This document shows positions 1 to 64,000 of a DNA stretch of 64,000 nt, in pieces. How positions within the stretch are numbered: the first letter of the stretch is position 1; each line of letters begins with the position of its first letter. Location of the stretch: positions 85,049 to 149,048 of the forward strand of contig CAKZPE010000085.1 of NCBI GenBank assembly GCA_937138495.1, written 5' to 3'. Under the pieces are notes generated by a model. The model did no database searches. It was not told where the DNA came from and worked only from the letters and a program-made list of their open reading frames with translations. Both the position numbers and the translations under genes were made by a program. The stretch is from an uncultured Oceanospirillaceae bacterium. Lineage in GTDB: Bacteria; Pseudomonadota; Gammaproteobacteria; Pseudomonadales; Balneatricaceae.

Positions 1-560
1 ACCTTATCCATCACTACCTGAAAGAACAGCGGGGAAATCAGCGCGAACATCTGCAGAATCGCTGAAGCTGCCAGCACCTCCATCCCCAGTTTCCGGTATT
101 TCAACAGTTCAGGAATGAACCAGCGAATATCAAACTTTTTCAGTAAGCCTGCTGCTGCCCTGCTTTTTAGCTGCAGCGTTTCTCCGCTCCAGACGTCACT
201 GAATTCAGCTTCGCTAAGCAGTTCCGGTGAAGGCTGTTCTGGCCGCTGAACCAGAATTGCATCATCGGTTTTCTGTGCCACTAACAACCAGTGTCCCGCG
301 TTATCCCGGGCTAACAGTGGTAGCTGGTCAGCATTGAGTGCTGTAGCGGTTTTAAAAACAGCTTTAATGCCCAGTTCCCGGGCAATCAGCTTTACGGCTT
401 TTTCAGGTCTTTGTGAAAGAGCTGACTGCGCGGAGCGCTCAAATGTGTGGGGGTCGTCTGTCAGCTGTAAAATCTGACAAAGTATCTGTAACGCACTGAG
501 TAAACTTTGCGTTTCACTGTTTACACCTGAATCGAGTGATTCGGTCACGACTGAGTTCAT
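1..560 (-). CDS. Type I secretion system permease/ATPase (HlyB/LapB-like), N-terminal part, truncated by window edge
   Basis: Reverse-strand reading from ATG at 558-560: [29 protein letters not shown]...[34 protein letters not shown]. This resembles a peptidase-C39-like domain followed by the first TM segment ([16 protein letters not shown]) of T1SS ABC transporters. Confidence 0.85.
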   Translation of the reverse strand, partial: [186 protein letters not shown]

Positions 561-897
561 CCCTGATGCCTTTCCCTGTATTTTCCAGCCTATATGGCCT
601 GTGCCATATGCTGTAACAAAAATGTCCGTTTTTTGTATTGTGCCGGCTGTAAACGTTCTTTTCCTGAACAAGCCAGCTATACAATCCTTATATCATCATC
701 GTTCTGAAGCATCACGCTTAATCACAACTTACCTTTTCTTCTTACTCTCTGTGTAAAAGGCCAGACGAAAGTAGCAGCACGAAATACACGTGTCGATAAT
801 CTAAAGCACAGCCCGTAACTTATTATTAAATAAGGATATAACCCAGACCAATAGAAGCGAAGTCTGATATTTAGCACTAAAATGCAGCGTATCGTAT

Positions 898-2142
898 ATG
901 CTTCAGGAGCAGGACATGCCAATCACTGACATCCTTGCTGTTCTGCTGATTTTTTCGGCCACCGGGATTATCGGGCTGTTTGTTAACCGGCTGGTGAATT
1001 TGCCCTATTCGCTGATTCTGGTGGGGCTGGGGTTTATTCTGGCGCTGTCGGTTGAAGCCTTTGGCTGGGACAGTGGCATCCGTGCCAGTAATTTTCAGGA
1101 TCTGATGCTGTTTGTGCTGCTACCGTTGCTGATCTTCGAAGCGGCGTTTTCGCTGGATTCAAAACTGCTTGTCAGGTTCATGCCCAATGTACTGACACTG
1201 GCCACCATTGGTCTGCTGGTATCGACCGTTGTAACGGCCATGTTTATTTTCTATGGCATTGGCCACCCGGGATTTCCCTTTATTGCTGCGCTGATTACCG
1301 GAGCAGTCATTTCCGCGACCGATCCGGTGGCTGTGGTTGCCCAGCTAAAAGCCCTGAACGCCCCGGCAGAACTGAATGTACTGATCGAGGGAGAAAGCCT
1401 GTTTAACGACGCCACCGCCATTGCACTGTTCACAATTCTGGTAGGCATCGGGCTGGGCACAGTTGAGGCGGATTTAACCGACGGAATCATTCAGTTTCTG
1501 AAGATATTCTTCGGCGGCGTCGCTGTCGGAGCAGTAATAGGGTATCTGTTTGCGCTGACCCTGCATATCTTCACCGTTACCCTGCCCGGCCTGATTCTGG
1601 TCACTGTTGTGCTCTCTTATGGCAGCTTTTATATCGGCGAACATTATCTGCATGTCTCCGGTATTGTGGCGGTGCTGTTTGCGGCCATCGTTTTCAAAAA
1701 ATCTGCCACAGAACTGTTGGCTGAACTGGAACACCAGATTCATCACGTCTGGGAATCAATAGGCTTCATCGCCAACGTATTTGTGTTTGTATTACTGGGA
1801 TTAGTGATCACGGTTGAGATGTTTACCGAACGCTGGATCGCCATTGCGCTGGCAATAACAGGCGCGGTGCTGGCCCGCACAGTGGCAGTGTATGTATCCG
1901 TGTGGCTGAATAATACAACTATTGGCCAGCCGACCGACAACCGCTATCCGCCGATTATGATCTGGGGTGGCTTACGGGGTGCAGTGACCATCGCCCTGGT
2001 GCTGTCCCTGCCAACAGAGTTGCCCTACTGGTGGACGATACAGTCCATTGGTTTTGGTGTGGTACTGTTTACCCTTATTGTTCAGGCAACGACAAACCCG
2101 TGGCTGGTTCAAAGAATCCTTAACAAGCCCACTGAATCTTAA
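898..2142 (+). CDS. Na+/H+ antiporter, CPA1 family (start possibly at the internal Met at 916)
   Basis: 414 aa multi-TM protein with ATDPVAVVAQLK, EGESLFNDATAIALF and GGLRGAVTIALVLSLP motifs of CPA1 exchangers. Confidence 0.9.
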   Translation: MLQEQDMPITDILAVLLIFSATGIIGLFVNRLVNLPYSLILVGLGFILALSVEAFGWDSGIRASNFQDLMLFVLLPLLIFEAAFSLDSKLLVRFMPNVLTLATIGLLVSTVVTAMFIFYGIGHPGFPFIAALITGAVISATDPVAVVAQLKALNAPAELNVLIEGESLFNDATAIALFTILVGIGLGTVEADLTDGIIQFLKIFFGGVAVGAVIGYLFALTLHIFTVTLPGLILVTVVLSYGSFYIGEHYLHVSGIVAVLFAAIVFKKSATELLAELEHQIHHVWESIGFIANVFVFVLLGLVITVEMFTERWIAIALAITGAVLARTVAVYVSVWLNNTTIGQPTDNRYPPIMIWGGLRGAVTIALVLSLPTELPYWWTIQSIGFGVVLFTLIVQATTNPWLVQRILNKPTES

Positions 2143-2183
2143 AAAATAAGGATACCTCATGGCTAACATCTTCCATTACGCCT

Positions 2184-3479
2184 TTAAAGAACCCATACCG
2201 TCAGTTGAGGCACAAAACTGACCAGCGTAAGCACGCCTAACGCTACCAGATAGAACGGCGCCAAATGAATAACAACTTTACCCATGGGTACCCGTTCAAT
2301 AGCAACAGAGACAAATAAGGTTGTTCCCACGGGCGGGGTATACAGCCCGATAGCCAGGTTAACAACCATCATCACCCCTAGCTGAACAGGCTCCAGCCCA
2401 ATTTTTGCAGCGACCGTCATGAATATCGGTGCCAGCAATAAGACAGCTGCTGGCAAGTCCAGAAAAGTTCCGATAATGATCATCAACAGATTCATCGCCA
2501 AAATAACCGTCCAGGGTGACTGCAGCGTACTGAGCATCCAGTTAGCCAGATTTTCCGGTACACTTTCGTAAGACATAACCCACTGCAAAACGCTGGATCC
2601 CATAATAACCAGCATAATCACTCCGGTCATCATGCCAGTCGTCAGTATGCAACGCAGTAACACATCCAGCGTCAGGTCACGGTAAACGAACGTGCCAACC
2701 AGCAAGGCATACACCACAGCAAATACGCTTATTTCTGTCGGCGTAACCACGCCACCACGGGCTAAAACTACTACCCAAACAGGCATCATCAGTGCTGGAA
2801 CCGCTTTAAACCAATTGAATTTACTGTAGGTAATCTTGCCGTCAACCCGGAGCTTCTGTCCTGCAGCCTCAAGTGGTGATGCAGGTAAATCCTTAAGCCG
2901 GGCAACCGTAAAGCAAATCAAAAAAATCAGTACTGTCAGCATGACACCGGGCACAATGCCGGCCAAAAACAGTTTAGGAATGGAGGTCTCTGTGACCAAA
3001 CCATAGAGAATTAAAGGAATCGAAGGCGGAATCAACACCGAAATAGTCGAGGATGAGGCATTTACTGCCGCTGCAAAGCCTTGCGGGTAACCTTGTTTTT
3101 TCTGTACCGGAATCAGCGCATTACCAAGGGCAGAGGCATCTGCAACGGCACTCCCGGAAACGCCGCCAAAAAACAGAGACCCCAGTACACTGACCTGGGC
3201 CAGTCCGCCTTTCATTCTGCCTACCAGCAGTTTGGAGAACTTAATCAAATACTCACCAAAGCGGCCTGACATCATAACGTCACCCGCCAAAATGAAAAAT
3301 GGAATTGCCAGCATCGGAAAGCTGGAAGTCGGCTGATAAAGGTTAAGAACCGCCTCGTAAAGATATAAGGGCTCCGCCAGCAACATGGTAAATCCACTGG
3401 CCAGCAACAGCGCGTGCGCCACAGGTGTCGCCAGCAGTAATAAAAATACGAAGGCTATCACAGCTGTTAAAGACATCAC
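2184..3479 (-). CDS. TRAP transporter large permease (DctM)
   Basis: 431 aa hydrophobic protein; ASSSTISVLIPPSIPLILYG and GLYTPPVGTTLFV motifs; adjacent to DctQ- and DctP-like genes. Confidence 0.95.
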   Translation of the reverse strand: MMSLTAVIAFVFLLLLATPVAHALLLASGFTMLLAEPLYLYEAVLNLYQPTSSFPMLAIPFFILAGDVMMSGRFGEYLIKFSKLLVGRMKGGLAQVSVLGSLFFGGVSGSAVADASALGNALIPVQKKQGYPQGFAAAVNASSSTISVLIPPSIPLILYGLVTETSIPKLFLAGIVPGVMLTVLIFLICFTVARLKDLPASPLEAAGQKLRVDGKITYSKFNWFKAVPALMMPVWVVVLARGGVVTPTEISVFAVVYALLVGTFVYRDLTLDVLLRCILTTGMMTGVIMLVIMGSSVLQWVMSYESVPENLANWMLSTLQSPWTVILAMNLLMIIIGTFLDLPAAVLLLAPIFMTVAAKIGLEPVQLGVMMVVNLAIGLYTPPVGTTLFVSVAIERVPMGKVVIHLAPFYLVALGVLTLVSFVPQLTVWVL

Positions 3480-3487
3480 TCATCTCC

Positions 3488-4072
3488 TTATGACATGTCG
3501 TTATCCGTTATATCTGTGGGAACCGCTCCCACTAAAACCCGGTAAAAACGGGTTAACGCCGTTAAGCCAAGCAATATATAACCCACCAGCAGTGCCAGAT
3601 AACTCCAGGATTGAGGTACCCCCAGCGAGGTGAATGCGACATCTCCGGCCGCATATTCCATTCCGCCTTCAAACTCACCGAATCCCAAGTACACATAGCC
3701 AACGGTGATACAACCAATCAGAATCAGTTGCTGAACCAGTAATATCATCAGCTTTGCAATCCGTACCGAACAGACAGACAAGAAAAACGAAACACCAATA
3801 TGGCGACTGTGCTGGGCCGCCAATACAGCACCCGCCATAATGAACCAGGGGAAAACCAGTTGAATAATTTCTACCGACCAGCTGAGGCTGGCATCTGTGG
3901 TGTAACGTAAAACTGCATTAACAAATGTTGGTAACAGCATCACCAGAAAAGATACCCATAACGTCATGGCACATGCGTACCGAATCGAGGTATCCAGACC
4001 TTGTATAGCGGGGCTGAACCACCCCGCACAGGGCGGGGCCTTCAGCAGCGCCTTTATTTCAGTCCCCTTCAC
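3488..4072 (-). CDS. TRAP transporter small permease (DctQ)
   Basis: 194 aa, 4 TM segments, between dctM- and dctP-like genes on the same strand. Confidence 0.9.
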   Translation of the reverse strand: MKGTEIKALLKAPPCAGWFSPAIQGLDTSIRYACAMTLWVSFLVMLLPTFVNAVLRYTTDASLSWSVEIIQLVFPWFIMAGAVLAAQHSRHIGVSFFLSVCSVRIAKLMILLVQQLILIGCITVGYVYLGFGEFEGGMEYAAGDVAFTSLGVPQSWSYLALLVGYILLGLTALTRFYRVLVGAVPTDITDNDMS

Positions 4073-5052
4073 TCACTGAGTCCGGCATTAGCGGCAGCTT
4101 GCTGAATTTGCGGTACAATGTCGCCAATTTTATCCTGCCATTTGCTATATACACTTTTGGTGGCGTCCTTAAATGCCTGAGTATCCACTTCGTTCAGTTT
4201 GGCACCTTCTGCAAGCAACGTCTGTTCAAGCCGTACATCATCAATCAGGAATGTACCGCGGTTATACCAGGTCGCCGCATCCATTGCTTTCTGAATCATC
4301 GCTTTGTCATCACTGCTCAGCTTATCCCACCATTTTTTAGACGCCAGAATCGGCGCCATTTCGTATTTGTGATTTGATTTGGCAATGTACGGTGTCAGTT
4401 CGTGCAACTTGGATGAATAGATATTGGCTAGCGGGTTTTCCTGCCCTTCAAATACTCCAGACTGCAATGCGGCAGGCAATTCTGAAAACGCCAGCGGCGC
4501 AGGATTCGCGCCAAGCGCCTTAAATGCATCAATGGTCACCTGGCTTTGCGGTGTGCGGATCTTCATACCTTTGATGTCATCCGGGTGTTTAATGGCCTTC
4601 TTAGTATGGGTTATTTTGCGAATGCCATTATCCCACCACGCCAGCACAATATAGCCTTTTTTCTCCAGCTTCCCGGCAATACGCTCACCAATAGGGCCAT
4701 CCAGCACTTCCCATGCCTGCGGCAGGCTGGAAAACAGGTACGGTAATCCAAATGCACTCAGCTCAGGAACTATCTCGGCAACCGGCCCGTCTGAGTTCAC
4801 CGTGATATGCATGGTTCCCAAACGCACAGACTTCAGCATTTGTCTGTCATCACCCAGAGTTGCGGAATGCGCCACCTTAACCTGATATTTTCCTTTGGAA
4901 GCCTGACGTAATAAGTCCCCAAACATTTGCGCACCGGTTACCCGGGGATTACCCGGCTTACCATTGGTGCCGATAACAATATCGTCAGCCTGAACATAAC
5001 TCCCCATGGCGATACTGCAAGCCAGTGCAATTCCTAATAACTTAGATTTCAT
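4069..5052 (-). CDS. TRAP transporter substrate-binding protein (DctP)
   Basis: Signal peptide MKSKLLGIALACSIAMGSYVQA; KIRTPQSQVTIDAFKALGANPAPLAFSELPAALQSGVFEGQENPLANIYSSK is typical DctP. ORF opens further upstream (5115) but the signal peptide supports 5052. Confidence 0.95.
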   Translation of the reverse strand: MKSKLLGIALACSIAMGSYVQADDIVIGTNGKPGNPRVTGAQMFGDLLRQASKGKYQVKVAHSATLGDDRQMLKSVRLGTMHITVNSDGPVAEIVPELSAFGLPYLFSSLPQAWEVLDGPIGERIAGKLEKKGYIVLAWWDNGIRKITHTKKAIKHPDDIKGMKIRTPQSQVTIDAFKALGANPAPLAFSELPAALQSGVFEGQENPLANIYSSKLHELTPYIAKSNHKYEMAPILASKKWWDKLSSDDKAMIQKAMDAATWYNRGTFLIDDVRLEQTLLAEGAKLNEVDTQAFKDATKSVYSKWQDKIGDIVPQIQQAAANAGLSE

Positions 5053-5265
5053 AGTAATTTCCTTATTTTTATTCATAGCTATCACGGTGTCGCCACAACC
5101 TGTGGTTTTCACCACCTATGCAATAGACCGCTATTCCATGATTTATTAGACTGCCGCGCCTTCCTCTTATCAACACTCATAAATTAACCTCTTGTTAACC
5201 TTTTCTTAACATTTTAAGAACTTTCATCCAGAATAAATTAACAAACACTTACAGGCAGAGTTGTT

Positions 5266-6222
5266 ATGTCGAGACACCTCAATATGAATGCAGTGGTATA
5301 TTTTGAAGCTGTCGCCCGCCATTCAAGGGTCAACCTTGCCGCTGCAGAACTGCAGATATCGCCTTCCGCAGTAAGCCAACAGATAAAGACACTGGAAGAG
5401 CAAATGGGCGTCATGCTGTTCAGGCGCGTAAAAAAACGGCTGATTCTCACTGAACAGGGTGAACGCTTCTATCAGGCGGCATCCGGCGCTATTTCAATAA
5501 TCAGAGAGGCCCAGATTCGGCTGACTAACCAACGGGAATACCAGCGTCTAATGATTCGGGTTTCAGCCAGCTTTGGGGTACGCTGGCTTAGCAAGCGTTT
5601 ATCTCACTACGTTGAACAATACCCGGATATTGACCTGCATATTGATGCTACATCTGAACTCACTGATTTTGATAAAGAAAAAGTTGACCTGGAAATTCGC
5701 TATGGCTTTGCTCCGCCACCAACCCTGTACAGCCAGTCTCTTATTACCGATAAAGTGCTGCCTCTTTGCAGTCCGGAATTTGCCAGCCAGCACCGGGAAC
5801 GGTCACCCGCAAAAGTACTGTCTGGCAACCCGTTGATCCATACAGTAAAAGCCGAAGTCACATGGCGACACTGGCTGAATATCCAAGCCATAGAAGGCGT
5901 GGACGACAGCCATGGTTTGCGATTCGACCGTTCATCCATGTCCCTGCAGGCCGCAAAGGATGGTCTTGGTGTGGTACTGGAAACAGCTACCCTGGCCATG
6001 AATGAGTTAAAAACAGGCACGCTGGTGCCGCTGTATCCTGAATTGGGAACACTGGACTTTGAAACTTACTGGCTGATCTGCCCTGTGCGCTACCTCAATC
6101 ACCCTTCGGTTAAATGTTTTGTCCGATGGCTGGAGGCAGAAGCAAGCCAACACGAACAGGAAAAGAAAGCACTGCTTTTTTCCCTGTCGGTACCGGTTTC
6201 GAGATCTTTTAAACCTGACTGA
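5266..6222 (+). CDS. LysR-family transcriptional regulator (GcvA-like)
   Basis: N-terminal HTH (NLAAAELQISPSAVSQQIKTLEEQMGVMLFRR) and LysR effector domain. Confidence 0.92.
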   Translation: MSRHLNMNAVVYFEAVARHSRVNLAAAELQISPSAVSQQIKTLEEQMGVMLFRRVKKRLILTEQGERFYQAASGAISIIREAQIRLTNQREYQRLMIRVSASFGVRWLSKRLSHYVEQYPDIDLHIDATSELTDFDKEKVDLEIRYGFAPPPTLYSQSLITDKVLPLCSPEFASQHRERSPAKVLSGNPLIHTVKAEVTWRHWLNIQAIEGVDDSHGLRFDRSSMSLQAAKDGLGVVLETATLAMNELKTGTLVPLYPELGTLDFETYWLICPVRYLNHPSVKCFVRWLEAEASQHEQEKKALLFSLSVPVSRSFKPD

Positions 6223-6259
6223 TAAAATAGTCGCATCACTGCCCGGAAAAATAGCTAAG

Positions 6260-7192
6260 TTATGTTGTTTGCTTAGGCTGGGGCTTATCTGACAACTGAT
6301 ACCCCAGCATAGCTTCGTATACCTTGACCACAGCCGAATCATCCAGCTTGCCAACACCCATTTCGGAGGCAGAGACCAGCATTTGATGGGCAGCGGCGCT
6401 AAGTGGCAGGGACGCATCCAGTTCTTTACCCGCCTGCAGCACCAGATCCAGATCTTTTACAAAAATATCCACCATGGACCGCGGTGTGTAATCGCCATTC
6501 AGCATACGGGGAACACGGTCGCTGAACATCCAGCTGTTGCCCGCAGAGGTTGATACAATCTCAAACAGAGTATCAAGATCACAACCCGCTTTTGCACCTA
6601 GCACAATCAGTTCCGCCGCCGTCACCAGATGGATGCCGGCAGCAAGCTGATGCACTACTTTATAAGTCGATGCTATACCCGGCTCAGCCCCCAGATGGTG
6701 TACCTTTTTACTGATAGCACCAAGTACACTGTCCGCTACAGTAAATGCATGCTCACAGCCTGATGCCATCACCGTAAGACTACCTGCTTCAGCCCCCACC
6801 TGCCCGCCGGAGACAGGTGCATCCAGCATTACCAAGTTGTGCTTTGAAAGCTCTGACGCTAACCGTCTGGCATCTTTAGGAGAAACGGTAGAACACAGCA
6901 TCACAACGCCATTATTGGCCATCTGTTTCACTGCGCCCTGCGCAAATAACACCTCTTCGGCCTGGTTCGCGTTAACCACCATCAGTATCAACAAATCACA
7001 GCCTTCAGCAGCACTGGCCACCGAGTTGCAAAGCCCTCCTCCCATCCCCTCAAAACGGGTAAGTGCTGTCGGGGAAATATCATAGCCCTGAAGTAAATGC
7101 CCCGCAGACAGTATATTTTGTGCCATCCCAAGCCCCATGGAACCAAGCCCTACTAACGAAATTTGCAGACTCATATTTACTCTCCCAACCAA
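6260..7192 (-). CDS. NAD(P)-dependent 3-hydroxyisobutyrate dehydrogenase family protein (L-threonate dehydrogenase-like)
   Basis: GLGSMGLGMAQNILSAGH Rossmann motif and LDAPVSGGQVGAEAGSLTVMASG signature. Confidence 0.88.
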   Translation of the reverse strand: MVGRVNMSLQISLVGLGSMGLGMAQNILSAGHLLQGYDISPTALTRFEGMGGGLCNSVASAAEGCDLLILMVVNANQAEEVLFAQGAVKQMANNGVVMLCSTVSPKDARRLASELSKHNLVMLDAPVSGGQVGAEAGSLTVMASGCEHAFTVADSVLGAISKKVHHLGAEPGIASTYKVVHQLAAGIHLVTAAELIVLGAKAGCDLDTLFEIVSTSAGNSWMFSDRVPRMLNGDYTPRSMVDIFVKDLDLVLQAGKELDASLPLSAAAHQMLVSASEMGVGKLDDSAVVKVYEAMLGYQLSDKPQPKQTT

Positions 7193-8202
7193 TATTTAAC
7201 CCGGGAAGCAACCTTTGACACCGACAGACCATACTGATCATGCAGGGTGGGCAATGCGCCGGCATCAAGGAAAGCATCCGGCAGGGCAATTTGCTTACAT
7301 ACCGGGTGGATTCCGTTCAGCATCAGCTCACGCATAACAGCTTCTCCCAGACCGCCAATCTGAGTGTGGTTTTCAGCAATCACCACCAGGCGTCCAGACT
7401 TGCCGGCTTCCCGCCGGATCGCTTCAGCATCCAGCGGTTTGATCGTCGGTACGTGCAGAACAGCACAAGAAATATTGTCCTGTTGTAACGCTTCACTCGC
7501 TGCCAACACCCGCATGGTCATCAGCCCGGATGAAATGAACAGTACATCGCGGCCATCGATAATAGTTTGCGCTTTGCCAAGCCTGAACTGATAACCATAT
7601 TCACTCAGTACATCCGGCACCTGACCACGCAAAAGCCGCATATAAACCGGACCCTGATACTCCGCAATTGCATGTGTGGCCTGCTGAATTTCGGTGGCAT
7701 CACACGGATCAACAATAGTCAGATTCGGCAGCCCCCGGAATATTGCAATATCTTCCGTCGCCTGATGACTGGGACCATAGCCTGTTGTCAGGCCCGGCAG
7801 GGCACAAACGATTTTCACATTGAGTGCTTCTTCAGCAATTGCCATACAAATAAAATCGTAGGCCCGCCGTGAAGCAAAAACGGCATAGGTGGTGGCAAAT
7901 GGCGTAAAGCCTTCACGTGCCAATCCTGCTGCTGCCGAAATCATCACTTGTTCAGCCATGCCCATTTGATAAAAACGGTCAGGGTATTGTTTGGCAAAGA
8001 CATGCAAATCCGTGTATTTCGATAAATCCGCGGTTAAACCGACAATTTTAACGTTTTGTCTGGCAACCTCATTCAATGCATGACCGAATGGTGCTGATAC
8101 AGTTGGCATCCCTTCTGCTGCCAGTGAAGCAATCATAGCAGATGTACGCTGACGTTCTCCTGCAGGAAGCGGTGTTCTTGGCGTATATTTTGATTGTCTC
8201 AT
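7177..8202 (-). CDS. Transketolase C-terminal subunit
   Basis: TADLSKYTDLHVFAKQYPDRFYQMGMAEQVMISAAAGLAREGFTPFATTYAVFASRRAYD pyrimidine-binding domain. ATG at 8200-8202 overlaps the stop of the N-terminal subunit gene (TAATG on the minus strand). Confidence 0.92.
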   Translation of the reverse strand: MRQSKYTPRTPLPAGERQRTSAMIASLAAEGMPTVSAPFGHALNEVARQNVKIVGLTADLSKYTDLHVFAKQYPDRFYQMGMAEQVMISAAAGLAREGFTPFATTYAVFASRRAYDFICMAIAEEALNVKIVCALPGLTTGYGPSHQATEDIAIFRGLPNLTIVDPCDATEIQQATHAIAEYQGPVYMRLLRGQVPDVLSEYGYQFRLGKAQTIIDGRDVLFISSGLMTMRVLAASEALQQDNISCAVLHVPTIKPLDAEAIRREAGKSGRLVVIAENHTQIGGLGEAVMRELMLNGIHPVCKQIALPDAFLDAGALPTLHDQYGLSVSKVASRVKYWLGE

Positions 8203-9041
8203 TATGCTCTCCCTGCATCCAAAATCTGAATGGCTTTGTCCCACTCGTCTGCTTCTACCCGTAAAAAATGGTTTCTTTCCCTCTGTTCCAAAAACGGCAC
8301 CCCTTTTGCCATTTTGGTGTTACAGATAATTACTCGGGGTTGGTCAGTCCCGGTATTTCTTGCGGTATCAAATGCTGCAACCAGTTCCGCCAGATTATTG
8401 CCATCAACTCTCTGTACGTGCCAGCCAAACGCCTGCCATTTCTCTTCCAAAGGTTCTGACCAAAGCATTTCCTGTGAAGGACCATCAGCCTGTTGGTTAT
8501 TGAAATCAACAACAGCAATGATGTTATCAAGCCTGTGATGCGCCGCAGACATAGCCGCTTCCCAGGTAGAACCTTCACCAAGTTCCCCGTCAGATAGCAG
8601 GTTATAAATAAACGCGCCAGACTGCTTTCGTTTCAACCCCAGTGCTGCTCCTACCGCAATGCCTAACCCGTGACCGAGTGATCCGCCAGTAATTTCCATA
8701 CCGGGCGTGTAAGCCGCCATACCCGACATCGGCATTCTACTGTCATCACACCCGTAAGTTTCCAGTTCGTTTTCCGGCAGGATTCCGGCTTCGATCATCA
8801 CAGCGTATAGCGCTATCGCATAATGACCAATGGACAGATACAGGCGATCACGTTCTTCCCATTCAGGATCATCTGCCCGATAGTTCAGCGCGTGGAAATA
8901 GCACACTGACAGCACATCAGAAAACCCCAAAGCCTGTGCAATATATCCCTGCCCCTGAACCTGACCCATTTTTAACGCATTACGCCGAATCTTATAGGCA
9001 TGATGGCCCAGCATTTGCAAATCTGTTTGTTTGGATTCCAT
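8202..9041 (-). CDS. Transketolase N-terminal subunit
   Basis: TPP-binding domain: LSDGELGEGSTWEAAMSAAHHRLDNIIAVVDFNNQQADG; TGGSLGHGLGIAVGAALG. Confidence 0.92.
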   Translation of the reverse strand: MESKQTDLQMLGHHAYKIRRNALKMGQVQGQGYIAQALGFSDVLSVCYFHALNYRADDPEWEERDRLYLSIGHYAIALYAVMIEAGILPENELETYGCDDSRMPMSGMAAYTPGMEITGGSLGHGLGIAVGAALGLKRKQSGAFIYNLLSDGELGEGSTWEAAMSAAHHRLDNIIAVVDFNNQQADGPSQEMLWSEPLEEKWQAFGWHVQRVDGNNLAELVAAFDTARNTGTDQPRVIICNTKMAKGVPFLEQRERNHFLRVEADEWDKAIQILDAGRA

Positions 9042-9240
9042 TTTCTCTTAGCCCTTTCCCTGAATTACGAGCGACACAAACCATTAATTCTGCTGATATC
9101 TTTGCGTATAGAAGACATGGAAAAAAGCTAAGAAAAGTAACCTGATATTTAGATTTTCTACATTACATGGAATGATAAAAGGGACGAGCTTCATGAAACC
9201 GGATTAATGCCCGGAAAAGCTGAATCAGGTTTCACCTGCA

Positions 9241-9266
9241 ATAAAAAAGAGCGCTAAAACGCTCTT
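9241..9266 (-). terminator. Rho-independent terminator downstream of the 9356-10279 gene
   Basis: On the minus strand: AAGAGCG-TTTTAG-CGCTCTT followed by a TTTTAT tract. Confidence 0.7.
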
Positions 9267-9355
9267 CAAACGACTTCCCCCAATAGCATAGCCTCGCCAA
9301 TCATTAATCACAGCCCGGGGAGACTCCCTGATAACTCTCCGGGTCATCAAAATGC

Positions 9356-10279
9356 TTACGATTCCTCCCTCAGGCCGTCATACACAATGCTGACCCATTT
9401 ATCGGGTTTCATAAATCCGCCGCCCCATTTGGCATCCAGATCTGCCGTGGGCTTGGCTTCTACTATCTGCAGGCGGGTTTTTCCTTCGGCGATCATTTTA
9501 GTGATACGGCTTTCCACCAGTTGCAGCATGTCGCGGTATTCGGTCAGTTCGGCTTTGTTCGACAGTTTGCCGTGCCCGGGGATAATTTTAGTATTCATAT
9601 CGGCCACCGCCAGAATCTGCTCTGCTGCAGCGATGACGCCGGTGATCGAGCCACCGCTGCTGCCATCAATGAACGGATACATGCCAGAGAAATACAAGTC
9701 ACCGGTATGAATCACGTTCGCCGCTTTAAATTGCACAAAGCTATCGGTGTCCGTATGGGCATTTGGCTGGTGCCGTACCCGCAACACATCGCCATTCCAG
9801 TGGAAGTTAACCCCTTCTTCAAAGGTAATCACCGGCAGTGCCACTTCAGGCGCCGGTTCAACTTTACGGTTAAAGGCTTTGATGAACTGATCGGAGGACA
9901 TCCGTTCCCGCACATTCTCATGGGCCACAATGATACTGCCCTGCTTACCGAAGTTTTCATTCCCCCCGGTATGGTCACCGTGCCAGTGTGTGTTCAGCAG
10001 GAACTTAGGCACATCGCCCCCCAGGCTTTTAATGGCAGTGAGAATACGCTCAGTTAACGGCGCAAACTGGTCATCCACCAGATAGGTGCCGTTTTTACCG
10101 ATTGATACCGCCATGTTGCCGCCGGCACCGGTTAGCATATAAAGGCCATCACTGACCTGAGTGGACGTAATCTTAACGTTCTTAAAACGTTCGTGGTTAT
10201 CTGCTATTGCCGTCCCGGCCTGGGTCAGCAAACAGAATGGCACTATCTGAAAAACCAGCTGAAGAAGTTGTTTGATCAT
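9356..10279 (-). CDS. MBL-fold metallo-hydrolase, secreted
   Basis: N-terminal hydrophobic signal-like segment; LLNTHWHGDHTGGNENFG metal-binding motif, HTGDLYFSGMYPFIDGSSGGS and IPGHG. Confidence 0.9.
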   Translation of the reverse strand: MIKQLLQLVFQIVPFCLLTQAGTAIADNHERFKNVKITSTQVSDGLYMLTGAGGNMAVSIGKNGTYLVDDQFAPLTERILTAIKSLGGDVPKFLLNTHWHGDHTGGNENFGKQGSIIVAHENVRERMSSDQFIKAFNRKVEPAPEVALPVITFEEGVNFHWNGDVLRVRHQPNAHTDTDSFVQFKAANVIHTGDLYFSGMYPFIDGSSGGSITGVIAAAEQILAVADMNTKIIPGHGKLSNKAELTEYRDMLQLVESRITKMIAEGKTRLQIVEAKPTADLDAKWGGGFMKPDKWVSIVYDGLREES

Positions 10280-10360
10280 GCCGTTGTCTCCCGGAAATCC
10301 TGCTCAGAAAAAAGTCGTCAGGCTTACAGCTTAGTCCAGAATTAAAAACGGACCGCTTCT

Positions 10361-11788
10361 TCAGCTTTCTTTACTGCGACCATAAACGTCTTCAAGACGT
10401 TCAATATCATCTTCGCCAAGATATTCACCGGACTGCACTTCAATCAGTTCCAGTGGCGTGTCACCGGGGTTGGCCAGGCTATGAATGCCGCCGATGGGAA
10501 TATAGGTGGACTGGTTCTTTTTAAGTACAAAACACTGATCGCCTTTCGTTACTTCAGCGGTCCCTGAAACTACCACCCAGTGCTCCGCCCGCTGCCGATG
10601 TTTTTGCAGGCTTAATTTGCCACCGGGATTTACGGTAATCCGTTTCACCTGATAGCCATTGCCCATATCGATACAGCGGTATTTGCCCCAGGGACGGTGT
10701 ACAGTGCCGTGGGGAACATTGCTGAAACGGCTGTCAGCTTTTATTTTAGCTAACAGTGCTTTCATTGAGCCATTCTGATCACGGTCTGCGACTAACAGGG
10801 CATCCTGAGTATCAACAATGAGCAGATTTTCCACCCCTAAAGTAGCCACCGGCCGTGACTGGCTGTGGATTTGACAGTGGCGGCTGTTGAACGCCAGCAC
10901 CGCGCCTTCAGTCCGGTTTCCACTCGCATCGGTTTCAAGTTCCTCTGCCAGCGCCGGCCAGCTACCCAGGTCATTCCAGCCCGCCGCCAGTGGAATTACC
11001 GCCACCGCGTCAGAAGCGTTCGCGCACAGGGGTTCCATCACGGCATAATCAACCGATTCTGCCGGGCAGGCCGTAAAGGCTTCTGTATCAATGCGCTGAA
11101 AATCAAGATCTTCCCGGCGTCCCTGAAGTGCTGCACGGCAGGCCAGGAGGATATCCGGCCGGTACTGTTCCAGTTCAGCCAGATACCGGTCAGCCCGAAA
11201 CATAAACATACCGCTGTTCCAGAGGTAGTCACCGCTGGTCAGGTACGCCTCTGCCCTTGCAAGGTCAGGCTTTTCGACAAACTCAGCCACCGGTAAAACG
11301 CCTGAATACTGGCCATCCTTTGCATCTGCCCCGGTACGGATGTAGCCATAACCGGTTGCCGGAGAGTCCGGCACAATGCCAAAGGTAATGAGCAGGCCTG
11401 CTTCAGCCGGTTCCAGCCCCTGCTCTACCGCTGCACGAAATACGTCAGGCTCTGCAATTACATGGTCTGCGGGCAGCACCAGCAGTACGTCATCCGGCTG
11501 TGCCTGAAGCGCCGCAAGCGCAATCGCCGGGGCGGTATTACGGCCTACCGGTTCAAGCAATATATCGACCTGCAGACCAAGCTGGCGTACCTGTTCTGCC
11601 ACCAGAAACCGGTGTTCTTCTGCTGCAATAACCGTATAGCCAGAGATATCCAGCTCCTCCAGGCGCGCCAGCGTATCCTGCAACATGCTCTGTTCAGAAT
11701 GGAGGTTTAAAAACTGTTTCGGATGTTGCGGACGGGATAGCGGCCAGAGACGTTCGCCGATGCCGCCGGCGAGAATTATCGCTTTCAT
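10361..11788 (-). CDS. Mannose-1-phosphate guanylyltransferase/mannose-6-phosphate isomerase
   Basis: AIILAGGIGERLWPLSRPQHPKQFLNL nucleotidyltransferase signature and C-terminal cupin RPWGKYRCIDMGNGYQVKRITVNPGGKLSLQKHRQRAEHWVVVSG (ManC/AlgA type). Confidence 0.95.
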   Translation of the reverse strand: MKAIILAGGIGERLWPLSRPQHPKQFLNLHSEQSMLQDTLARLEELDISGYTVIAAEEHRFLVAEQVRQLGLQVDILLEPVGRNTAPAIALAALQAQPDDVLLVLPADHVIAEPDVFRAAVEQGLEPAEAGLLITFGIVPDSPATGYGYIRTGADAKDGQYSGVLPVAEFVEKPDLARAEAYLTSGDYLWNSGMFMFRADRYLAELEQYRPDILLACRAALQGRREDLDFQRIDTEAFTACPAESVDYAVMEPLCANASDAVAVIPLAAGWNDLGSWPALAEELETDASGNRTEGAVLAFNSRHCQIHSQSRPVATLGVENLLIVDTQDALLVADRDQNGSMKALLAKIKADSRFSNVPHGTVHRPWGKYRCIDMGNGYQVKRITVNPGGKLSLQKHRQRAEHWVVVSGTAEVTKGDQCFVLKKNQSTYIPIGGIHSLANPGDTPLELIEVQSGEYLGEDDIERLEDVYGRSKES

Positions 11789-11887
11789 AACAGAATCATC
11801 AGGGACAGAAAGCCGCCATTCTATACAGCTGAACAGCGGCCAACCAGTTAAATGTCACCGGCCCGGTGTTGTCATCTTAAGTACGGT

Positions 11888-12928
11888 TTACCCAAAAGCA
11901 GCCAGTGCGGCTGTCGGGGTACTGAGATCGCCGATGTTATCCTGCACCCACTGAGGATTGTAGTAAGTATCCAGATAGCGTTCGCCACTGTCGCACAGCA
12001 AGGTCACAATGGACCCTTTCTGCCCGTTCTTCACCATCTGCTCAGCCACCTGCAGCGCACCCCACAGGTTAGTGCCGGTCGATGCGCCCGCTTTACGGCC
12101 GATCAGTGTTTCCAGCCACAGAATGGTCGCAATGCTGTTGGCATCCGGGATTTTCATCATATGGTCGATCACATCCGGCTGGAACGAGTGCTCCACTTTT
12201 GGCCGGCCAATGCCTTCAATACGGCTGGAAGCGGTCGATGTAAGCAGCCGGTCGCCGCTCAGGTAACTGTCGTAGAAGACGGAATTTTCCGGGTCAACTA
12301 CCGTCAGCGCCGTATCGTAGCCTTTGTAACGAATGAAACGTCCCAGCGTGGCAGAGGTGCCGCCGGTGCCTGCGCTCATCACCAGCATGCTAGGAATGGG
12401 GTGAGGTTCACAGGCCATTTGCCGAAAGATACTTTCGGCAATGTTGTTGTTACCCCGCCAGTCGGTCGCCCGTTCCGCATAGGTGAACTGGTCCATAAAG
12501 TAGCCACCCATGGATTCCGCCAGCGCCACTGAAGCGTCGTGCATGTCAGAAGATTTATCGACGAAGTGACATTTTCCACCATAAAACTCAATCTGCTTAA
12601 TTTTTGTTTGCGCAGTGCTTTTGGGGACCACAGCAATAAAAGGTAAACCGATCATGCGGGCGAAATAGGCTTCCGATACCGCCGTACTGCCGGATGACGC
12701 TTCCACAACGGTCATGCCCTCCCTGAGCTTGCCGTTACACAAGGCATACAGGAACAGTGAACGGGCCAGACGGTGCTTCAGGCTGCCAGTGGGATGTGTG
12801 CTTTCATCTTTCAGGTAGATATCAACGCCGGCCAGCGATGGCAACGGGAGTTTAAACAAATGCGTATCCGCCGAGCGGTGGGCGTCGGCGTTGATCTGAC
12901 GAATGGCATATTTCACCCAGGTACTCAT
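11888..12928 (-). CDS. PLP-dependent cysteine synthase-family protein
   Basis: DESTHPTGSLKHRLARSLF (PLP Lys), VEASSGSTAVSEAYFARMIG, TGGTSATLGRFIRY. Start chosen at MSTWVKYAIRQ (12928). Confidence 0.88.
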   Translation of the reverse strand: MSTWVKYAIRQINADAHRSADTHLFKLPLPSLAGVDIYLKDESTHPTGSLKHRLARSLFLYALCNGKLREGMTVVEASSGSTAVSEAYFARMIGLPFIAVVPKSTAQTKIKQIEFYGGKCHFVDKSSDMHDASVALAESMGGYFMDQFTYAERATDWRGNNNIAESIFRQMACEPHPIPSMLVMSAGTGGTSATLGRFIRYKGYDTALTVVDPENSVFYDSYLSGDRLLTSTASSRIEGIGRPKVEHSFQPDVIDHMMKIPDANSIATILWLETLIGRKAGASTGTNLWGALQVAEQMVKNGQKGSIVTLLCDSGERYLDTYYNPQWVQDNIGDLSTPTAALAAFG

Positions 12929-13288
12929 GCGTACTTCCTTTTTCAGATGGCATAACGTGATTAAAGTTAATACTTGAAGACGGGCTCCAGCCATTAAAGA
13001 TGATACTGGTGCACGCACTGCATTAAACCGTCCAGACTGCTGCATAGCAACTCAGACAACCCCGGCCAGCCCTTCGGTTCTGAATTTTTAAGGCCCTTCA
13101 TATGAGCCTTTCAGTGCTGCGATATTTAACCTCAGCTTCTGATCAACCTGTCTGATTAACGGGCTAGGCTTACTGCAATTTAGTGAGCGACATCCACACT
13201 AATAGATAACGGTATAAATATATATTTACTCAAGAGACTCACTGCGCAGTCATCCTGTTTATGGCTTGCAGACCGCTGTAGATTCAGC

Positions 13289-13365
13289 CTGATACTGGGC
13301 CTTCCTGATTCTGAGCCTCCTGATACTGGCCCTTCTGATACAGGCCATTCTGATACCTGATACTG
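13289..13365. repeat. Short imperfect tandem repeat, about 15-bp unit (CTGATACTGGCCCTT-like)
   Basis: Successive units CTGATACTGGGCCTTC, CTGATTCTGAGCCTC, CTGATACTGGCCCTT, CTGATACAGGCCATT, CTGATACCTGATACTGG read directly in the sequence. Confidence 0.75.
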
Positions 13366-13488
13366 GCATCTCCTGCCGCTGACAGTGCCTGTCACTCAAG
13401 TTTCCTGGCAGAAGTGTCCGCCGCACACTCCTCACCGCCTTTAAAGATAACGGTATAATTCTGATAGCTAAAAAATGCCTGACACTGG

Positions 13489-15162
13489 TCAGGCGGATAC
13501 ACTGCTGGTCTGGTTGTCTTCTGCCTTTACCTGTCCAGGGGATACAGACCGGTCTACAGCTTCCGGTTGGATGGGTAAACGCACAATAAAGCGGCTGCCT
13601 TTACCTACCACGCTCTGTACCTGAATGCGGCCGCCATGTTCTTCGATAATGCCATGGCTGATAGACAGTCCCAGCCCGGTACCGGAGCCCACATCCTTTG
13701 TCGTGAAGAACGGATTAAATAATTGCTTCTGCACGTCCGGCGTCATGCCACAACCGGTATCCCGGATACTGACGATGACTTCGTTATTGATAAACCGGGT
13801 GCCAATAAAGATCTCACCGTTTTCATCAATCGCCTGGCCAGCATTGACCATCAGGTTCATAAACACCTGATTGAGCCGCCCGATATTACAGGTCAGTTGT
13901 GGCAGCTCGGCATAATCTTCATGGACGGTGCATTTATATTTCAGCTGATTCGCGGCGACCTTAAGGGTACTTTGCAATGCCCCGTTGATATCCGCCGGCG
14001 CCAGCTGTTCATCATCTTCGCGGGCAAAACTTCGCAGCCCTGAAACAATCGCTTCGACCCGGTTCACCCCATCCATGGATTCCACAATCAGCGGATCAAT
14101 ATCTTCAGCTGTGTATTCAATGTCGAATTCTTCACGGGCTGCCTGTAACGCTGTTTGCAGCGACTCCATGTCGCTGTGCTCTGCCAGCAGTTCATCCAGC
14201 CGCTGGACGTAATCCGTCAGGTTTTTACTGTAGGCCTGCAGGCTGCCCAGGTTACTTTTTACAAAGCCCACCGGATTATTTATTTCGTGTGCGACCCCTG
14301 CAGCCATGGTACCCAGCCCCGCCATTTTCTCAGACTGCACCAGCTTCGCCTGGGTTTCTTTAAGCGACTTAAACGCCTTCACTAACAGAGCATGTTTTTT
14401 CTGCAGTTCTGCCGTTCGCTTCTGTACCCGGGCTTCCAGTGAACGGTTCAGTTCCAGAATCTCTGCTTCAAAACTGTCCCGCTGTTGACTGGTTTTCGTC
14501 AGGTTCTGCGCCATGGTATTAAAAGCTTCGCCCACTACAGCAATTTCATCTTTCCCTTTCACCGGGATGCTGATGTTATATTTACCGCTGCCGATTACCT
14601 TTGCCGCCCGTTGTAACACATTCAGCTGGCCGGTGAGATACCCTCCAAGTAAGAACGAGAACAGCGCCACCAAAAACATTTCCACCGATGCCAGTGTCAT
14701 CCCCCAGGTATACACCTGATTAATTGCCTGATTAATACTGGCAATGTGGATGCCGATTTCTACCTGTCCGTAGACTTCACCGCCTTCTTCGATATTGACG
14801 ATGACATCGAATACATCATCGTCCACCAGGCTAACATCCGTATCCGCAATAAAAGGTTCTTTAAGATGGCTGATATCCCCGGACTCAGCAAACACATCCC
14901 CGTCCGCTGACAGTACCCGGGCGTATACCAGATCCGGGTTCTTCAGCATTTCATCGGTAAAGGTTTCCAGAGAAGCAAGGTCATAGGAGAGCACTGCATC
15001 CTTGGTGGTGGTGGCAAAGAGGGTCGCCGTGGTCTGGGCACGTTTCACCAGCGCTTCATAGTTCGAATCGCGCATGAAGTTCATCATCGTCACCAGCAGG
15101 ACGATCAGTAACGAACCCTCAATCAGCGCCACCCCAAGGATGGTTTTAAGGCGGATAGACAT
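13489..15162 (-). CDS. Membrane sensor histidine kinase with HAMP domain
   Basis: N-terminal TM, periplasmic region, second TM, HAMP; GTMAAGVAHEINNPVGFVKSNL (HisKA), VFMNLMVNAGQAI and DTGCGMTPDVQKQLFNPFFTTKDVGSGTGLGLSISHGIIEEHGG (HATPase). Confidence 0.93.
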   Translation of the reverse strand: MSIRLKTILGVALIEGSLLIVLLVTMMNFMRDSNYEALVKRAQTTATLFATTTKDAVLSYDLASLETFTDEMLKNPDLVYARVLSADGDVFAESGDISHLKEPFIADTDVSLVDDDVFDVIVNIEEGGEVYGQVEIGIHIASINQAINQVYTWGMTLASVEMFLVALFSFLLGGYLTGQLNVLQRAAKVIGSGKYNISIPVKGKDEIAVVGEAFNTMAQNLTKTSQQRDSFEAEILELNRSLEARVQKRTAELQKKHALLVKAFKSLKETQAKLVQSEKMAGLGTMAAGVAHEINNPVGFVKSNLGSLQAYSKNLTDYVQRLDELLAEHSDMESLQTALQAAREEFDIEYTAEDIDPLIVESMDGVNRVEAIVSGLRSFAREDDEQLAPADINGALQSTLKVAANQLKYKCTVHEDYAELPQLTCNIGRLNQVFMNLMVNAGQAIDENGEIFIGTRFINNEVIVSIRDTGCGMTPDVQKQLFNPFFTTKDVGSGTGLGLSISHGIIEEHGGRIQVQSVVGKGSRFIVRLPIQPEAVDRSVSPGQVKAEDNQTSSVSA

Positions 15163-15189
15163 AGTAAAGGTTGTCGCTCTTTCCGCCGG

Positions 15190-16005
15190 TTACAGCATAT
15201 GATCAAGCAGCGTGATGTTCAGACCGCGAACATCATCCCAGTCGGCATCACTGGCCGGCGTAAAGGCCTTAAAGTTAATCTGTTTGAGCAACTTAGCCCC
15301 TTCCGGGTCCGCTGCCATATCCACCAGCGCCTGTTGCAACGCAGAAGCCGCATCACTGCTGACATTCGGCCCAACAGCCACCGCATGTGGAGTATAACCA
15401 TCGGTCGTCCAGAGCACTTTCAGTTGGTCACGTACCGCCGGATCGGTGTTATTGAAGGTACGGATGACGCCGCCACCGGCCGGGAAAATCCCCTTGGCTA
15501 CGTTGAGATACACTGAGTCATGGGACGAGACATATTTCGGGTCGAACTCGATGCCTTTCTGAGTCAGGTTAGCCCGCGGCACCACACTGGCCGCAAATGC
15601 CGCCGGAGAAGGAAACGCCAGCTTTGAGCCGTCCAGCCCTTGCAGGTCTGCATAGTCGCTGTCTTTACGTACCACCATAATGCCTTTGATACGCTTATTC
15701 TTCTGCCGGGCAATCGCCCTGTAACCCGGTTTCTGGTTAAACACCGTAAAGTGATACGGATTCATATAGGCAATGTCGTAATCGCCCTTCTGCAGCCGTT
15801 TTTCAAACGTAGGAATGTTCTTAGCGGTGGTAAATTTAATCTCATGACCGGTCTTTTCACTCAGATATGCGGTAACCGGGGTCCAGAGCTTGGCAAGTTT
15901 TTTCGCCGATTGCTGGGGCACAATGCCGAAGGTAAAGGTTTCCGCCTGTACGCCCAGACTGAGTAATAAACCTCCGGTAATCAGTACACTGTGTAATATC
16001 TTCAT
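15190..16005 (-). CDS. PhnD-like phosphate/phosphonate-type periplasmic binding protein
   Basis: Signal peptide; FGIVPQQSAKKLAKLWTPVTAYLSEKTGHEIKFTTAKNIPTFEKRLQKGDYDIAYMNPYHF is typical of the PhnD family. 27 bp from the adjacent histidine kinase gene. Confidence 0.9.
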   Translation of the reverse strand: MKILHSVLITGGLLLSLGVQAETFTFGIVPQQSAKKLAKLWTPVTAYLSEKTGHEIKFTTAKNIPTFEKRLQKGDYDIAYMNPYHFTVFNQKPGYRAIARQKNKRIKGIMVVRKDSDYADLQGLDGSKLAFPSPAAFAASVVPRANLTQKGIEFDPKYVSSHDSVYLNVAKGIFPAGGGVIRTFNNTDPAVRDQLKVLWTTDGYTPHAVAVGPNVSSDAASALQQALVDMAADPEGAKLLKQINFKAFTPASDADWDDVRGLNITLLDHML

Positions 16006-16088
16006 TATGCTGTTCCTTGTAAGTAATCCTTGCTCACTGGTGAATACTCTGTGTATCCACCAACGACTGCTACTGTCTGCCTCACCCT

Positions 16089-17366
16089 TTAGCGGGCATC
16101 GACATAAACCTCTAACTGTTCTCCCAGATTTTCTTCCATTTCGGTTAGTCGGTTGATGGTATCCTGATCCAGCTTCACGCCGGCACTGAGTAACAGCACC
16201 CCCTGCTCACTCAGCAGATCCCGGGTCAGTGACATGCCCGGTTTCATACCATGGCTGAGAATCCGCTCGTCCTGAATCACTTCGCCTTCTTTCGCCAGTG
16301 AAGTCACCGCCCCGCTGAGGGTGTCTATCAGGTGGCTGTCGTAGCGCTTTCCTGCAAACTCTTTCAGGAACTGTATGGCTTCTTCCGAACTGTACGGCCT
16401 TGGCTGATAGCGACCGTTAATCAGTTCAACAAAGTCATTCAGTACCGCTAATACCTGGGCGCTGCGGCTGATATGCTCCGCGGTCAGCCCGTTCGGATAG
16501 CCGCTGCCATCCAGGTATTCTTTATGCTGTAACACAATCTGACTGGCAGCATGCAGGGGCTTTACCAGTACCATGGACGCATTCGCCATCACCGGATGGC
16601 GCTGATAGCGACGCTGCTGCTCTGCGTTCAGGTCCACATACGCCGGCTTAAGCAGTTCATCATCGAAACTCAGCTTGCCGATATTGCGCAGCTGCCAGGC
16701 ATAAAAAAGCTGTTTAAGGCCGGGGCCGGTAATATTGAGCCGTTCCGCCATTAACAGCAGCAGTTTATTCAGGTTCTGGTTATACCGGCTGTCCTGCCCC
16801 ATGCGTCTTGCCGTCAGGGAAGAGAACATCCGCACCACGGCGCGGTAACTGTTCTGAAGATTCTGATGGCTGTCCCGCAGTTGCCGGGTGCGCTGTTCAA
16901 CTTTTTGTTCGAGGGTTTTATTCAGCTGTGCCAGTTCGCGGGTTTTCTGGGCTTTAACAGCTTCCAGTTTATCCGCCCGCTGGCGCAGTTCAGTGAGTTC
17001 AAAGCCTTTGGCTACAACGCTGAGTACTTCATCGTCCTTCCAGGGCTTGGTCATGAAGCGGCTGATCTTACCTTTATTAATGGCATCAATAGTGGCCTGG
17101 GTATCGGAATACCCACTCATCACAATGCGTTCGGTATCCGGCCAGCGCGCGGCGACATTTTCCAGAAATTCCTCGCCACCCATTTCCGGCATACGCATAT
17201 CGCTGATCACCAGATCCACCGGGTGTGCTTCCAGCACCGCAAGCCCGGCCTTGCCAGACTCTGCCGTATAGACTGTGCATTTCATCCGGCGCAAAATCCG
17301 CTTCAGGGCACTCAACACCGAAGGTTCATCATCAACCAGCAATAAGCTGCGCTCAGGAAATTCCAT
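16089..17366 (-). CDS. Response regulator with degenerate HD-GYP domain
   Basis: Receiver domain (LLVDDEPSVLSALKRILRR...LVISDMRMPEMGGEEFLE), then HD-GYP-like fold with RNIGK replacing HDIGK and HKEYLDGSGYPNGL retained. Confidence 0.88.
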   Translation of the reverse strand: MEFPERSLLLVDDEPSVLSALKRILRRMKCTVYTAESGKAGLAVLEAHPVDLVISDMRMPEMGGEEFLENVAARWPDTERIVMSGYSDTQATIDAINKGKISRFMTKPWKDDEVLSVVAKGFELTELRQRADKLEAVKAQKTRELAQLNKTLEQKVEQRTRQLRDSHQNLQNSYRAVVRMFSSLTARRMGQDSRYNQNLNKLLLLMAERLNITGPGLKQLFYAWQLRNIGKLSFDDELLKPAYVDLNAEQQRRYQRHPVMANASMVLVKPLHAASQIVLQHKEYLDGSGYPNGLTAEHISRSAQVLAVLNDFVELINGRYQPRPYSSEEAIQFLKEFAGKRYDSHLIDTLSGAVTSLAKEGEVIQDERILSHGMKPGMSLTRDLLSEQGVLLLSAGVKLDQDTINRLTEMEENLGEQLEVYVDAR

Positions 17367-17552
17367 ACACTTTGCATCCTTTAATTAACAGTGCTGAGCC
17401 ATCACTGCTGTATTTCAGCGTTTCAGACGGCCTAACTGTTTGTTTCTTATAGTACATAGTAAACGTACTTCAAAAACTCTGACCAGAAGTCTGCTACCCA
17501 AAGCGAGTCTCGCCCCCACACAACGGGGTTTCATACCGGCAGACCTCACTCC

Positions 17553-19535
17553 TTAAGTGACAACATCCAGCATAATCAGCGGCTGATTTTCCAGCAGTTT
17601 CCGGAACTGATCCGCAGATACCGGTGGGCTAAAGAAGAATCCCTGAATCTCATCACAGTTAAGGCCGGTCAGAATATCCAGCTGCTCCCGGGTTTCCACC
17701 CCTTCTGCCACCACCTGCTTCCCCATGTCGTGGGACATATGAATAATATTCTTCACCAGCTCAAAGGCTTCCCGGTTAACCCCCAGCCCGGTGATAAAAG
17801 ACCGGTCTATCTTCAGGGTGTCTACGGGTAACTGGTGCAGATAGTTCAGGGATGAATAGCCGGTGCCAAAGTCATCAATAGCCAGCCTTACCCCGAGTGC
17901 CTTCAATTCTTTTAACAATCCCAAACTATGGCTTATATCCTGCATCAGAAAGGTTTCTGTAATTTCCAGCTCGATTTGTGAGGCATGCAGAGAATTCTGA
18001 TGAATTAAATCCTGCACCCTTTCCAGAAGTGCATCATCCTCCAGTTGACGGCCGGATAAATTAACTGACAGTACAAAATCAGGTAGCCCCTGAGCTTCCC
18101 AAACACGCTTCTGAGCACTGGCGGCTGCCAACACCCAGTCACCGATCGTATCGATAAGACCATTTTCTTCCGCCATGGGAATGAATACCGCCGGAGAAAT
18201 CACCCCTTTAGTGGCATGCTCCCACCGAAGCAACGCTTCAGCACCGGCGATCCGGCCATCCGGCATCGAGACTTTTGGCTGATACAACACAAACAACTGA
18301 TCCCGTTCAAGCGACCGATACAGATCCGATTGCAGGGACACAAATTCACTGTCATTGGCATTCATCCGGTTGCTGTAACGCACCATGTTACGCCGCCCGC
18401 CGCGGGAGGCTGTGTTGGCCGATACCTGAGCGTTACGCAACAGTTCACCGGCATCAGCGCCGTCGTCAGGGGACTGAGCAAACCCGGCCCGAAAGGCCAC
18501 ATGTAATTCCCGACCGGAAAAATACACCAGATCACTGAACGGCTGAAGCATCTCTTCTAACTGATGACATATATCCAGAGTGCTATAGCCACCAGCAATA
18601 AACAGTGCGAATTCATCACCACTCATCCGTCCCAGGCTGGCACCATCAGGCTTACCTGCCATCAACTTCGTTGCAACCGTCGCCAGAAGTTGGTCCGCCT
18701 GCTGATAACCAAGGCTGTCGTTAAAGCGGCGAAAACCATTAATATCCAGATAAATAATCGTTACTGGTGCGTCACTGCTGCGTAATAAGCGATCCAACTG
18801 ATACAACAGTTCCTGACGTGACAGTAAATTCGGAATCGCCAATGTATCCAGTTCAAACAGTTGCTCAATGCGGAACATTCTTCGTTGGTTGTGCAGTGCC
18901 TGGCTACTGATCCGCAACATCTGCCCATTAGTGTTATCCTGTGCTTCCAGCTGTCGCTGTTCACTACTGCTCAGATACAGCAACTGCTCAGGCCGCAACA
19001 TTGGCAGCACTTCTTCCAGCGGCACACCGGCCACTTCAGCAGTAAGATTCAGCAGCTGGCAGGCTTTCTGATTGGCATAAAGCGTGCGCCCTTCCGCATC
19101 CGTTTCCAGCAGGGCGTGTTCATGGTTTTCAAGATAGGCATGCTGATCGCTAACCTGCTGACGTTCCTGCCAGCACACAAACGCATCATGTAAACATTTA
19201 AGCAGATCATCAGGTTCCCAAGGCTTTTGCAGATAACGGAAGACTGCCCCTTCATTAAGCACCCGGATAACCACATCCAGTTCGGCATAGCCAGTCAGTA
19301 AAACACCCACAACATCGGGATACTGTTGTTTAATGCGGGTCATCAGTTCATCACCGGTCATCTCCGGCATACGTACATCCGACACCACCACCTGCACCTC
19401 GGTTGTTGCCAAAATATCCAGCGCTTCCCGGGCAGAACCTGCTACCAATACTTCATACTCCGTAAGACGTAACTGTCGCTGCAATGCAGTCAGCATTGCA
19501 GCTTCATCATCTACTAACAAAACCCGTTTGAGCAT
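17553..19535 (-). CDS. Response regulator with PAS-like, GGDEF and EAL domains
   Basis: Receiver (VLLVDDEAAMLTALQRQLRL...VVSDVRMPEMTGDELM), GRMSGDEFALF (GGDEF variant), AGAEALLRWEHATKG (EAL), DDFGTGYSSLNYLHQLPVDTLKIDRSFI. Confidence 0.93.
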   Translation of the reverse strand: MLKRVLLVDDEAAMLTALQRQLRLTEYEVLVAGSAREALDILATTEVQVVVSDVRMPEMTGDELMTRIKQQYPDVVGVLLTGYAELDVVIRVLNEGAVFRYLQKPWEPDDLLKCLHDAFVCWQERQQVSDQHAYLENHEHALLETDAEGRTLYANQKACQLLNLTAEVAGVPLEEVLPMLRPEQLLYLSSSEQRQLEAQDNTNGQMLRISSQALHNQRRMFRIEQLFELDTLAIPNLLSRQELLYQLDRLLRSSDAPVTIIYLDINGFRRFNDSLGYQQADQLLATVATKLMAGKPDGASLGRMSGDEFALFIAGGYSTLDICHQLEEMLQPFSDLVYFSGRELHVAFRAGFAQSPDDGADAGELLRNAQVSANTASRGGRRNMVRYSNRMNANDSEFVSLQSDLYRSLERDQLFVLYQPKVSMPDGRIAGAEALLRWEHATKGVISPAVFIPMAEENGLIDTIGDWVLAAASAQKRVWEAQGLPDFVLSVNLSGRQLEDDALLERVQDLIHQNSLHASQIELEITETFLMQDISHSLGLLKELKALGVRLAIDDFGTGYSSLNYLHQLPVDTLKIDRSFITGLGVNREAFELVKNIIHMSHDMGKQVVAEGVETREQLDILTGLNCDEIQGFFFSPPVSADQFRKLLENQPLIMLDVVT

Positions 19536-19976
19536 TCCCTGTTTCCTTATGAAATACCTATACCTACAGAGGAGACATACGTGAAAACAACTGGTTATAT
19601 TTAATAGCACAACCGGGAAGTAGAATCATTGGAAGCTACCCAAAGCGAGAGACAAACTCAAAAAATAACCTGATCAAAAACGCTTACCAATAACATTCAA
19701 ATAGCTAAGTCATATTGACCCGCAATCACTCACTTAAGGCGCAAAAACTCTTTTTCACTTTTTCGGATTACAGTCACACTTACCAACCCAAGGATATTGC
19801 AGATGCATCTAAAAAATCATGCGTAATGAATCACTCATCAGATAAACAATCATTGCAGTACGATCATCAATCGTAAACACTCATCAACAGCCCAACAAAA
19901 ACATTAAGCTATCTATATAAAGCATTGATTAAATTGAATAAAGAAAACAAACAATCATGTAAGTCATTAATAAAAA

Positions 19977-20309
19977 TCAGAGGCCTGCGCAGCGGTATTT
20001 ACCCGCGATCAACGCAAGCTTATCTAACTGATCATTAATACACACATACACTTTACAAGGAGATTTTCCCGACGCACGCAAGCAGGTTAGAAAAGACTCT
20101 GTCGCTTTACATTCCTGTGCATGATTTTCAATCTGAATAACTATCTGCCTTATGGCATTTGAAGCGCGAACGTCTTCATTATTAAGCTGGAAAGACAGAT
20201 AATGGATGCGATCGGTGAGACTACTAATACGGGTATCACGCTGAATTGAATTAAGTAAATCGATAATTTCTGTTCTGGTACGGTCTATTCGGGTTGAAAC
20301 TGCTGTCAT
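19977..20309 (-). CDS. Hypothetical protein (110 aa, cysteine-containing)
   Basis: ORF with Shine-Dalgarno-like AGGGAG upstream of ATG on the minus strand; flanked by long AT-rich intergenic DNA. No family recognised. Confidence 0.5.
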   Translation of the reverse strand: MTAVSTRIDRTRTEIIDLLNSIQRDTRISSLTDRIHYLSFQLNNEDVRASNAIRQIVIQIENHAQECKATESFLTCLRASGKSPCKVYVCINDQLDKLALIAGKYRCAGL

Positions 20310-21109
20310 ATGGCACTCCCTGTGCTGTCTGGGCTGATCACAACTTTTCTTTGCGATCCCTGCTCTTCGTCACCCTATCCGTATTGTACCCTGATATTTA
20401 ACGGTTGCCATACCGTTGCTCCCATAGAATTCAATGCTTCACATATTCAAAAGCAGCAACCTCATACAAGCTATAACCCTAGCCCCAAAACATTGATTGC
20501 TTTTGATTATGTACTTTTCAGACTGAAGCAGTTTGTGAATATCAATGACAGTTCAGTTCAAGCAGATGTTCAAAAGCAAACTTTCCACCCGATAATCAGC
20601 GCTACGACAATTTATCGCAAACGGAATAGCTGGAAGGAATAGGCGTCTATCGTTTGAGGCTTCCCCTATCACTTTCAATCGGATACGTGCCCAAAAAGAA
20701 GCTATTCTTTTCAGCAAAGTACCTGAAAGCAGTGAATAGCATCTATAAATATAGAATTACTCGAATGTACAACGTTCGTAACCATGTTTATCTATATTGT
20801 TTTAGGGAATTACATCTACCTGTGTAAGGCACTGCCGGCACTCAGAAATGAGAGTTACAGCACAATGTCTTCCGGACAGTGGAAACAGCTGGAAATATAT
20901 AGTGAATTGTTAAGAGCACAGGACGATCGCCCCTGGTTTCTGTTTTATATTACCTATCAAGTAGCTAATTGCTACCGGCCAGTTGTTGCTGATTATCCTC
21001 ACTGCAACCCTTGGGTATTTCAGCTGGCAACCGGAAGGCCTTCACCTTCACGTGCAAATATGCGTATTCCTTTTGGCAGAAAAAGTGCTAATGGTAAGCA
21101 CCTGAGTCA

Positions 21110-21928
21110 TCACAGTTTCTCACTCACATGGTTTTCCAACTGTTTCAGACAGTTGCGGCTAAACCGGACAAACGCCGGCAGATTCGCCATCACCTTTGGC
21201 ATATCGGTGTCACACAGGCCTTCCAGCTTCCGCGCCAGTGCGGATACCTTCATCAGCCCGTAAAGCGCAGAACTGCTGCCAAAGGTGTGCAGCTGATGTT
21301 TCACATTGCCCGGATCAGCACTGGCGCTCACCTCAAGGCTTTGCAGGCAGGTATTCGCGTCTTTAAGGAATATATCGATCAGTGACGGCAAGGTGTCAGC
21401 ACCGACATCCTGCGCCAGCCGGGATAAAACATCAGCGGAAAATTCAGCCGGTAACGGCTGCTCTGCAGAGTTGTCGGCAGGACTGGCCGCATCGACGGAG
21501 ATAACCGCCACTCGGGAAGCCGGCGTCTGTGGGGGTGGCGTTTCTGCTGGCGACTGGCTAACCCGGCCTTCAAAAGCCTCGGCAATGATCGCCAGCAGCT
21601 CGTCGTTATCCCAGGGTTTTGCCAGGTAGTAATCCACCACCCCGGCGGCCAGCGCTTCTTCAGTGCTGTCGTAATCTGACTGGCCACTGAGCATCAGGCG
21701 CGCAGCATCCGGCCAGCGCTGTTTAACTTCTGTGAGAAATTCGATGCCATTCATCTGCGGCATGCGGAAATCACTCATTACCACCTGCGCAGGACTCTCT
21801 GTCAGTAGCTCAAGCGCTTCCTGCCCACCACTGGCGGTCAGTAACTGAAAGTCCTGTTGCCTTAATACCCGGCGTAATGAAGCAACTACCGCCGGGTCGT
21901 CATCCACCAGCAACATCCGTTTTTCCAT
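21110..21928 (-). CDS. Response regulator with C-terminal Hpt-like domain
   Basis: Receiver (LLVDDDPAVVASLRRVLRQ...VVMSDFRMPQMNGIEFL) and C-terminal VKHQLHTFGSSSALYGLMKVSALARKLE, aligning with Hpt motif xHTLKxSSAxxG. Confidence 0.88.
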   Translation of the reverse strand: MEKRMLLVDDDPAVVASLRRVLRQQDFQLLTASGGQEALELLTESPAQVVMSDFRMPQMNGIEFLTEVKQRWPDAARLMLSGQSDYDSTEEALAAGVVDYYLAKPWDNDELLAIIAEAFEGRVSQSPAETPPPQTPASRVAVISVDAASPADNSAEQPLPAEFSADVLSRLAQDVGADTLPSLIDIFLKDANTCLQSLEVSASADPGNVKHQLHTFGSSSALYGLMKVSALARKLEGLCDTDMPKVMANLPAFVRFSRNCLKQLENHVSEKL

Positions 21929-22093
21929 GGCGATCATCTCCTTAGATGCCGGACAGGCCATAGCTCACCTGTCAAAACGCTCGTATTACAATGCTTTCAG
22001 CATATCGGGATTTGACGGACAACGGGGGACGATAACAGGGGAAATTACCCAAATCGGGATAAATACGTGCTTTCAGATCTTAGAAAATAAGGT

Positions 22094-22633
22094 TCAAACC
22101 AGATTATCCCGGATAAACGCGGCATAAACCGCATGGCTAAGAATGCGGTCTCCGACCTTTTCCCGGTGACTGATGACGCCCTCAAGCTGCATTCCTAACC
22201 GCTCGCACACTGCCCGGCTCGGCAGATTTTCTGCGGCAACGGACACCTGTACTTTACTGACATTAAGATGGGCAAAAGCATGCTCTGTCATTGCCTGGCA
22301 GGCGCGCGTCATGATACCCAGCCCCTGATATGACTGTATTAACCAGTAACCAATATCCGCCCGCTGCAGGTCTGCATAAATCGCATTAAACGATATCATT
22401 CCAACGATCAGGCCACGATAGATAATCGCGAACGACATTCCGTCAGCTTGCTGTGCACGCCTTCTCTCGGCGCTGATAAAATCACTGAATGCTTCACGGG
22501 TTTTACAGTGACGGGGCCACTCCAACCACTCAGCCAGATATGCATAATTTTCAGATACGAGTCGCTGAAATACCGGCGCCATTTCTTCGGCTACCGGTTC
22601 TAACTGAGTATCCTGATCAATCCTGATCATCAC
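22094..22633 (-). CDS. GNAT-family N-acetyltransferase (RimJ/RimL-like)
   Basis: ADIGYWLIQSYQGLGIMTRACQAMTEHAF and NLPSRAVCERLGMQLEG motifs. Confidence 0.9.
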   Translation of the reverse strand: MMIRIDQDTQLEPVAEEMAPVFQRLVSENYAYLAEWLEWPRHCKTREAFSDFISAERRRAQQADGMSFAIIYRGLIVGMISFNAIYADLQRADIGYWLIQSYQGLGIMTRACQAMTEHAFAHLNVSKVQVSVAAENLPSRAVCERLGMQLEGVISHREKVGDRILSHAVYAAFIRDNLV

Positions 22634-22651
22634 GCAATATCCTCCGGGAAA

Positions 22652-23641
22652 TCAGAAACGCTCAGTATCCACTTCAGACTGCGCCTGTGCCGGATAGCGT
22701 TCACCGACCACCGTCTGCTGATTGATAACAGCATCCACCCGGTTAAACAGATCATCACTCAAAATCACTTCAGTGGCAGCTCTGTTTTCTTCCAAATGCT
22801 CCAGCACCGCCGTTCCCGGAATGGGTACAATGTGATCAGCCTTTTTCAGTAACCAGGCCAGCGCCAGTTGTCCCGGTGTGCATCCGGCCTCTTCCGCCAG
22901 GGGCAGGTATTTGTCCAGTAGCTGCAGGTTGCGGGCATAATTATCCGGGCTGAAGCGCGGCATATTGCTGCGAAAATCATTCTCTGAGAGTTGATTAAGA
23001 TCCCGCAGGGTATTGGTCAGAAACTTTCTGGCCAGCGGGCTGAAAGCCACCAGCGTGGTGCCCAGCTCCTTGCAGGCATCCAGCACCGCAATTTCAACAT
23101 TTCGGCTCCACAGGGAATACTCACTCTGCACCGCGGCTATCGGATATTCCTTATGGGCTTTACGCAAGGTTTCGGCGGAGACTTCCGACAAACCGACTTC
23201 CCGGATTTTACCTTCCCGAACCAGTTCTCCGAGCGCACCGACACTTTCTTCGATGGGCACATTGCGGTCCCGGCGATGCAGGTAATACAGGTCAATGACG
23301 TCCGTCTGTAAACGTTTCAGGCTGGCCTCGCACACCTTGCGAATCGCTTCGGGCCGACCATTAATTTCCCGCACCCCGTCATCATTGCGGAACATGCCAC
23401 ACTTACTGGCCAGCACAAACTCCTGACGACGGCCTTTAAGCACCTCACCGATCAGCGTTTCATTGGCACCAAAACCATACAGCGCTGCAGTATCGAGAAA
23501 GGTATAACCCACATCCAGTGCACGGTTCAGCATCTGCTCTGCATATTCACGGGACGGCGGCGTGCCGTACGCATGGGACAGGCTCATACAGCCATAGCCA
23601 ATGGGTGAAACGAATAAAGCACCGATACGGCGGGTCGTCAT
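22652..23641 (-). CDS. Aldo/keto reductase
   Basis: GYGCMSLSHAYG, FLDTAALYGFGANETLIGEVLKGRR, DVIDLYYLHRRDRNVPIEESVGALGELVREGKIREVGLSE. Confidence 0.95.
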   Translation of the reverse strand: MTTRRIGALFVSPIGYGCMSLSHAYGTPPSREYAEQMLNRALDVGYTFLDTAALYGFGANETLIGEVLKGRRQEFVLASKCGMFRNDDGVREINGRPEAIRKVCEASLKRLQTDVIDLYYLHRRDRNVPIEESVGALGELVREGKIREVGLSEVSAETLRKAHKEYPIAAVQSEYSLWSRNVEIAVLDACKELGTTLVAFSPLARKFLTNTLRDLNQLSENDFRSNMPRFSPDNYARNLQLLDKYLPLAEEAGCTPGQLALAWLLKKADHIVPIPGTAVLEHLEENRAATEVILSDDLFNRVDAVINQQTVVGERYPAQAQSEVDTERF

Positions 23642-23718
23642 GGGGTTTCCTTAAAAATCAAAATACTTGTTTTTGAGATGATACTGATCTGATACAAAAA
23701 AACAGTGACTGAACGGTT

Positions 23719-24453
23719 TTAACATCCCAGCCGTTTATACAACGCCTGAGAGTCTTTTAAAGCCGGCAACTCAAAACCTGTCTCAGCCTGTATTTTTGCG
23801 AAACTGACAGCGCTAACGCAGTAATCATCTTTACGCCCGGCACTTTGCTGCATGATAAAGCCAGCAGCGTCCCCTTTCAGGTTGTACACCAGCTTGAAAT
23901 AGCCGGACGGTACCTGATGGGGTTCATCGGCTTTTGGCAGGGCCGGCATATTCTGGTCATACAGCGGGCCGGTCATTACATATAAAGATTTACCATAGCT
24001 GACCCCTGCACGCACCGCATCTTCCAGTGCTTTCCACGGCCCCTGGTTCAGATGCTTATCCTGCGGAGTAATGTTGCTGAGATAATTCAGTTCTGCCCAG
24101 TAACGGGAACCGGCAAACGATGCCAGTGGCGCCTGATGGCCCCGGTCCGCTTCCAGATTACTGTTGCGGGCACCGGTGTAGTCTTTCGCTTCCAGGGTTT
24201 CATCTTCATTCAGTAACGGGTCTGTCGCCCATTCCCTGCCCGGCGAGGCACCAAAGTTCACCACATCCACTTCATAGGCGACCCAGTCGGCAAACTTGGT
24301 TTCGGGATTATTCGATAAAGCGTATAAATGGCTGAACAACATATCATTGCCAGCGGGGCTTTCCGGGCAGCCCACAGGGCAGTGAACTGAGAGGATTTCA
24401 GCGGATGCCAGGCTGCTGAACATAAGGGCAGAAACAAATACAGAGGTTTTCAT
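23719..24453 (-). CDS. Secreted DNA/RNA non-specific endonuclease family protein
   Basis: Signal peptide MKTSVFVSALMFSSLASA; DRGHQAPLASFAGSRYWAELNYLSNITPQDKHLNQGPWKALED matches the DRGH / N...P...N...W nuclease signature. Confidence 0.9.
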   Translation of the reverse strand: MKTSVFVSALMFSSLASAEILSVHCPVGCPESPAGNDMLFSHLYALSNNPETKFADWVAYEVDVVNFGASPGREWATDPLLNEDETLEAKDYTGARNSNLEADRGHQAPLASFAGSRYWAELNYLSNITPQDKHLNQGPWKALEDAVRAGVSYGKSLYVMTGPLYDQNMPALPKADEPHQVPSGYFKLVYNLKGDAAGFIMQQSAGRKDDYCVSAVSFAKIQAETGFELPALKDSQALYKRLGC

Positions 24454-24601
24454 AGCGATCTTTCCTGATTGATCATCGCCACGAATAATCCGTGCTACAT
24501 AATGCAAATTCAAGCTATTTCTGAAAAACCCGGCCACAAACTTATCGGTCAGAAATCAGGCCCTCACTGGCCGGATCATTGAACCGGCACTCTCTTGCAG
24601 G

Positions 24602-25909
24602 TTACATGCCTAACCGGTCCCGCAGGCCGTACCACCATGAACCGGCTACCGAATAAGGTACGCGAAAGCGCTGACCGCCGGGGAAACCTGACCAGGGTAC
24701 GCCGGCAAAGAGATCAAAAAGTGCTGTTTCGCCACCGATAGCATCCGCCAGCAGTTTGCCAAACAGATGGGTGACATTGACACCATGACCACAGTAACCG
24801 TGGGCAAAATACAGATTGTCATCCAACCTGCCCAACTGGGCATGGCGGTTATTGGTAATGGCAATATTGCCGCTCCAGGCATAATCAATTTTCACATCCG
24901 CCAGTTGCGGAAACACGTTAAGCATGTTGGGCCGTAATTTACCGATTATATCCGCCGGGGCAACACCTCCATAAACAGTACCGCCACCGAACAACAGCCG
25001 CCGGTCGGCAGACAGACGGTAATAGTCGAGAATATACCGGCAGTCAGCAATGCACATGTCTGCCGGTAAAATCTCACGGGCCAGTTCCTCCGGTAAAGAC
25101 TCGGTGGCCATCACCTGCGTCGCTGCCGGCATCACCCGTGCTGCCAGCGGTTTGGACAACTGCCCCAGATACGCATTGCCACACAGGATTACCTGCCCGG
25201 CAATCACCTGACCTGAGGCAGTACTGATCTGCTGTTTTTCTCCCTTTTTATCGATGGACACCACCGGGGAATGTTCAAAAATCTGCCCGCCTAACTGTTC
25301 CAGAGCCTGCGCTTCACCCAATGCAAGCTTCAGCGGATGCAGATGGCCACCCAAGCTATCCAGCAGCCCACCAGCATACAACTTGCTGCCAACACAAGCC
25401 TGCAGCGCATCAGCATCCAGCAACTGATAGCCGGGAATATTATGTTCCCGACACAGCCGGGCTTCTTCAGCCAGCCCCTGCATATGTTTCCGGCTGTATG
25501 CCACAGTGACATGGCCGGGCCGGTAGTCACAATCGATTGAGTAACGTTCCAGTATTTGTCGGAGATAATCCCCCCCGGCCATATGTAAATCAGCGATTGA
25601 GGTACTGCAGCCAGAAAAATAGTCCTGCAGAAAATCGATACCGCCGTTAAAACCGTTAATCAGCTGGCCGCCATTACGGCCCGACGCGCCCCAGCCAACC
25701 CGTTGCGCTTCCAGCACGACCACCCGGCAGCCCTGTTCCTGCAAAAACAGCCCTGCGGACAGACCACTGAAGCCGGCACCGACAATACAGACCTCCGCCT
25801 CCTGATGGCCCTGTAGCTGATCACGTTGCGCGGGCATCTCAACACTGGCTGCGTAATAGCTGTCAGGGTAAACGTTATCCCTGTTCACAGCGTCGGCCGC
25901 AGGCATCAC
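24602..25909 (-). CDS. puuB: FAD-dependent oxidoreductase, gamma-glutamylputrescine oxidase-like
   Basis: EVCIVGAGFSGLSAGLFLQEQGCRVVVLEAQRVGWGASGRNGGQ; overlaps the GS-like gene; DAO-family architecture. Confidence 0.8.
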   Translation of the reverse strand: MMPAADAVNRDNVYPDSYYAASVEMPAQRDQLQGHQEAEVCIVGAGFSGLSAGLFLQEQGCRVVVLEAQRVGWGASGRNGGQLINGFNGGIDFLQDYFSGCSTSIADLHMAGGDYLRQILERYSIDCDYRPGHVTVAYSRKHMQGLAEEARLCREHNIPGYQLLDADALQACVGSKLYAGGLLDSLGGHLHPLKLALGEAQALEQLGGQIFEHSPVVSIDKKGEKQQISTASGQVIAGQVILCGNAYLGQLSKPLAARVMPAATQVMATESLPEELAREILPADMCIADCRYILDYYRLSADRRLLFGGGTVYGGVAPADIIGKLRPNMLNVFPQLADVKIDYAWSGNIAITNNRHAQLGRLDDNLYFAHGYCGHGVNVTHLFGKLLADAIGGETALFDLFAGVPWSGFPGGQRFRVPYSVAGSWWYGLRDRLGM

Positions 25910-27279
25910 ACATCCTCCAGATAACTGGCATATTCGAACGCCGACACCCGTTGCTTAAACGCCACCAGTTCATGGCGTTTCAGGCTGATAAACTGCCGGT
26001 GCAACGCCGGGTGGAATACTTTTTTCGCCATGTCGCCCTGCTCGAACAGATCAATGGCACTGGCCCATTCGGTTGGAATTTGCGGTGCGTCGGCGTCGTA
26101 ATTCCAGCCTTCAACCGGGCTTCCCGGGTCAAGCTCCTCCTGCATGCCCTCCAGGGCCGCTCCCAGATGTGCCGCCAGCACCAGATACGGGTTGGCATCC
26201 GCACCGGCTGCCCGTTGTTCGATCCGGCGGGCAACCGCTGGGCCACCGGGAATCCGGATGGCAGCAGTGCGGTTTTCATAGCCCCAGGTGACCCGCGTTG
26301 GTGCCAGTGAATGAGGTCGCAGACGACGATACGAATTGTAATGGGGGGCAAAGATCAGTGTCAGTTGCGGCAGGGCTTCCAATAATCCACCGACGGCATG
26401 CCGTAAGCGGTCGCTGCCCTTCTCTGTGCCATCGTTGAAGATATTATTTCCGTCTGCATCCAGCACACTGAAATGCACATGCATGCTGTTACCTGCCCGG
26501 TCGCCAAACGGCTTGGCCATAAAGGTAGCGCCATATCCCAGTTGCCGGGCAACCCCTTTGATGATCCGTTTAAACAGCACGGTGTTATCGGCCGCTTTAA
26601 GCGGATCCGCCAGGTGATTGAGATTAATTTCATACTGCCCCGCACCGCCTTCGGAAATCGCAGCATCCGCCGGAATACCCTGTTCTTCACAGGCGGCATA
26701 GATGTGATTAAACAGGGGTTCCATCTGATCCATTTCATCGATGGACAGTAAACCGCTGGTATCAAACTGACGCTGTTTATCCGGCGTATAAGGGGCAACT
26801 GGCTTACCGTCTTCCAGGCTGTACAGATAAAACTCCAGTTCCATCGCTACCACCGGCGTCAGCCCCAGATCCGCATAAGCCTGCTGTACCGCAGCCAGCG
26901 CCCCCCGGGGATCTCCGGGAAACGGTGCACCGTCTTCACCCGTCATCCACAGGGGAATGAAAGCATGGGAAGCGGCAGTCCAGTTCACAGGCAGAATGCC
27001 CCGTCCGGTGTACTGACAGATACCGTCACCGTCGCCGGTTAAATCCGCATACTGATTATCTTCAATGTCACCGCCCCAGATATCGCTGGACAGGCTTGAA
27101 GGCGGCATGCGTAAACTGCCCCCCAGAACCTTTTCAGCCTGTGCCACCGGAAGCCGCTTGCCCCGCAGGACACCATTCAGGTCGGTCACGGCGGCGGTAA
27201 TATGTTTAACCTGAGGGTTGGCATTAAGCCATTCCAGCTCACGGCTGTACGATGGTTTTACAGAAGAATCAGCAGACAT
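25906..27279 (-). CDS. puuA: Glutamine synthetase family protein, gamma-glutamylputrescine synthetase-like
   Basis: AGQYEINLNHLADPLKAADNTVLFKRIIKGVARQLGYGATFMAKPFGDRAGNSMHVHFSV; NRTAAIRIPGG; next to PuuB-like gene. Confidence 0.82.
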   Translation of the reverse strand: MSADSSVKPSYSRELEWLNANPQVKHITAAVTDLNGVLRGKRLPVAQAEKVLGGSLRMPPSSLSSDIWGGDIEDNQYADLTGDGDGICQYTGRGILPVNWTAASHAFIPLWMTGEDGAPFPGDPRGALAAVQQAYADLGLTPVVAMELEFYLYSLEDGKPVAPYTPDKQRQFDTSGLLSIDEMDQMEPLFNHIYAACEEQGIPADAAISEGGAGQYEINLNHLADPLKAADNTVLFKRIIKGVARQLGYGATFMAKPFGDRAGNSMHVHFSVLDADGNNIFNDGTEKGSDRLRHAVGGLLEALPQLTLIFAPHYNSYRRLRPHSLAPTRVTWGYENRTAAIRIPGGPAVARRIEQRAAGADANPYLVLAAHLGAALEGMQEELDPGSPVEGWNYDADAPQIPTEWASAIDLFEQGDMAKKVFHPALHRQFISLKRHELVAFKQRVSAFEYASYLEDV

Positions 27280-27459
27280 AGAACACTTCCCAATCGTTAA
27301 TAATCAGTGCCTGCCCCTAAGGAAGAGTGCCGGCAGATCCTTATATGATATGAAGCATCCTTCGATTTAGATACGGGTCACGCTGCAATTAACTGATGCG
27401 ATATGTATACTCAGAGCATAAACTGGCATAAATCATAATGAATCCCGGGCTTTCTGAGT

Positions 27460-28275
27460 ATGAGTGAATCTTTATCTGAAAATATCCGCCTGCTGTGCAG
27501 TTACGGGCGTTCTGTCTCTGATATCTGTCGGCGGGCAGGCATTAACCGTCAGCAGTTCAGTAAATATCTGAATGGCCACTCGGAACCGTCTCTGGCAAGC
27601 CTGCGAAAAATCTGTGATTTTTTCGGTGTTGATGAATCGGAAATCATGATGGATAAGGCCCGCTTTCAGGAGATAATCCGCCTCCGTCCCCCGCAGTTCA
27701 ACCATACAGAAAATCGCTTTGACCGGGTGATTAAAGCACTGACATCGGCCGATACACCCACGGATACTTTCTTCAGCCGTCATGAAGGCTACTACCACGC
27801 TTATATCGTACCTGACCCAGGCCGCGGCCACTGCATCCGTTCCCTGAGCCGTATTTACCGTGAAGGCGATAAATGGCTGGCCAGAACCGTTGAACGGCAA
27901 ATGGATCAGCTATTCATGTTACCGGCAACCCTGAAATATTCAGGCATTGTCATGGAAGGCTGTAACCGGATCGCGATTTACGAACGGGAGGACGGCGAAG
28001 GCCGCAGCCTGAATGCCACCTTCCTGTATCCGTCTGAGCACGGGAAGCCCCGCTATCTGCCGGGTCTGTTGGTGGGTTTTTGTGCTGAAGGGTCACAGCA
28101 GATTAACTGTATAAGAACCGTCTGGCAGTTTCTTGGTAAGCAACCGGACCTTCGTCAGGCCCTGAAAAAATGCGGCGTCGTTGACCGCGAACAGGAGACA
28201 TTACCTGCGTTTGTAGAACAGGGTATTGGCAATGATATGACCGCCGACGAGAAGCTTTTCACACCCCGGTTTTAA
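27460..28275 (+). CDS. XRE-family helix-turn-helix transcriptional regulator
   Basis: N-terminal HTH RSVSDICRRAGINRQQFSKYLNGHSEPSLASLRKICDFFGVDESEIM; divergent from puuAB-like genes. Confidence 0.88.
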   Translation: MSESLSENIRLLCSYGRSVSDICRRAGINRQQFSKYLNGHSEPSLASLRKICDFFGVDESEIMMDKARFQEIIRLRPPQFNHTENRFDRVIKALTSADTPTDTFFSRHEGYYHAYIVPDPGRGHCIRSLSRIYREGDKWLARTVERQMDQLFMLPATLKYSGIVMEGCNRIAIYEREDGEGRSLNATFLYPSEHGKPRYLPGLLVGFCAEGSQQINCIRTVWQFLGKQPDLRQALKKCGVVDREQETLPAFVEQGIGNDMTADEKLFTPRF

Positions 28276-29180
28276 TCCTGAGCTGAGGACCGGTTATCCG
28301 GCAAACCGGCCTCCACCAGATGATCAATTAAGGCCCGCTGTGACGCCTTCATCACCCGGTTAGCCGGATACACCACGGACACTTTAGCCGGCGGCAGTTC
28401 GTAATTCTGTAAAATGCGCACCAGACGCCCGGCGCGCAAGTGCTCACACAACATAAAATCGGGCAACAGTGCGATCCCCAACCCGTCTGCAGCAAAGTCT
28501 GCCGCCAGTTGTCCGTCACTGGTATCCAGCGAGGATGGCACCGACACATAACGGCTGGCATTGCCCATCTGAAAGCGCCAGCGGCCGGGCTGGCGGTTAG
28601 ATGAATCCAGAATGCACTGATGATCCGCTAACTGAAACGGTGTTTCCGGTATGCCGTGTCTGGCCAGATACTCCGGATGCGCCACACAATAGATCTGCAT
28701 ACAGCCGATCTGACGCGCGACCATGCCTGAGTCCGGCAGTTCACCCACACGGACTGCCAGATCGATCCCTTCTTCCACCAGATTCACAAAACGGTTCACA
28801 ATCAGCCACGACAGCTTCACCTGCGGGTAACGTTGCATGAATGTACTCAGCAATGGCTGCAAGCCGAATGCAGCCGAATGCGAAGGTGATGTAATTCTCA
28901 GCTGACCCGCAACCACCTGTTGCCGTTCAGACATGTCTTCCTGTAATGATGACAGCCGGTCGAGAATCTCGCTGAAACCTGTCAGATATTCCCGTCCTTC
29001 TTCCGTCAGGGTCATGGAACGGGTCGTCCGCTGCAGCAATTTACAACCGAAATGCACTTCAAGATCATTCACCTGCCGGCTCACGGCGGAAGTAACAACA
29101 TTGAGCTCCCGGGCCGCCGCCGAAAAGCTTTGTTGTTCCACCACCGTCCGGAAGGTCTGCATCGCTTTTAACAGGTCCAC
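28272..29180 (-). CDS. LysR-family transcriptional regulator
   Basis: MQTFRTVVEQQSFSAAARELNVVTSAVSRQVNDLEVHFGCKLLQRTTRSMTLTEEG. Confidence 0.95.
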   Translation of the reverse strand: MDLLKAMQTFRTVVEQQSFSAAARELNVVTSAVSRQVNDLEVHFGCKLLQRTTRSMTLTEEGREYLTGFSEILDRLSSLQEDMSERQQVVAGQLRITSPSHSAAFGLQPLLSTFMQRYPQVKLSWLIVNRFVNLVEEGIDLAVRVGELPDSGMVARQIGCMQIYCVAHPEYLARHGIPETPFQLADHQCILDSSNRQPGRWRFQMGNASRYVSVPSSLDTSDGQLAADFAADGLGIALLPDFMLCEHLRAGRLVRILQNYELPPAKVSVVYPANRVMKASQRALIDHLVEAGLPDNRSSAQD

Positions 29181-29302
29181 ATCATCACCATTATTCTCTT
29201 TTTAAGAAATATTTTTTCACAAAGACACTGTTTTTCTGATTAACGCACAGGAATAGCATAACAATCAATCGATACAGACACAGAAAAAACGGAGTAACAC
29301 AC

Positions 29303-29899
29303 ATGAAAATTCTGATTATTGGCGCAACCGGTACCATCGGCAAAGCAGTGGCACAGACATTATCTGCAGATCATCAGATTATCCGGGCAGGCTACAGTGA
29401 CGGGGATGTTCGGGTAGATCTGGGCAATCCGGAGAGTATTCGTGAAATGTTCGCCACCACAGGCAAGGTAGATGCAGTGATCTCCACTGCCGGATTGGCA
29501 GGCTTTGCGCCACTGGCTCAGCTACAGGACAGCGATTACCAACTGGCGCTGAACAACAAAGTAATGGGCCAGATTAATCTGATCCGTCTGGGCAGCGCAT
29601 ACATTACTGATGGCGGTTCAGTCACCCTGACGTCCGGTATCTTGTCAAAAGAGCCAATCCCCGGCAGTGCCAGCATTGCCATGGCGAACGGCGCACTGGA
29701 AAGTTATGTGCTGGCCGCCGCACTGGAAGAAAACCGCATTAACCTGAATGTAGTGGCACCAGCTTTTGTAAAAGAGACCATGGAAATGATGGGGATGGAC
29801 AGCAGCACCGGTATCAGTGCGGCGGACACGGCCCGCGCTTATGCTGAAGCGCTGACCGGCCACCACGGGGAAACTCTGGATGTGCGTGATCATATCTGA
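29303..29899 (+). CDS. Short-chain dehydrogenase/reductase
   Basis: MKILIIGATGTIGKAVAQTL Rossmann motif; divergent from the LysR gene. Confidence 0.9.
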   Translation: MKILIIGATGTIGKAVAQTLSADHQIIRAGYSDGDVRVDLGNPESIREMFATTGKVDAVISTAGLAGFAPLAQLQDSDYQLALNNKVMGQINLIRLGSAYITDGGSVTLTSGILSKEPIPGSASIAMANGALESYVLAAALEENRINLNVVAPAFVKETMEMMGMDSSTGISAADTARAYAEALTGHHGETLDVRDHI

Positions 29900-29992
29900 C
29901 CTGTCACCGCCTGCAGCAGTTAACGGCTGCGGGCATCTTCACAGGCCCCTCTGTCAGATTTCTATGTCAGATCGCTCTGCCAGGAGCGTCTT

Positions 29993-30535
29993 TCAGTCCT
30001 CCCAGGGACCAAAGCCCGGTATATCAATCATCTCTTCTTCAAACCGGGCCAACGCAGTATCCTGATTGCAGGCATCACAGTTGCTCATACTGATCACATC
30101 CGGATTGCCGGTGGTCATAGCTGCTGACAATTCATCATGTTCGTGCCTGAACTCAGGCAACTGCGTGATGCGCAGCGGGGCTTTCGTCTGCATCTTCTGC
30201 AATAACCCCTGCCCTTCAAAACCCGCATGGCTGATCAGATACTTCAACACTTTAGCGTGTTCGTCCGGCAACAACTCAGCATTATCGTCAAAATGATACT
30301 CCAGACCTGCCATCAGCGTTTCCCAGCTTTTAGCCGGCAGCAACACCGGCGGATACGCCATATGGCATTCGCCACAGGTCCGCGCATAGCCGGCAGGAAC
30401 CGGGCCTTTCATAGCCATCGTTGCCTGATCCGACGCGGTGGCAACGGACCCCAACGCACTGACACCGAAATAAATACCGCTCATTAACAGACCACAGGCA
30501 ACCAGCCAGCGGCCCCGGGTAACCACTGTATGCAT
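29993..30535 (-). CDS. Diheme cytochrome c (DHC)-family protein with second heme motif CDACN
   Basis: Membrane/signal segment, CGECH motif, AKSWETLMAGLEYHFDDNAEL, second motif SNCDACNQD (His to Asn). Confidence 0.82.
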   Translation of the reverse strand: MHTVVTRGRWLVACGLLMSGIYFGVSALGSVATASDQATMAMKGPVPAGYARTCGECHMAYPPVLLPAKSWETLMAGLEYHFDDNAELLPDEHAKVLKYLISHAGFEGQGLLQKMQTKAPLRITQLPEFRHEHDELSAAMTTGNPDVISMSNCDACNQDTALARFEEEMIDIPGFGPWED

Positions 30536-30538
30536 AAC

Positions 30539-30934
30539 TTATTGCTCCTTTAGCCATACCAGTACATCTGCTTTTTCCTGCAGGCTGCACTCACGTTTAA
30601 GGGTCCATTTACAATTCCGTAAAAACCATTTTTCTATCTTTTTCTCATCCGTTAACCGCAAAGCATTCACTGAAGGTGCCATGGGATCTATATGCTTCGC
30701 GGTTCGCACATGTTTACCGGCATCCACAGGCGCATCACCGTGACAATCCGTACAGCGGCGGCCGTCAAAATCGGTAAACCAGAGGGTTTTGCCGGCTTCA
30801 GCACTCGCGGTGTTCACACCCTGCTGCAGATACGTGTTCAGCAGGTCATCAGCCGGGGCGGCAAACACACTGCCGCCCAACAGCAGAATACCGATACACC
30901 CAAAGGTCAGACTTAAACGGTTAGCGGTTATCAT
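30539..30934 (-). CDS. DUF1924/SHP-like monoheme c-type cytochrome
   Basis: Signal peptide; CTDCHGDAPVDAGKHVRTAKHIDPMAPSVNALRLTDEKKIEKWFLRNCKWTLKRECSLQEKADVLVWL. Confidence 0.82.
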   Translation of the reverse strand: MITANRLSLTFGCIGILLLGGSVFAAPADDLLNTYLQQGVNTASAEAGKTLWFTDFDGRRCTDCHGDAPVDAGKHVRTAKHIDPMAPSVNALRLTDEKKIEKWFLRNCKWTLKRECSLQEKADVLVWLKEQ

Positions 30935-30966
30935 AGCGGCCTTCTCTCTTCCGGATATTTCGACTA

Positions 30967-31584
30967 TCAGCGGTTTTTATTGCCGGTCAGCATGGCTTTG
31001 ATCAGATTTTCTTTATGCACAACAGAGCTCACCAGAACCCCGGCGACATGAATAACAATCAGAGAAATCATAAAGTTAGCGGCAAACTCATGGAGTGGTT
31101 CCATCACGGATTCAGAATATAGCCAGTGACCGGATACATACCAGGCAGCCAGAGGTCCTTCACCTTCAGCAGCCGCCAGAAACAGGCCGGATACGCTCAG
31201 TAAGATCAGAATGACAAGCAGTAATACAACCATCCAGCCACCGGCGGGATTATGACCGGTATAGTGCTTTACCCGACGGGACGTCAGGCTTTTCAGGTAT
31301 GACTTAAGCTCAGCAAATGAGGTAACAAAATTTGTAAACCGGGCATGATGGCTACCGACACATCCCCACAACAGCCGGAAGGTAATCAGACATGCCACAC
31401 CGTAACCGGCATAAAAATGCACAGTCTGCAGATCATCCTCAGATAAGTAGGCGGTAAAAAACAGAACCACCAGTGACCAGTGAAAGATTCGGATAAACCC
31501 GTCCCAGACTCTGACGGAAGCGCCCGGCTGGCTGTAATCCTGTGAACGGTGAGATAGGTTTTGCATTACGGTTGCCCTGTACAT
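30967..31584 (-). CDS. Cytochrome b561-type (di-heme) membrane protein
   Basis: VWDGFIRIFHWSLVVLFFTAYLSEDDLQTVHFYAGYGVACLITFRLLWGCVG; 4 TM with conserved His. Confidence 0.9.
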   Translation of the reverse strand: MYRATVMQNLSHRSQDYSQPGASVRVWDGFIRIFHWSLVVLFFTAYLSEDDLQTVHFYAGYGVACLITFRLLWGCVGSHHARFTNFVTSFAELKSYLKSLTSRRVKHYTGHNPAGGWMVVLLLVILILLSVSGLFLAAAEGEGPLAAWYVSGHWLYSESVMEPLHEFAANFMISLIVIHVAGVLVSSVVHKENLIKAMLTGNKNR

Positions 31585-31644
31585 TTCAATCTGTCGCCAG
31601 ACTAAAATGCAAAACTTAAGACAATCTTAAGAAAACCCAGGAAA

Positions 31645-31672
31645 TAAAAACGGCCCTGCTGAGTGCAGGGCT
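31645..31672 (-). terminator. Rho-independent terminator
   Basis: Minus strand GCCCTGC-ACTCA-GCAGGGC followed by CGTTTTTATTTC; 3' of the 31862-32344 gene. Confidence 0.7.
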
Positions 31673-31861
31673 GAATTGAGACATCAAAAAGAGCTGTCAG
31701 TGATGACTAATCATTCACGGAATAACCTGTCCCACTGACCAGACCGCAACGGTATTTAGTCAGCAGATCCGTGGCAACGTCTGCAGCAGGCCGCAGAACA
31801 CCGTCGGCATATAATCATGGAGCCTCTTAATCACAGGAGCCGCCGGGGGTGATAGCGCGTT

Positions 31862-32344
31862 TTACGAATCTGCCTTTGCCAGATCAAACCAGCCGGTCGG
31901 GCAACCTGCCAGTCCTGAGTCACCACGCCCCACTGTTACCCGCGCCCGCTGCTGCCGAAGCTGAACCTCCGTTTTAAAACTGTATCGATTGGTACCGTCT
32001 TCTTCGTAGGATGTCACATTGGCAACTGTAGTAACTTCCCCCAAATGGTTCATACGGGCTTCAGAACGGACAAACCTGCCGCTGACCTGCAGTTTAAGTT
32101 TTGCCTTCATATCCTTAACATCCACATCCAGACGTACCGGAAAGTCCCGCTGACATGTCCAGATCAGATCATTAATGTTATCCGTATAAGTCCCGGACTT
32201 AACAACACCTTCACCATCCAGCTCGATTTGTAATGTTTCAAGCTGTTCAGGTGTATAGTCCACGACAGGCTTAGTTGCCACACAACCGGACACTGCAATA
32301 CTCAGACTCGCGCAAACAGCTACTCTGGCAAACGTTAATTTCAT
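31862..32344 (-). CDS. Hypothetical lipoprotein
   Basis: Lipobox-like SIAVSGCVA near N-terminus; no family recognised. Confidence 0.65.
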   Translation of the reverse strand: MKLTFARVAVCASLSIAVSGCVATKPVVDYTPEQLETLQIELDGEGVVKSGTYTDNINDLIWTCQRDFPVRLDVDVKDMKAKLKLQVSGRFVRSEARMNHLGEVTTVANVTSYEEDGTNRYSFKTEVQLRQQRARVTVGRGDSGLAGCPTGWFDLAKADS

Positions 32345-32400
32345 CAGTTAAATATCCTTTTCTACAGAAGATACAGTGCCAACGCCTGTACCGTTAACAA

Positions 32401-33207
32401 TTACTGAGCCGTAAACAGCTCCGGATGACGCAAAATTCTCGTCTCGGCAGGCGGCTCTTTCAGAATGTTCCAGGCAAGCTCGGTCCCTCCCTTACCGTAC
32501 TGATACAGGAAGAACGCATAACCAGTACGATAAATATCATCCATGTCTTTTTCGTATACTTCCTGAGGGTCACGGGTATCGGCGGAATGCTCCGCCTCCG
32601 AACGATAATCCTCAAGGTCGCCAATAACGCCCATCTGCAGTAATACCAGCGCGGTAATCAGCTCAGTATGACCTTCGATAGTCATTCGCAGCGCTTCACG
32701 TTCATCAGGTGTGTGGTACTTATCATCGCTGTACTTCAGCCCATATGTCTGGTCCTGTAAGGCATGTACCAGTTCATGGGTCATAATGCCCAGCAAATGG
32801 TAATAAGCCTCATCTTTCGCGCCCCGTTCATTTCTTGCCGTAATCTTAAAGTTCTCTGCAACGATGAATATCGCTTTACGGTCATCGTCATAAATCGCCC
32901 CAACAGCGCGCACATAGTGCTGCAACTCCTGATCAGCGGTTTCTTCTCCATCATCCTTAAGGAACATATCGGTAAGTTCGGCAACCGTCACGAAGTTGAT
33001 TTCAGGGATGTTTAGCTGATGGCCCGACTGTCGCTCAATTTCCGACGCGGATATCTCAATCACATCTTTAATATCCTGCTCAGAATATAACGACATGATG
33101 TCGTAAGTACGCGGTTGAACATTCTGACTGTTACAGCCTGACAACAAAAACATCAGCGCAACGAAAGAAAACAGACGAATAAAACTAAAATTATGGAGGT
33201 AATACAT
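32401..33207 (-). CDS. Hypothetical lipoprotein with HExxH zinc-metallopeptidase motif
   Basis: Lipobox MFLLSGCNSQ and THELVHALQDQTYGL. Start at MYYLHNF (33207) preferred over 33339. Confidence 0.7.
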   Translation of the reverse strand: MYYLHNFSFIRLFSFVALMFLLSGCNSQNVQPRTYDIMSLYSEQDIKDVIEISASEIERQSGHQLNIPEINFVTVAELTDMFLKDDGEETADQELQHYVRAVGAIYDDDRKAIFIVAENFKITARNERGAKDEAYYHLLGIMTHELVHALQDQTYGLKYSDDKYHTPDEREALRMTIEGHTELITALVLLQMGVIGDLEDYRSEAEHSADTRDPQEVYEKDMDDIYRTGYAFFLYQYGKGGTELAWNILKEPPAETRILRHPELFTAQ

Positions 33208-33630
33208 GCACGGGCCCTTTTCCCTGGCGACAACAGTTGTTTCTGACATGCCTGACAGACACTGCAGATAAGCAAAACCTGCTATCTGATCTGTATAAGC
33301 TAACAACTTGAATAGACAGAATTTTTTCAGTTGTGACACACAAAATCAAGACAATTTGTAATCTAATCCCCAATCTGACATCGCTATCTTTCCGGTGCCA
33401 CTGACAACAGTGGTACGTAATATCCTCGGGTATTTCATTCTGTGATCCCGGTGCTTCAGCCATACGTCCAAACAGAGTAACAACATTGCCCCGTAGTCAA
33501 AATAGCCAGCTAGTGCTGCACTGACTCATCCGGGCCTTTAACAGTTGCAGTCCGTCATAGTTAAAAACTAAAAACCCGATAGTTAAGATAAAACAGCCAA
33601 ACTCTGATTCTTCACTTAGTATGCAAAATA

Positions 33631-33649
33631 TAGTTAGGACTACTAACTA
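33631..33649. promoter_or_regulatory. Perfect inverted repeat TAGTTAG-GACTA-CTAACTA, candidate operator
   Basis: 7-5-7 palindrome read directly, 32 bp upstream of the ATG of the thioredoxin-like gene at 33681; related TAGTTAAAAACTA at 33558-33570 and TAGTTAAG at 33580-33587. Confidence 0.65.
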
Positions 33650-33680
33650 ATAAGCAAAATTCATAACACGGAGAATAACG

Positions 33681-33923
33681 ATGACTAATGCCATTTTTTA
33701 CCATGCAGGCTGCCCTGTTTGTGTGTCAGCAGAATCACAGATTCTGGACATAGTCGACCGGAACAAAGTTGAACTGGAGGTTGTGCACTTCGGTGAAGGC
33801 CAGGCTAACCGGATTGCAGAGGCGGAAGCCTGCGGAGTTAAGTCCGTGCCGGCCCTCGTCATCGACGGCCAGGTATTACACATTAATTTTGGTGCCAGCA
33901 TGGAAGACGTGAAGAACGCATAA
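33681..33923 (+). CDS. Small thioredoxin/glutaredoxin-like protein
   Basis: 80 aa; FYHAGCPVCVSAES (CPVC) and KSVPALVIDGQ (cis-Pro). Confidence 0.85.
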   Translation: MTNAIFYHAGCPVCVSAESQILDIVDRNKVELEVVHFGEGQANRIAEAEACGVKSVPALVIDGQVLHINFGASMEDVKNA

Positions 33924-33983
33924 AGCAGTCACTCCCTTTATACATGCTTCCTTTTATAGTTACGGAATAACAGGTTAATAACG

Positions 33984-34733
33984 ATGAAAATCCAAAAAAG
34001 CTCAAACACATTTCTGGCTGCAGCGTGCGCACTTGCACTGACAGCCTCAACCGCTGCCCTTGCGGGTGGTAGCCACATTGATTCGCCGGCAGACCCGGCC
34101 ATTAATGCAGATTTTGATATCTTAAAGGCACGGGTAATTACTGACGGCTCACACCTGGTGTTCCATCAGAAAGTCAGTGGTACTGCCGGTCAGACAGTAC
34201 CGGCAAAAGTCGGCCAGCTCGGCGGTTCAGAAATCTATACTTATGTATGGCCAACATCGCTGGACAGCAGCACTGTCGGTTTCGCAGCGGACAAAGGCGT
34301 TCTTGCGCTGGCACTGACCGTTCACCCTGACTTCGATGACACCCCGCTTTACGACGAAGATGGCGACGGCGACAAGAAAAATGACGGTGATAAGTGGCAC
34401 AGCCACTGGGTTGTTCTGACACCTGATAACAATTGTGGCAAAGGGGCCCTGAAGATCCGCGACATTCCGGAAGGTACCTCACCGAAAATGCCTGACACCT
34501 GGCCTGAACTGCCGATTTACATCGACAGCCCGGGCTATGACTGGGCACTGAATAACGGCGAAGCACTGATCAGGGTCCCGCTTAAGGACGTTGGCTTATC
34601 GAAGAACTTTAAGTTTGATGCAGTAACATCTGTGATCAAAATCAACGAAAACGTCCATGCACCTCTGGCCTGTATTTCGAATGTCTGGGATATCGCATCA
34701 GCTGACCTGAGCCTGCCAGGCAACGTTCAGTAA
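33984..34733 (+). CDS. Hypothetical secreted protein
   Basis: Signal peptide ACALALTASTAALAGG; 249 aa with acidic DEDGDGDKKNDGDKW segment. Confidence 0.7.
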   Translation: MKIQKSSNTFLAAACALALTASTAALAGGSHIDSPADPAINADFDILKARVITDGSHLVFHQKVSGTAGQTVPAKVGQLGGSEIYTYVWPTSLDSSTVGFAADKGVLALALTVHPDFDDTPLYDEDGDGDKKNDGDKWHSHWVVLTPDNNCGKGALKIRDIPEGTSPKMPDTWPELPIYIDSPGYDWALNNGEALIRVPLKDVGLSKNFKFDAVTSVIKINENVHAPLACISNVWDIASADLSLPGNVQ

Positions 34734-34806
34734 AACGCCATAATTTACCTGCAGGGCATACTCAGCCAATGGGTATGTCCCGCCAGCTTTACAGAGTGAG
34801 ATCACG

Positions 34807-35088
34807 ATGAAAATTGATGTTTACGATACCTACGCCACCCTGTCATCAGGCAAGATGGTGCACTTTGATGTCTTTATACCCAGCGGCGAAAACAAAGCCA
34901 CGGCGGTGAACTACGCCAATACATTTTTAGCTACACTGGAAGAGACACACAACAGCCTGAATCAGCAGCTGTGTAATTTTTGCCATTCGGAAATCACTAA
35001 CCCGAAAATTGCTGCAGAAATCGCTGCACATGGCCACTATATTCTGCAAATGGAAGGTTGCCCTAAACCATACGGAGGCCCCGAATGA
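34807..35088 (+). CDS. DUF2024 family protein
   Basis: MKIDVYDTYATLSSGKMVHFDVFIPSG...CNFCHSE...HGHYILQMEGCPKP matches my recollection of the DUF2024 family. Confidence 0.75.
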   Translation: MKIDVYDTYATLSSGKMVHFDVFIPSGENKATAVNYANTFLATLEETHNSLNQQLCNFCHSEITNPKIAAEIAAHGHYILQMEGCPKPYGGPE

Positions 35089-35552
35089 AGACATTAACGC
35101 CTGCCCCCCCGCTGGATGTGAGTGAATGGCTGAACAGCCAGCACGGCATCAGCCTCGCTTCACTGCGGGGCCGTGCGGTTATGATTTGTGCCTTTCAGCT
35201 GCTCTGCCCCGCCTGTGTAGAGCTGGGACTGCCTCAGGCCAAGCGGGTCAGAACGTTATTTGCAGAACAGGATCTGGTGGTTCTGGGTCTGCATACCCTG
35301 TTTGAGCATCACGGGGCGGTTACAAAAGCCACACTTGAAGCGTTTCTGCATGAAAACAGAATACGCTTCCCGGTTGGGATTGACCGGAACGACGGAACCT
35401 CAGCCATTCCGAAAACCATGCAGACCTATAACTTGCAGGGCACCCCAACAACCTTGCTGATTAACAAGCAAGGCCTGATTACCCGGCAGCATTTAGGCCA
35501 TATTCCGGATTTACAGCTGGGTGCAGAGATCATGGCGCTCATAGCCGAGTAA
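35085..35552 (+). CDS. Redoxin/TlpA-like thiol-disulfide oxidoreductase
   Basis: LLCPACVELGLPQAKRV (CPAC), NLQGTPTTLLINKQGLI; ATGA overlap with the DUF2024 gene. Confidence 0.8.
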   Translation: MKTLTPAPPLDVSEWLNSQHGISLASLRGRAVMICAFQLLCPACVELGLPQAKRVRTLFAEQDLVVLGLHTLFEHHGAVTKATLEAFLHENRIRFPVGIDRNDGTSAIPKTMQTYNLQGTPTTLLINKQGLITRQHLGHIPDLQLGAEIMALIAE

Positions 35553-35688
35553 GCAGAACAGATAAAATAACCGGCCTGTCACCTGATACTGGCCAGCTGA
35601 CATCAGGTGATGGCCGTTTGAGCATACCCTGAACTTATGACAAACTGGCCGCCGAAAATCAGCAGACCACACCGAATATGAGTGTTTT

Positions 35689-36288
35689 ATGAAGAATGTT
35701 TTTGATAGTTCACAGCAAAATATGCACACGAAAATTATCGTGGGCATCGAACGGTTATCAACATTGTTCCGCTTTGGCTTACAGGACCAGGCCAAAAAAA
35801 ATCAGCTGACGCCGCTGCAGATACAGATCATCCTGTTTATTGGCTTGCACCCAAAACCCAGTTCCCCGTCAGACATTGCCGATGAGTTCGCATTAACCCG
35901 GGCAACGGTCAGCGATGCCATCAAGACCCTGATCAATAAATCCCTGGCGGAAAAGATTCAGGATCCGGCAGATGCGCGTAAATTTTCGGTGCGCCTGACG
36001 GATCAGGGTAAACAGGAACTCAGTTCATTTCATCCGCTGACCCAGACGTTTGATAAGGCACTGGGAAACCTCTCTGAAGCAGAATGTGAAACCGTATGGC
36101 AAGGCATTCTTACACTGTTCAAAGCGCTCCACCCTACAAACATTCCGGTACGAATGTGCTACAGCTGCCAGTATTTCAAAGCCGGAGACGGCGACTCGAC
36201 GCATTTCTGTAACCTGATGCAGGTTACCCTGCCATCACAGGATTTAAGACTGGACTGCCCTGAGCACCTGATAAAAGTACAACACTGA
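35689..36288 (+). CDS. MarR-family regulator with C-terminal Cys-rich extension
   Basis: DIADEFALTRATVSDAIKTLINKSLAEKIQDPADARKFSVRLTDQGK winged helix; C-terminal CYSCQYFKAGDGDSTHFCNLMQ...LDCPEH. Confidence 0.85.
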   Translation: MKNVFDSSQQNMHTKIIVGIERLSTLFRFGLQDQAKKNQLTPLQIQIILFIGLHPKPSSPSDIADEFALTRATVSDAIKTLINKSLAEKIQDPADARKFSVRLTDQGKQELSSFHPLTQTFDKALGNLSEAECETVWQGILTLFKALHPTNIPVRMCYSCQYFKAGDGDSTHFCNLMQVTLPSQDLRLDCPEHLIKVQH

Positions 36289-36408
36289 ATCACCTGAAGG
36301 ATACCGCTCGTTATCTTCTTCATCTTCCACGGCGGCTAAGGCAATAAGTTTAGCCGTATTTAAGCAGACAAACAGCAACAGGCATCCGCAGATACCTGTT
36401 GCTAACGT

Positions 36409-36933
36409 TCAGGCGTCCCCCTTATGAACCTGCCCGGCTGCAAAATTCACCAGCCGGCTGACCGGTTCAGGTAAACATTCAAGATCCGCACTGTCGATAA
36501 TATTTTTGATCTCCAGGCCCAGTTCCGTGTCCCCTTCTATGATCAGCCGCCGCTGAAAGAATAAACTGTCCGGATCTTCATAGCGGGCAGCAATCAGCAA
36601 CAAGTCTTCACTGCTGGCCCTGAAGGTTACCTTTGCAGTCGCCGTTTCCTGTAATGCATCAGCGACGACTAACTGCCCCTGCCGGTAAGTAATCAGCCAG
36701 CTCAGGTCCAGATCAGTAATATCGATACGCAGCCAGTGATCCGTCAGGCAATCAAAATCACCGTCTTCCAGCGCCTCCGCAAACAACCGCTCAAGCGTCG
36801 CCTGCAGGCCTGTTTTAATCACCTTAAAAGGCAATACACGTAACACCGGCTTTAAGTGTACGGGACGAAACCATGTCGGTTTGGGTAAGGCGGAGCCGGC
36901 CGTAGCCAGATGCTGTTGCAGGGTAAGAAGCAT
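36409..36933 (-). CDS. ubiT: SCP2-domain ubiquinone accessory factor UbiT
   Basis: SCP2 sterol-binding-like domain (VTFRASSEDLLLIAARYEDPDSLFFQRRLIIEGDTELGLEIKNIIDS), divergent from ubiUV. Start at MLLTLQQ. Confidence 0.88.
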   Translation of the reverse strand: MLLTLQQHLATAGSALPKPTWFRPVHLKPVLRVLPFKVIKTGLQATLERLFAEALEDGDFDCLTDHWLRIDITDLDLSWLITYRQGQLVVADALQETATAKVTFRASSEDLLLIAARYEDPDSLFFQRRLIIEGDTELGLEIKNIIDSADLECLPEPVSRLVNFAAGQVHKGDA

Positions 36934-36984
36934 CACGAATCCTCTGGCAAAAAATCCATTATACCCGGCAGCACCCGGGCTCAA

Positions 36985-36998
36985 TTGATATGCATCAA
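36985..36998. promoter_or_regulatory. FNR/Anr-type binding site TTGAT-ATGC-ATCAA
   Basis: Perfect match to TTGAT-N4-ATCAA, located between divergent ubiT and ubiU. Confidence 0.8.
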
Positions 36999-37121
36999 CC
37001 GGGCTGATCCGGTTAGCACATAGCAAGGCGCACTTGTCATATATCAAGGAGCACACACCTTCGCCTGCTTAAGATGTGCCTCCCGTTCCCCCACTGCTCA
37101 TTCACTGAATCAGGTAACAGC

Positions 37122-38117
37122 ATGGAATTACTTTGTCCGGCGGGTAACCTGCCCGCACTGAAGTCCGCCATTGATAATGGCGCTGATGCGGTTTACATCG
37201 GTCTTAAAGATGACACCAATGCCCGTCACTTTGCCGGTTTAAACTTCACCGACAAAAAACTCTTTAAAGCCGCAGATTACGTGCATCAGCACGGCAAAAA
37301 ACTGCACGTTGCTATCAATACTTTCGCCCAGCCAAACAGCTGGTCACGCTGGCAGCATGCGGTGGATCAGGCAGTCGATATCGGCTGTGATGCCCTGATT
37401 ATTTCTGATATCGGCGTACTGGAATATGCCGCCAATACCTACCCCGATGTCGAGCGGCATTTATCTGTACAGGCTTCCTGTACCAACCTTGAAGCCATTC
37501 ACTATTACCACAACAACTTTGCTGTCGACCGGGTCGTTTTGCCACGGGTACTGTCGATCCAGCAAGTTATGCAACTGGCGAAAAACAGCCCGGTGGCACT
37601 GGAAGTCTTTGCCTTTGGCAGCCTGTGCATCATGGCAGAAGGCCGCTGTTATCTGTCGTCCTACATGACCGGCGAATCCCCCAATACCGCCGGCGCCTGC
37701 TCCCCTGCCAAATATGTTCGCTGGCAGGAAACGGATCAGGGCACCGAAGCACGCCTGAACGAAGTGCTGATCGACGTATATGCCCCGGATGAATCCGCCG
37801 GGTACCCAACCCTGTGCAAAGGCCGCTTTGAAGTTGAAGGTAATACCTACCATGCGCTGGAAGAGCCCACCAGCCTGAACACGCTGGAACTGCTGCCAAA
37901 ACTCGCAGCGGCCGGAATAGTCTCGTTCAAAATCGAAGGCCGCCAGCGCAGCCCGGCATATGTCGAGCAGATTACCCGAACCTGGCGTCAGGCCATCGAC
38001 AGTTATCAGCAAAACCCGGACAACTTTAGTATCACTGAACAGTGGCATAAAACCCTGGCGAATCTCTCGGAAGGTAGCCAGACCACCCTGGGTGCTTACC
38101 ACCGCAGCTGGCAATAG
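37122..38117 (+). CDS. ubiU: U32-peptidase-like ubiquinone hydroxylation factor UbiU
   Basis: MELLCPAGNLPALKSAIDNGADAVYIGLKDDTNARHFAGLNF; CIMAEGRCYLSSYMTGESPNTAGACSPAKYVRW; followed by ubiV. Confidence 0.93.
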   Translation: MELLCPAGNLPALKSAIDNGADAVYIGLKDDTNARHFAGLNFTDKKLFKAADYVHQHGKKLHVAINTFAQPNSWSRWQHAVDQAVDIGCDALIISDIGVLEYAANTYPDVERHLSVQASCTNLEAIHYYHNNFAVDRVVLPRVLSIQQVMQLAKNSPVALEVFAFGSLCIMAEGRCYLSSYMTGESPNTAGACSPAKYVRWQETDQGTEARLNEVLIDVYAPDESAGYPTLCKGRFEVEGNTYHALEEPTSLNTLELLPKLAAAGIVSFKIEGRQRSPAYVEQITRTWRQAIDSYQQNPDNFSITEQWHKTLANLSEGSQTTLGAYHRSWQ

Positions 38118-38129
38118 GAGATAAAAACC

Positions 38130-39011
38130 ATGCAGTTTTCATTAGGCCCGGTGTTGTTCTTCTGGCCCAGAGAAGATATCCGTTACTTTTATGAGCAGGC
38201 CGTGAGCAGCAGCGCCGATATTATTTATCTGGGTGAAACTGTCTGTTCCAAACGCCGGGAATTGAAAGCCGACGACTGGATTAATCTGGCACGGGAAGTC
38301 AGCGACTGCGGCAAAAAAGTGGTTCTTTCAACCATGGCGTTGCTGGAATCCCCCACAGAGCTGAACACCCTGCGTAAACTGGTTGATAATCATGACATCA
38401 TGATCGAGGCCAACGACCTGTCTGCCGTGGAGCTGGCCCGTCAGAAAAAGTTACCTTTTGTGGTCGGACCGGCCATCAACTGTTACAACCTTGCAACCCT
38501 GAAAGTTCTGTTAAACCAGGGGATGCGACGCTGGGTCATGCCGGTTGAGCTCTCCGGCGACTGGCTCGGCAGGCTGTTACAGGAAGCCACCGATGCCGGC
38601 ATCCGCGACCGGTTTGAAACAGAAGTATTCAGTTACGGACATATGCCCCTGGCTTATTCAGCACGCTGCTTCACTGCCAGAGCGGAAAACCGCCCCAAGG
38701 ATGACTGCCGCTACTGCTGTATCAACCACCCTAACGGACTGATGATGAAATCCCGTGAAGCGGAAAAAGTCTTCCGCCTGAACGGCATTCAGACCATGTC
38801 CGGCTACTGCTATAACCTGATCAATGAAGTGGGGGCGATGGAAAAACTCGGCGTGGATGTGATGCGGCTCAGTCCGGAATCTACAGACACACTGGATCAG
38901 CTGGAAGCTTTCCGGTCACAACTGGACAACCCGGTATATACGCCCCTGACAAAGGATCTGGAATGTAACGGTTACTGGCATCAGATCGCCGGCATGAGCA
39001 TGCAGGGCTAA
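38130..39011 (+). CDS. ubiV: U32-peptidase-like ubiquinone hydroxylation factor UbiV
   Basis: SLGPVLFFWPREDIRYFYEQAVSSSADIIYLGETVCSKRRELK; CRYCCINHPNGLMM. Confidence 0.93.
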   Translation: MQFSLGPVLFFWPREDIRYFYEQAVSSSADIIYLGETVCSKRRELKADDWINLAREVSDCGKKVVLSTMALLESPTELNTLRKLVDNHDIMIEANDLSAVELARQKKLPFVVGPAINCYNLATLKVLLNQGMRRWVMPVELSGDWLGRLLQEATDAGIRDRFETEVFSYGHMPLAYSARCFTARAENRPKDDCRYCCINHPNGLMMKSREAEKVFRLNGIQTMSGYCYNLINEVGAMEKLGVDVMRLSPESTDTLDQLEAFRSQLDNPVYTPLTKDLECNGYWHQIAGMSMQG

Positions 39012-39023
39012 AATCAGATGTTA

Positions 39024-39056
39024 AAAAAGCCACGGTGACAGGCACCGTGGCTTTTT
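39024..39056 (+). terminator. Rho-independent terminator (possibly bidirectional) after ubiV
   Basis: AAAAAAGCCACGGTGACAGGCACCGTGGCTTTTTC hairpin with poly-T. Confidence 0.8.
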
Positions 39057-39093
39057 CACGTAAGCATGCTTTAACAGTTACACAGCGTATCGC

Positions 39094-40461
39094 TTATCGG
39101 AAGCAAAGATCCGCCCAGCGGGCCAGCCCTTCTGTGACAGACCCCATGTAATTGCCACTGACAATCGGTGTATCCGGTAACAGGGCTTTAACCGCCTTGC
39201 GAATCACCGGTGAACGGGATGAACCGCCGGTGATATACACCACATCCGGCTTAACGTCGCTCTGTTCAAGGATATCCCTGATCAGGCCGTTAACCTGCCG
39301 CATCGGCTCGGTAATGGCCTGCTCCATCTGCTCAAGCATCAGGGGTACATCCACCACTTCATTCAGCAGATTAATACTGGCGGTACACTGCTGCGCATCT
39401 GACAGGGCAATTTTGGCTTTTTCAGCTTCTCCCACCACCATATGCCCCAAAGACTTCTGATATACCTGGATCAGGCGGGCAATTTTCTCCGGGTGCCGGG
39501 CTTCAATTTTCAGCTGTTTCAGTGCATCCAGATTTTCATAGGCATAAAAGCTGCGCTGCGCATTCACGTCATTAGTAGCCACCGGATTCCAGAACGCCAT
39601 GGATGGCAGGGTTGTGCCTGAAACCGTCTGGCCATCTTTACCGAATTCAGGCATGAAACGCTGAAAGGCAATAGAAATATCCAGATTATTACCGCCAACC
39701 GAACGGCCGGCATGGCCCAGCAAAGTTTCGGACCGGTCCTGTTTCTGCAGCCACTGCGGCCCCATGCGAATCATGGAGCAGTCTGACGTACCACCGCCGA
39801 TATCCACCACCAGCACGTTTTGTTCTTCAGTCAGAGTCGATTCAAAATCCAGCCCCGCTGCCACCGGTTCAAACTGAAATTCAATATGCTTAAAGCCTGC
39901 CCGGGTCGCTGCCCGCCGCAGAATGCCTTCCGCCTGAATGTTCGACTGTTCACCGCCACGGTTGTTAAAGTTAACCGGCCGGCCTATCGCTGTTTCGGTA
40001 ATGTCCTGCTGCAAATGTGCTTCAGCACGGCGTTTCACATTCGCCATCATGGCGCAGACAATGTCTTCAAACATCACCAGCTGTGCTTCCCGCAGTTGCA
40101 GGGTGCCAAGGAACGATTTGGGAGACTTCACGTAGTAGACGAAATCCGGGTCTTCCAGATACAGATCCCGCGCCTGCTGACCAAAAAACACGTCTTCTGC
40201 CTGCACCTTTAGTCCTTCAGCCCGGTTTTCTGCAATCGCCCGGCGTAACAGACCTTCCCCCACAGTACTCAGAGGTTTGATATCCAGACAACTGAACAGA
40301 TACTCAGGCACCGATTCGCGGGTAGGTGCGCACATGGCAGACAGCAATAACGGCCCGTTATCTGACAGAGGAATGGTTTCAACCTGCGCATCAGAACAGT
40401 TTTTATTAACCACATGTGCCACAGAACAGTTGGATGTTCCGAAATCAAAGCCAATCGCCAT
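39094..40461 (-). CDS. yegD: Hsp70-family chaperone YegD-like
   Basis: MAIGFDFGTSNCSVAHV, VLVVDIGGGTSDCSMIRMG, VVYITGGSSRSPVIRKAV. Confidence 0.9.
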   Translation of the reverse strand: MAIGFDFGTSNCSVAHVVNKNCSDAQVETIPLSDNGPLLLSAMCAPTRESVPEYLFSCLDIKPLSTVGEGLLRRAIAENRAEGLKVQAEDVFFGQQARDLYLEDPDFVYYVKSPKSFLGTLQLREAQLVMFEDIVCAMMANVKRRAEAHLQQDITETAIGRPVNFNNRGGEQSNIQAEGILRRAATRAGFKHIEFQFEPVAAGLDFESTLTEEQNVLVVDIGGGTSDCSMIRMGPQWLQKQDRSETLLGHAGRSVGGNNLDISIAFQRFMPEFGKDGQTVSGTTLPSMAFWNPVATNDVNAQRSFYAYENLDALKQLKIEARHPEKIARLIQVYQKSLGHMVVGEAEKAKIALSDAQQCTASINLLNEVVDVPLMLEQMEQAITEPMRQVNGLIRDILEQSDVKPDVVYITGGSSRSPVIRKAVKALLPDTPIVSGNYMGSVTEGLARWADLCFR

Positions 40462-40731
40462 CGTTCACCTTCATCAGACCCTGTTTTCCGCTGCAACCGA
40501 CAGCCGGAAAACCTGTTGCATTTACCCCCGCCCGAAAACGGGAGCGGCACGCTAACAGATCTGTCCGGTAATACCCAGTATTTTTTTCAGTATCGGGCTC
40601 TAAAAGTGAAAAAAACTGGCGCAGGCTGAGTAAGCCCCCGTTCTTTCACCGGAAAGCCTCCGCTAATGAAGTGAGCAGTTGGCCAGCCCGCCGGGGCTGT
40701 TTGATCCGACATGATTATTTACACCCCACAA

Positions 40732-40761
40732 AAAACCGGCCTGTTATGGCCGGTTTTTTAT
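40732..40761 (-). terminator. Rho-independent terminator (either orientation) 3' of YcaO gene
   Basis: AAAAAACCGGCCTGTTATGGCCGGTTTTTT hairpin. Confidence 0.75.
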
Positions 40762-40775
40762 GCCCGATAAGTAAC

Positions 40776-42959
40776 TCAGCCTGCCGCTCTTGCAGCCCGT
40801 GCCGCATGGAGCTTCTGATAGCTTTCGATCAGACGCAGGTGACGGTCCAGGCCTTCCAGTTTCATGCTGGTTGGAGTTAAGCCGAAGAAAGTTACTTCAC
40901 CGGTCACCGAACCCACCACGTTTTCCATCACGGTTTCGCCAAACATCCGGCGCAGGTTGTACTGGTAATCATCCAGTTCCAGATCGTCATTCAGAACAAT
41001 CTCCAGCACCGCATTCATCGCCTGATAGAACAGACCACGCTCTACGGTGTTGTCGTTGTACTGCAGGAAGTTTTCCACCAGCTCACGGGCTTCTTCATGC
41101 TGCTGTAGCGCCAGATAAATCAGGATCTTCAGTTCCAGAATGGTCAGCTGGCCCCAGACGGTATTCTCATCAAACTCGATACCAATAAAGGTTTTGATCT
41201 CGGTGTAGTTGTCTTCTTCACTCTCTTCCAGACGCTCCACCAGATCGGCCAGCTGTTCTTCATCCAGTTTATGGATATTAAGAATCTCTTCCCGGAAGTG
41301 AATCGCCTTATTGGTGTTATCCCATACCAGATCTTCCACCGGATACACTTCGGAGTAACCCGGCACAATGATCCGGCAGGCCGATGCACCGAAGTCATCA
41401 AAGGTGGCGACATACACTTCTTTACCCAGCGCCTCCAGAATCGCCATCAGGCTGGCACACTCTTCTTCATTACTGCCGGAGAAATCCCACTCACAGAACT
41501 CATACTCATTGGCGGCGCTGAAGAAACGCCAGGACACCACACCGGTTGAATCGATGAAGTGTTCAACAAAGTTATTCGGCTCAGACACCGCTTCACTGCT
41601 GAAGGTCGGTGCAGGCACATCATTCAGGCCTTCAAAGCTGCGCCCCTGCAGCAGTTCAGTCAGGCTGCGCTCCAGCGCCACTTCGAAGCTTGGGTGTGCA
41701 CCGAAAGATGCAAATACTCCGCCGGTACGCGGGTTCATCAGGGTCACACACATTACCGGGAACTGACCGCCCAGTGAGGCATCTTTCACCAGTACCGGGA
41801 AGCCCTGCTCTTCCAGACCGGCAATGCCAGCCTGAATGCCCGGGTACTTCGCCAGCACCGCTTCAGGCACATCCGGCAGCACGATTTCATCTTCAATGAT
41901 CTGACGTTTAACTGCCCGCTCAAAAATCTCGGACAAACATTGCACCTTGGCTTCATGAAGATTATTACCGGCACTCATGCCGTTACTCAGGAACAGGTTT
42001 TCCAGCAGATTTGAAGGAATATAGACCGTCTCTTCATCAGACTGACGCACATACGGCAAGGCACAAATGCCCCGCTCAAAGTTACCGGAGTTAGTATCAA
42101 TCAGATTGGAGCCATTCAGCTCACCGTCCGGGTTATAGATCTCCAGGCAGTAATCATCCATCAGGCCCGCCGGAACAGAATCATCGTCGGTCAGTTCAAA
42201 CCACTTTTCGTTCGGGTAATGAACGAACTCACTGTTGGCGATTTCTTCACCGAAATACTGGTCGTTATAGAAGAAGTTACAGCTGGCACGCTCAATAAAC
42301 TCGCCCAGTGCAGAACACAGAGCGCTTTCTTTTGACGCACCCTTACCGTTGGTGAAGCACATCGGCGATGCGGCATCCCGGATGTGCAGTGACCAGACAT
42401 TCGGTACGATATTCCGCCAGGATGAAATCTCGATTTTCATGCCCAGCGATTCCAGCATGCCGGTCATGTTTTCGATGGTCTTTTCCAACGGCAGATCTTT
42501 CCCCAGGATCCGGGTTTGGTGATCCGCATCGATACCCATTGCCATGATGGAGGCATCTTCATCCAGGTTCTCAACGGTTTCGATCTTAAATTCAGGTTCA
42601 GTCTGAACCACCTTCTTAACCGTACAACGGTCAATCGAGCGTAAAATGCCTGCCCGGTCTTTCTCCGAAATATCATCCGGCAGTTCTACCTGAATCTGGA
42701 AAATCTGGTTATAGCGGTTTTCCGGATCAACAATGTTATTTTGTGACAGGCGAATATCTTCCGTGGGAATATCCCGCGCCTTGCAGTACACCTTTACAAA
42801 GTACGCCGCGCATAAGGCTGACGATGCCAGAAAGTAATCAAACGGACTGGGTGCAGATCCGTCACCTTTATAACGGATCGGCTGATCTGCAGTCACAGTG
42901 AAATCATCAAACTTCGCTTCAAGTCTGAGGTTTTCTAAAAAATTAACTTTGATTTCCAT
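40776..42959 (-). CDS. OsmC-domain/YcaO-domain fusion protein
   Basis: N-terminal OsmC-like domain (RYKGDGSAPSPFDYFLASSALCAAYFVKVYCKAR) and YcaO domain (TNGKGASKESALCSALGEFIERASCNFFYND; GNNLHEAKVQCLSEIFERAVKRQIIEDEI; SFGAHPSFEVALERSLTELLQGR). Confidence 0.88.
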   Translation of the reverse strand: MEIKVNFLENLRLEAKFDDFTVTADQPIRYKGDGSAPSPFDYFLASSALCAAYFVKVYCKARDIPTEDIRLSQNNIVDPENRYNQIFQIQVELPDDISEKDRAGILRSIDRCTVKKVVQTEPEFKIETVENLDEDASIMAMGIDADHQTRILGKDLPLEKTIENMTGMLESLGMKIEISSWRNIVPNVWSLHIRDAASPMCFTNGKGASKESALCSALGEFIERASCNFFYNDQYFGEEIANSEFVHYPNEKWFELTDDDSVPAGLMDDYCLEIYNPDGELNGSNLIDTNSGNFERGICALPYVRQSDEETVYIPSNLLENLFLSNGMSAGNNLHEAKVQCLSEIFERAVKRQIIEDEIVLPDVPEAVLAKYPGIQAGIAGLEEQGFPVLVKDASLGGQFPVMCVTLMNPRTGGVFASFGAHPSFEVALERSLTELLQGRSFEGLNDVPAPTFSSEAVSEPNNFVEHFIDSTGVVSWRFFSAANEYEFCEWDFSGSNEEECASLMAILEALGKEVYVATFDDFGASACRIIVPGYSEVYPVEDLVWDNTNKAIHFREEILNIHKLDEEQLADLVERLEESEEDNYTEIKTFIGIEFDENTVWGQLTILELKILIYLALQQHEEARELVENFLQYNDNTVERGLFYQAMNAVLEIVLNDDLELDDYQYNLRRMFGETVMENVVGSVTGEVTFFGLTPTSMKLEGLDRHLRLIESYQKLHAARAARAAG

Positions 42960-43128
42960 TAGATAGTCTTTCCGGCGTCAGTGAATGCAATAAGGGGGAG
43001 AAGTTCAGGCAGAAATATGCGTTTCTCAGATGCGCAGACTTTACACTGTGCATGATGCCGGAGCAATCACAGAGCGACACCGGTCTGCAGTATAACGGGT
43101 TAAATCTGAGCCTAAAAAGTAATCACCT

Positions 43129-43914
43129 TTATACACGCTCATAAAATAAACGGTGGGTTGCATAACGCTTTAAAACCGGCGCTCTGTTGCGCCAGGCGGC
43201 AGGGTGCGTCGTTTTAAAAACAGGGATATCCGTGTCGGCATAACTCTGATGGATCACATCCAATACCAGCCCGGCCAGGTCCAGCGTCGCCATAAAACTG
43301 AAATATTCCGCATCCATGGCTTTTTTCAGTTGGTAAGCTTCCGTCAGTAACCGGTGAAAATTTGCTTCAAAACCAAACCGGCCATTATCCCCATAAGCGG
43401 CAGTGCCATCGTCCTGATAAAAATCCCCCACCGTACAGGCGGACACCACCATAAGAGGTGTCAGATCCGCCAACCGACTGGCCAGAAATGTTTTTTTCTC
43501 TTCCCACAGATTAAGAAAATTCCGGGTACGGCAAACCAGAGTATCCTTACCTTCTGAGCACTGTTCTTGCAGCGCATTCATGACTATCACCGGATAGTGA
43601 CCATCCGGCAGGAAAAGCCCCGAACGGGCAATAACTGTCACCAGATGCAACATTATATTCCGGCCGGACGCTCCGTTTACCGGACGAGCATTAACAGCGT
43701 CTCCAGTGTAAAAATCACTGACGTTACTTACTCTGAATTCTTCAATATGCGGGCTTTCCGTCACCAGCAGCACCGGCGCGGCGTATTTATCATGATGGTG
43801 TTGATAACCGTCCAGCCCCACGAATATCCCTGGATACTGAAAAGGTCTGCGAATATTCACCAGGCCATGGTGAACCTCAATAACTGCAATCACTTCATCC
43901 TTACAAGTTTGCAA
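43129..43914 (-). CDS. Hypothetical protein
   Basis: Long ORF; TTG start at 43914 preceded by AGGGAG is plausible (ORF track opens at 43998). Contains APVLLVTESPHIEEF and HQSYADTDIPVFKTTHPAAWRNRAPVLKRY; no confident family. Confidence 0.6.
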   Translation of the reverse strand: MQTCKDEVIAVIEVHHGLVNIRRPFQYPGIFVGLDGYQHHHDKYAAPVLLVTESPHIEEFRVSNVSDFYTGDAVNARPVNGASGRNIMLHLVTVIARSGLFLPDGHYPVIVMNALQEQCSEGKDTLVCRTRNFLNLWEEKKTFLASRLADLTPLMVVSACTVGDFYQDDGTAAYGDNGRFGFEANFHRLLTEAYQLKKAMDAEYFSFMATLDLAGLVLDVIHQSYADTDIPVFKTTHPAAWRNRAPVLKRYATHRLFYERV

Positions 43915-44265
43915 AACACACTCCCTGTGCTGCCTGCCCAGTCTGCTGAGCATTATCATCCATAAGACGACAATATAATCAGCTCCTCTCTGACGCAAAC
44001 CTGTTTCGGTTAACTCCGGTATAACCTGCAGTATAAAAACCCTCTAAGTTCTCAGAACAGGCGCAGGAAATGAAGCAAGTCCACAAACACTTACAGACCC
44101 GAAAAGAAAAGTTATTAAGCCCGACAGACACTATTATTCCGCAACTGCCCAAGCGTTAGCATAAACTGATAAACAACCGTTTAAATACATAATAACGGTC
44201 ACAGGAAATGGACAGGGTAAACGTTATATGCCCTTGGTTTATCAGCCACTGCCAGGAGGGCAAAA

Positions 44266-46194
44266 ATGATTAAGCAACGCTTTAAGAGATGCAAACAGGG
44301 TATCACTGCTTCTGTATTTACTTTCATTGCCTGCAATATTGCAGCACAGGAAACCAATTTTAACCAACTGGTCATCTTTGGAGACAGTTTATTTGATACG
44401 GGTAATCGCACAGATATCGGAACAAGTATCAAATTTACTAACCGGAAGCCAGATGGGACTGGCTTTGCCAAAATAGCACCGGAACATTTTGCCGAATACC
44501 TCAACCTGGAGTTAACACCGGCAGTTACCGGTGGGACTAATTACGCTGTTGGAGGTTATCAGACAGCTGATATTCTGGAATCAGTGACCGGTAATCCGGC
44601 AGGAACATCCAGTGGCGGATTACGGGTGCCCGGTGGCGGTGCAGGCAGTGTTGAGCGCTCTCCTTATCTCACAGAAAACTCAGGGGTGATAAATCCCGGC
44701 ACATTAATACTCATAGACGGTGGCGGTAATGATATTGTTGATATCCTTCAAAATAATCCGGGGTCTGCAAATACCTTAATTCCGGCGGCTGCTCAGAATC
44801 TGATTACCTCAGCTGGAGCATTACACACTGCTGGCGCTGATTACATCATGCTCGCGAATCTTCCCGATCTCGGTGCAAACGCACTGGGACGCGCCGCTGA
44901 TCTGAACACGCCTGGCTCCGCTGCAGCATTTTCTGCCGCTACATCCAACTACAATGACGCAATAGCTACCCTGACCTCCCGGGGTTTAAGCAACGCTAAT
45001 ATCATTCCGGTTGATCTGAATGGTGCGGTAAATCATATACTGAGTAATGCTCAGAGTTACGGCCTGGCTAACGGCGAGATAAATATCGGTGGAGGTATGA
45101 TGTTTGATCAACGTTATATGTGCTACGACGGCTCTAACGGTTTCTGCGTCGAACACCCTGTTTTTGGACTTAGTCAGCCAGGCCGGGATCCGCAACGTTT
45201 ATTCTTTAATGACTATTTGCACCCAACAAAAATGGCCGGTGAAATTGTCGGTGATTACCTGATCGATATCATCACCGCCCCCACAAAGGTGGGCTTATTA
45301 CCAACCCTGGGATTAGCTGCTACCCGCACCCAGATTACTGTTGCTGGCAATGAATTGCGCCACTCCCGCTGGCACAGGGCTGAAAGCCGTCTATTTATAA
45401 CAGGCGACATCTCCAGTGAAGCATACAAAACCGGTCTTCATTCTGAAACAGACAGCAAAAGCTTAACCGCCGGTAAAACGTTTACCGCTTCTGAAACACT
45501 GGTTTATGGCGGCGCTGTTACCGTCAGCCGACAGACTCTGGATATTGACAAGGCTGACTTTAATGCTGACGCCTGGGGGCTCACCGGTATGCTGGGCTAT
45601 CGTCAGAATGGAGTTTTTATTGATAGCTTGTTTGGCTTTTCAGTATTGTCCTACGATGATTTAAAGCGCGATGTTCAACTGGGCAGTCAGGTTTTCAGTG
45701 CCAAAGGTGATACCGACGGCCATGCTTGGACCGTAGATGCACTGGCCGGTTTTGACATACTCTCATCCGATAGCTGGCACCTTGCACCGGCAATAGGCGT
45801 GCGATATATCAACACCACCGTTGACGGCTATACGGAATCCGGCGGCAAAATATCTAATTACAAATGGGGAAAGCAGCGCCATAAGAGTCTGCAATGGCGT
45901 TATGGTGTAGTAACCAGTGGTGAGCTGAGCGAAACACTGAGCGTCTTTGGTGAAGTGTTCAAATCCCGTGAACAGAAAGATTCTGCCAGACAACTATCCG
46001 TTCGCAATACGAATCTGGACTTCCCTTCTTATCAGCTACCCGGCTATAAAGCCGACGGAGATTCTTTTACTACTTTAAACCTGGGAGGTGTACTGCTTAT
46101 CCCCGGTGATGCCAGCCTTAATCTGACTTACAGCTACAGTGACCGTAATGACGACTACGAACAGATTATGTTCAGTTATTCCATACCGATGTAA
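44266..46194 (+). CDS. Autotransporter-domain SGNH/GDSL hydrolase (esterase/lipase)
   Basis: LVIFGDSLFDTGN (GDSL), GGTNYAVGG, IDGGGNDI, DYLHPTKMAGEIVGDYL (catalytic D/H), C-terminal beta-barrel ending MFSYSIPM. Confidence 0.93.
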   Translation: MIKQRFKRCKQGITASVFTFIACNIAAQETNFNQLVIFGDSLFDTGNRTDIGTSIKFTNRKPDGTGFAKIAPEHFAEYLNLELTPAVTGGTNYAVGGYQTADILESVTGNPAGTSSGGLRVPGGGAGSVERSPYLTENSGVINPGTLILIDGGGNDIVDILQNNPGSANTLIPAAAQNLITSAGALHTAGADYIMLANLPDLGANALGRAADLNTPGSAAAFSAATSNYNDAIATLTSRGLSNANIIPVDLNGAVNHILSNAQSYGLANGEINIGGGMMFDQRYMCYDGSNGFCVEHPVFGLSQPGRDPQRLFFNDYLHPTKMAGEIVGDYLIDIITAPTKVGLLPTLGLAATRTQITVAGNELRHSRWHRAESRLFITGDISSEAYKTGLHSETDSKSLTAGKTFTASETLVYGGAVTVSRQTLDIDKADFNADAWGLTGMLGYRQNGVFIDSLFGFSVLSYDDLKRDVQLGSQVFSAKGDTDGHAWTVDALAGFDILSSDSWHLAPAIGVRYINTTVDGYTESGGKISNYKWGKQRHKSLQWRYGVVTSGELSETLSVFGEVFKSREQKDSARQLSVRNTNLDFPSYQLPGYKADGDSFTTLNLGGVLLIPGDASLNLTYSYSDRNDDYEQIMFSYSIPM

Positions 46195-46218
46195 CTTGGT
46201 GGTCTTCAGTATTCTCAC

Positions 46219-46248
46219 AGGACTCTATTTTCCATAAGAGTCCTTTTT
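46219..46248 (+). terminator. Rho-independent terminator after autotransporter
   Basis: AGGACTC-TATTTTCCATAA-GAGTCCTTTTTAT. Confidence 0.75.
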
Positions 46249-46505
46249 ATGAGCCGCAATAATGCTTTCATATCCACGGCTATAGCTACATTCTGGCACG
46301 CTTGCAAAACACACTTCCGGTCCTGCCGGCTCCATCTGAGTGAGTCAGATGCCTGACTATACTGAGCTAACGGCAGCCTTCAGGCCGGTTAATTCAGCAG
46401 ATGTACACTGACTTTATTTCCGGCCCACAGGGTTTATAAACGTAGCAAACTTAAACCGTGCAGGCCGGAACTTATTCATAAAACTTCAGGTTTCTGACTT
46501 TGCCC

Positions 46506-48431
46506 TCATGTCTGTACTAACACGGATTGTAATGTATCCCTGCCCGGCTCGGGAACCACACTGCCATCTCCCTGCGATGCACCCAAAGCAGCCATCGCAC
46601 TGACCAACTGATTCACCTGTCTGTTACGTAACATGACAGAGTCAGCCGCTACATTATCAGGCTGAGCAACCGGGCCGGTATACCAGTCATCCACAGAGAC
46701 CGAACCGGCCATACCAACATCATAGCCAGCATTTTCAACTGCCTCAGGACTGTCGTCAGCCCTGTCAAAAAAGACAAACCGCGGCGGTTCATTCACATCC
46801 CGCACGGCAATGGTGAAGTCTTCCTCACGGCTGCCACCAGCACCGCTGGCCCGCACCCGGACAGTATGGCTGTCGGCGGCTTCATGGTTCAGATTGCCTG
46901 CGACCGTGACTTCACCTGTTTGGGCATCAATGGCAAACCGGCCATCGGCATCATCTACCAGGCTGTAAGTATCAGCGTTGTCCGCCCGGGCGACCACACC
47001 CACTGCTGTTCCCACCGGGCTGTTTTCATCCACGGCGTTATCCGCTGTATCAGCGTCAGTGAGCAGGCCCGGTGCAGAGTCCACAATAATCACCGGCGGT
47101 TCATTCACATCCCGCACCGCAATGATGAAGTCTTCTTCACGACTGCCCCCGGCGCCTGTGGCCCGCACCCGGACAGTATGGCTGTTAATGGCTTCATAGT
47201 TCAGATTGCCTGCCACTGTGATTTCGCCGGTTTGTGCGTCGATGCTAAACCGGCCACCGGCATCATCCACCAGGCTATATGTGTCGGCATTGTCCGCCCG
47301 GGCGACCACACCCACGGTGGTACCCACCGGGCTGTTCTCATCCACGGCGTTATCCGCTGTATCAGCGTCAGTGAGCAGGCCCGGTGCAGAGTCCACAATA
47401 ATCACTGGCGGTTCATTCACATCCCGTACCGCAATGATGAAGTCTTCTTCACGGCTGCCCCCGGCGCCTGTGGCCCGCACCCGGACGGTATGGCTGACAG
47501 CGGCTTCATAGTTCAGATTGCCTGCCACTGTGATTTCACCGGTTTGTGCGTCGATGCTAAACAGGCCACCGGCATCATCCACCAGGCTGTAAGTATCAGC
47601 GTTGTCCGCCCGGGCGACCACACCCACGGTGGTGCCTGCCGGGCTGTTCTCATCCACGGCGTTATCGGCTACATCACTGTCTGTCACTGGGCCCAGGCGT
47701 TCATCGTCATCCGGTATGACAATAATTGGCGGTTCATTCACATCCCGCACGGCAATGGTAAAGTCTTCTTCACGGCTGCCCCCGGCGCCTGTGGCCCGCA
47801 CCCGGACGGTATGGCTATCAGCCGCTTCATAGTTCAGATTACCTGCGACCGTGATTTCGCCGGTGTGGGCATCAATGGCAAATAGGCCATCGGCATCATC
47901 TACCAGGCTGTAAGTATCAGCATTATCCGCCCTAGCGACCACGCCAACGGTGGTACCCACCGGGCTGTTTTCATCCACGACGTTATCGGCAGTATCAGTA
48001 TCAGTGAGTGGGCCCAGGTTAACCGGTAATGATTCATCAGCATCCGTCACCGCAATATAAAACTCTTCATCAGTTGTACTGCCACTGCTACTGGTCGCCC
48101 TGACAACAATGATATGGTAAGTCGCAGTTTCATAATCCAGTTCACCAGCCACCGTCACTTCGCCGGTCTGGGCATCTATCGCGAACTTGCCACCAACATC
48201 ATCCGTAAGTTCATAGGTAACGGTTTCCCCTCCGGCAGTTGCCAGGGCGGTAAAGCCGATACGGGTACCCACCGGGCTGTTTTCAGCCACAGCATTAACA
48301 GCAGCATCGCTGTCAGTTACCCTGCTCAGGCCGCCGTCATAACCATTACCTTCCAAATCACCGCTGCCGGTCTCGGTAGAGTCAGCACTGTCAGCCATAT
48401 AATATGTTGTTTTTAATGCATTTAATTTCAT
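46506..48431 (-). CDS. Cadherin-like repeat protein, probable type I secreted substrate
   Basis: About 5 cadherin-like repeats (VDENSPVGTTVGVVARADNADTYSLVDDADGLFAIDAHTGEITVAGNLNYEAADSHTVRVRATGAGGSREEDFTIAVRDVNEPP); no N-terminal signal peptide; C-terminal LRNRQVNQLVSAMAALGAS resembles C-termini of hemolysin-type secreted proteins. Confidence 0.82.
   Translation of the reverse strand: MKLNALKTTYYMADSADSTETGSGDLEGNGYDGGLSRVTDSDAAVNAVAENSPVGTRIGFTALATAGGETVTYELTDDVGGKFAIDAQTGEVTVAGELDYETATYHIIVVRATSSSGSTTDEEFYIAVTDADESLPVNLGPLTDTDTADNVVDENSPVGTTVGVVARADNADTYSLVDDADGLFAIDAHTGEITVAGNLNYEAADSHTVRVRATGAGGSREEDFTIAVRDVNEPPIIVIPDDDERLGPVTDSDVADNAVDENSPAGTTVGVVARADNADTYSLVDDAGGLFSIDAQTGEITVAGNLNYEAAVSHTVRVRATGAGGSREEDFIIAVRDVNEPPVIIVDSAPGLLTDADTADNAVDENSPVGTTVGVVARADNADTYSLVDDAGGRFSIDAQTGEITVAGNLNYEAINSHTVRVRATGAGGSREEDFIIAVRDVNEPPVIIVDSAPGLLTDADTADNAVDENSPVGTAVGVVARADNADTYSLVDDADGRFAIDAQTGEVTVAGNLNHEAADSHTVRVRASGAGGSREEDFTIAVRDVNEPPRFVFFDRADDSPEAVENAGYDVGMAGSVSVDDWYTGPVAQPDNVAADSVMLRNRQVNQLVSAMAALGASQGDGSVVPEPGRDTLQSVLVQT
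46783..48030. repeat. Tandem DNA repeats encoding cadherin-like domains, period 312 bp (one 321-bp unit)
   Basis: GGCGGTTCATTCACATCCCG anchor at 46783, 47095, 47407 and 47728. Confidence 0.88.
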
Positions 48432-48944
48432 TCGTTCTCTCCCTGATCTTCATAAACATCTATTTCGTCATGTATGGCAGTTTTCTGCTAAACCTCTGAC
48501 AGCAGAACATTAGTACAGCGATGCATAACGGCCGTACTTTCCAAAGAACTGAACGGGAAGACATGAACAAAAGAAGAGCTTGTTTATATATGCATACGGG
48601 GAGGCACACAAAAAAAATAATAAAGCAGCCCGAAGATTTAGAAATGTCAGTTCCATGACATACATCCCTGTTAAGCCTCACGCATTATCCGGCGAGGTAA
48701 GTAAATAATATTCTTCCCTGAATATGGCCAGACATCCTGCCGACCATCTGTTACTGACGCTAGCAACCCACAACGATGAAGTCAAACAAGGGTATAGCTG
48801 CTAATGCTGGGTATTTTAATTACCGGCCTATTGCAGCACATATTTAGCATCGCAATCGCCAAACACCTGATCTTCCCTTGAATCATTGCATTTCACTACG
48901 CTAAGGTTGCGTGAGTTTATGTTTAACAGGCGCAGGAGAAAGAG

Positions 48945-50507
48945 ATGTCAGAGAACAGTTGCGACGCACTGGAAGAAATCGTCTCGATGGTTCACCGCGG
49001 CATGCTGTTTTGTGAGGGTGAACGGGAAGTACCCTGGCTGATTTTCTGTACGCCGGAAGGGGATACCCGCGTCTTACCCAAAGCATTTATTGCTACCGGC
49101 AATCCGGATGAATTTCCGGCCCGGCCACTGAACCGGGCTGACCAGATCCCTTGCCAAACTTACACCCTTGAAGAAGCGATCCGCTTTGCAGGTAAAGGCA
49201 CCCGCATTCAGCTGTTACCGGGGAAATACTACCGTCCGGTCACTATCAGCAAAGACCATACCCGCAAGGATACACCGTTGATCATTAATGGCATGGGCAG
49301 CAAAACCATACTTTGCGGCAATAACCAGCCGGGAAAGATTTACCCGGATCTGCCGGATATGCAGGACTTCGCCTTTTTTAAGATTAAAAATACCCAAGGG
49401 GTCACCATCCGTGACCTGAGTGTACAGGGGTGCTGGCCAAGTTTTCTGATTGCGGAAAACAGCCGCCATATCTGCATTGAAAAACTTCAGGTAGAAGATG
49501 GCCGCTACCCCATATTTGCAGGCCCGGGCTGCAGTGATTTCATCATCGATAACAATTACTGGAAGCAGGATCCTACTGAAGCCATCTGGCAGGACATCGA
49601 CTGGCTGTACACCCACCATACCCAATACGCCTATATGAACGGGGGTTTCTTTGGCAGCCTGAACTTCACCTCTGGCCTGATATTCAGTAACAACAAAATC
49701 GAATATGCATTTAACGGCCTGCGTATGACCATCGACAGTGATGATGTGTCAGCCTTTAACCGTAACGTTCAGGTATGTAAAAACAGTTTCAGTTACATCC
49801 GGGATAACGCCATCGAGCCGGAAGGCCATGCCCTGAACTGGCACATGTACCATAACCGTTTTTTTAACAACCACGCCCCCTTCTCATTTGATAACGTAGC
49901 TGGCGGGCACTGGCTGATTTACGGCAACATTGGCTGGTTTGATGATCAGCCGGGCCGGCCTTACCAGACCGGCCGGGGCGGTAAGATTTACAAGTTTGGC
50001 AAAAAAGCCACGACTACCAAAGACAGCTACATCTTTAATAACAGCTGGTACACCCGTTCCTTTATAATCAAGAAAAGTAACATCAATCACTTTCATCATT
50101 ACAACAATGCTTATCAGTTTTGTGATCCCGACAGTTACAGCGAACAGCCCTGCCTGTGTATTCCCCGAAAATCACTGACTAAAAAATTTCCTGAAAGCGG
50201 AGAATGGCCCTGCAACCTTCACTTTGATTATGATATTTCAACCGCCAGCTTCGGCGTACTATATGAACCACACGGTCAGGAAAGTGAAGGGAAGTATGAC
50301 CCCACATTCAGATTCAAAAACCCTCAGTCCGGTGATCTGAGACTGAAGAAATCCAGACAGGCTGAGGGCAAATCACTGAATGATATATTCAGCCTTCCCT
50401 GGGTCGGCAATAAAACCGGTAAACAGGGTAAGCACTGTCAGGTGATCATCGGTGCATATCAGGGTGATGAGCTCATTGAAGGGCCTGAATTTAAAGCGTA
50501 TCCCTAA
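48945..50507 (+). CDS. Right-handed parallel beta-helix repeat protein
   Basis: Short N/I/V-rich coil repeats (FAFFKIKNTQGVTIRDLSVQGCWPSFLIAENSRHICIEKLQVEDGRYPIF...FIIDNNYWK...LIFSNNKIEYAFNGLRM). Confidence 0.75.
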   Translation: MSENSCDALEEIVSMVHRGMLFCEGEREVPWLIFCTPEGDTRVLPKAFIATGNPDEFPARPLNRADQIPCQTYTLEEAIRFAGKGTRIQLLPGKYYRPVTISKDHTRKDTPLIINGMGSKTILCGNNQPGKIYPDLPDMQDFAFFKIKNTQGVTIRDLSVQGCWPSFLIAENSRHICIEKLQVEDGRYPIFAGPGCSDFIIDNNYWKQDPTEAIWQDIDWLYTHHTQYAYMNGGFFGSLNFTSGLIFSNNKIEYAFNGLRMTIDSDDVSAFNRNVQVCKNSFSYIRDNAIEPEGHALNWHMYHNRFFNNHAPFSFDNVAGGHWLIYGNIGWFDDQPGRPYQTGRGGKIYKFGKKATTTKDSYIFNNSWYTRSFIIKKSNINHFHHYNNAYQFCDPDSYSEQPCLCIPRKSLTKKFPESGEWPCNLHFDYDISTASFGVLYEPHGQESEGKYDPTFRFKNPQSGDLRLKKSRQAEGKSLNDIFSLPWVGNKTGKQGKHCQVIIGAYQGDELIEGPEFKAYP

Positions 50508-50546
50508 CGCAATAAAACAGGCCTTACACTGAATACCACCGCCTGA

Positions 50547-51461
50547 TTAAGCAGATGCTTTTTCCAATATTTTTTCAGCAACGAACAGGTCCTGAATCGC
50601 AATGCCGGAACTGTCAAAAATGGTAACGGCATCATCGGTCTTCCGGCCTGCTATCTGATTCGAAATCACACTTCCGATCGCGGTAATCCGAACATTTCCG
50701 GCGTGCTGAAACTCCCCGATCACTTCAGATTGCGGCTTATAATCACAAAACAGTGAAGCATCTTTATACAGGGCGACAGGTAATTCCTGCTTGCCCGCTT
50801 TGTCGGCGCCCATGGCGGAAATATGCGTTCCCGGTTGTATCCATTCAGCCTGAAATAACGGCTCGGTTGCGGTCGTTGCCGTGACGATTATGTCGGCCTG
50901 TTCACAACCGTGGCGGGCATCGCCAGCTTCAGCCTGAATGCCCTGTTTTCTCAGCCGCTCAGTAAATGCCTGGGTTTTTTGCGGGTGTCTGCCAACCACT
51001 ATTACCCGGCTCAGATGACGAACCTTTGCGATCGCCCGCACTTCATACTCAGCCTGATGCCCGGTACCAAACACAGTTAATACCGTTGCATTCTTCCGGG
51101 CCAGATAATCAACCGCGACAGCATCCGCCGCGGCCGTGCGATAGGCGTTCACCTTCGTCGCTGCCACAGCCGCTATCAGCTCACCTGTTTCCGGATTAAG
51201 TAAAAACACTGTCGTGCCATGGCAGGGCATATTTTTAGCCTGATTACCGGGCCAGTAAGAGCCTGTTTTCCAGCCAACCAGCCCCGGAGTAGATGCTGAT
51301 TTCAGGGAAAACATCGCGCCGGCCTGCGGCCCGGATGCATTCACAACCGGAAACAGTGTTGCCTGATCACCAACCGCGGCAACAAAGGCTTCCTTAACCG
51401 CCTGATACGCCAACTCATGTGAAATAAGCTGCGATGTATGTGCTTCGTTTAAATAGATCAT
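50547..51461 (-). CDS. Ornithine cyclodeaminase/mu-crystallin family protein
   Basis: SLKSASTPGLVGWKTGSYWPGN, YRTAAADAVAVDYLARKNATVLTVFGTGHQAEYEVRAIAKVRHL. Start at MIYLNEAH. Confidence 0.9.
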   Translation of the reverse strand: MIYLNEAHTSQLISHELAYQAVKEAFVAAVGDQATLFPVVNASGPQAGAMFSLKSASTPGLVGWKTGSYWPGNQAKNMPCHGTTVFLLNPETGELIAAVAATKVNAYRTAAADAVAVDYLARKNATVLTVFGTGHQAEYEVRAIAKVRHLSRVIVVGRHPQKTQAFTERLRKQGIQAEAGDARHGCEQADIIVTATTATEPLFQAEWIQPGTHISAMGADKAGKQELPVALYKDASLFCDYKPQSEVIGEFQHAGNVRITAIGSVISNQIAGRKTDDAVTIFDSSGIAIQDLFVAEKILEKASA

Positions 51462-51462
51462 C

Positions 51463-52635
51463 TCACCACCCCTGGATTCTGTTCCACACTTCATATGTTT
51501 CATCCTGCGTATCAAATACATGATACTGGCCGTGCATGGCAGCGGTGGCACAGGCATGATTCGGCAAAATATGCAGCCGGGAGCCGATCGGGAAGTTATC
51601 AGGGTCCAGTGACCGTCCATTGGTCATGGAAACAATGCCGTGCTCCTGATTAACCGTGCTGACCTGAAGACCCTCCAGTAACTGGCCAGTCTCATCCGTG
51701 ACCAGACCATAGCCGCAATCATATGGCTGGTTGGCGGTGCCTCTGTCACCGGATAACGCCATCCAGCCAGCATCCACAAATACCCAGCCTTTTTCGTGGT
51801 TATGGCCGATAACAGTGCTCACAACCGTTGCAGCTATCTGATTCAGATCACAGATACCGATGCCGGTCATGACCAGATCAAAAAAACCGTAAACACCTGC
51901 CCTGACTTCAGTGATTCCATCCAGATTTTCATAGTTATGTGCCGTGGGGGTAGATCCGATACTGACCATTTCACAGGGGATGTTCGCAGCTTGCAGCCGT
52001 GCAGCCGCCTCCAGCGCAACACTGACTTCATTCGCGGCGGCGTCACGTAAAGCGGCCGGGCTTAAGCAGTGATAAGATTCTCCGGCGTGCGCTAAAATCC
52101 CCTGAAAATCAGCGGCACCGGTATGCAGTAACTGTGCAGTTTCTATCAGCCCCGGGTCTTCAGGACGAATGCCTCCCCGATGCCCGTCACAGTCAATCTC
52201 CAGCAATACCGGGACTGAACACTGGTGTTCTCTACAAAACCGGTTCACCTGCTCCGCCTGTTCAGGCGTATCCGCCAATACCCGGATATTCTGACCTTTG
52301 AGCAACAAGTCTCTTACTCTTTTCAGTTTCGCAGCAGAAATACCGACGGCATAAATAACATCGGTATAGCCTGCCTCCATTAACGCTTCAGCTTCTTTAA
52401 CCGTCGAGACAGTGATCGGGGAAGATTTATCAGGTAGGAGATATTGCAAGGCTTCAGCTGCCCTGACCGTTTTAAAATGCGGCCTTAAACGGGCCCCCAT
52501 GGCTTCAGTTCTGGTACGCAGATACTTCAGGTTCCTGAGAAAAGTCTGCTTATTAACACACAGATAAGGCGTATCCAGATTCTGATAACTATCCAGCTGT
52601 GTTTGACTGAGATGTCTGATGTTTAGCATGATCAC
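51463..52635 (-). CDS. DSD1/D-threonine aldolase-like PLP enzyme (alanine racemase N-terminal fold)
   Basis: LDTPYLCVNKQTFLRNLKYLRTRTEAMGARLRPHFKTVRAAEALQYL (PLP Lys region) and C-terminal LPNHACATAAMHGQYHVFD. Confidence 0.88.
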   Translation of the reverse strand: MIMLNIRHLSQTQLDSYQNLDTPYLCVNKQTFLRNLKYLRTRTEAMGARLRPHFKTVRAAEALQYLLPDKSSPITVSTVKEAEALMEAGYTDVIYAVGISAAKLKRVRDLLLKGQNIRVLADTPEQAEQVNRFCREHQCSVPVLLEIDCDGHRGGIRPEDPGLIETAQLLHTGAADFQGILAHAGESYHCLSPAALRDAAANEVSVALEAAARLQAANIPCEMVSIGSTPTAHNYENLDGITEVRAGVYGFFDLVMTGIGICDLNQIAATVVSTVIGHNHEKGWVFVDAGWMALSGDRGTANQPYDCGYGLVTDETGQLLEGLQVSTVNQEHGIVSMTNGRSLDPDNFPIGSRLHILPNHACATAAMHGQYHVFDTQDETYEVWNRIQGW

Positions 52636-52733
52636 ATTCCTGCAAATCAGATGAGTGAGTGATCATCAGTATCCAAAAAACACATTTAGCTGTACATTAA
52701 TCATTATTAACATACTCATTAAGTTGAAACCTA

Positions 52734-53636
52734 ATGATTACTACTGAAGACCTGCGTTTTATCATGAACATTGCCAGCCACAGAACGCTGGCTGATGCAG
52801 CAAGGGCCTTAAATATCACACCGCCTTCCGTCACACAGCGGATTCAGCATATCGAAAAGAAGCTGTCCATTACCCTGATTCAGCGTCCTTCACGCACGGT
52901 CAGCCTGACTGAAGAGGGCCAGCTATTACTGGATAAAGGCATGTCAATTCTTCAGGAACTGGACGAACTTCGGGATCAGCTTGATGAGCATAAGCATCAG
53001 GTTCGTGGCAAACTCAGAATTCTTGCCCCCTTAGGCTTTGGCAATGACTATGTCGCCCCACTGATCGGGGAATACAAACAACAGCATCCGTTACTGGATA
53101 TAGAACTTGAGCTCTCCGACAACCCTAACTGGGCCAGTCATCACAAATGGGACATCGTCATTTATATCGGAGTGTTAAATGACTCATCCTTAAAGATGAT
53201 TACCCTGCGGGCTAATCAGCGTTTCCTGTGTGCCTCTCCACAATACCTCGAAGAGATGGGGTATCCCGACACACCACGGGATCTGATAAAACATCATTGT
53301 ATTGCTCTGAGAGAAAACAATGAGGACGTTACCCTATGGCAATTCACACACAATCACACCGGCAGGGAGGACGTGGTCAGAGTGTCGCCTACTCTTGCCT
53401 GTAACGAAGGCAGGGTGATTAAAGAGTGGGCGTTATCCGGTCTGGGAATCATCATGCGATCAGAATGGGATGTTCAGCCGCAACTGGAGAGCGGAGAACT
53501 GGTACGTCTGCTTCCCGGTTACACTTTACCTGATGCAAACATTGTAGCCTTGCTCAATACGCCGGTAACAAGCCGCCCTGCCCGGGTGTCGGGTTTTCTG
53601 TCTCTGCTGAAAGAACGGTTAGTCACGCGTGTTTGA
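52734..53636 (+). CDS. LysR-family transcriptional regulator
   Basis: RTLADAARALNITPPSVTQRIQHIEKKLSITLIQRPSRTVSLTEEGQ; divergent from DSD1/OCD pair. Confidence 0.95.
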   Translation: MITTEDLRFIMNIASHRTLADAARALNITPPSVTQRIQHIEKKLSITLIQRPSRTVSLTEEGQLLLDKGMSILQELDELRDQLDEHKHQVRGKLRILAPLGFGNDYVAPLIGEYKQQHPLLDIELELSDNPNWASHHKWDIVIYIGVLNDSSLKMITLRANQRFLCASPQYLEEMGYPDTPRDLIKHHCIALRENNEDVTLWQFTHNHTGREDVVRVSPTLACNEGRVIKEWALSGLGIIMRSEWDVQPQLESGELVRLLPGYTLPDANIVALLNTPVTSRPARVSGFLSLLKERLVTRV

Positions 53637-53861
53637 ATCCAGAAAAATCCAGGTCGGTGAAAGCCAGGCTGTCGTCCTCCCTGTACACAGGAACAGCGGG
53701 TAAAGCACTTAAAGCATGAACAAAGTACTCAGTTACAATTTTTTAACACTTTTCGTTGGAATGAGTGGGTTGCAACACGCTATACTGCGCCTATTGATAT
53801 AGCCAAGGTAAGGCATACATTCTGACTGGCAGGAACGTCAGTCTTTCCGGAATCTGCCTGA

Positions 53862-55619
53862 ATGCCAAAAATTGCGCAATTTTCATTTCTTACATCCCTG
53901 ATCACGGTCATGTTCCTTGCTGGCGTTGCAGGCGTCACCAGTTACGCAATCAGTAATATTGAACAGGCCACCCGGCAGCAGATCCGCACCTCGCTGAATA
54001 CCGTTTTACAAACCACTGTGACGACTTATCAGGTCTGGATTCAGTATCGTAAACGGGACGCCGCAGAACTGGCGCTTATCCCTGACGTCATTGATGCCAC
54101 CGAAGGCTTACTCAGCGCTGACGAAAACAGAAAGTCACTGGCACTGACCCGCCTGCGTGAATACATCTCGCCAAAGCTTCGCAAAGAAAATGACATGGGC
54201 TTCTTCATCATTTCACCGGACCGTCTCAACGCCGGCTCCATGCGCGACAATAACCTGGGCAGCCTGAACCTGATTCATATGCAAAGGCCCGGTTACCTTA
54301 ACCGTGCGTTTAATGGCGAAACCCTGTTTATCCCAACCCTGTTTTCAGACGTTCCCCTGACAGATAAAGCTGAGGACGAAAAACACCCCTCTTTATCGAT
54401 ATTTGTTGCCTCACCGATCCGCTCAAATGATGAAGTCATTGCAGTGCTGGCATTACGGATCAACCTTAACTCCCTGTTTACTCAGGTATCCGGGCTTGCC
54501 CGGCTGGGAAGTACAGGCGAAACCTATGCGTTTGATGAACGCGGTATGATGATCACCGAAAGCCGCTTTGAGCACCAGTTACGTCAAAATAACCTGATTA
54601 ATCCGGACAGCAAAAGTATTCTCAATATCCGAATTACCGATCCCGGCGGTAACCTGCTGGAAGGCTATATGCCAGCGATTCCTCCCCGGCAACAGCCACT
54701 CACCGTGATGGCCGCCAGTGCAACCCGGGGGTTATCTGGCACTGATATTGAAGGTTACCGGGATTACCGGGGGGTTCCTGTGTTTGGTGCCTGGCTGTGG
54801 GATCATGATCTGGGGTTTGGCATTACCACTGAAATTGACGTCGAAGAAGGTTTGGCATCTTTTTATAAAACCCGGCAGACAGTACTCGGTGTGCTGGCGC
54901 TGATTATGATCATGACCTTATTACTGCTGGCGTACATTCTCCGCAGCCAGCAGGCTAAAAAGCGCTACCTGCAGGAAGCCAAAGATACACTTGAGCAACT
55001 GGTACAACAACGCACAGCTGAACTGAATGCGACCCGTAAACAGTTAGAAACCGCCAATCATGAACTGGAAGTTCAGGCCACGACCGACAGCCTTACCCAG
55101 TTAGCCAACCGGCGCAGTTTTGACAGCCATTTACAAAGCGAATGGCTAAAGTGCAGCCGGGAAAACAAAGCACTGGCGATTCTGCTTATCGATATTGATC
55201 ACTTTAAAGAATATAACGATCACTATGGCCATTTGCAGGGCGATGAATGCCTGCGGCATGTCGCACAGGCATTACAGAATGCGTATGTAATCCGCCGCCC
55301 GGGCGATCTGATTGCCCGCTACGGCGGGGAAGAGTTCGCCATCATACTCTCGGACCCCACACCGGAATATGTCAGCCAGACCGCTGAACAACTACGGGCG
55401 CATGTCAGCCAGTTGAATATTACACATCCGGCATCTGCCGTTGCGGAAAAAATTCTGACCATCAGTATTGGCCATGCAACCTGTCACCATTTACAGCAGA
55501 TCTCCCCTGAAAATCTGTTCGATCAGGCAGATAAAGCACTCTATCAGGCAAAATCGCGGGGACGTAACCAGTGTTGTGCAGCCAACACACCTGATACGCG
55601 CACCCGGCATACCGGCTGA
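53862..55619 (+). CDS. Membrane diguanylate cyclase (extracytoplasmic Cache-like sensor and GGDEF)
   Basis: N-terminal TM, large extracytoplasmic domain, second TM, DSLTQLANRRSFDSHL and ARYGGEEFAIIL. Confidence 0.93.
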   Translation: MPKIAQFSFLTSLITVMFLAGVAGVTSYAISNIEQATRQQIRTSLNTVLQTTVTTYQVWIQYRKRDAAELALIPDVIDATEGLLSADENRKSLALTRLREYISPKLRKENDMGFFIISPDRLNAGSMRDNNLGSLNLIHMQRPGYLNRAFNGETLFIPTLFSDVPLTDKAEDEKHPSLSIFVASPIRSNDEVIAVLALRINLNSLFTQVSGLARLGSTGETYAFDERGMMITESRFEHQLRQNNLINPDSKSILNIRITDPGGNLLEGYMPAIPPRQQPLTVMAASATRGLSGTDIEGYRDYRGVPVFGAWLWDHDLGFGITTEIDVEEGLASFYKTRQTVLGVLALIMIMTLLLLAYILRSQQAKKRYLQEAKDTLEQLVQQRTAELNATRKQLETANHELEVQATTDSLTQLANRRSFDSHLQSEWLKCSRENKALAILLIDIDHFKEYNDHYGHLQGDECLRHVAQALQNAYVIRRPGDLIARYGGEEFAIILSDPTPEYVSQTAEQLRAHVSQLNITHPASAVAEKILTISIGHATCHHLQQISPENLFDQADKALYQAKSRGRNQCCAANTPDTRTRHTG

Positions 55620-55787
55620 TCCGCCCCGTAGCACCGGGCATAGAACACGCTGCCAGTGAATGAAAGATCTGTAACCGCTGATGTATCAGAGTGCCATCCG
55701 GAAACAAAGGCAGCATACTGTATTGCCTAACCCGGTTAATTCAGTAACATGCTTAATGAAAAGTAATCACAAACGATTGGAAACTCT

Positions 55788-55955
55788 ATGAAACTATTAG
55801 GTGCAGTTGTAGCAATCTGTCTGGCACTGTTCTTATTTTATCAGGCACATGATATGCCAGGCCTGAGCCTTGAACGGCTCGGTTATATTGCCGGCGCCAT
55901 TATTCTGATTGTCATCACCATCATTGTATTTGTCCCCCCAAGAGAAGATCAGTAA
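55788..55955 (+). CDS. Small two-TM membrane protein (55 aa), absent from the supplied ORF track
   Basis: MKLLGAVVAICLALFLFYQAHDMPGLSLERLGYIAGAIILIVITIIVFVPPREDQ*; read directly. Confidence 0.6.
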   Translation: MKLLGAVVAICLALFLFYQAHDMPGLSLERLGYIAGAIILIVITIIVFVPPREDQ

Positions 55956-56046
55956 TACGCTGAGAGACAGCAAGCGTAATCCTTTACCAGACAACCATTC
56001 CTTCAGCCCCTGCCCTGCCTGGCAGCGTCAGGGGCCTGAGACCGGG

Positions 56047-56889
56047 TCAGCCTGCGTTGCTGTTGCCATATGCAATGCGGTAAAACAGCGCGACGCCACC
56101 GGCACCGCCAACAATGTTCCCCAGCAATACCGGGAATATATTATTCAGCATGGCGCCTAAACCAATATCTGCACCGGACAGAATCCCTGCCGGAATCATG
56201 TACATATTGGCCACCGAGTGTTCCATCCCCATCGCCACGAACCCCGTAATCGGCCAGACAATCGCCATAATCATGCCAGACGTTGTACGCGCTGAAACGG
56301 TCATCCATACCGCCAGACACACCAGCGCATTACACAGGATCCCCCGGCAAAAAGCCTCTACCCAGGTCAGTGACGTTTTAGCAACTGCCACCTGCATAGC
56401 CCGCTCCGCGACATCTCCTTTGAACAATCCTGCCCAGTACACCAGTGCCAGAATTACCAAACTGCCAATCAGATTTCCCAGCAGCACAATTGACCAGTTG
56501 CGTAATAGCTGAACCATACTGACTTTGCCATCAACGACGGCCATCACGATCATGGTATTACCGGTGAACAACTCAGCGCCACATACGATTACCAAAATCA
56601 GACCCAGTGAAAATGCCAGGCCACCCAACAGTAAAAAGGGAGGCGACAGTACATCTATCCCGGACGTGGTTTTTGTATAAAAAAGTGCGCCGAATCCAAT
56701 AAAGATACCGGCCAGAATCGACAGCGTAATTAACGGAACCAGTGCCATTTCAGCCTTAGCTATACCGGTAAGGCGAATTCGTCGGGCGATTTCAGCGGGT
56801 TTATGCGCATCCATTCCCGTAGGTGCTAAATCAGACAAACGTATTTCTCCAGTCACGCCTTCAGCATGTAAATTTCTCGCCAAAGGCAC
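56047..56889 (-). CDS. Formate/nitrite transporter family (FocA/NirC) channel
   Basis: GFGALFYTK, GLILVIVCGAELFTGNTMIV, GILCNALVCLAVWM, GFVAMGMEHSVANMYMIPAG motifs. Start could be the internal MDAHKP. Confidence 0.93.
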   Translation of the reverse strand: MPLARNLHAEGVTGEIRLSDLAPTGMDAHKPAEIARRIRLTGIAKAEMALVPLITLSILAGIFIGFGALFYTKTTSGIDVLSPPFLLLGGLAFSLGLILVIVCGAELFTGNTMIVMAVVDGKVSMVQLLRNWSIVLLGNLIGSLVILALVYWAGLFKGDVAERAMQVAVAKTSLTWVEAFCRGILCNALVCLAVWMTVSARTTSGMIMAIVWPITGFVAMGMEHSVANMYMIPAGILSGADIGLGAMLNNIFPVLLGNIVGGAGGVALFYRIAYGNSNAG

Positions 56890-56981
56890 AGTGTATTCAG
56901 GTATCAGACCTGAACATCAAAACAGCGACCGGGTCTCAGCAACAGGGCACTAAGCTGTTGGAACACCGTATCGCCAACGAA

Positions 56982-57000
56982 GAGAATGAATATCATTCTC
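56982..57000. promoter_or_regulatory. Candidate Fur box GAGAATGAATATCATTCTC
   Basis: Near-perfect palindrome, 15/19 to the classical GATAATGATAATCATTATC, about 93 bp upstream of the annotated focA-like start. Confidence 0.5.
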
Positions 57001-57300
57001 CGAATACCTATAGCGTAGTAGCACGAGAAATATATTCAATGATCTACGACAACAGCAGTGCCGTTCACACGCTAAGATCAGGATGTTTCTTGCTTTTTCT
57101 GAGTTTCAGCTAATGTATCAGGCAAGAATTGCATCAGTTAGCCCGACAGATCACCAGAACATGCAGCTAGCCTCACAAGTGTTGACTATAGCCAGAAGAC
57201 ATACTTCCCCGCGCATCCGATAAGCCGTTTTCGAGACAAAGCGGCACCGGAAAACAATGCAAAAGGTCTGGTTTAATACCTGCTTTTTCTTACTTTATTT

Positions 57301-57319
57301 TGTTATATTATAACATTTC
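57301..57319. promoter_or_regulatory. Candidate Zur box TGTTATATTATAACATTTC
   Basis: Perfect 7-1-7 palindrome TGTTATA-T-TATAACA plus right flank TTTC, matching the proteobacterial Zur consensus core GTTATANTATAAC; upstream of the dihydroorotase-like gene. Confidence 0.75.
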
Positions 57320-57491
57320 ATTTATAGTGAATTTCATAATCAGCACCAACAACATATCAGGAACAGCTATCGCACATATCAATCCTGTCTGCTCAGAATA
57401 ATCACTGATCCACACACTCAAAATGCATGTTCAGCCTGCATACCAGCAACAGACAAACATTAATAACCGCCAGCGGAGATGAAACCTGAAA

Positions 57492-58847
57492 ATGGCTGCC
57501 ACACTTATAAAAAACGCGCTTATCGTAAACGAAGGAGAAATCCGTGAAGGCGACCTGCGGATTAAAGACCAGCGAATCGACCGTATAGCCTCACACATTC
57601 CCGCCAGCCCAACAGATATTATTACCGATGCCGAAGGCTGCTGGCTCATGCCCGGTATGATTGATGATCAGGTACATTTTCGCGAACCGGGTTTAACCCA
57701 TAAAGGCACCATTGCCAGTGAATCCCGGGCGGCAGTCGCGGGGGGCATTACCAGCTATATGGAAATGCCTAACGTTAATCCGGCCACTACCACCCGTGAA
57801 GCCGTTGAACACAAACACCTGATTGCCGGTCAGCACTCACTGGCAAACTATGCGTTTTATCTGGGCGCAACGGAACACAACCTGGATGAAATAAAAGCGC
57901 TCGACCCGGCCACTTCTTGCGGCGTAAAAGTTTTTATGGGGGCATCTACCGGGAATCTTCTGGTCGAAAATCCGGCCGCACTGGAAGCAATTTTTCGGGA
58001 AAGCCCGGTACTGATCGCCACCCATTGTGAAAGTGGACCGGTTATCGCTGAGAATCTGATGAAATATCCTCCGGGATATACACCAACCATTCAGGATCAT
58101 CCGGTAATCCGTGACGCCGCAGCCTGTTATGCATCATCATCGTATGCGGTTGAGCTGGCCAAGAAATATAACAGCCAGCTGAATGTGTTACACATCACCA
58201 CCGCAAAAGAGCTCAGCCTGTTCAGCCCGGGGCCCGTTCATACAAAACACATTACCGCTGAAGCCTGCGTACACCACCTGTGGTTCAGCGATCAGGATTA
58301 CGAGGCTTCCGGTAACCTGATTAAATGTAACCCGGCGATCAAAACCTCACAGGACCGGGACGCCCTGCTTCACGCATTACACACCGGCCAGCTTGATATT
58401 ATTGCCACGGATCACGCGCCGCATACTCTGGCTGAAAAACAACAGCCCTACCCCGAAGCACCGGCAGGTTTACCGCTGGTTCAGCACGCACTGTACAGCC
58501 TTCTGGAGCATGTGCGACACGGGCGTTTATCAGTTGAACAGATCGTTGAAAAAGTCGCTCATAACCCGGCGATACGGTACCGCGTTGCAGAACGCGGGTT
58601 CATCCGCGAAGGCTACTATGCTGACCTGGTATTAATCAGTCCGCACCAGAGCACACAGGTCTCGCACAGCAACACTCTTTATCACTGCCAATGGACACCG
58701 TTTAACGGTACAGAGTTCTCATCCCGCATTCTGAGTACCTGGGTAAACGGCCAGCATGTATTCAATGGCGAACAGGTACGTCACGTACCTCAGGCCGCTG
58801 CTCCCCTGATTTTTTCTGACCGGCAAAACCTGCACATGAACCGATAA
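57492..58847 (+). CDS. Dihydroorotase-like amidohydrolase (zinc-starvation paralog candidate)
   Basis: CWLMPGMIDDQVHFREPGLTHKGTIASESRAAVAGGITSYMEMPNVNP; KVFMGASTGN; LIATHCESG; VLHITTAKE; IIATDHAPHT. Confidence 0.9.
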   Translation: MAATLIKNALIVNEGEIREGDLRIKDQRIDRIASHIPASPTDIITDAEGCWLMPGMIDDQVHFREPGLTHKGTIASESRAAVAGGITSYMEMPNVNPATTTREAVEHKHLIAGQHSLANYAFYLGATEHNLDEIKALDPATSCGVKVFMGASTGNLLVENPAALEAIFRESPVLIATHCESGPVIAENLMKYPPGYTPTIQDHPVIRDAAACYASSSYAVELAKKYNSQLNVLHITTAKELSLFSPGPVHTKHITAEACVHHLWFSDQDYEASGNLIKCNPAIKTSQDRDALLHALHTGQLDIIATDHAPHTLAEKQQPYPEAPAGLPLVQHALYSLLEHVRHGRLSVEQIVEKVAHNPAIRYRVAERGFIREGYYADLVLISPHQSTQVSHSNTLYHCQWTPFNGTEFSSRILSTWVNGQHVFNGEQVRHVPQAAAPLIFSDRQNLHMNR

Positions 58848-58968
58848 CAGCTCACAACTAAACCTGAATATAAATCTGAGAAAAACAGCCAACGGCAGTA
58901 CCAGAATTACTCCCGCACAGGCAAACCGGCAACCCTGCCCCTTTAAGATATTAAGACTAAGAGACACA

Positions 58969-60930
58969 ATGACAAACCCTGACTCCTCCGTTTCAATCAC
59001 CCTGCCAGATAACGCTGTCCACCAGTTTTCCGGCCCGGTCACCGTGATGGAAATAGCCGAAGCAATAGGCCCCGGCCTGGCAAAAAACACATTAGCAGGC
59101 GAGGTAAATGGCCAGCTTTGTGATGCCTGTGACCTGATTACCCATGATGCCCGGGTACGCATCATTACCCCAAACGACAGCGACGGTCAGGCGATTATCC
59201 GCCACTCATGTGCACATATGCTGGGACAGGCCGTTAAGCAGCTTTTTCCCACCGCGAAAATGGTGATTGGTCCTGTGATTGATAATGGCTTTTACTACGA
59301 TATCCGTACTGAGCAGCCAATCTCTATGGCTGACCTGGAAGCCATTGAATCCCGCATGCAAACCCTGATTGCCACCGATTACCCGGTCAAAAAAGAAATC
59401 ACCTCCCGGGAAGATGCCATCGGAATATTCAAAGCCCGTGAAGAAGACTACAAAGTCCAGCTGATTAACGACATGCCGGATGTGCCTGAAGTAGCGCTTT
59501 ACCACCATCAGGAATATATCGATATGTGTCGTGGGCCCCACGTGCCGAATACCCGTTTCCTAAAGCACTTTAAACTGACGAAAACCTCAGGGGCATACTG
59601 GCGGGGCAATTCAGATAACGAACAGCTGCAGAGAATATACGGCACAGCCTGGTCAGATAAAAAAGCACTGCGCGCCTATCTTACTCTGCTGGAAGAAGCA
59701 GAAAAACGCGATCACCGGCGTCTGGGTAAAGCCCTGGATCTGTTCCACTTTTCGGAAGCGGCCCCCGGTGCTGTCTTCTGGCATCCAAAAGGCTGGACCC
59801 TGTTTCAGCAACTGCTCGACTATATGCGCCACCAGCAACACAACGAAGGTTATCAGGAAGTAAACACCCCCGACCTGATGGACCGCAGCCTGTGGGAGAA
59901 ATCCGGCCACTGGCAGAACTACCGCGACCATATGTACACCAACACAACCCCGGATGGCCGCACCTTGGCACTTAAACCCATGAGTTGCCCCGGCAGTGTG
60001 CTTATGTACGACCACGGCTTGAAAAGTTACCGTGACCTGCCCATTCGCATGGCCGAATTTGGCAAAGTGCACCGCTACGAACCCTCTGGCGCCCTACATG
60101 GACTGCTCAGGGTACGGCACTTCACTCAGGACGACGCACATATCTACTGCACCTTAAATCAGGTACAACAAGAGTGCATAAAAGTCATCGAGCTGGTGCT
60201 TTCCATATACCGGGACTTTGGCTTTAACGATGTACACATTAAACTTTCAACACGGCCAGATAACCGGATCGGCGATGATGCCACCTGGGATACTCTGGAA
60301 TCGGCGCTGGTTACCTCACTGCTCAGCCTTTCCTTGCCCTATCAGTTGAATGAAGGCGAAGGTGCGTTCTACGGGCCTAAACTGGAATTCACCCTCCGGG
60401 ACTCCATTGGCCGCGACTGGCAATGCGGCACCCTTCAGGTAGATATGAACCTGCCGGAACGCTTCGGACTTTCGTACATTGACGAACAGGGGGAGCAACA
60501 AACACCGGTCATGCTTCACCGAGCACTGTTTGGCTCACTGGAACGCTTTACCGGCATTCTGATTGAACACTACGCCGGCAAACTGCCTGCCTGGCTGGCA
60601 CCGGTGCAAGTTGCTGTACTGCCGATATCCGATAAATCAAACACCTATGCCGAACAGGTTTATCAAACCTTCAGACAGGCAGGCCTGCGAACAGCATTTG
60701 ATACCGGCCGGGAAAAGATCGGCCATAAAATCCGTCAGCATACCCTCAGCAAAGTGCCCTACATGGTGGTTATCGGCGCACAGGAAAGCGAAACAAAGCG
60801 GATCAGCTTAAGGCTGTTAAACGGTGAGAACATCACGGATCTGACGCTTGAAGAAGCAACAGAATTCCTGAAGAACGCAGCCACCCGCCCAAAACACCCG
60901 GCAAAAATGCTAACCACAGACTATAAGTAA
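58969..60930 (+). CDS. thrS: Threonyl-tRNA synthetase (probable second copy)
   Basis: TGS domain, HSCAHMLGQAVKQLFP editing domain, KPMSCPGSVLMYDHGLKSYRDLPIRMAEFGKVHRYEPSGALHGLLRVRHFTQDDAHIYC, VMLHRALFGSLERFTGILIEHYAGKLPAWLAPVQ. Confidence 0.95.
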   Translation: MTNPDSSVSITLPDNAVHQFSGPVTVMEIAEAIGPGLAKNTLAGEVNGQLCDACDLITHDARVRIITPNDSDGQAIIRHSCAHMLGQAVKQLFPTAKMVIGPVIDNGFYYDIRTEQPISMADLEAIESRMQTLIATDYPVKKEITSREDAIGIFKAREEDYKVQLINDMPDVPEVALYHHQEYIDMCRGPHVPNTRFLKHFKLTKTSGAYWRGNSDNEQLQRIYGTAWSDKKALRAYLTLLEEAEKRDHRRLGKALDLFHFSEAAPGAVFWHPKGWTLFQQLLDYMRHQQHNEGYQEVNTPDLMDRSLWEKSGHWQNYRDHMYTNTTPDGRTLALKPMSCPGSVLMYDHGLKSYRDLPIRMAEFGKVHRYEPSGALHGLLRVRHFTQDDAHIYCTLNQVQQECIKVIELVLSIYRDFGFNDVHIKLSTRPDNRIGDDATWDTLESALVTSLLSLSLPYQLNEGEGAFYGPKLEFTLRDSIGRDWQCGTLQVDMNLPERFGLSYIDEQGEQQTPVMLHRALFGSLERFTGILIEHYAGKLPAWLAPVQVAVLPISDKSNTYAEQVYQTFRQAGLRTAFDTGREKIGHKIRQHTLSKVPYMVVIGAQESETKRISLRLLNGENITDLTLEEATEFLKNAATRPKHPAKMLTTDYK

Positions 60931-61057
60931 ACAAACAGACCCTTCCTGTCGCAACGCAACACACGCGACGGGAAGAACACAAACAGTTATTCATCAGCCC
61001 TGGTGCTGTAAACAGTGCCAGACAGGCAAACCGGACACACCCCATTTACCAAGAGGA

Positions 61058-61624
61058 GTGAACATGCTCAGAAAATGCCCCGCAGGCTATTACCCGGACG
61101 TATCAGAAAAAGCCTTCATTGACCCGACAGCCATCATCTGCGGACGGGTAACCATTCAGGACAACGTATTCGTGGGGCCATATGCGGTCATACGTGCGGA
61201 CGAAGTCGATGAAGAAGGCAACATGGAACCTATCATCATTCAACAGGGGTCAAACATTCAGGATGGAGTCGTTATACACTCCAAAGGCGGTGCCGCCGTT
61301 ACCATCGGGGCCCGTACATCCATTGCCCACCGTTCCATCGTACATGGGCCATGCAGCGTGGGTAATGATGTATTTATCGGTTTCAACAGTGTGGTATTTC
61401 GCACCCATATCGGCAACGGCTGTGTCATCCGGCATAACTGCGTGATCGACGGCTTAGACCTGCCAGACGCGTTTCACGTCCCCCCCGTCACAGCCATAGG
61501 GCCTGATTTTGACCTGAACCGTATTGATAAGGTCCCACCGGAATACTCGTCATTCTCAGAATCAGTGGTATCGGCCAACCATGCCCTTGTTGAAGGCTAT
61601 AAGAAACTGGCTAACGAGCTGTAG
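61058..61624 (+). CDS. Gamma-class carbonic anhydrase-like hexapeptide-repeat protein
   Basis: Left-handed beta-helix repeats with His ligands: NIQDGVVIHSKGG, ARTSIAHRSIVHGPCSVGNDVFIGFNSVVF. Confidence 0.88.
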   Translation: MNMLRKCPAGYYPDVSEKAFIDPTAIICGRVTIQDNVFVGPYAVIRADEVDEEGNMEPIIIQQGSNIQDGVVIHSKGGAAVTIGARTSIAHRSIVHGPCSVGNDVFIGFNSVVFRTHIGNGCVIRHNCVIDGLDLPDAFHVPPVTAIGPDFDLNRIDKVPPEYSSFSESVVSANHALVEGYKKLANEL

Positions 61625-61883
61625 CTTCCCAGCAGGACAACGGTCAGGTCTGTCTTAACTGACCTGACCTTTAATCTATGCCCACCGACACCTCAGGATA
61701 CCCCTATACATTTAACCGGGAATTATCAGTATTGTGTCCGGGTTAGAATATTGGGAATGCTGTTGGCGGACGCAGGGATAGCACAACCATCTATAACTTT
61801 GTACGGCCGGGAAGTACTCATGCCACATTTAGCGCATTGATGTCAGGATACGCCCCCTTAGCAGTAAAGCCTGAAGCAACAGA

Positions 61884-62663
61884 TCAGCGACGAGCCTGGC
61901 CTGGCGTCATCTGATAAAACTTTTTAAATGCCCGGGAAAAACTGGACGGATCAGCAAATCCCAGTTCCGCAGCCAGCACCGCTAACGGGTACTTGGTATT
62001 TTGTAACAGAAAACGCGCTTTATGCATCCGCCGTGACATTACATACTGCTGCGGCGTGACACCCAACGTCTGCTGGCACAAATAATAAAAATGACTTTCA
62101 CTGAGATACTGACTTTTCGCCAGCTCCGCATTGGAAGGCGGAGCCGACAACCGCTGATCAATAAAACGGTTTAGCTCAGCGGTATTTAAACGGGTGCCCT
62201 TTAACGGCTGTGTAGCAGAAGAATACTCCTGACACAGCTGCGTCATAAACAGCGAAATCAGCTGGCAGTTAACCTGCCGGCTAACCTGTGTCTCATCACT
62301 GGCCAGCTGATTTGCCGCAAAATCCAGCATCGGCAGTAACTCAGGCTTCAGAGACAGAAACTCGGGCTGACGAAACAGAGTATCTTTAAAGGAAAGGTTA
62401 CAGGCTTGTTCAAGCGCCTGAATAAAAGGATCGACAGGGGCCAGATCAATCACCAGCAACTCACTGTCATCACTCAAACCGGTAAAATAGTGCTCGGCAC
62501 TGCTGGGCACAACAGCAACGGTTCCGTTTGTCAGCTCTCCGGCCCCCTGATTAAATTCACACGCCATCTGACCTTTCCAGCCAATCAGTATCTGTGAAAA
62601 ATCGTGGAGGTGCTGCCCTTTCTGACGGGCAATCAGATTGCGCCTTGCATGACTGTCTGTCAT
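61884..62663 (-). CDS. AraC-family transcriptional regulator
   Basis: C-terminal HTH: PSNAELAKSQYLSESHFYYLCQQTLGVTPQQYVMSRRMHKARFLLQNTKYPLAVLAAELGFADPSSFSRAFKKFYQMTPGQARR. Confidence 0.95.
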   Translation of the reverse strand: MTDSHARRNLIARQKGQHLHDFSQILIGWKGQMACEFNQGAGELTNGTVAVVPSSAEHYFTGLSDDSELLVIDLAPVDPFIQALEQACNLSFKDTLFRQPEFLSLKPELLPMLDFAANQLASDETQVSRQVNCQLISLFMTQLCQEYSSATQPLKGTRLNTAELNRFIDQRLSAPPSNAELAKSQYLSESHFYYLCQQTLGVTPQQYVMSRRMHKARFLLQNTKYPLAVLAAELGFADPSSFSRAFKKFYQMTPGQARR

Positions 62664-62798
62664 TTAAAAACTTCTCTGCACGTATGTGCATATTGGGTGA
62701 TCTGCAGAGCCTGAGACAACAACTTCATAGTCTCGGTCAAGTATGCTGAACGTCTTCTGGCTACCATGTGTGAAAGCCTAACAATAAGAGAAGATGTG

Positions 62799-63752
62799 AT
62801 GCAACTGAATGCTAAACAAGTCCGCCAGGCACTGCCCTGGCCACTGTTAATTGAAGCCCTTAACGACATATTTACTAAAAATGTCTGCGCTCCGGTACGT
62901 CATCATCATAGCATCAACGTACCTGATGACCCGGCTGCAACGCTGTTGCTAATGCCCGCCTGGCTGGAAGGTGAATATCTGGGCGTGAAACTGGTCAACG
63001 TTTTTCCCGGCAACAGCTTACGCGGCAAACCGGGCCTGAACAGTCACTATATTCTCTCGTGCGGCAAAACAGGACAGCCGCTGGCACAGCTGGATGCCAA
63101 TGAACTGACGTCTCTGAGAACCGCTGCCGCTTCCGCCATGGCATCCCGGTATTTATCCCGGGAAGACTCCAGCGAACTGCTGATGGTCGGTGCCGGGCGC
63201 ATGGGCCGGAATCTTATTCCTGCCCACATGAGCGTTCGCCCGATCAGCTCAGTGAAAGTTTGGGACCGGAACGAAGACGCGTCCCGGATTCTTGTGGCGG
63301 ATCTGAATGCACAAAACATAGCTGCAGAAGTCTGTGAATTTGATCAGTTGGAAACAGCAGCACGGCAGGCTGACATCATCAGCTGTGCAACCATGGCCAC
63401 CAGCCCTCTGATTAAAGGAGAATGGCTAAAACCCGGCGCGCACCTTGATCTGGTGGGCAGCTTCACCCCGACCATGCGCGAAACAGACAACACCGCCATG
63501 CAGATCAGCGCGGTATTCGTGGATGTACGTGCCGGTGCGCTTGCAGAAACCGGCGATCTGATCATTCCAATCAGTGAAGGGGCTATCACCGAAGACAAGA
63601 TTATTGCTGAGTTTACCGAGCTGTGCAGCGGTAAACACACAGGGCGATCGGCTCTGCCTGATCCCGACGATGCCATTACCTTATTCAAAGCGGTCGGAGA
63701 CTCCAGAGAAGACCTTGCCGCATCAATACTGGCCTACCAGCGTTCAGTTTGA
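62799..63752 (+). CDS. Ornithine cyclodeaminase family protein (second copy in window)
   Basis: VKLVNVFPGNSLRGKPGLNSHYILSCGKTGQPLAQLDANELTSLRTAAASAMASRYLSREDSSELLMVGAGRMGRNLIPAH; ORF extends to 62766 but ATG at 62799 has the better local RBS. Confidence 0.9.
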   Translation: MQLNAKQVRQALPWPLLIEALNDIFTKNVCAPVRHHHSINVPDDPAATLLLMPAWLEGEYLGVKLVNVFPGNSLRGKPGLNSHYILSCGKTGQPLAQLDANELTSLRTAAASAMASRYLSREDSSELLMVGAGRMGRNLIPAHMSVRPISSVKVWDRNEDASRILVADLNAQNIAAEVCEFDQLETAARQADIISCATMATSPLIKGEWLKPGAHLDLVGSFTPTMRETDNTAMQISAVFVDVRAGALAETGDLIIPISEGAITEDKIIAEFTELCSGKHTGRSALPDPDDAITLFKAVGDSREDLAASILAYQRSV

Positions 63753-63858
63753 GACAGACTGCTTGCCCTAAGCAGCCTTTCGGGGGCGCATCTCTGATGT
63801 CCCCCATTTTTACCACAATAAAAACAAATCTGGCGATGACTGCCTCAGGAGCTTCCCA

Positions 63859-64000
63859 ATGAATGAAAGCACTTCACCCAAAATAGCGGTTCCCAGCCTT
63901 GGAGTCGCACTGATTCCAATTGTGCTGACAATCGGACTGCTGGGTATCCAAATATTCTATTACGATGACTTTACCCCCCACATTGCACTGGCAATCGGTT
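63859..64000 (+). CDS. Na+/H+ antiporter NhaC-like, N-terminus, truncated by window edge
   Basis: MNESTSPKIAVPSLGVALIPIVLTIGLLGIQIFYYDDFTPHIALAIG; resembles NhaC N-termini. Confidence 0.65.
   Translation, partial: MNESTSPKIAVPSLGVALIPIVLTIGLLGIQIFYYDDFTPHIALAIG

Follow-up and report, generated by a model that had tools for sequence, protein, structure and literature searches.

A MarR-type regulator with a C-terminal four-cysteine array and its redox gene cassette in an uncultured Oceanospirillaceae bacterium

Genes and features of the locus

In the window, that is, the whole stretch of DNA that was analysed (64,000 nucleotides), five genes lie in the same orientation downstream of two palindromes and a putative promoter:

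33558-33570, no strand: shorter palindrome TAGTTAAAAACTA, 13 bp, identical in genome G001 and one base off in G002, possibly an auxiliary site
33594-33622, + strand: putative promoter just 5′ of the operator, with a degenerate -35 (CAGCCA), a 17-nt spacer and a -10-like TAGTAT
33631-33649, no strand: operator palindrome TAGTTAGGACTACTAACTA, perfect, 19 bp, 31 bases 5′ of the first start codon, probable MarR site
33681-33923, + strand: small cytosolic thioredoxin (Trx)/glutaredoxin-like protein with CPVC (Pfam Thioredoxin_3, 31.4 bits, cut-off 24.8)
33984-34733, + strand: exported protein of an unnamed family, called Sec here, with a signal peptide, HxH, a DxDGD-like loop and invariant Cys 151 and 230
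34807-35088, + strand: DUF2024 protein with CNFCHS and a C-terminal Cys (Pfam PF09630, 90 bits, cut-off 27)
35085-35552, + strand: cytosolic TlpA/ResA-like redoxin with CPAC (Pfam AhpC-TSA, 32 bits, cut-off 26)
35689-36288, + strand: MarR regulator of the MarR4C subfamily defined below (Pfam MarR_2, 45.7 bits, cut-off 27)

All five genes named by the first-pass annotation are present, as is the coupling it had noted between the DUF2024 and redoxin genes, which overlap by ATGA; the open reading frames agree with Pfam, which assigns four of the five proteins to families. DUF2024 is related to a protein of solved structure (2hfq). The nearest solved relative of the redoxin is 3eyt (SPOA0173 of Ruegeria pomeroyi; E 7e-65), and its score against the ResA model of NCBIfam (NF002854) is 39.1 bits, below the cut-off of 170. 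In the window marR is the last gene of the cassette and is separated from the redoxin gene by a gap of 136 bases, within which an inverted repeat (CACCTGAT...ATCAGGTG, 35580-35609) occurs. Since the 80 bases 5′ of marR are kept in congeners while this repeat is absent from them, marR may have an expression element of its own. The PADLOC anti-phage models gave no match to the four redox and secreted proteins and only weak helix-turn-helix matches to MarR, and do not support a role of the operon in anti-phage defence.

Sec by itself matched nothing in Pfam, NCBIfam or the PDB, in line with its initial description as a secreted protein of no recognised family, and a search together with its relatives likewise returned no Pfam or PDB match. 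It is 45-83% identical to the first nine relatives found, and a single-sequence AlphaFold model was unusable (pLDDT 33). The protein is seldom encountered outside the bacterial family of the window genome, being detected in seven of 369 genomes of the class (the window genome counted, and two of the matches partial), and it also occurs in Alphaproteobacteria and on Deinococcus and Spirosoma plasmids.

Two further groups of genes in the window deserve mention. Genes for a dihaem cytochrome c (DHC, PF09626), a small c-type cytochrome and cytochrome b561 (29993-31584, - strand) show the arrangement of a sphaeroides-haem-protein (SHP) electron-transfer cluster; the DHC/cytochrome b561 genes lie about 2 kb upstream of the cassette and are partly kept near it in the congener G003. 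Furthermore, a long protein encoded at 40776-42959 (- strand) has an OsmC-like N-terminus fused to an apparent YcaO-type domain.

The MarR4C subfamily and its gene neighbourhoods

We define MarR4C as the MarR subfamily with the C-terminal pattern C-x2-C-x(10-21)-C-x15-C, which the window regulator matches with C157, C160, C174 and C190. An alignment of 27 sequences from Gamma-, Alpha- and Betaproteobacteria, Bacteroidota and Deinococcota was built, with members from the window genome and its family, Pseudomonas, Enterobacterales, Vibrio, Roseobacteraceae, Rhizobiaceae, Polaromonas, Flavobacterium, Spirosoma, Deinococcus and Thermus. Identity to the window MarR ranges from 17 to 76%, and the only invariant positions are R97 and the four Cys; the C-terminal CxxC...C...C that had been pointed out in the window protein alone is thus shared by all aligned relatives. 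The 15-residue spacing between the last two Cys is nearly constant in 73 MarR4C sequences. When 398 Pseudomonadota genomes were searched with a profile, four-Cys members scored about 120 bits and above (some 39 places in 32 genomes) and ordinary MarR proteins below 90 bits, leaving a clear gap between the two, and the window MarR fell under the cut-off of every NCBIfam equivalog that was scored.

The Cys array forms a C-terminal extension beyond the canonical MarR fold. The presence of four invariant Cys in such an extension suggests a bound metal or Fe-S cluster, that is, the array probably holds an Fe-S or zinc site. An AlphaFold model (pLDDT 62) gave the MarR fold and secondary structure and placed the Cys region on a low-confidence hairpin; at the C-terminus the model is too uncertain to decide on metal binding.

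The cassette is conserved as an association of genes rather than as a fixed order. Among 117 genomes of the same family, 18 encode Sec, 18 encode MarR4C and 17 encode both (Fisher p 3e-18), and the two genes are near each other and usually divergent. The order Trx-Sec-DUF2024-redoxin-MarR, with the regulator last, is common to the window and two congeners, and in G003 DUF2024-Sec-redoxin lie at the same place beside ubiT without a MarR gene. The first-pass annotation had staked its case on a conserved gene order: the association proved conserved, whereas the order varies, with MarR downstream here and divergent in most relatives. We also took 38 MarR4C loci from a random sample of the phylum, one of which (L159, 89 bits) turned out to lack the Cys cluster. 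In all 38 loci compared with 20 control loci of ordinary MarR genes, Sec (14/38, p 0.001), Trx (12/38, p 0.005) and redoxin (10/38, p 0.01) were enriched. In 27 'core' loci, which were chosen after looking and leave out one branch (mostly one Alphaproteobacterial genus) with none of the redox genes, Sec was found in 14, a Trx-like gene in 12, redoxin in 10 and DUF2024 in 5; at least one of these four, or HTHP/P460, was present in 22 of the 27 core loci and in none of the 20 controls. The module put forward as a candidate for an undescribed system is genuine and conserved, and no account of it was found in the literature searched.

Several other arrangements were seen around MarR4C genes. The window genome encodes a second MarR4C, of clade I (see below), on contig 32 (4231-5358), divergent from a gene for a small SPW-domain membrane protein and with a TTTCGA-type operator; this pairing recurs at four loci in other genomes. 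A branch of four-Cys MarR proteins at ten loci, mostly from one Alphaproteobacterial genus and often two per genome, comes without redox partners or a recognisable operator. A class-I glutamine amidotransferase gene recurs next to MarR4C or its redoxin (nine loci); a link to Dirammox through this neighbour was set aside, DnfR being MocR-like. In Alphaproteobacteria, MOSC-domain proteins adjoin MarR4C (six loci), sometimes together with a reductase of the PDR/VanB type, on plasmids of Phaeobacter and Ruegeria.

The probable operator palindrome and the putative promoter region

A perfect TAGTTAG-N5-CTAACTA palindrome and two partial copies had been reported upstream of the cassette. The perfect copy stands at 33631-33649 and is retained in two congeners as TAGTTAGGACTCCTAACTA and TAGTTAGGACTCCTTACTA as well as in distant relatives. 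One of the partial copies (33557) is part of the conserved 13-bp palindrome, whereas the other (33579) is not retained as TAGTTA in relatives. The perfect palindrome is the single match at up to three mismatches in the 64-kb window and the single perfect copy in the 5-Mb genome. As about one match per window is expected by chance at up to three mismatches, this rarity is modest evidence; the real evidence for an operator is conservation, more than rarity. Across three congeneric promoters, the palindrome is a conserved block amid drifting DNA. The putative promoter at 33594-33622 was deduced from this three-species footprint, a consensus promoter scan not having picked it out; the -35 reads CTGTCA in G001, and the -10 reads TATTAT and TACTAT in relatives.

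MarR4C promoters repeatedly show the geometry TAGT-N3-GANTC-N3-ACTA, with inner bases that follow the phylogeny of the regulators. A tree of 73 regulators has two deep clades (support 100/100). The nine TTAGGA-type sites all belong to the 19-row clade that contains the window MarR, and the TATCGA-type sites are all in the other clade, except for one poor match at a Thermus locus. Clade I regulators, those of Pseudomonas, Enterobacter and Vibrio among them, have the operator TAGTATCGAnTCGATACTA, which overlaps the -10 box 3′ of a TTGTCA -35, as would be expected of a repressor. The consensus of the window clade, TAGTTAGGAnTCCTAACTA, is clade-specific and occurs in Alphaproteobacteria and Bacteroidota relatives: at Defluviimonas MarR4C, in weaker form at Sinorhizobium MarR4C, and about 200 bp 5′ of a Spirosoma DUF2024-Sec operon. 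A site scoring at least 12 of 15 points was found near the regulator at 44 of 75 MarR4C loci and at none of the 20 controls, a comparison that is partly circular, the consensus having been derived from these very loci; the stronger argument lies in the segregation by clade and in the matches across phyla. Taken together, the palindrome is very probably the operator of MarR4C.

The regulon looks narrow. With the clade I operator at up to one mismatch, 12 of 13 sites in 38 genomes were at a MarR4C locus; the 13th, which lies on contig 61 of G324 with a hypothetical protein gene to one side and small genes of the opposite strand to the other, is probably a chance match. A scan of the window genome gave no convincing extra target, with three 2-mismatch sites against 13 control hits.

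It could be argued that ordinary redox genes and a MarR gene merely happen to lie side by side, next to a fortuitous palindrome. The varying gene order and the chance expectation of one palindrome match per window would be in keeping with this, but it is contradicted by the association, by the conservation of the operator and by co-variation across phyla, which make such a coincidence highly improbable.

Proposed mechanism and comparison with known systems

Gene content, conserved association, an invariant Cys array and a conserved palindrome co-varying with the regulator are direct observations. From these we propose, with a probability of about 0.4, a self-repressed stress operon in which the four C-terminal Cys of the regulator form a metal site, most likely Fe-S, and NO, reactive nitrogen species (RNS) or oxidants are the most likely signal. 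Judging from the position of the operator, a MarR dimer on the 19-bp palindrome beside the promoter would keep the operon low. NO or related reactive nitrogen or oxidant species would damage or modify the four-Cys metal site, most likely an Fe-S cluster, and the repressor would then release DNA. The operon and marR would be induced together, and with marR in last position this would amount to negative feedback. The cytosolic CPVC and CPAC reductases would restore thiols, Sec would act outside the inner membrane, and these proteins together with DUF2024 would repair thiols, or buffer them, on either side of that membrane.

A metal in the four-Cys site is likely, and NO/RNS as signal is our best guess. 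The C-x2-C...C-x15-C array, with its four invariant Cys, resembles a metal or Fe-S site more than it does a thiol switch of one or two Cys. The best precedent is ArnR, a MarR-like repressor of hmp with C-terminal Cys and a [4Fe-4S] cluster, whose DNA binding is abolished by NO (PMC12343034). Together with the NO-linked heme genes near MarR4C relatives, this precedent is why we favour an Fe-S repressor that controls genes of nitrosative/thiol stress. Cytochrome P460/c'-beta genes stand beside MarR4C in Thermus, in a relative from the same family and in a third genome, and other neighbours include protoglobin, truncated haemoglobin, HTHP, NnrS and a nitrite-reductase (nirK) region, as well as peroxidase-related, superoxide dismutase and catalase genes and MOSC proteins. 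The NO-linked heme genes are a minority of the neighbours, in a list compiled after the first ones had been noticed and not blind; the mixture fits nitrosative/oxidative thiol stress and does not single out NO, although it speaks for NO/reactive nitrogen no less than for electrophiles. A phylogenetic profile of NnrS was discarded as weak evidence confounded by kinship: NnrS is in all 18 Sec-bearing genomes but also in most others (p 0.005 ignoring kinship). Counting against the proposed model, the short P. aeruginosa and Enterobacter versions have no NO gene and the G003 cassette lacks MarR.

Alternatively, and in line with the first-pass annotation, the array could be a direct thiol switch: HOCl, hypothiocyanite, quinones, aldehydes or polysulfides would alkylate the four Cys or drive them into disulfides, a zinc ion being expelled or not, and the repressor would release the operon. 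The recurrent partners are indeed CPxC-bearing thiol oxidoreductases; several MarR4C copies have genes for superoxide dismutase, catalase or peroxidase-related (AhpD/CMD-like) proteins nearby, and GFA-family (glutathione/formaldehyde) genes lie near some clade I copies. Nevertheless, an invariant set of four Cys with the x15 spacing fixed is suggestive of tetrahedral ligands, whereas the MarR thiol switches known to us use one or two Cys per subunit, and the main text of a P. aeruginosa HOCl/HOSCN transcriptome paper does not mention the MarR4C cluster genes. We consider direct switching somewhat less likely than the Fe-S reading. Zinc would fit four Cys equally well, C-x2-C...C...C being also a zinc-binding pattern, and an array outside the canonical MarR fold could be a sensor of zinc or another metal, or a structural zinc ribbon that holds Zn permanently for folding while a small molecule in the MarR pocket acts as effector. 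We regard this as unlikely, as the recurring partners are redox genes, not efflux pumps or metal transporters, and no gene of small-molecule catabolism consistently accompanies the family.

If the Fe-S repressor reading is extended to the whole subfamily, MarR4C would be an undescribed class of Fe-S MarR repressors that spans phyla, senses NO or related species and governs an unnamed defence cassette, including the new exported family and DUF2024, with a short version in P. aeruginosa and enterobacteria; this generalisation is tentative. The locus itself is best described as a MarR-type redox/metal repressor with a redox cassette, a described type of system in a form undescribed in the literature searched. 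DUF2024, scantly mentioned in that literature, and an exported family without any profile match thereby gain a context in which function can be tested, and a MarR subfamily is now defined by an invariant metal-like Cys array, with its operator supplied. Laboratory strains offer a quick route to the signal, since P. aeruginosa and clinical Enterobacter plasmids carry MarR4C members.

Among known regulators, ArnR of Corynebacterium shares with the window MarR the MarR-type winged helix, a C-terminal Cys cluster domain, the role of repressor (presumed for the latter) and one similar Cys spacing (x13), but it has three conserved Cys instead of four, is longer (269-position model) and targets nar and hmp; the window MarR scored 22.4 bits against the ArnR equivalog (NF041016), far from the cut-off of 400. 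ChlR of cyanobacteria is a MarR protein and oxygen-sensitive activator for which a [4Fe-4S] cluster is proposed (PMC4500134). Family and proposed cluster are common to ChlR and MarR4C, whereas the proposed ligands of ChlR are N-terminal Cys, the invariant Cys of MarR4C being all C-terminal, and ChlR activates tetrapyrrole genes. The switches of the OhrR/MgrA/HypR type are likewise MarR repressors linked to redox defence; their reactive Cys, one or two in number, lie in the MarR core, and a C-terminal four-Cys array is not known from them. Against the model of the zinc-dependent MarR AdcR (NF038251), the window MarR scored 32.3 bits, below the cut-off of 175. CioR and OsbR of Chromobacterium are, by description, not regulators of the MarR4C kind. 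A MOSC-MarR4C/Sec-HTHP-redoxin cassette of Ruegeria encodes a redoxin of the SPOA0173 (3eyt) kind, as in the window, but contains HTHP and MOSC genes and lacks a DUF2024 or Trx-like gene next to it.

A short MarR4C cassette, in which the regulator is accompanied by Trx-like, DUF2024 and Rof genes only, occurs in P. aeruginosa and Enterobacter. The P. aeruginosa MarR-Trx-DUF2024-Rof cluster sits between wzz-like and purN genes and is what we take to be PA0939-PA0942 (PAO1 numbering); the literature searched on these genes and their presumed PA14 orthologues holds incidental mentions only, with no function described. Rof, a Rho-binding antiterminator, is encoded in Pseudomonas and Enterobacterales cassettes at nine loci, so that the response may extend to transcription termination. 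MarR4C is also found with a glutaredoxin-like gene and Rof on large conjugative IncHI2A plasmids of Enterobacter (NZ_AP025834.1), inside apparently captured chromosomal DNA (uspE to tyrR). The P. aeruginosa cluster differs from the window in its clade I regulator, divergent order and added Rof, and in that Sec and redoxin are not adjacent; it resembles the window in its MarR4C regulator, there with an operator of the TATCGA type, and in its Trx-like and DUF2024 partners.
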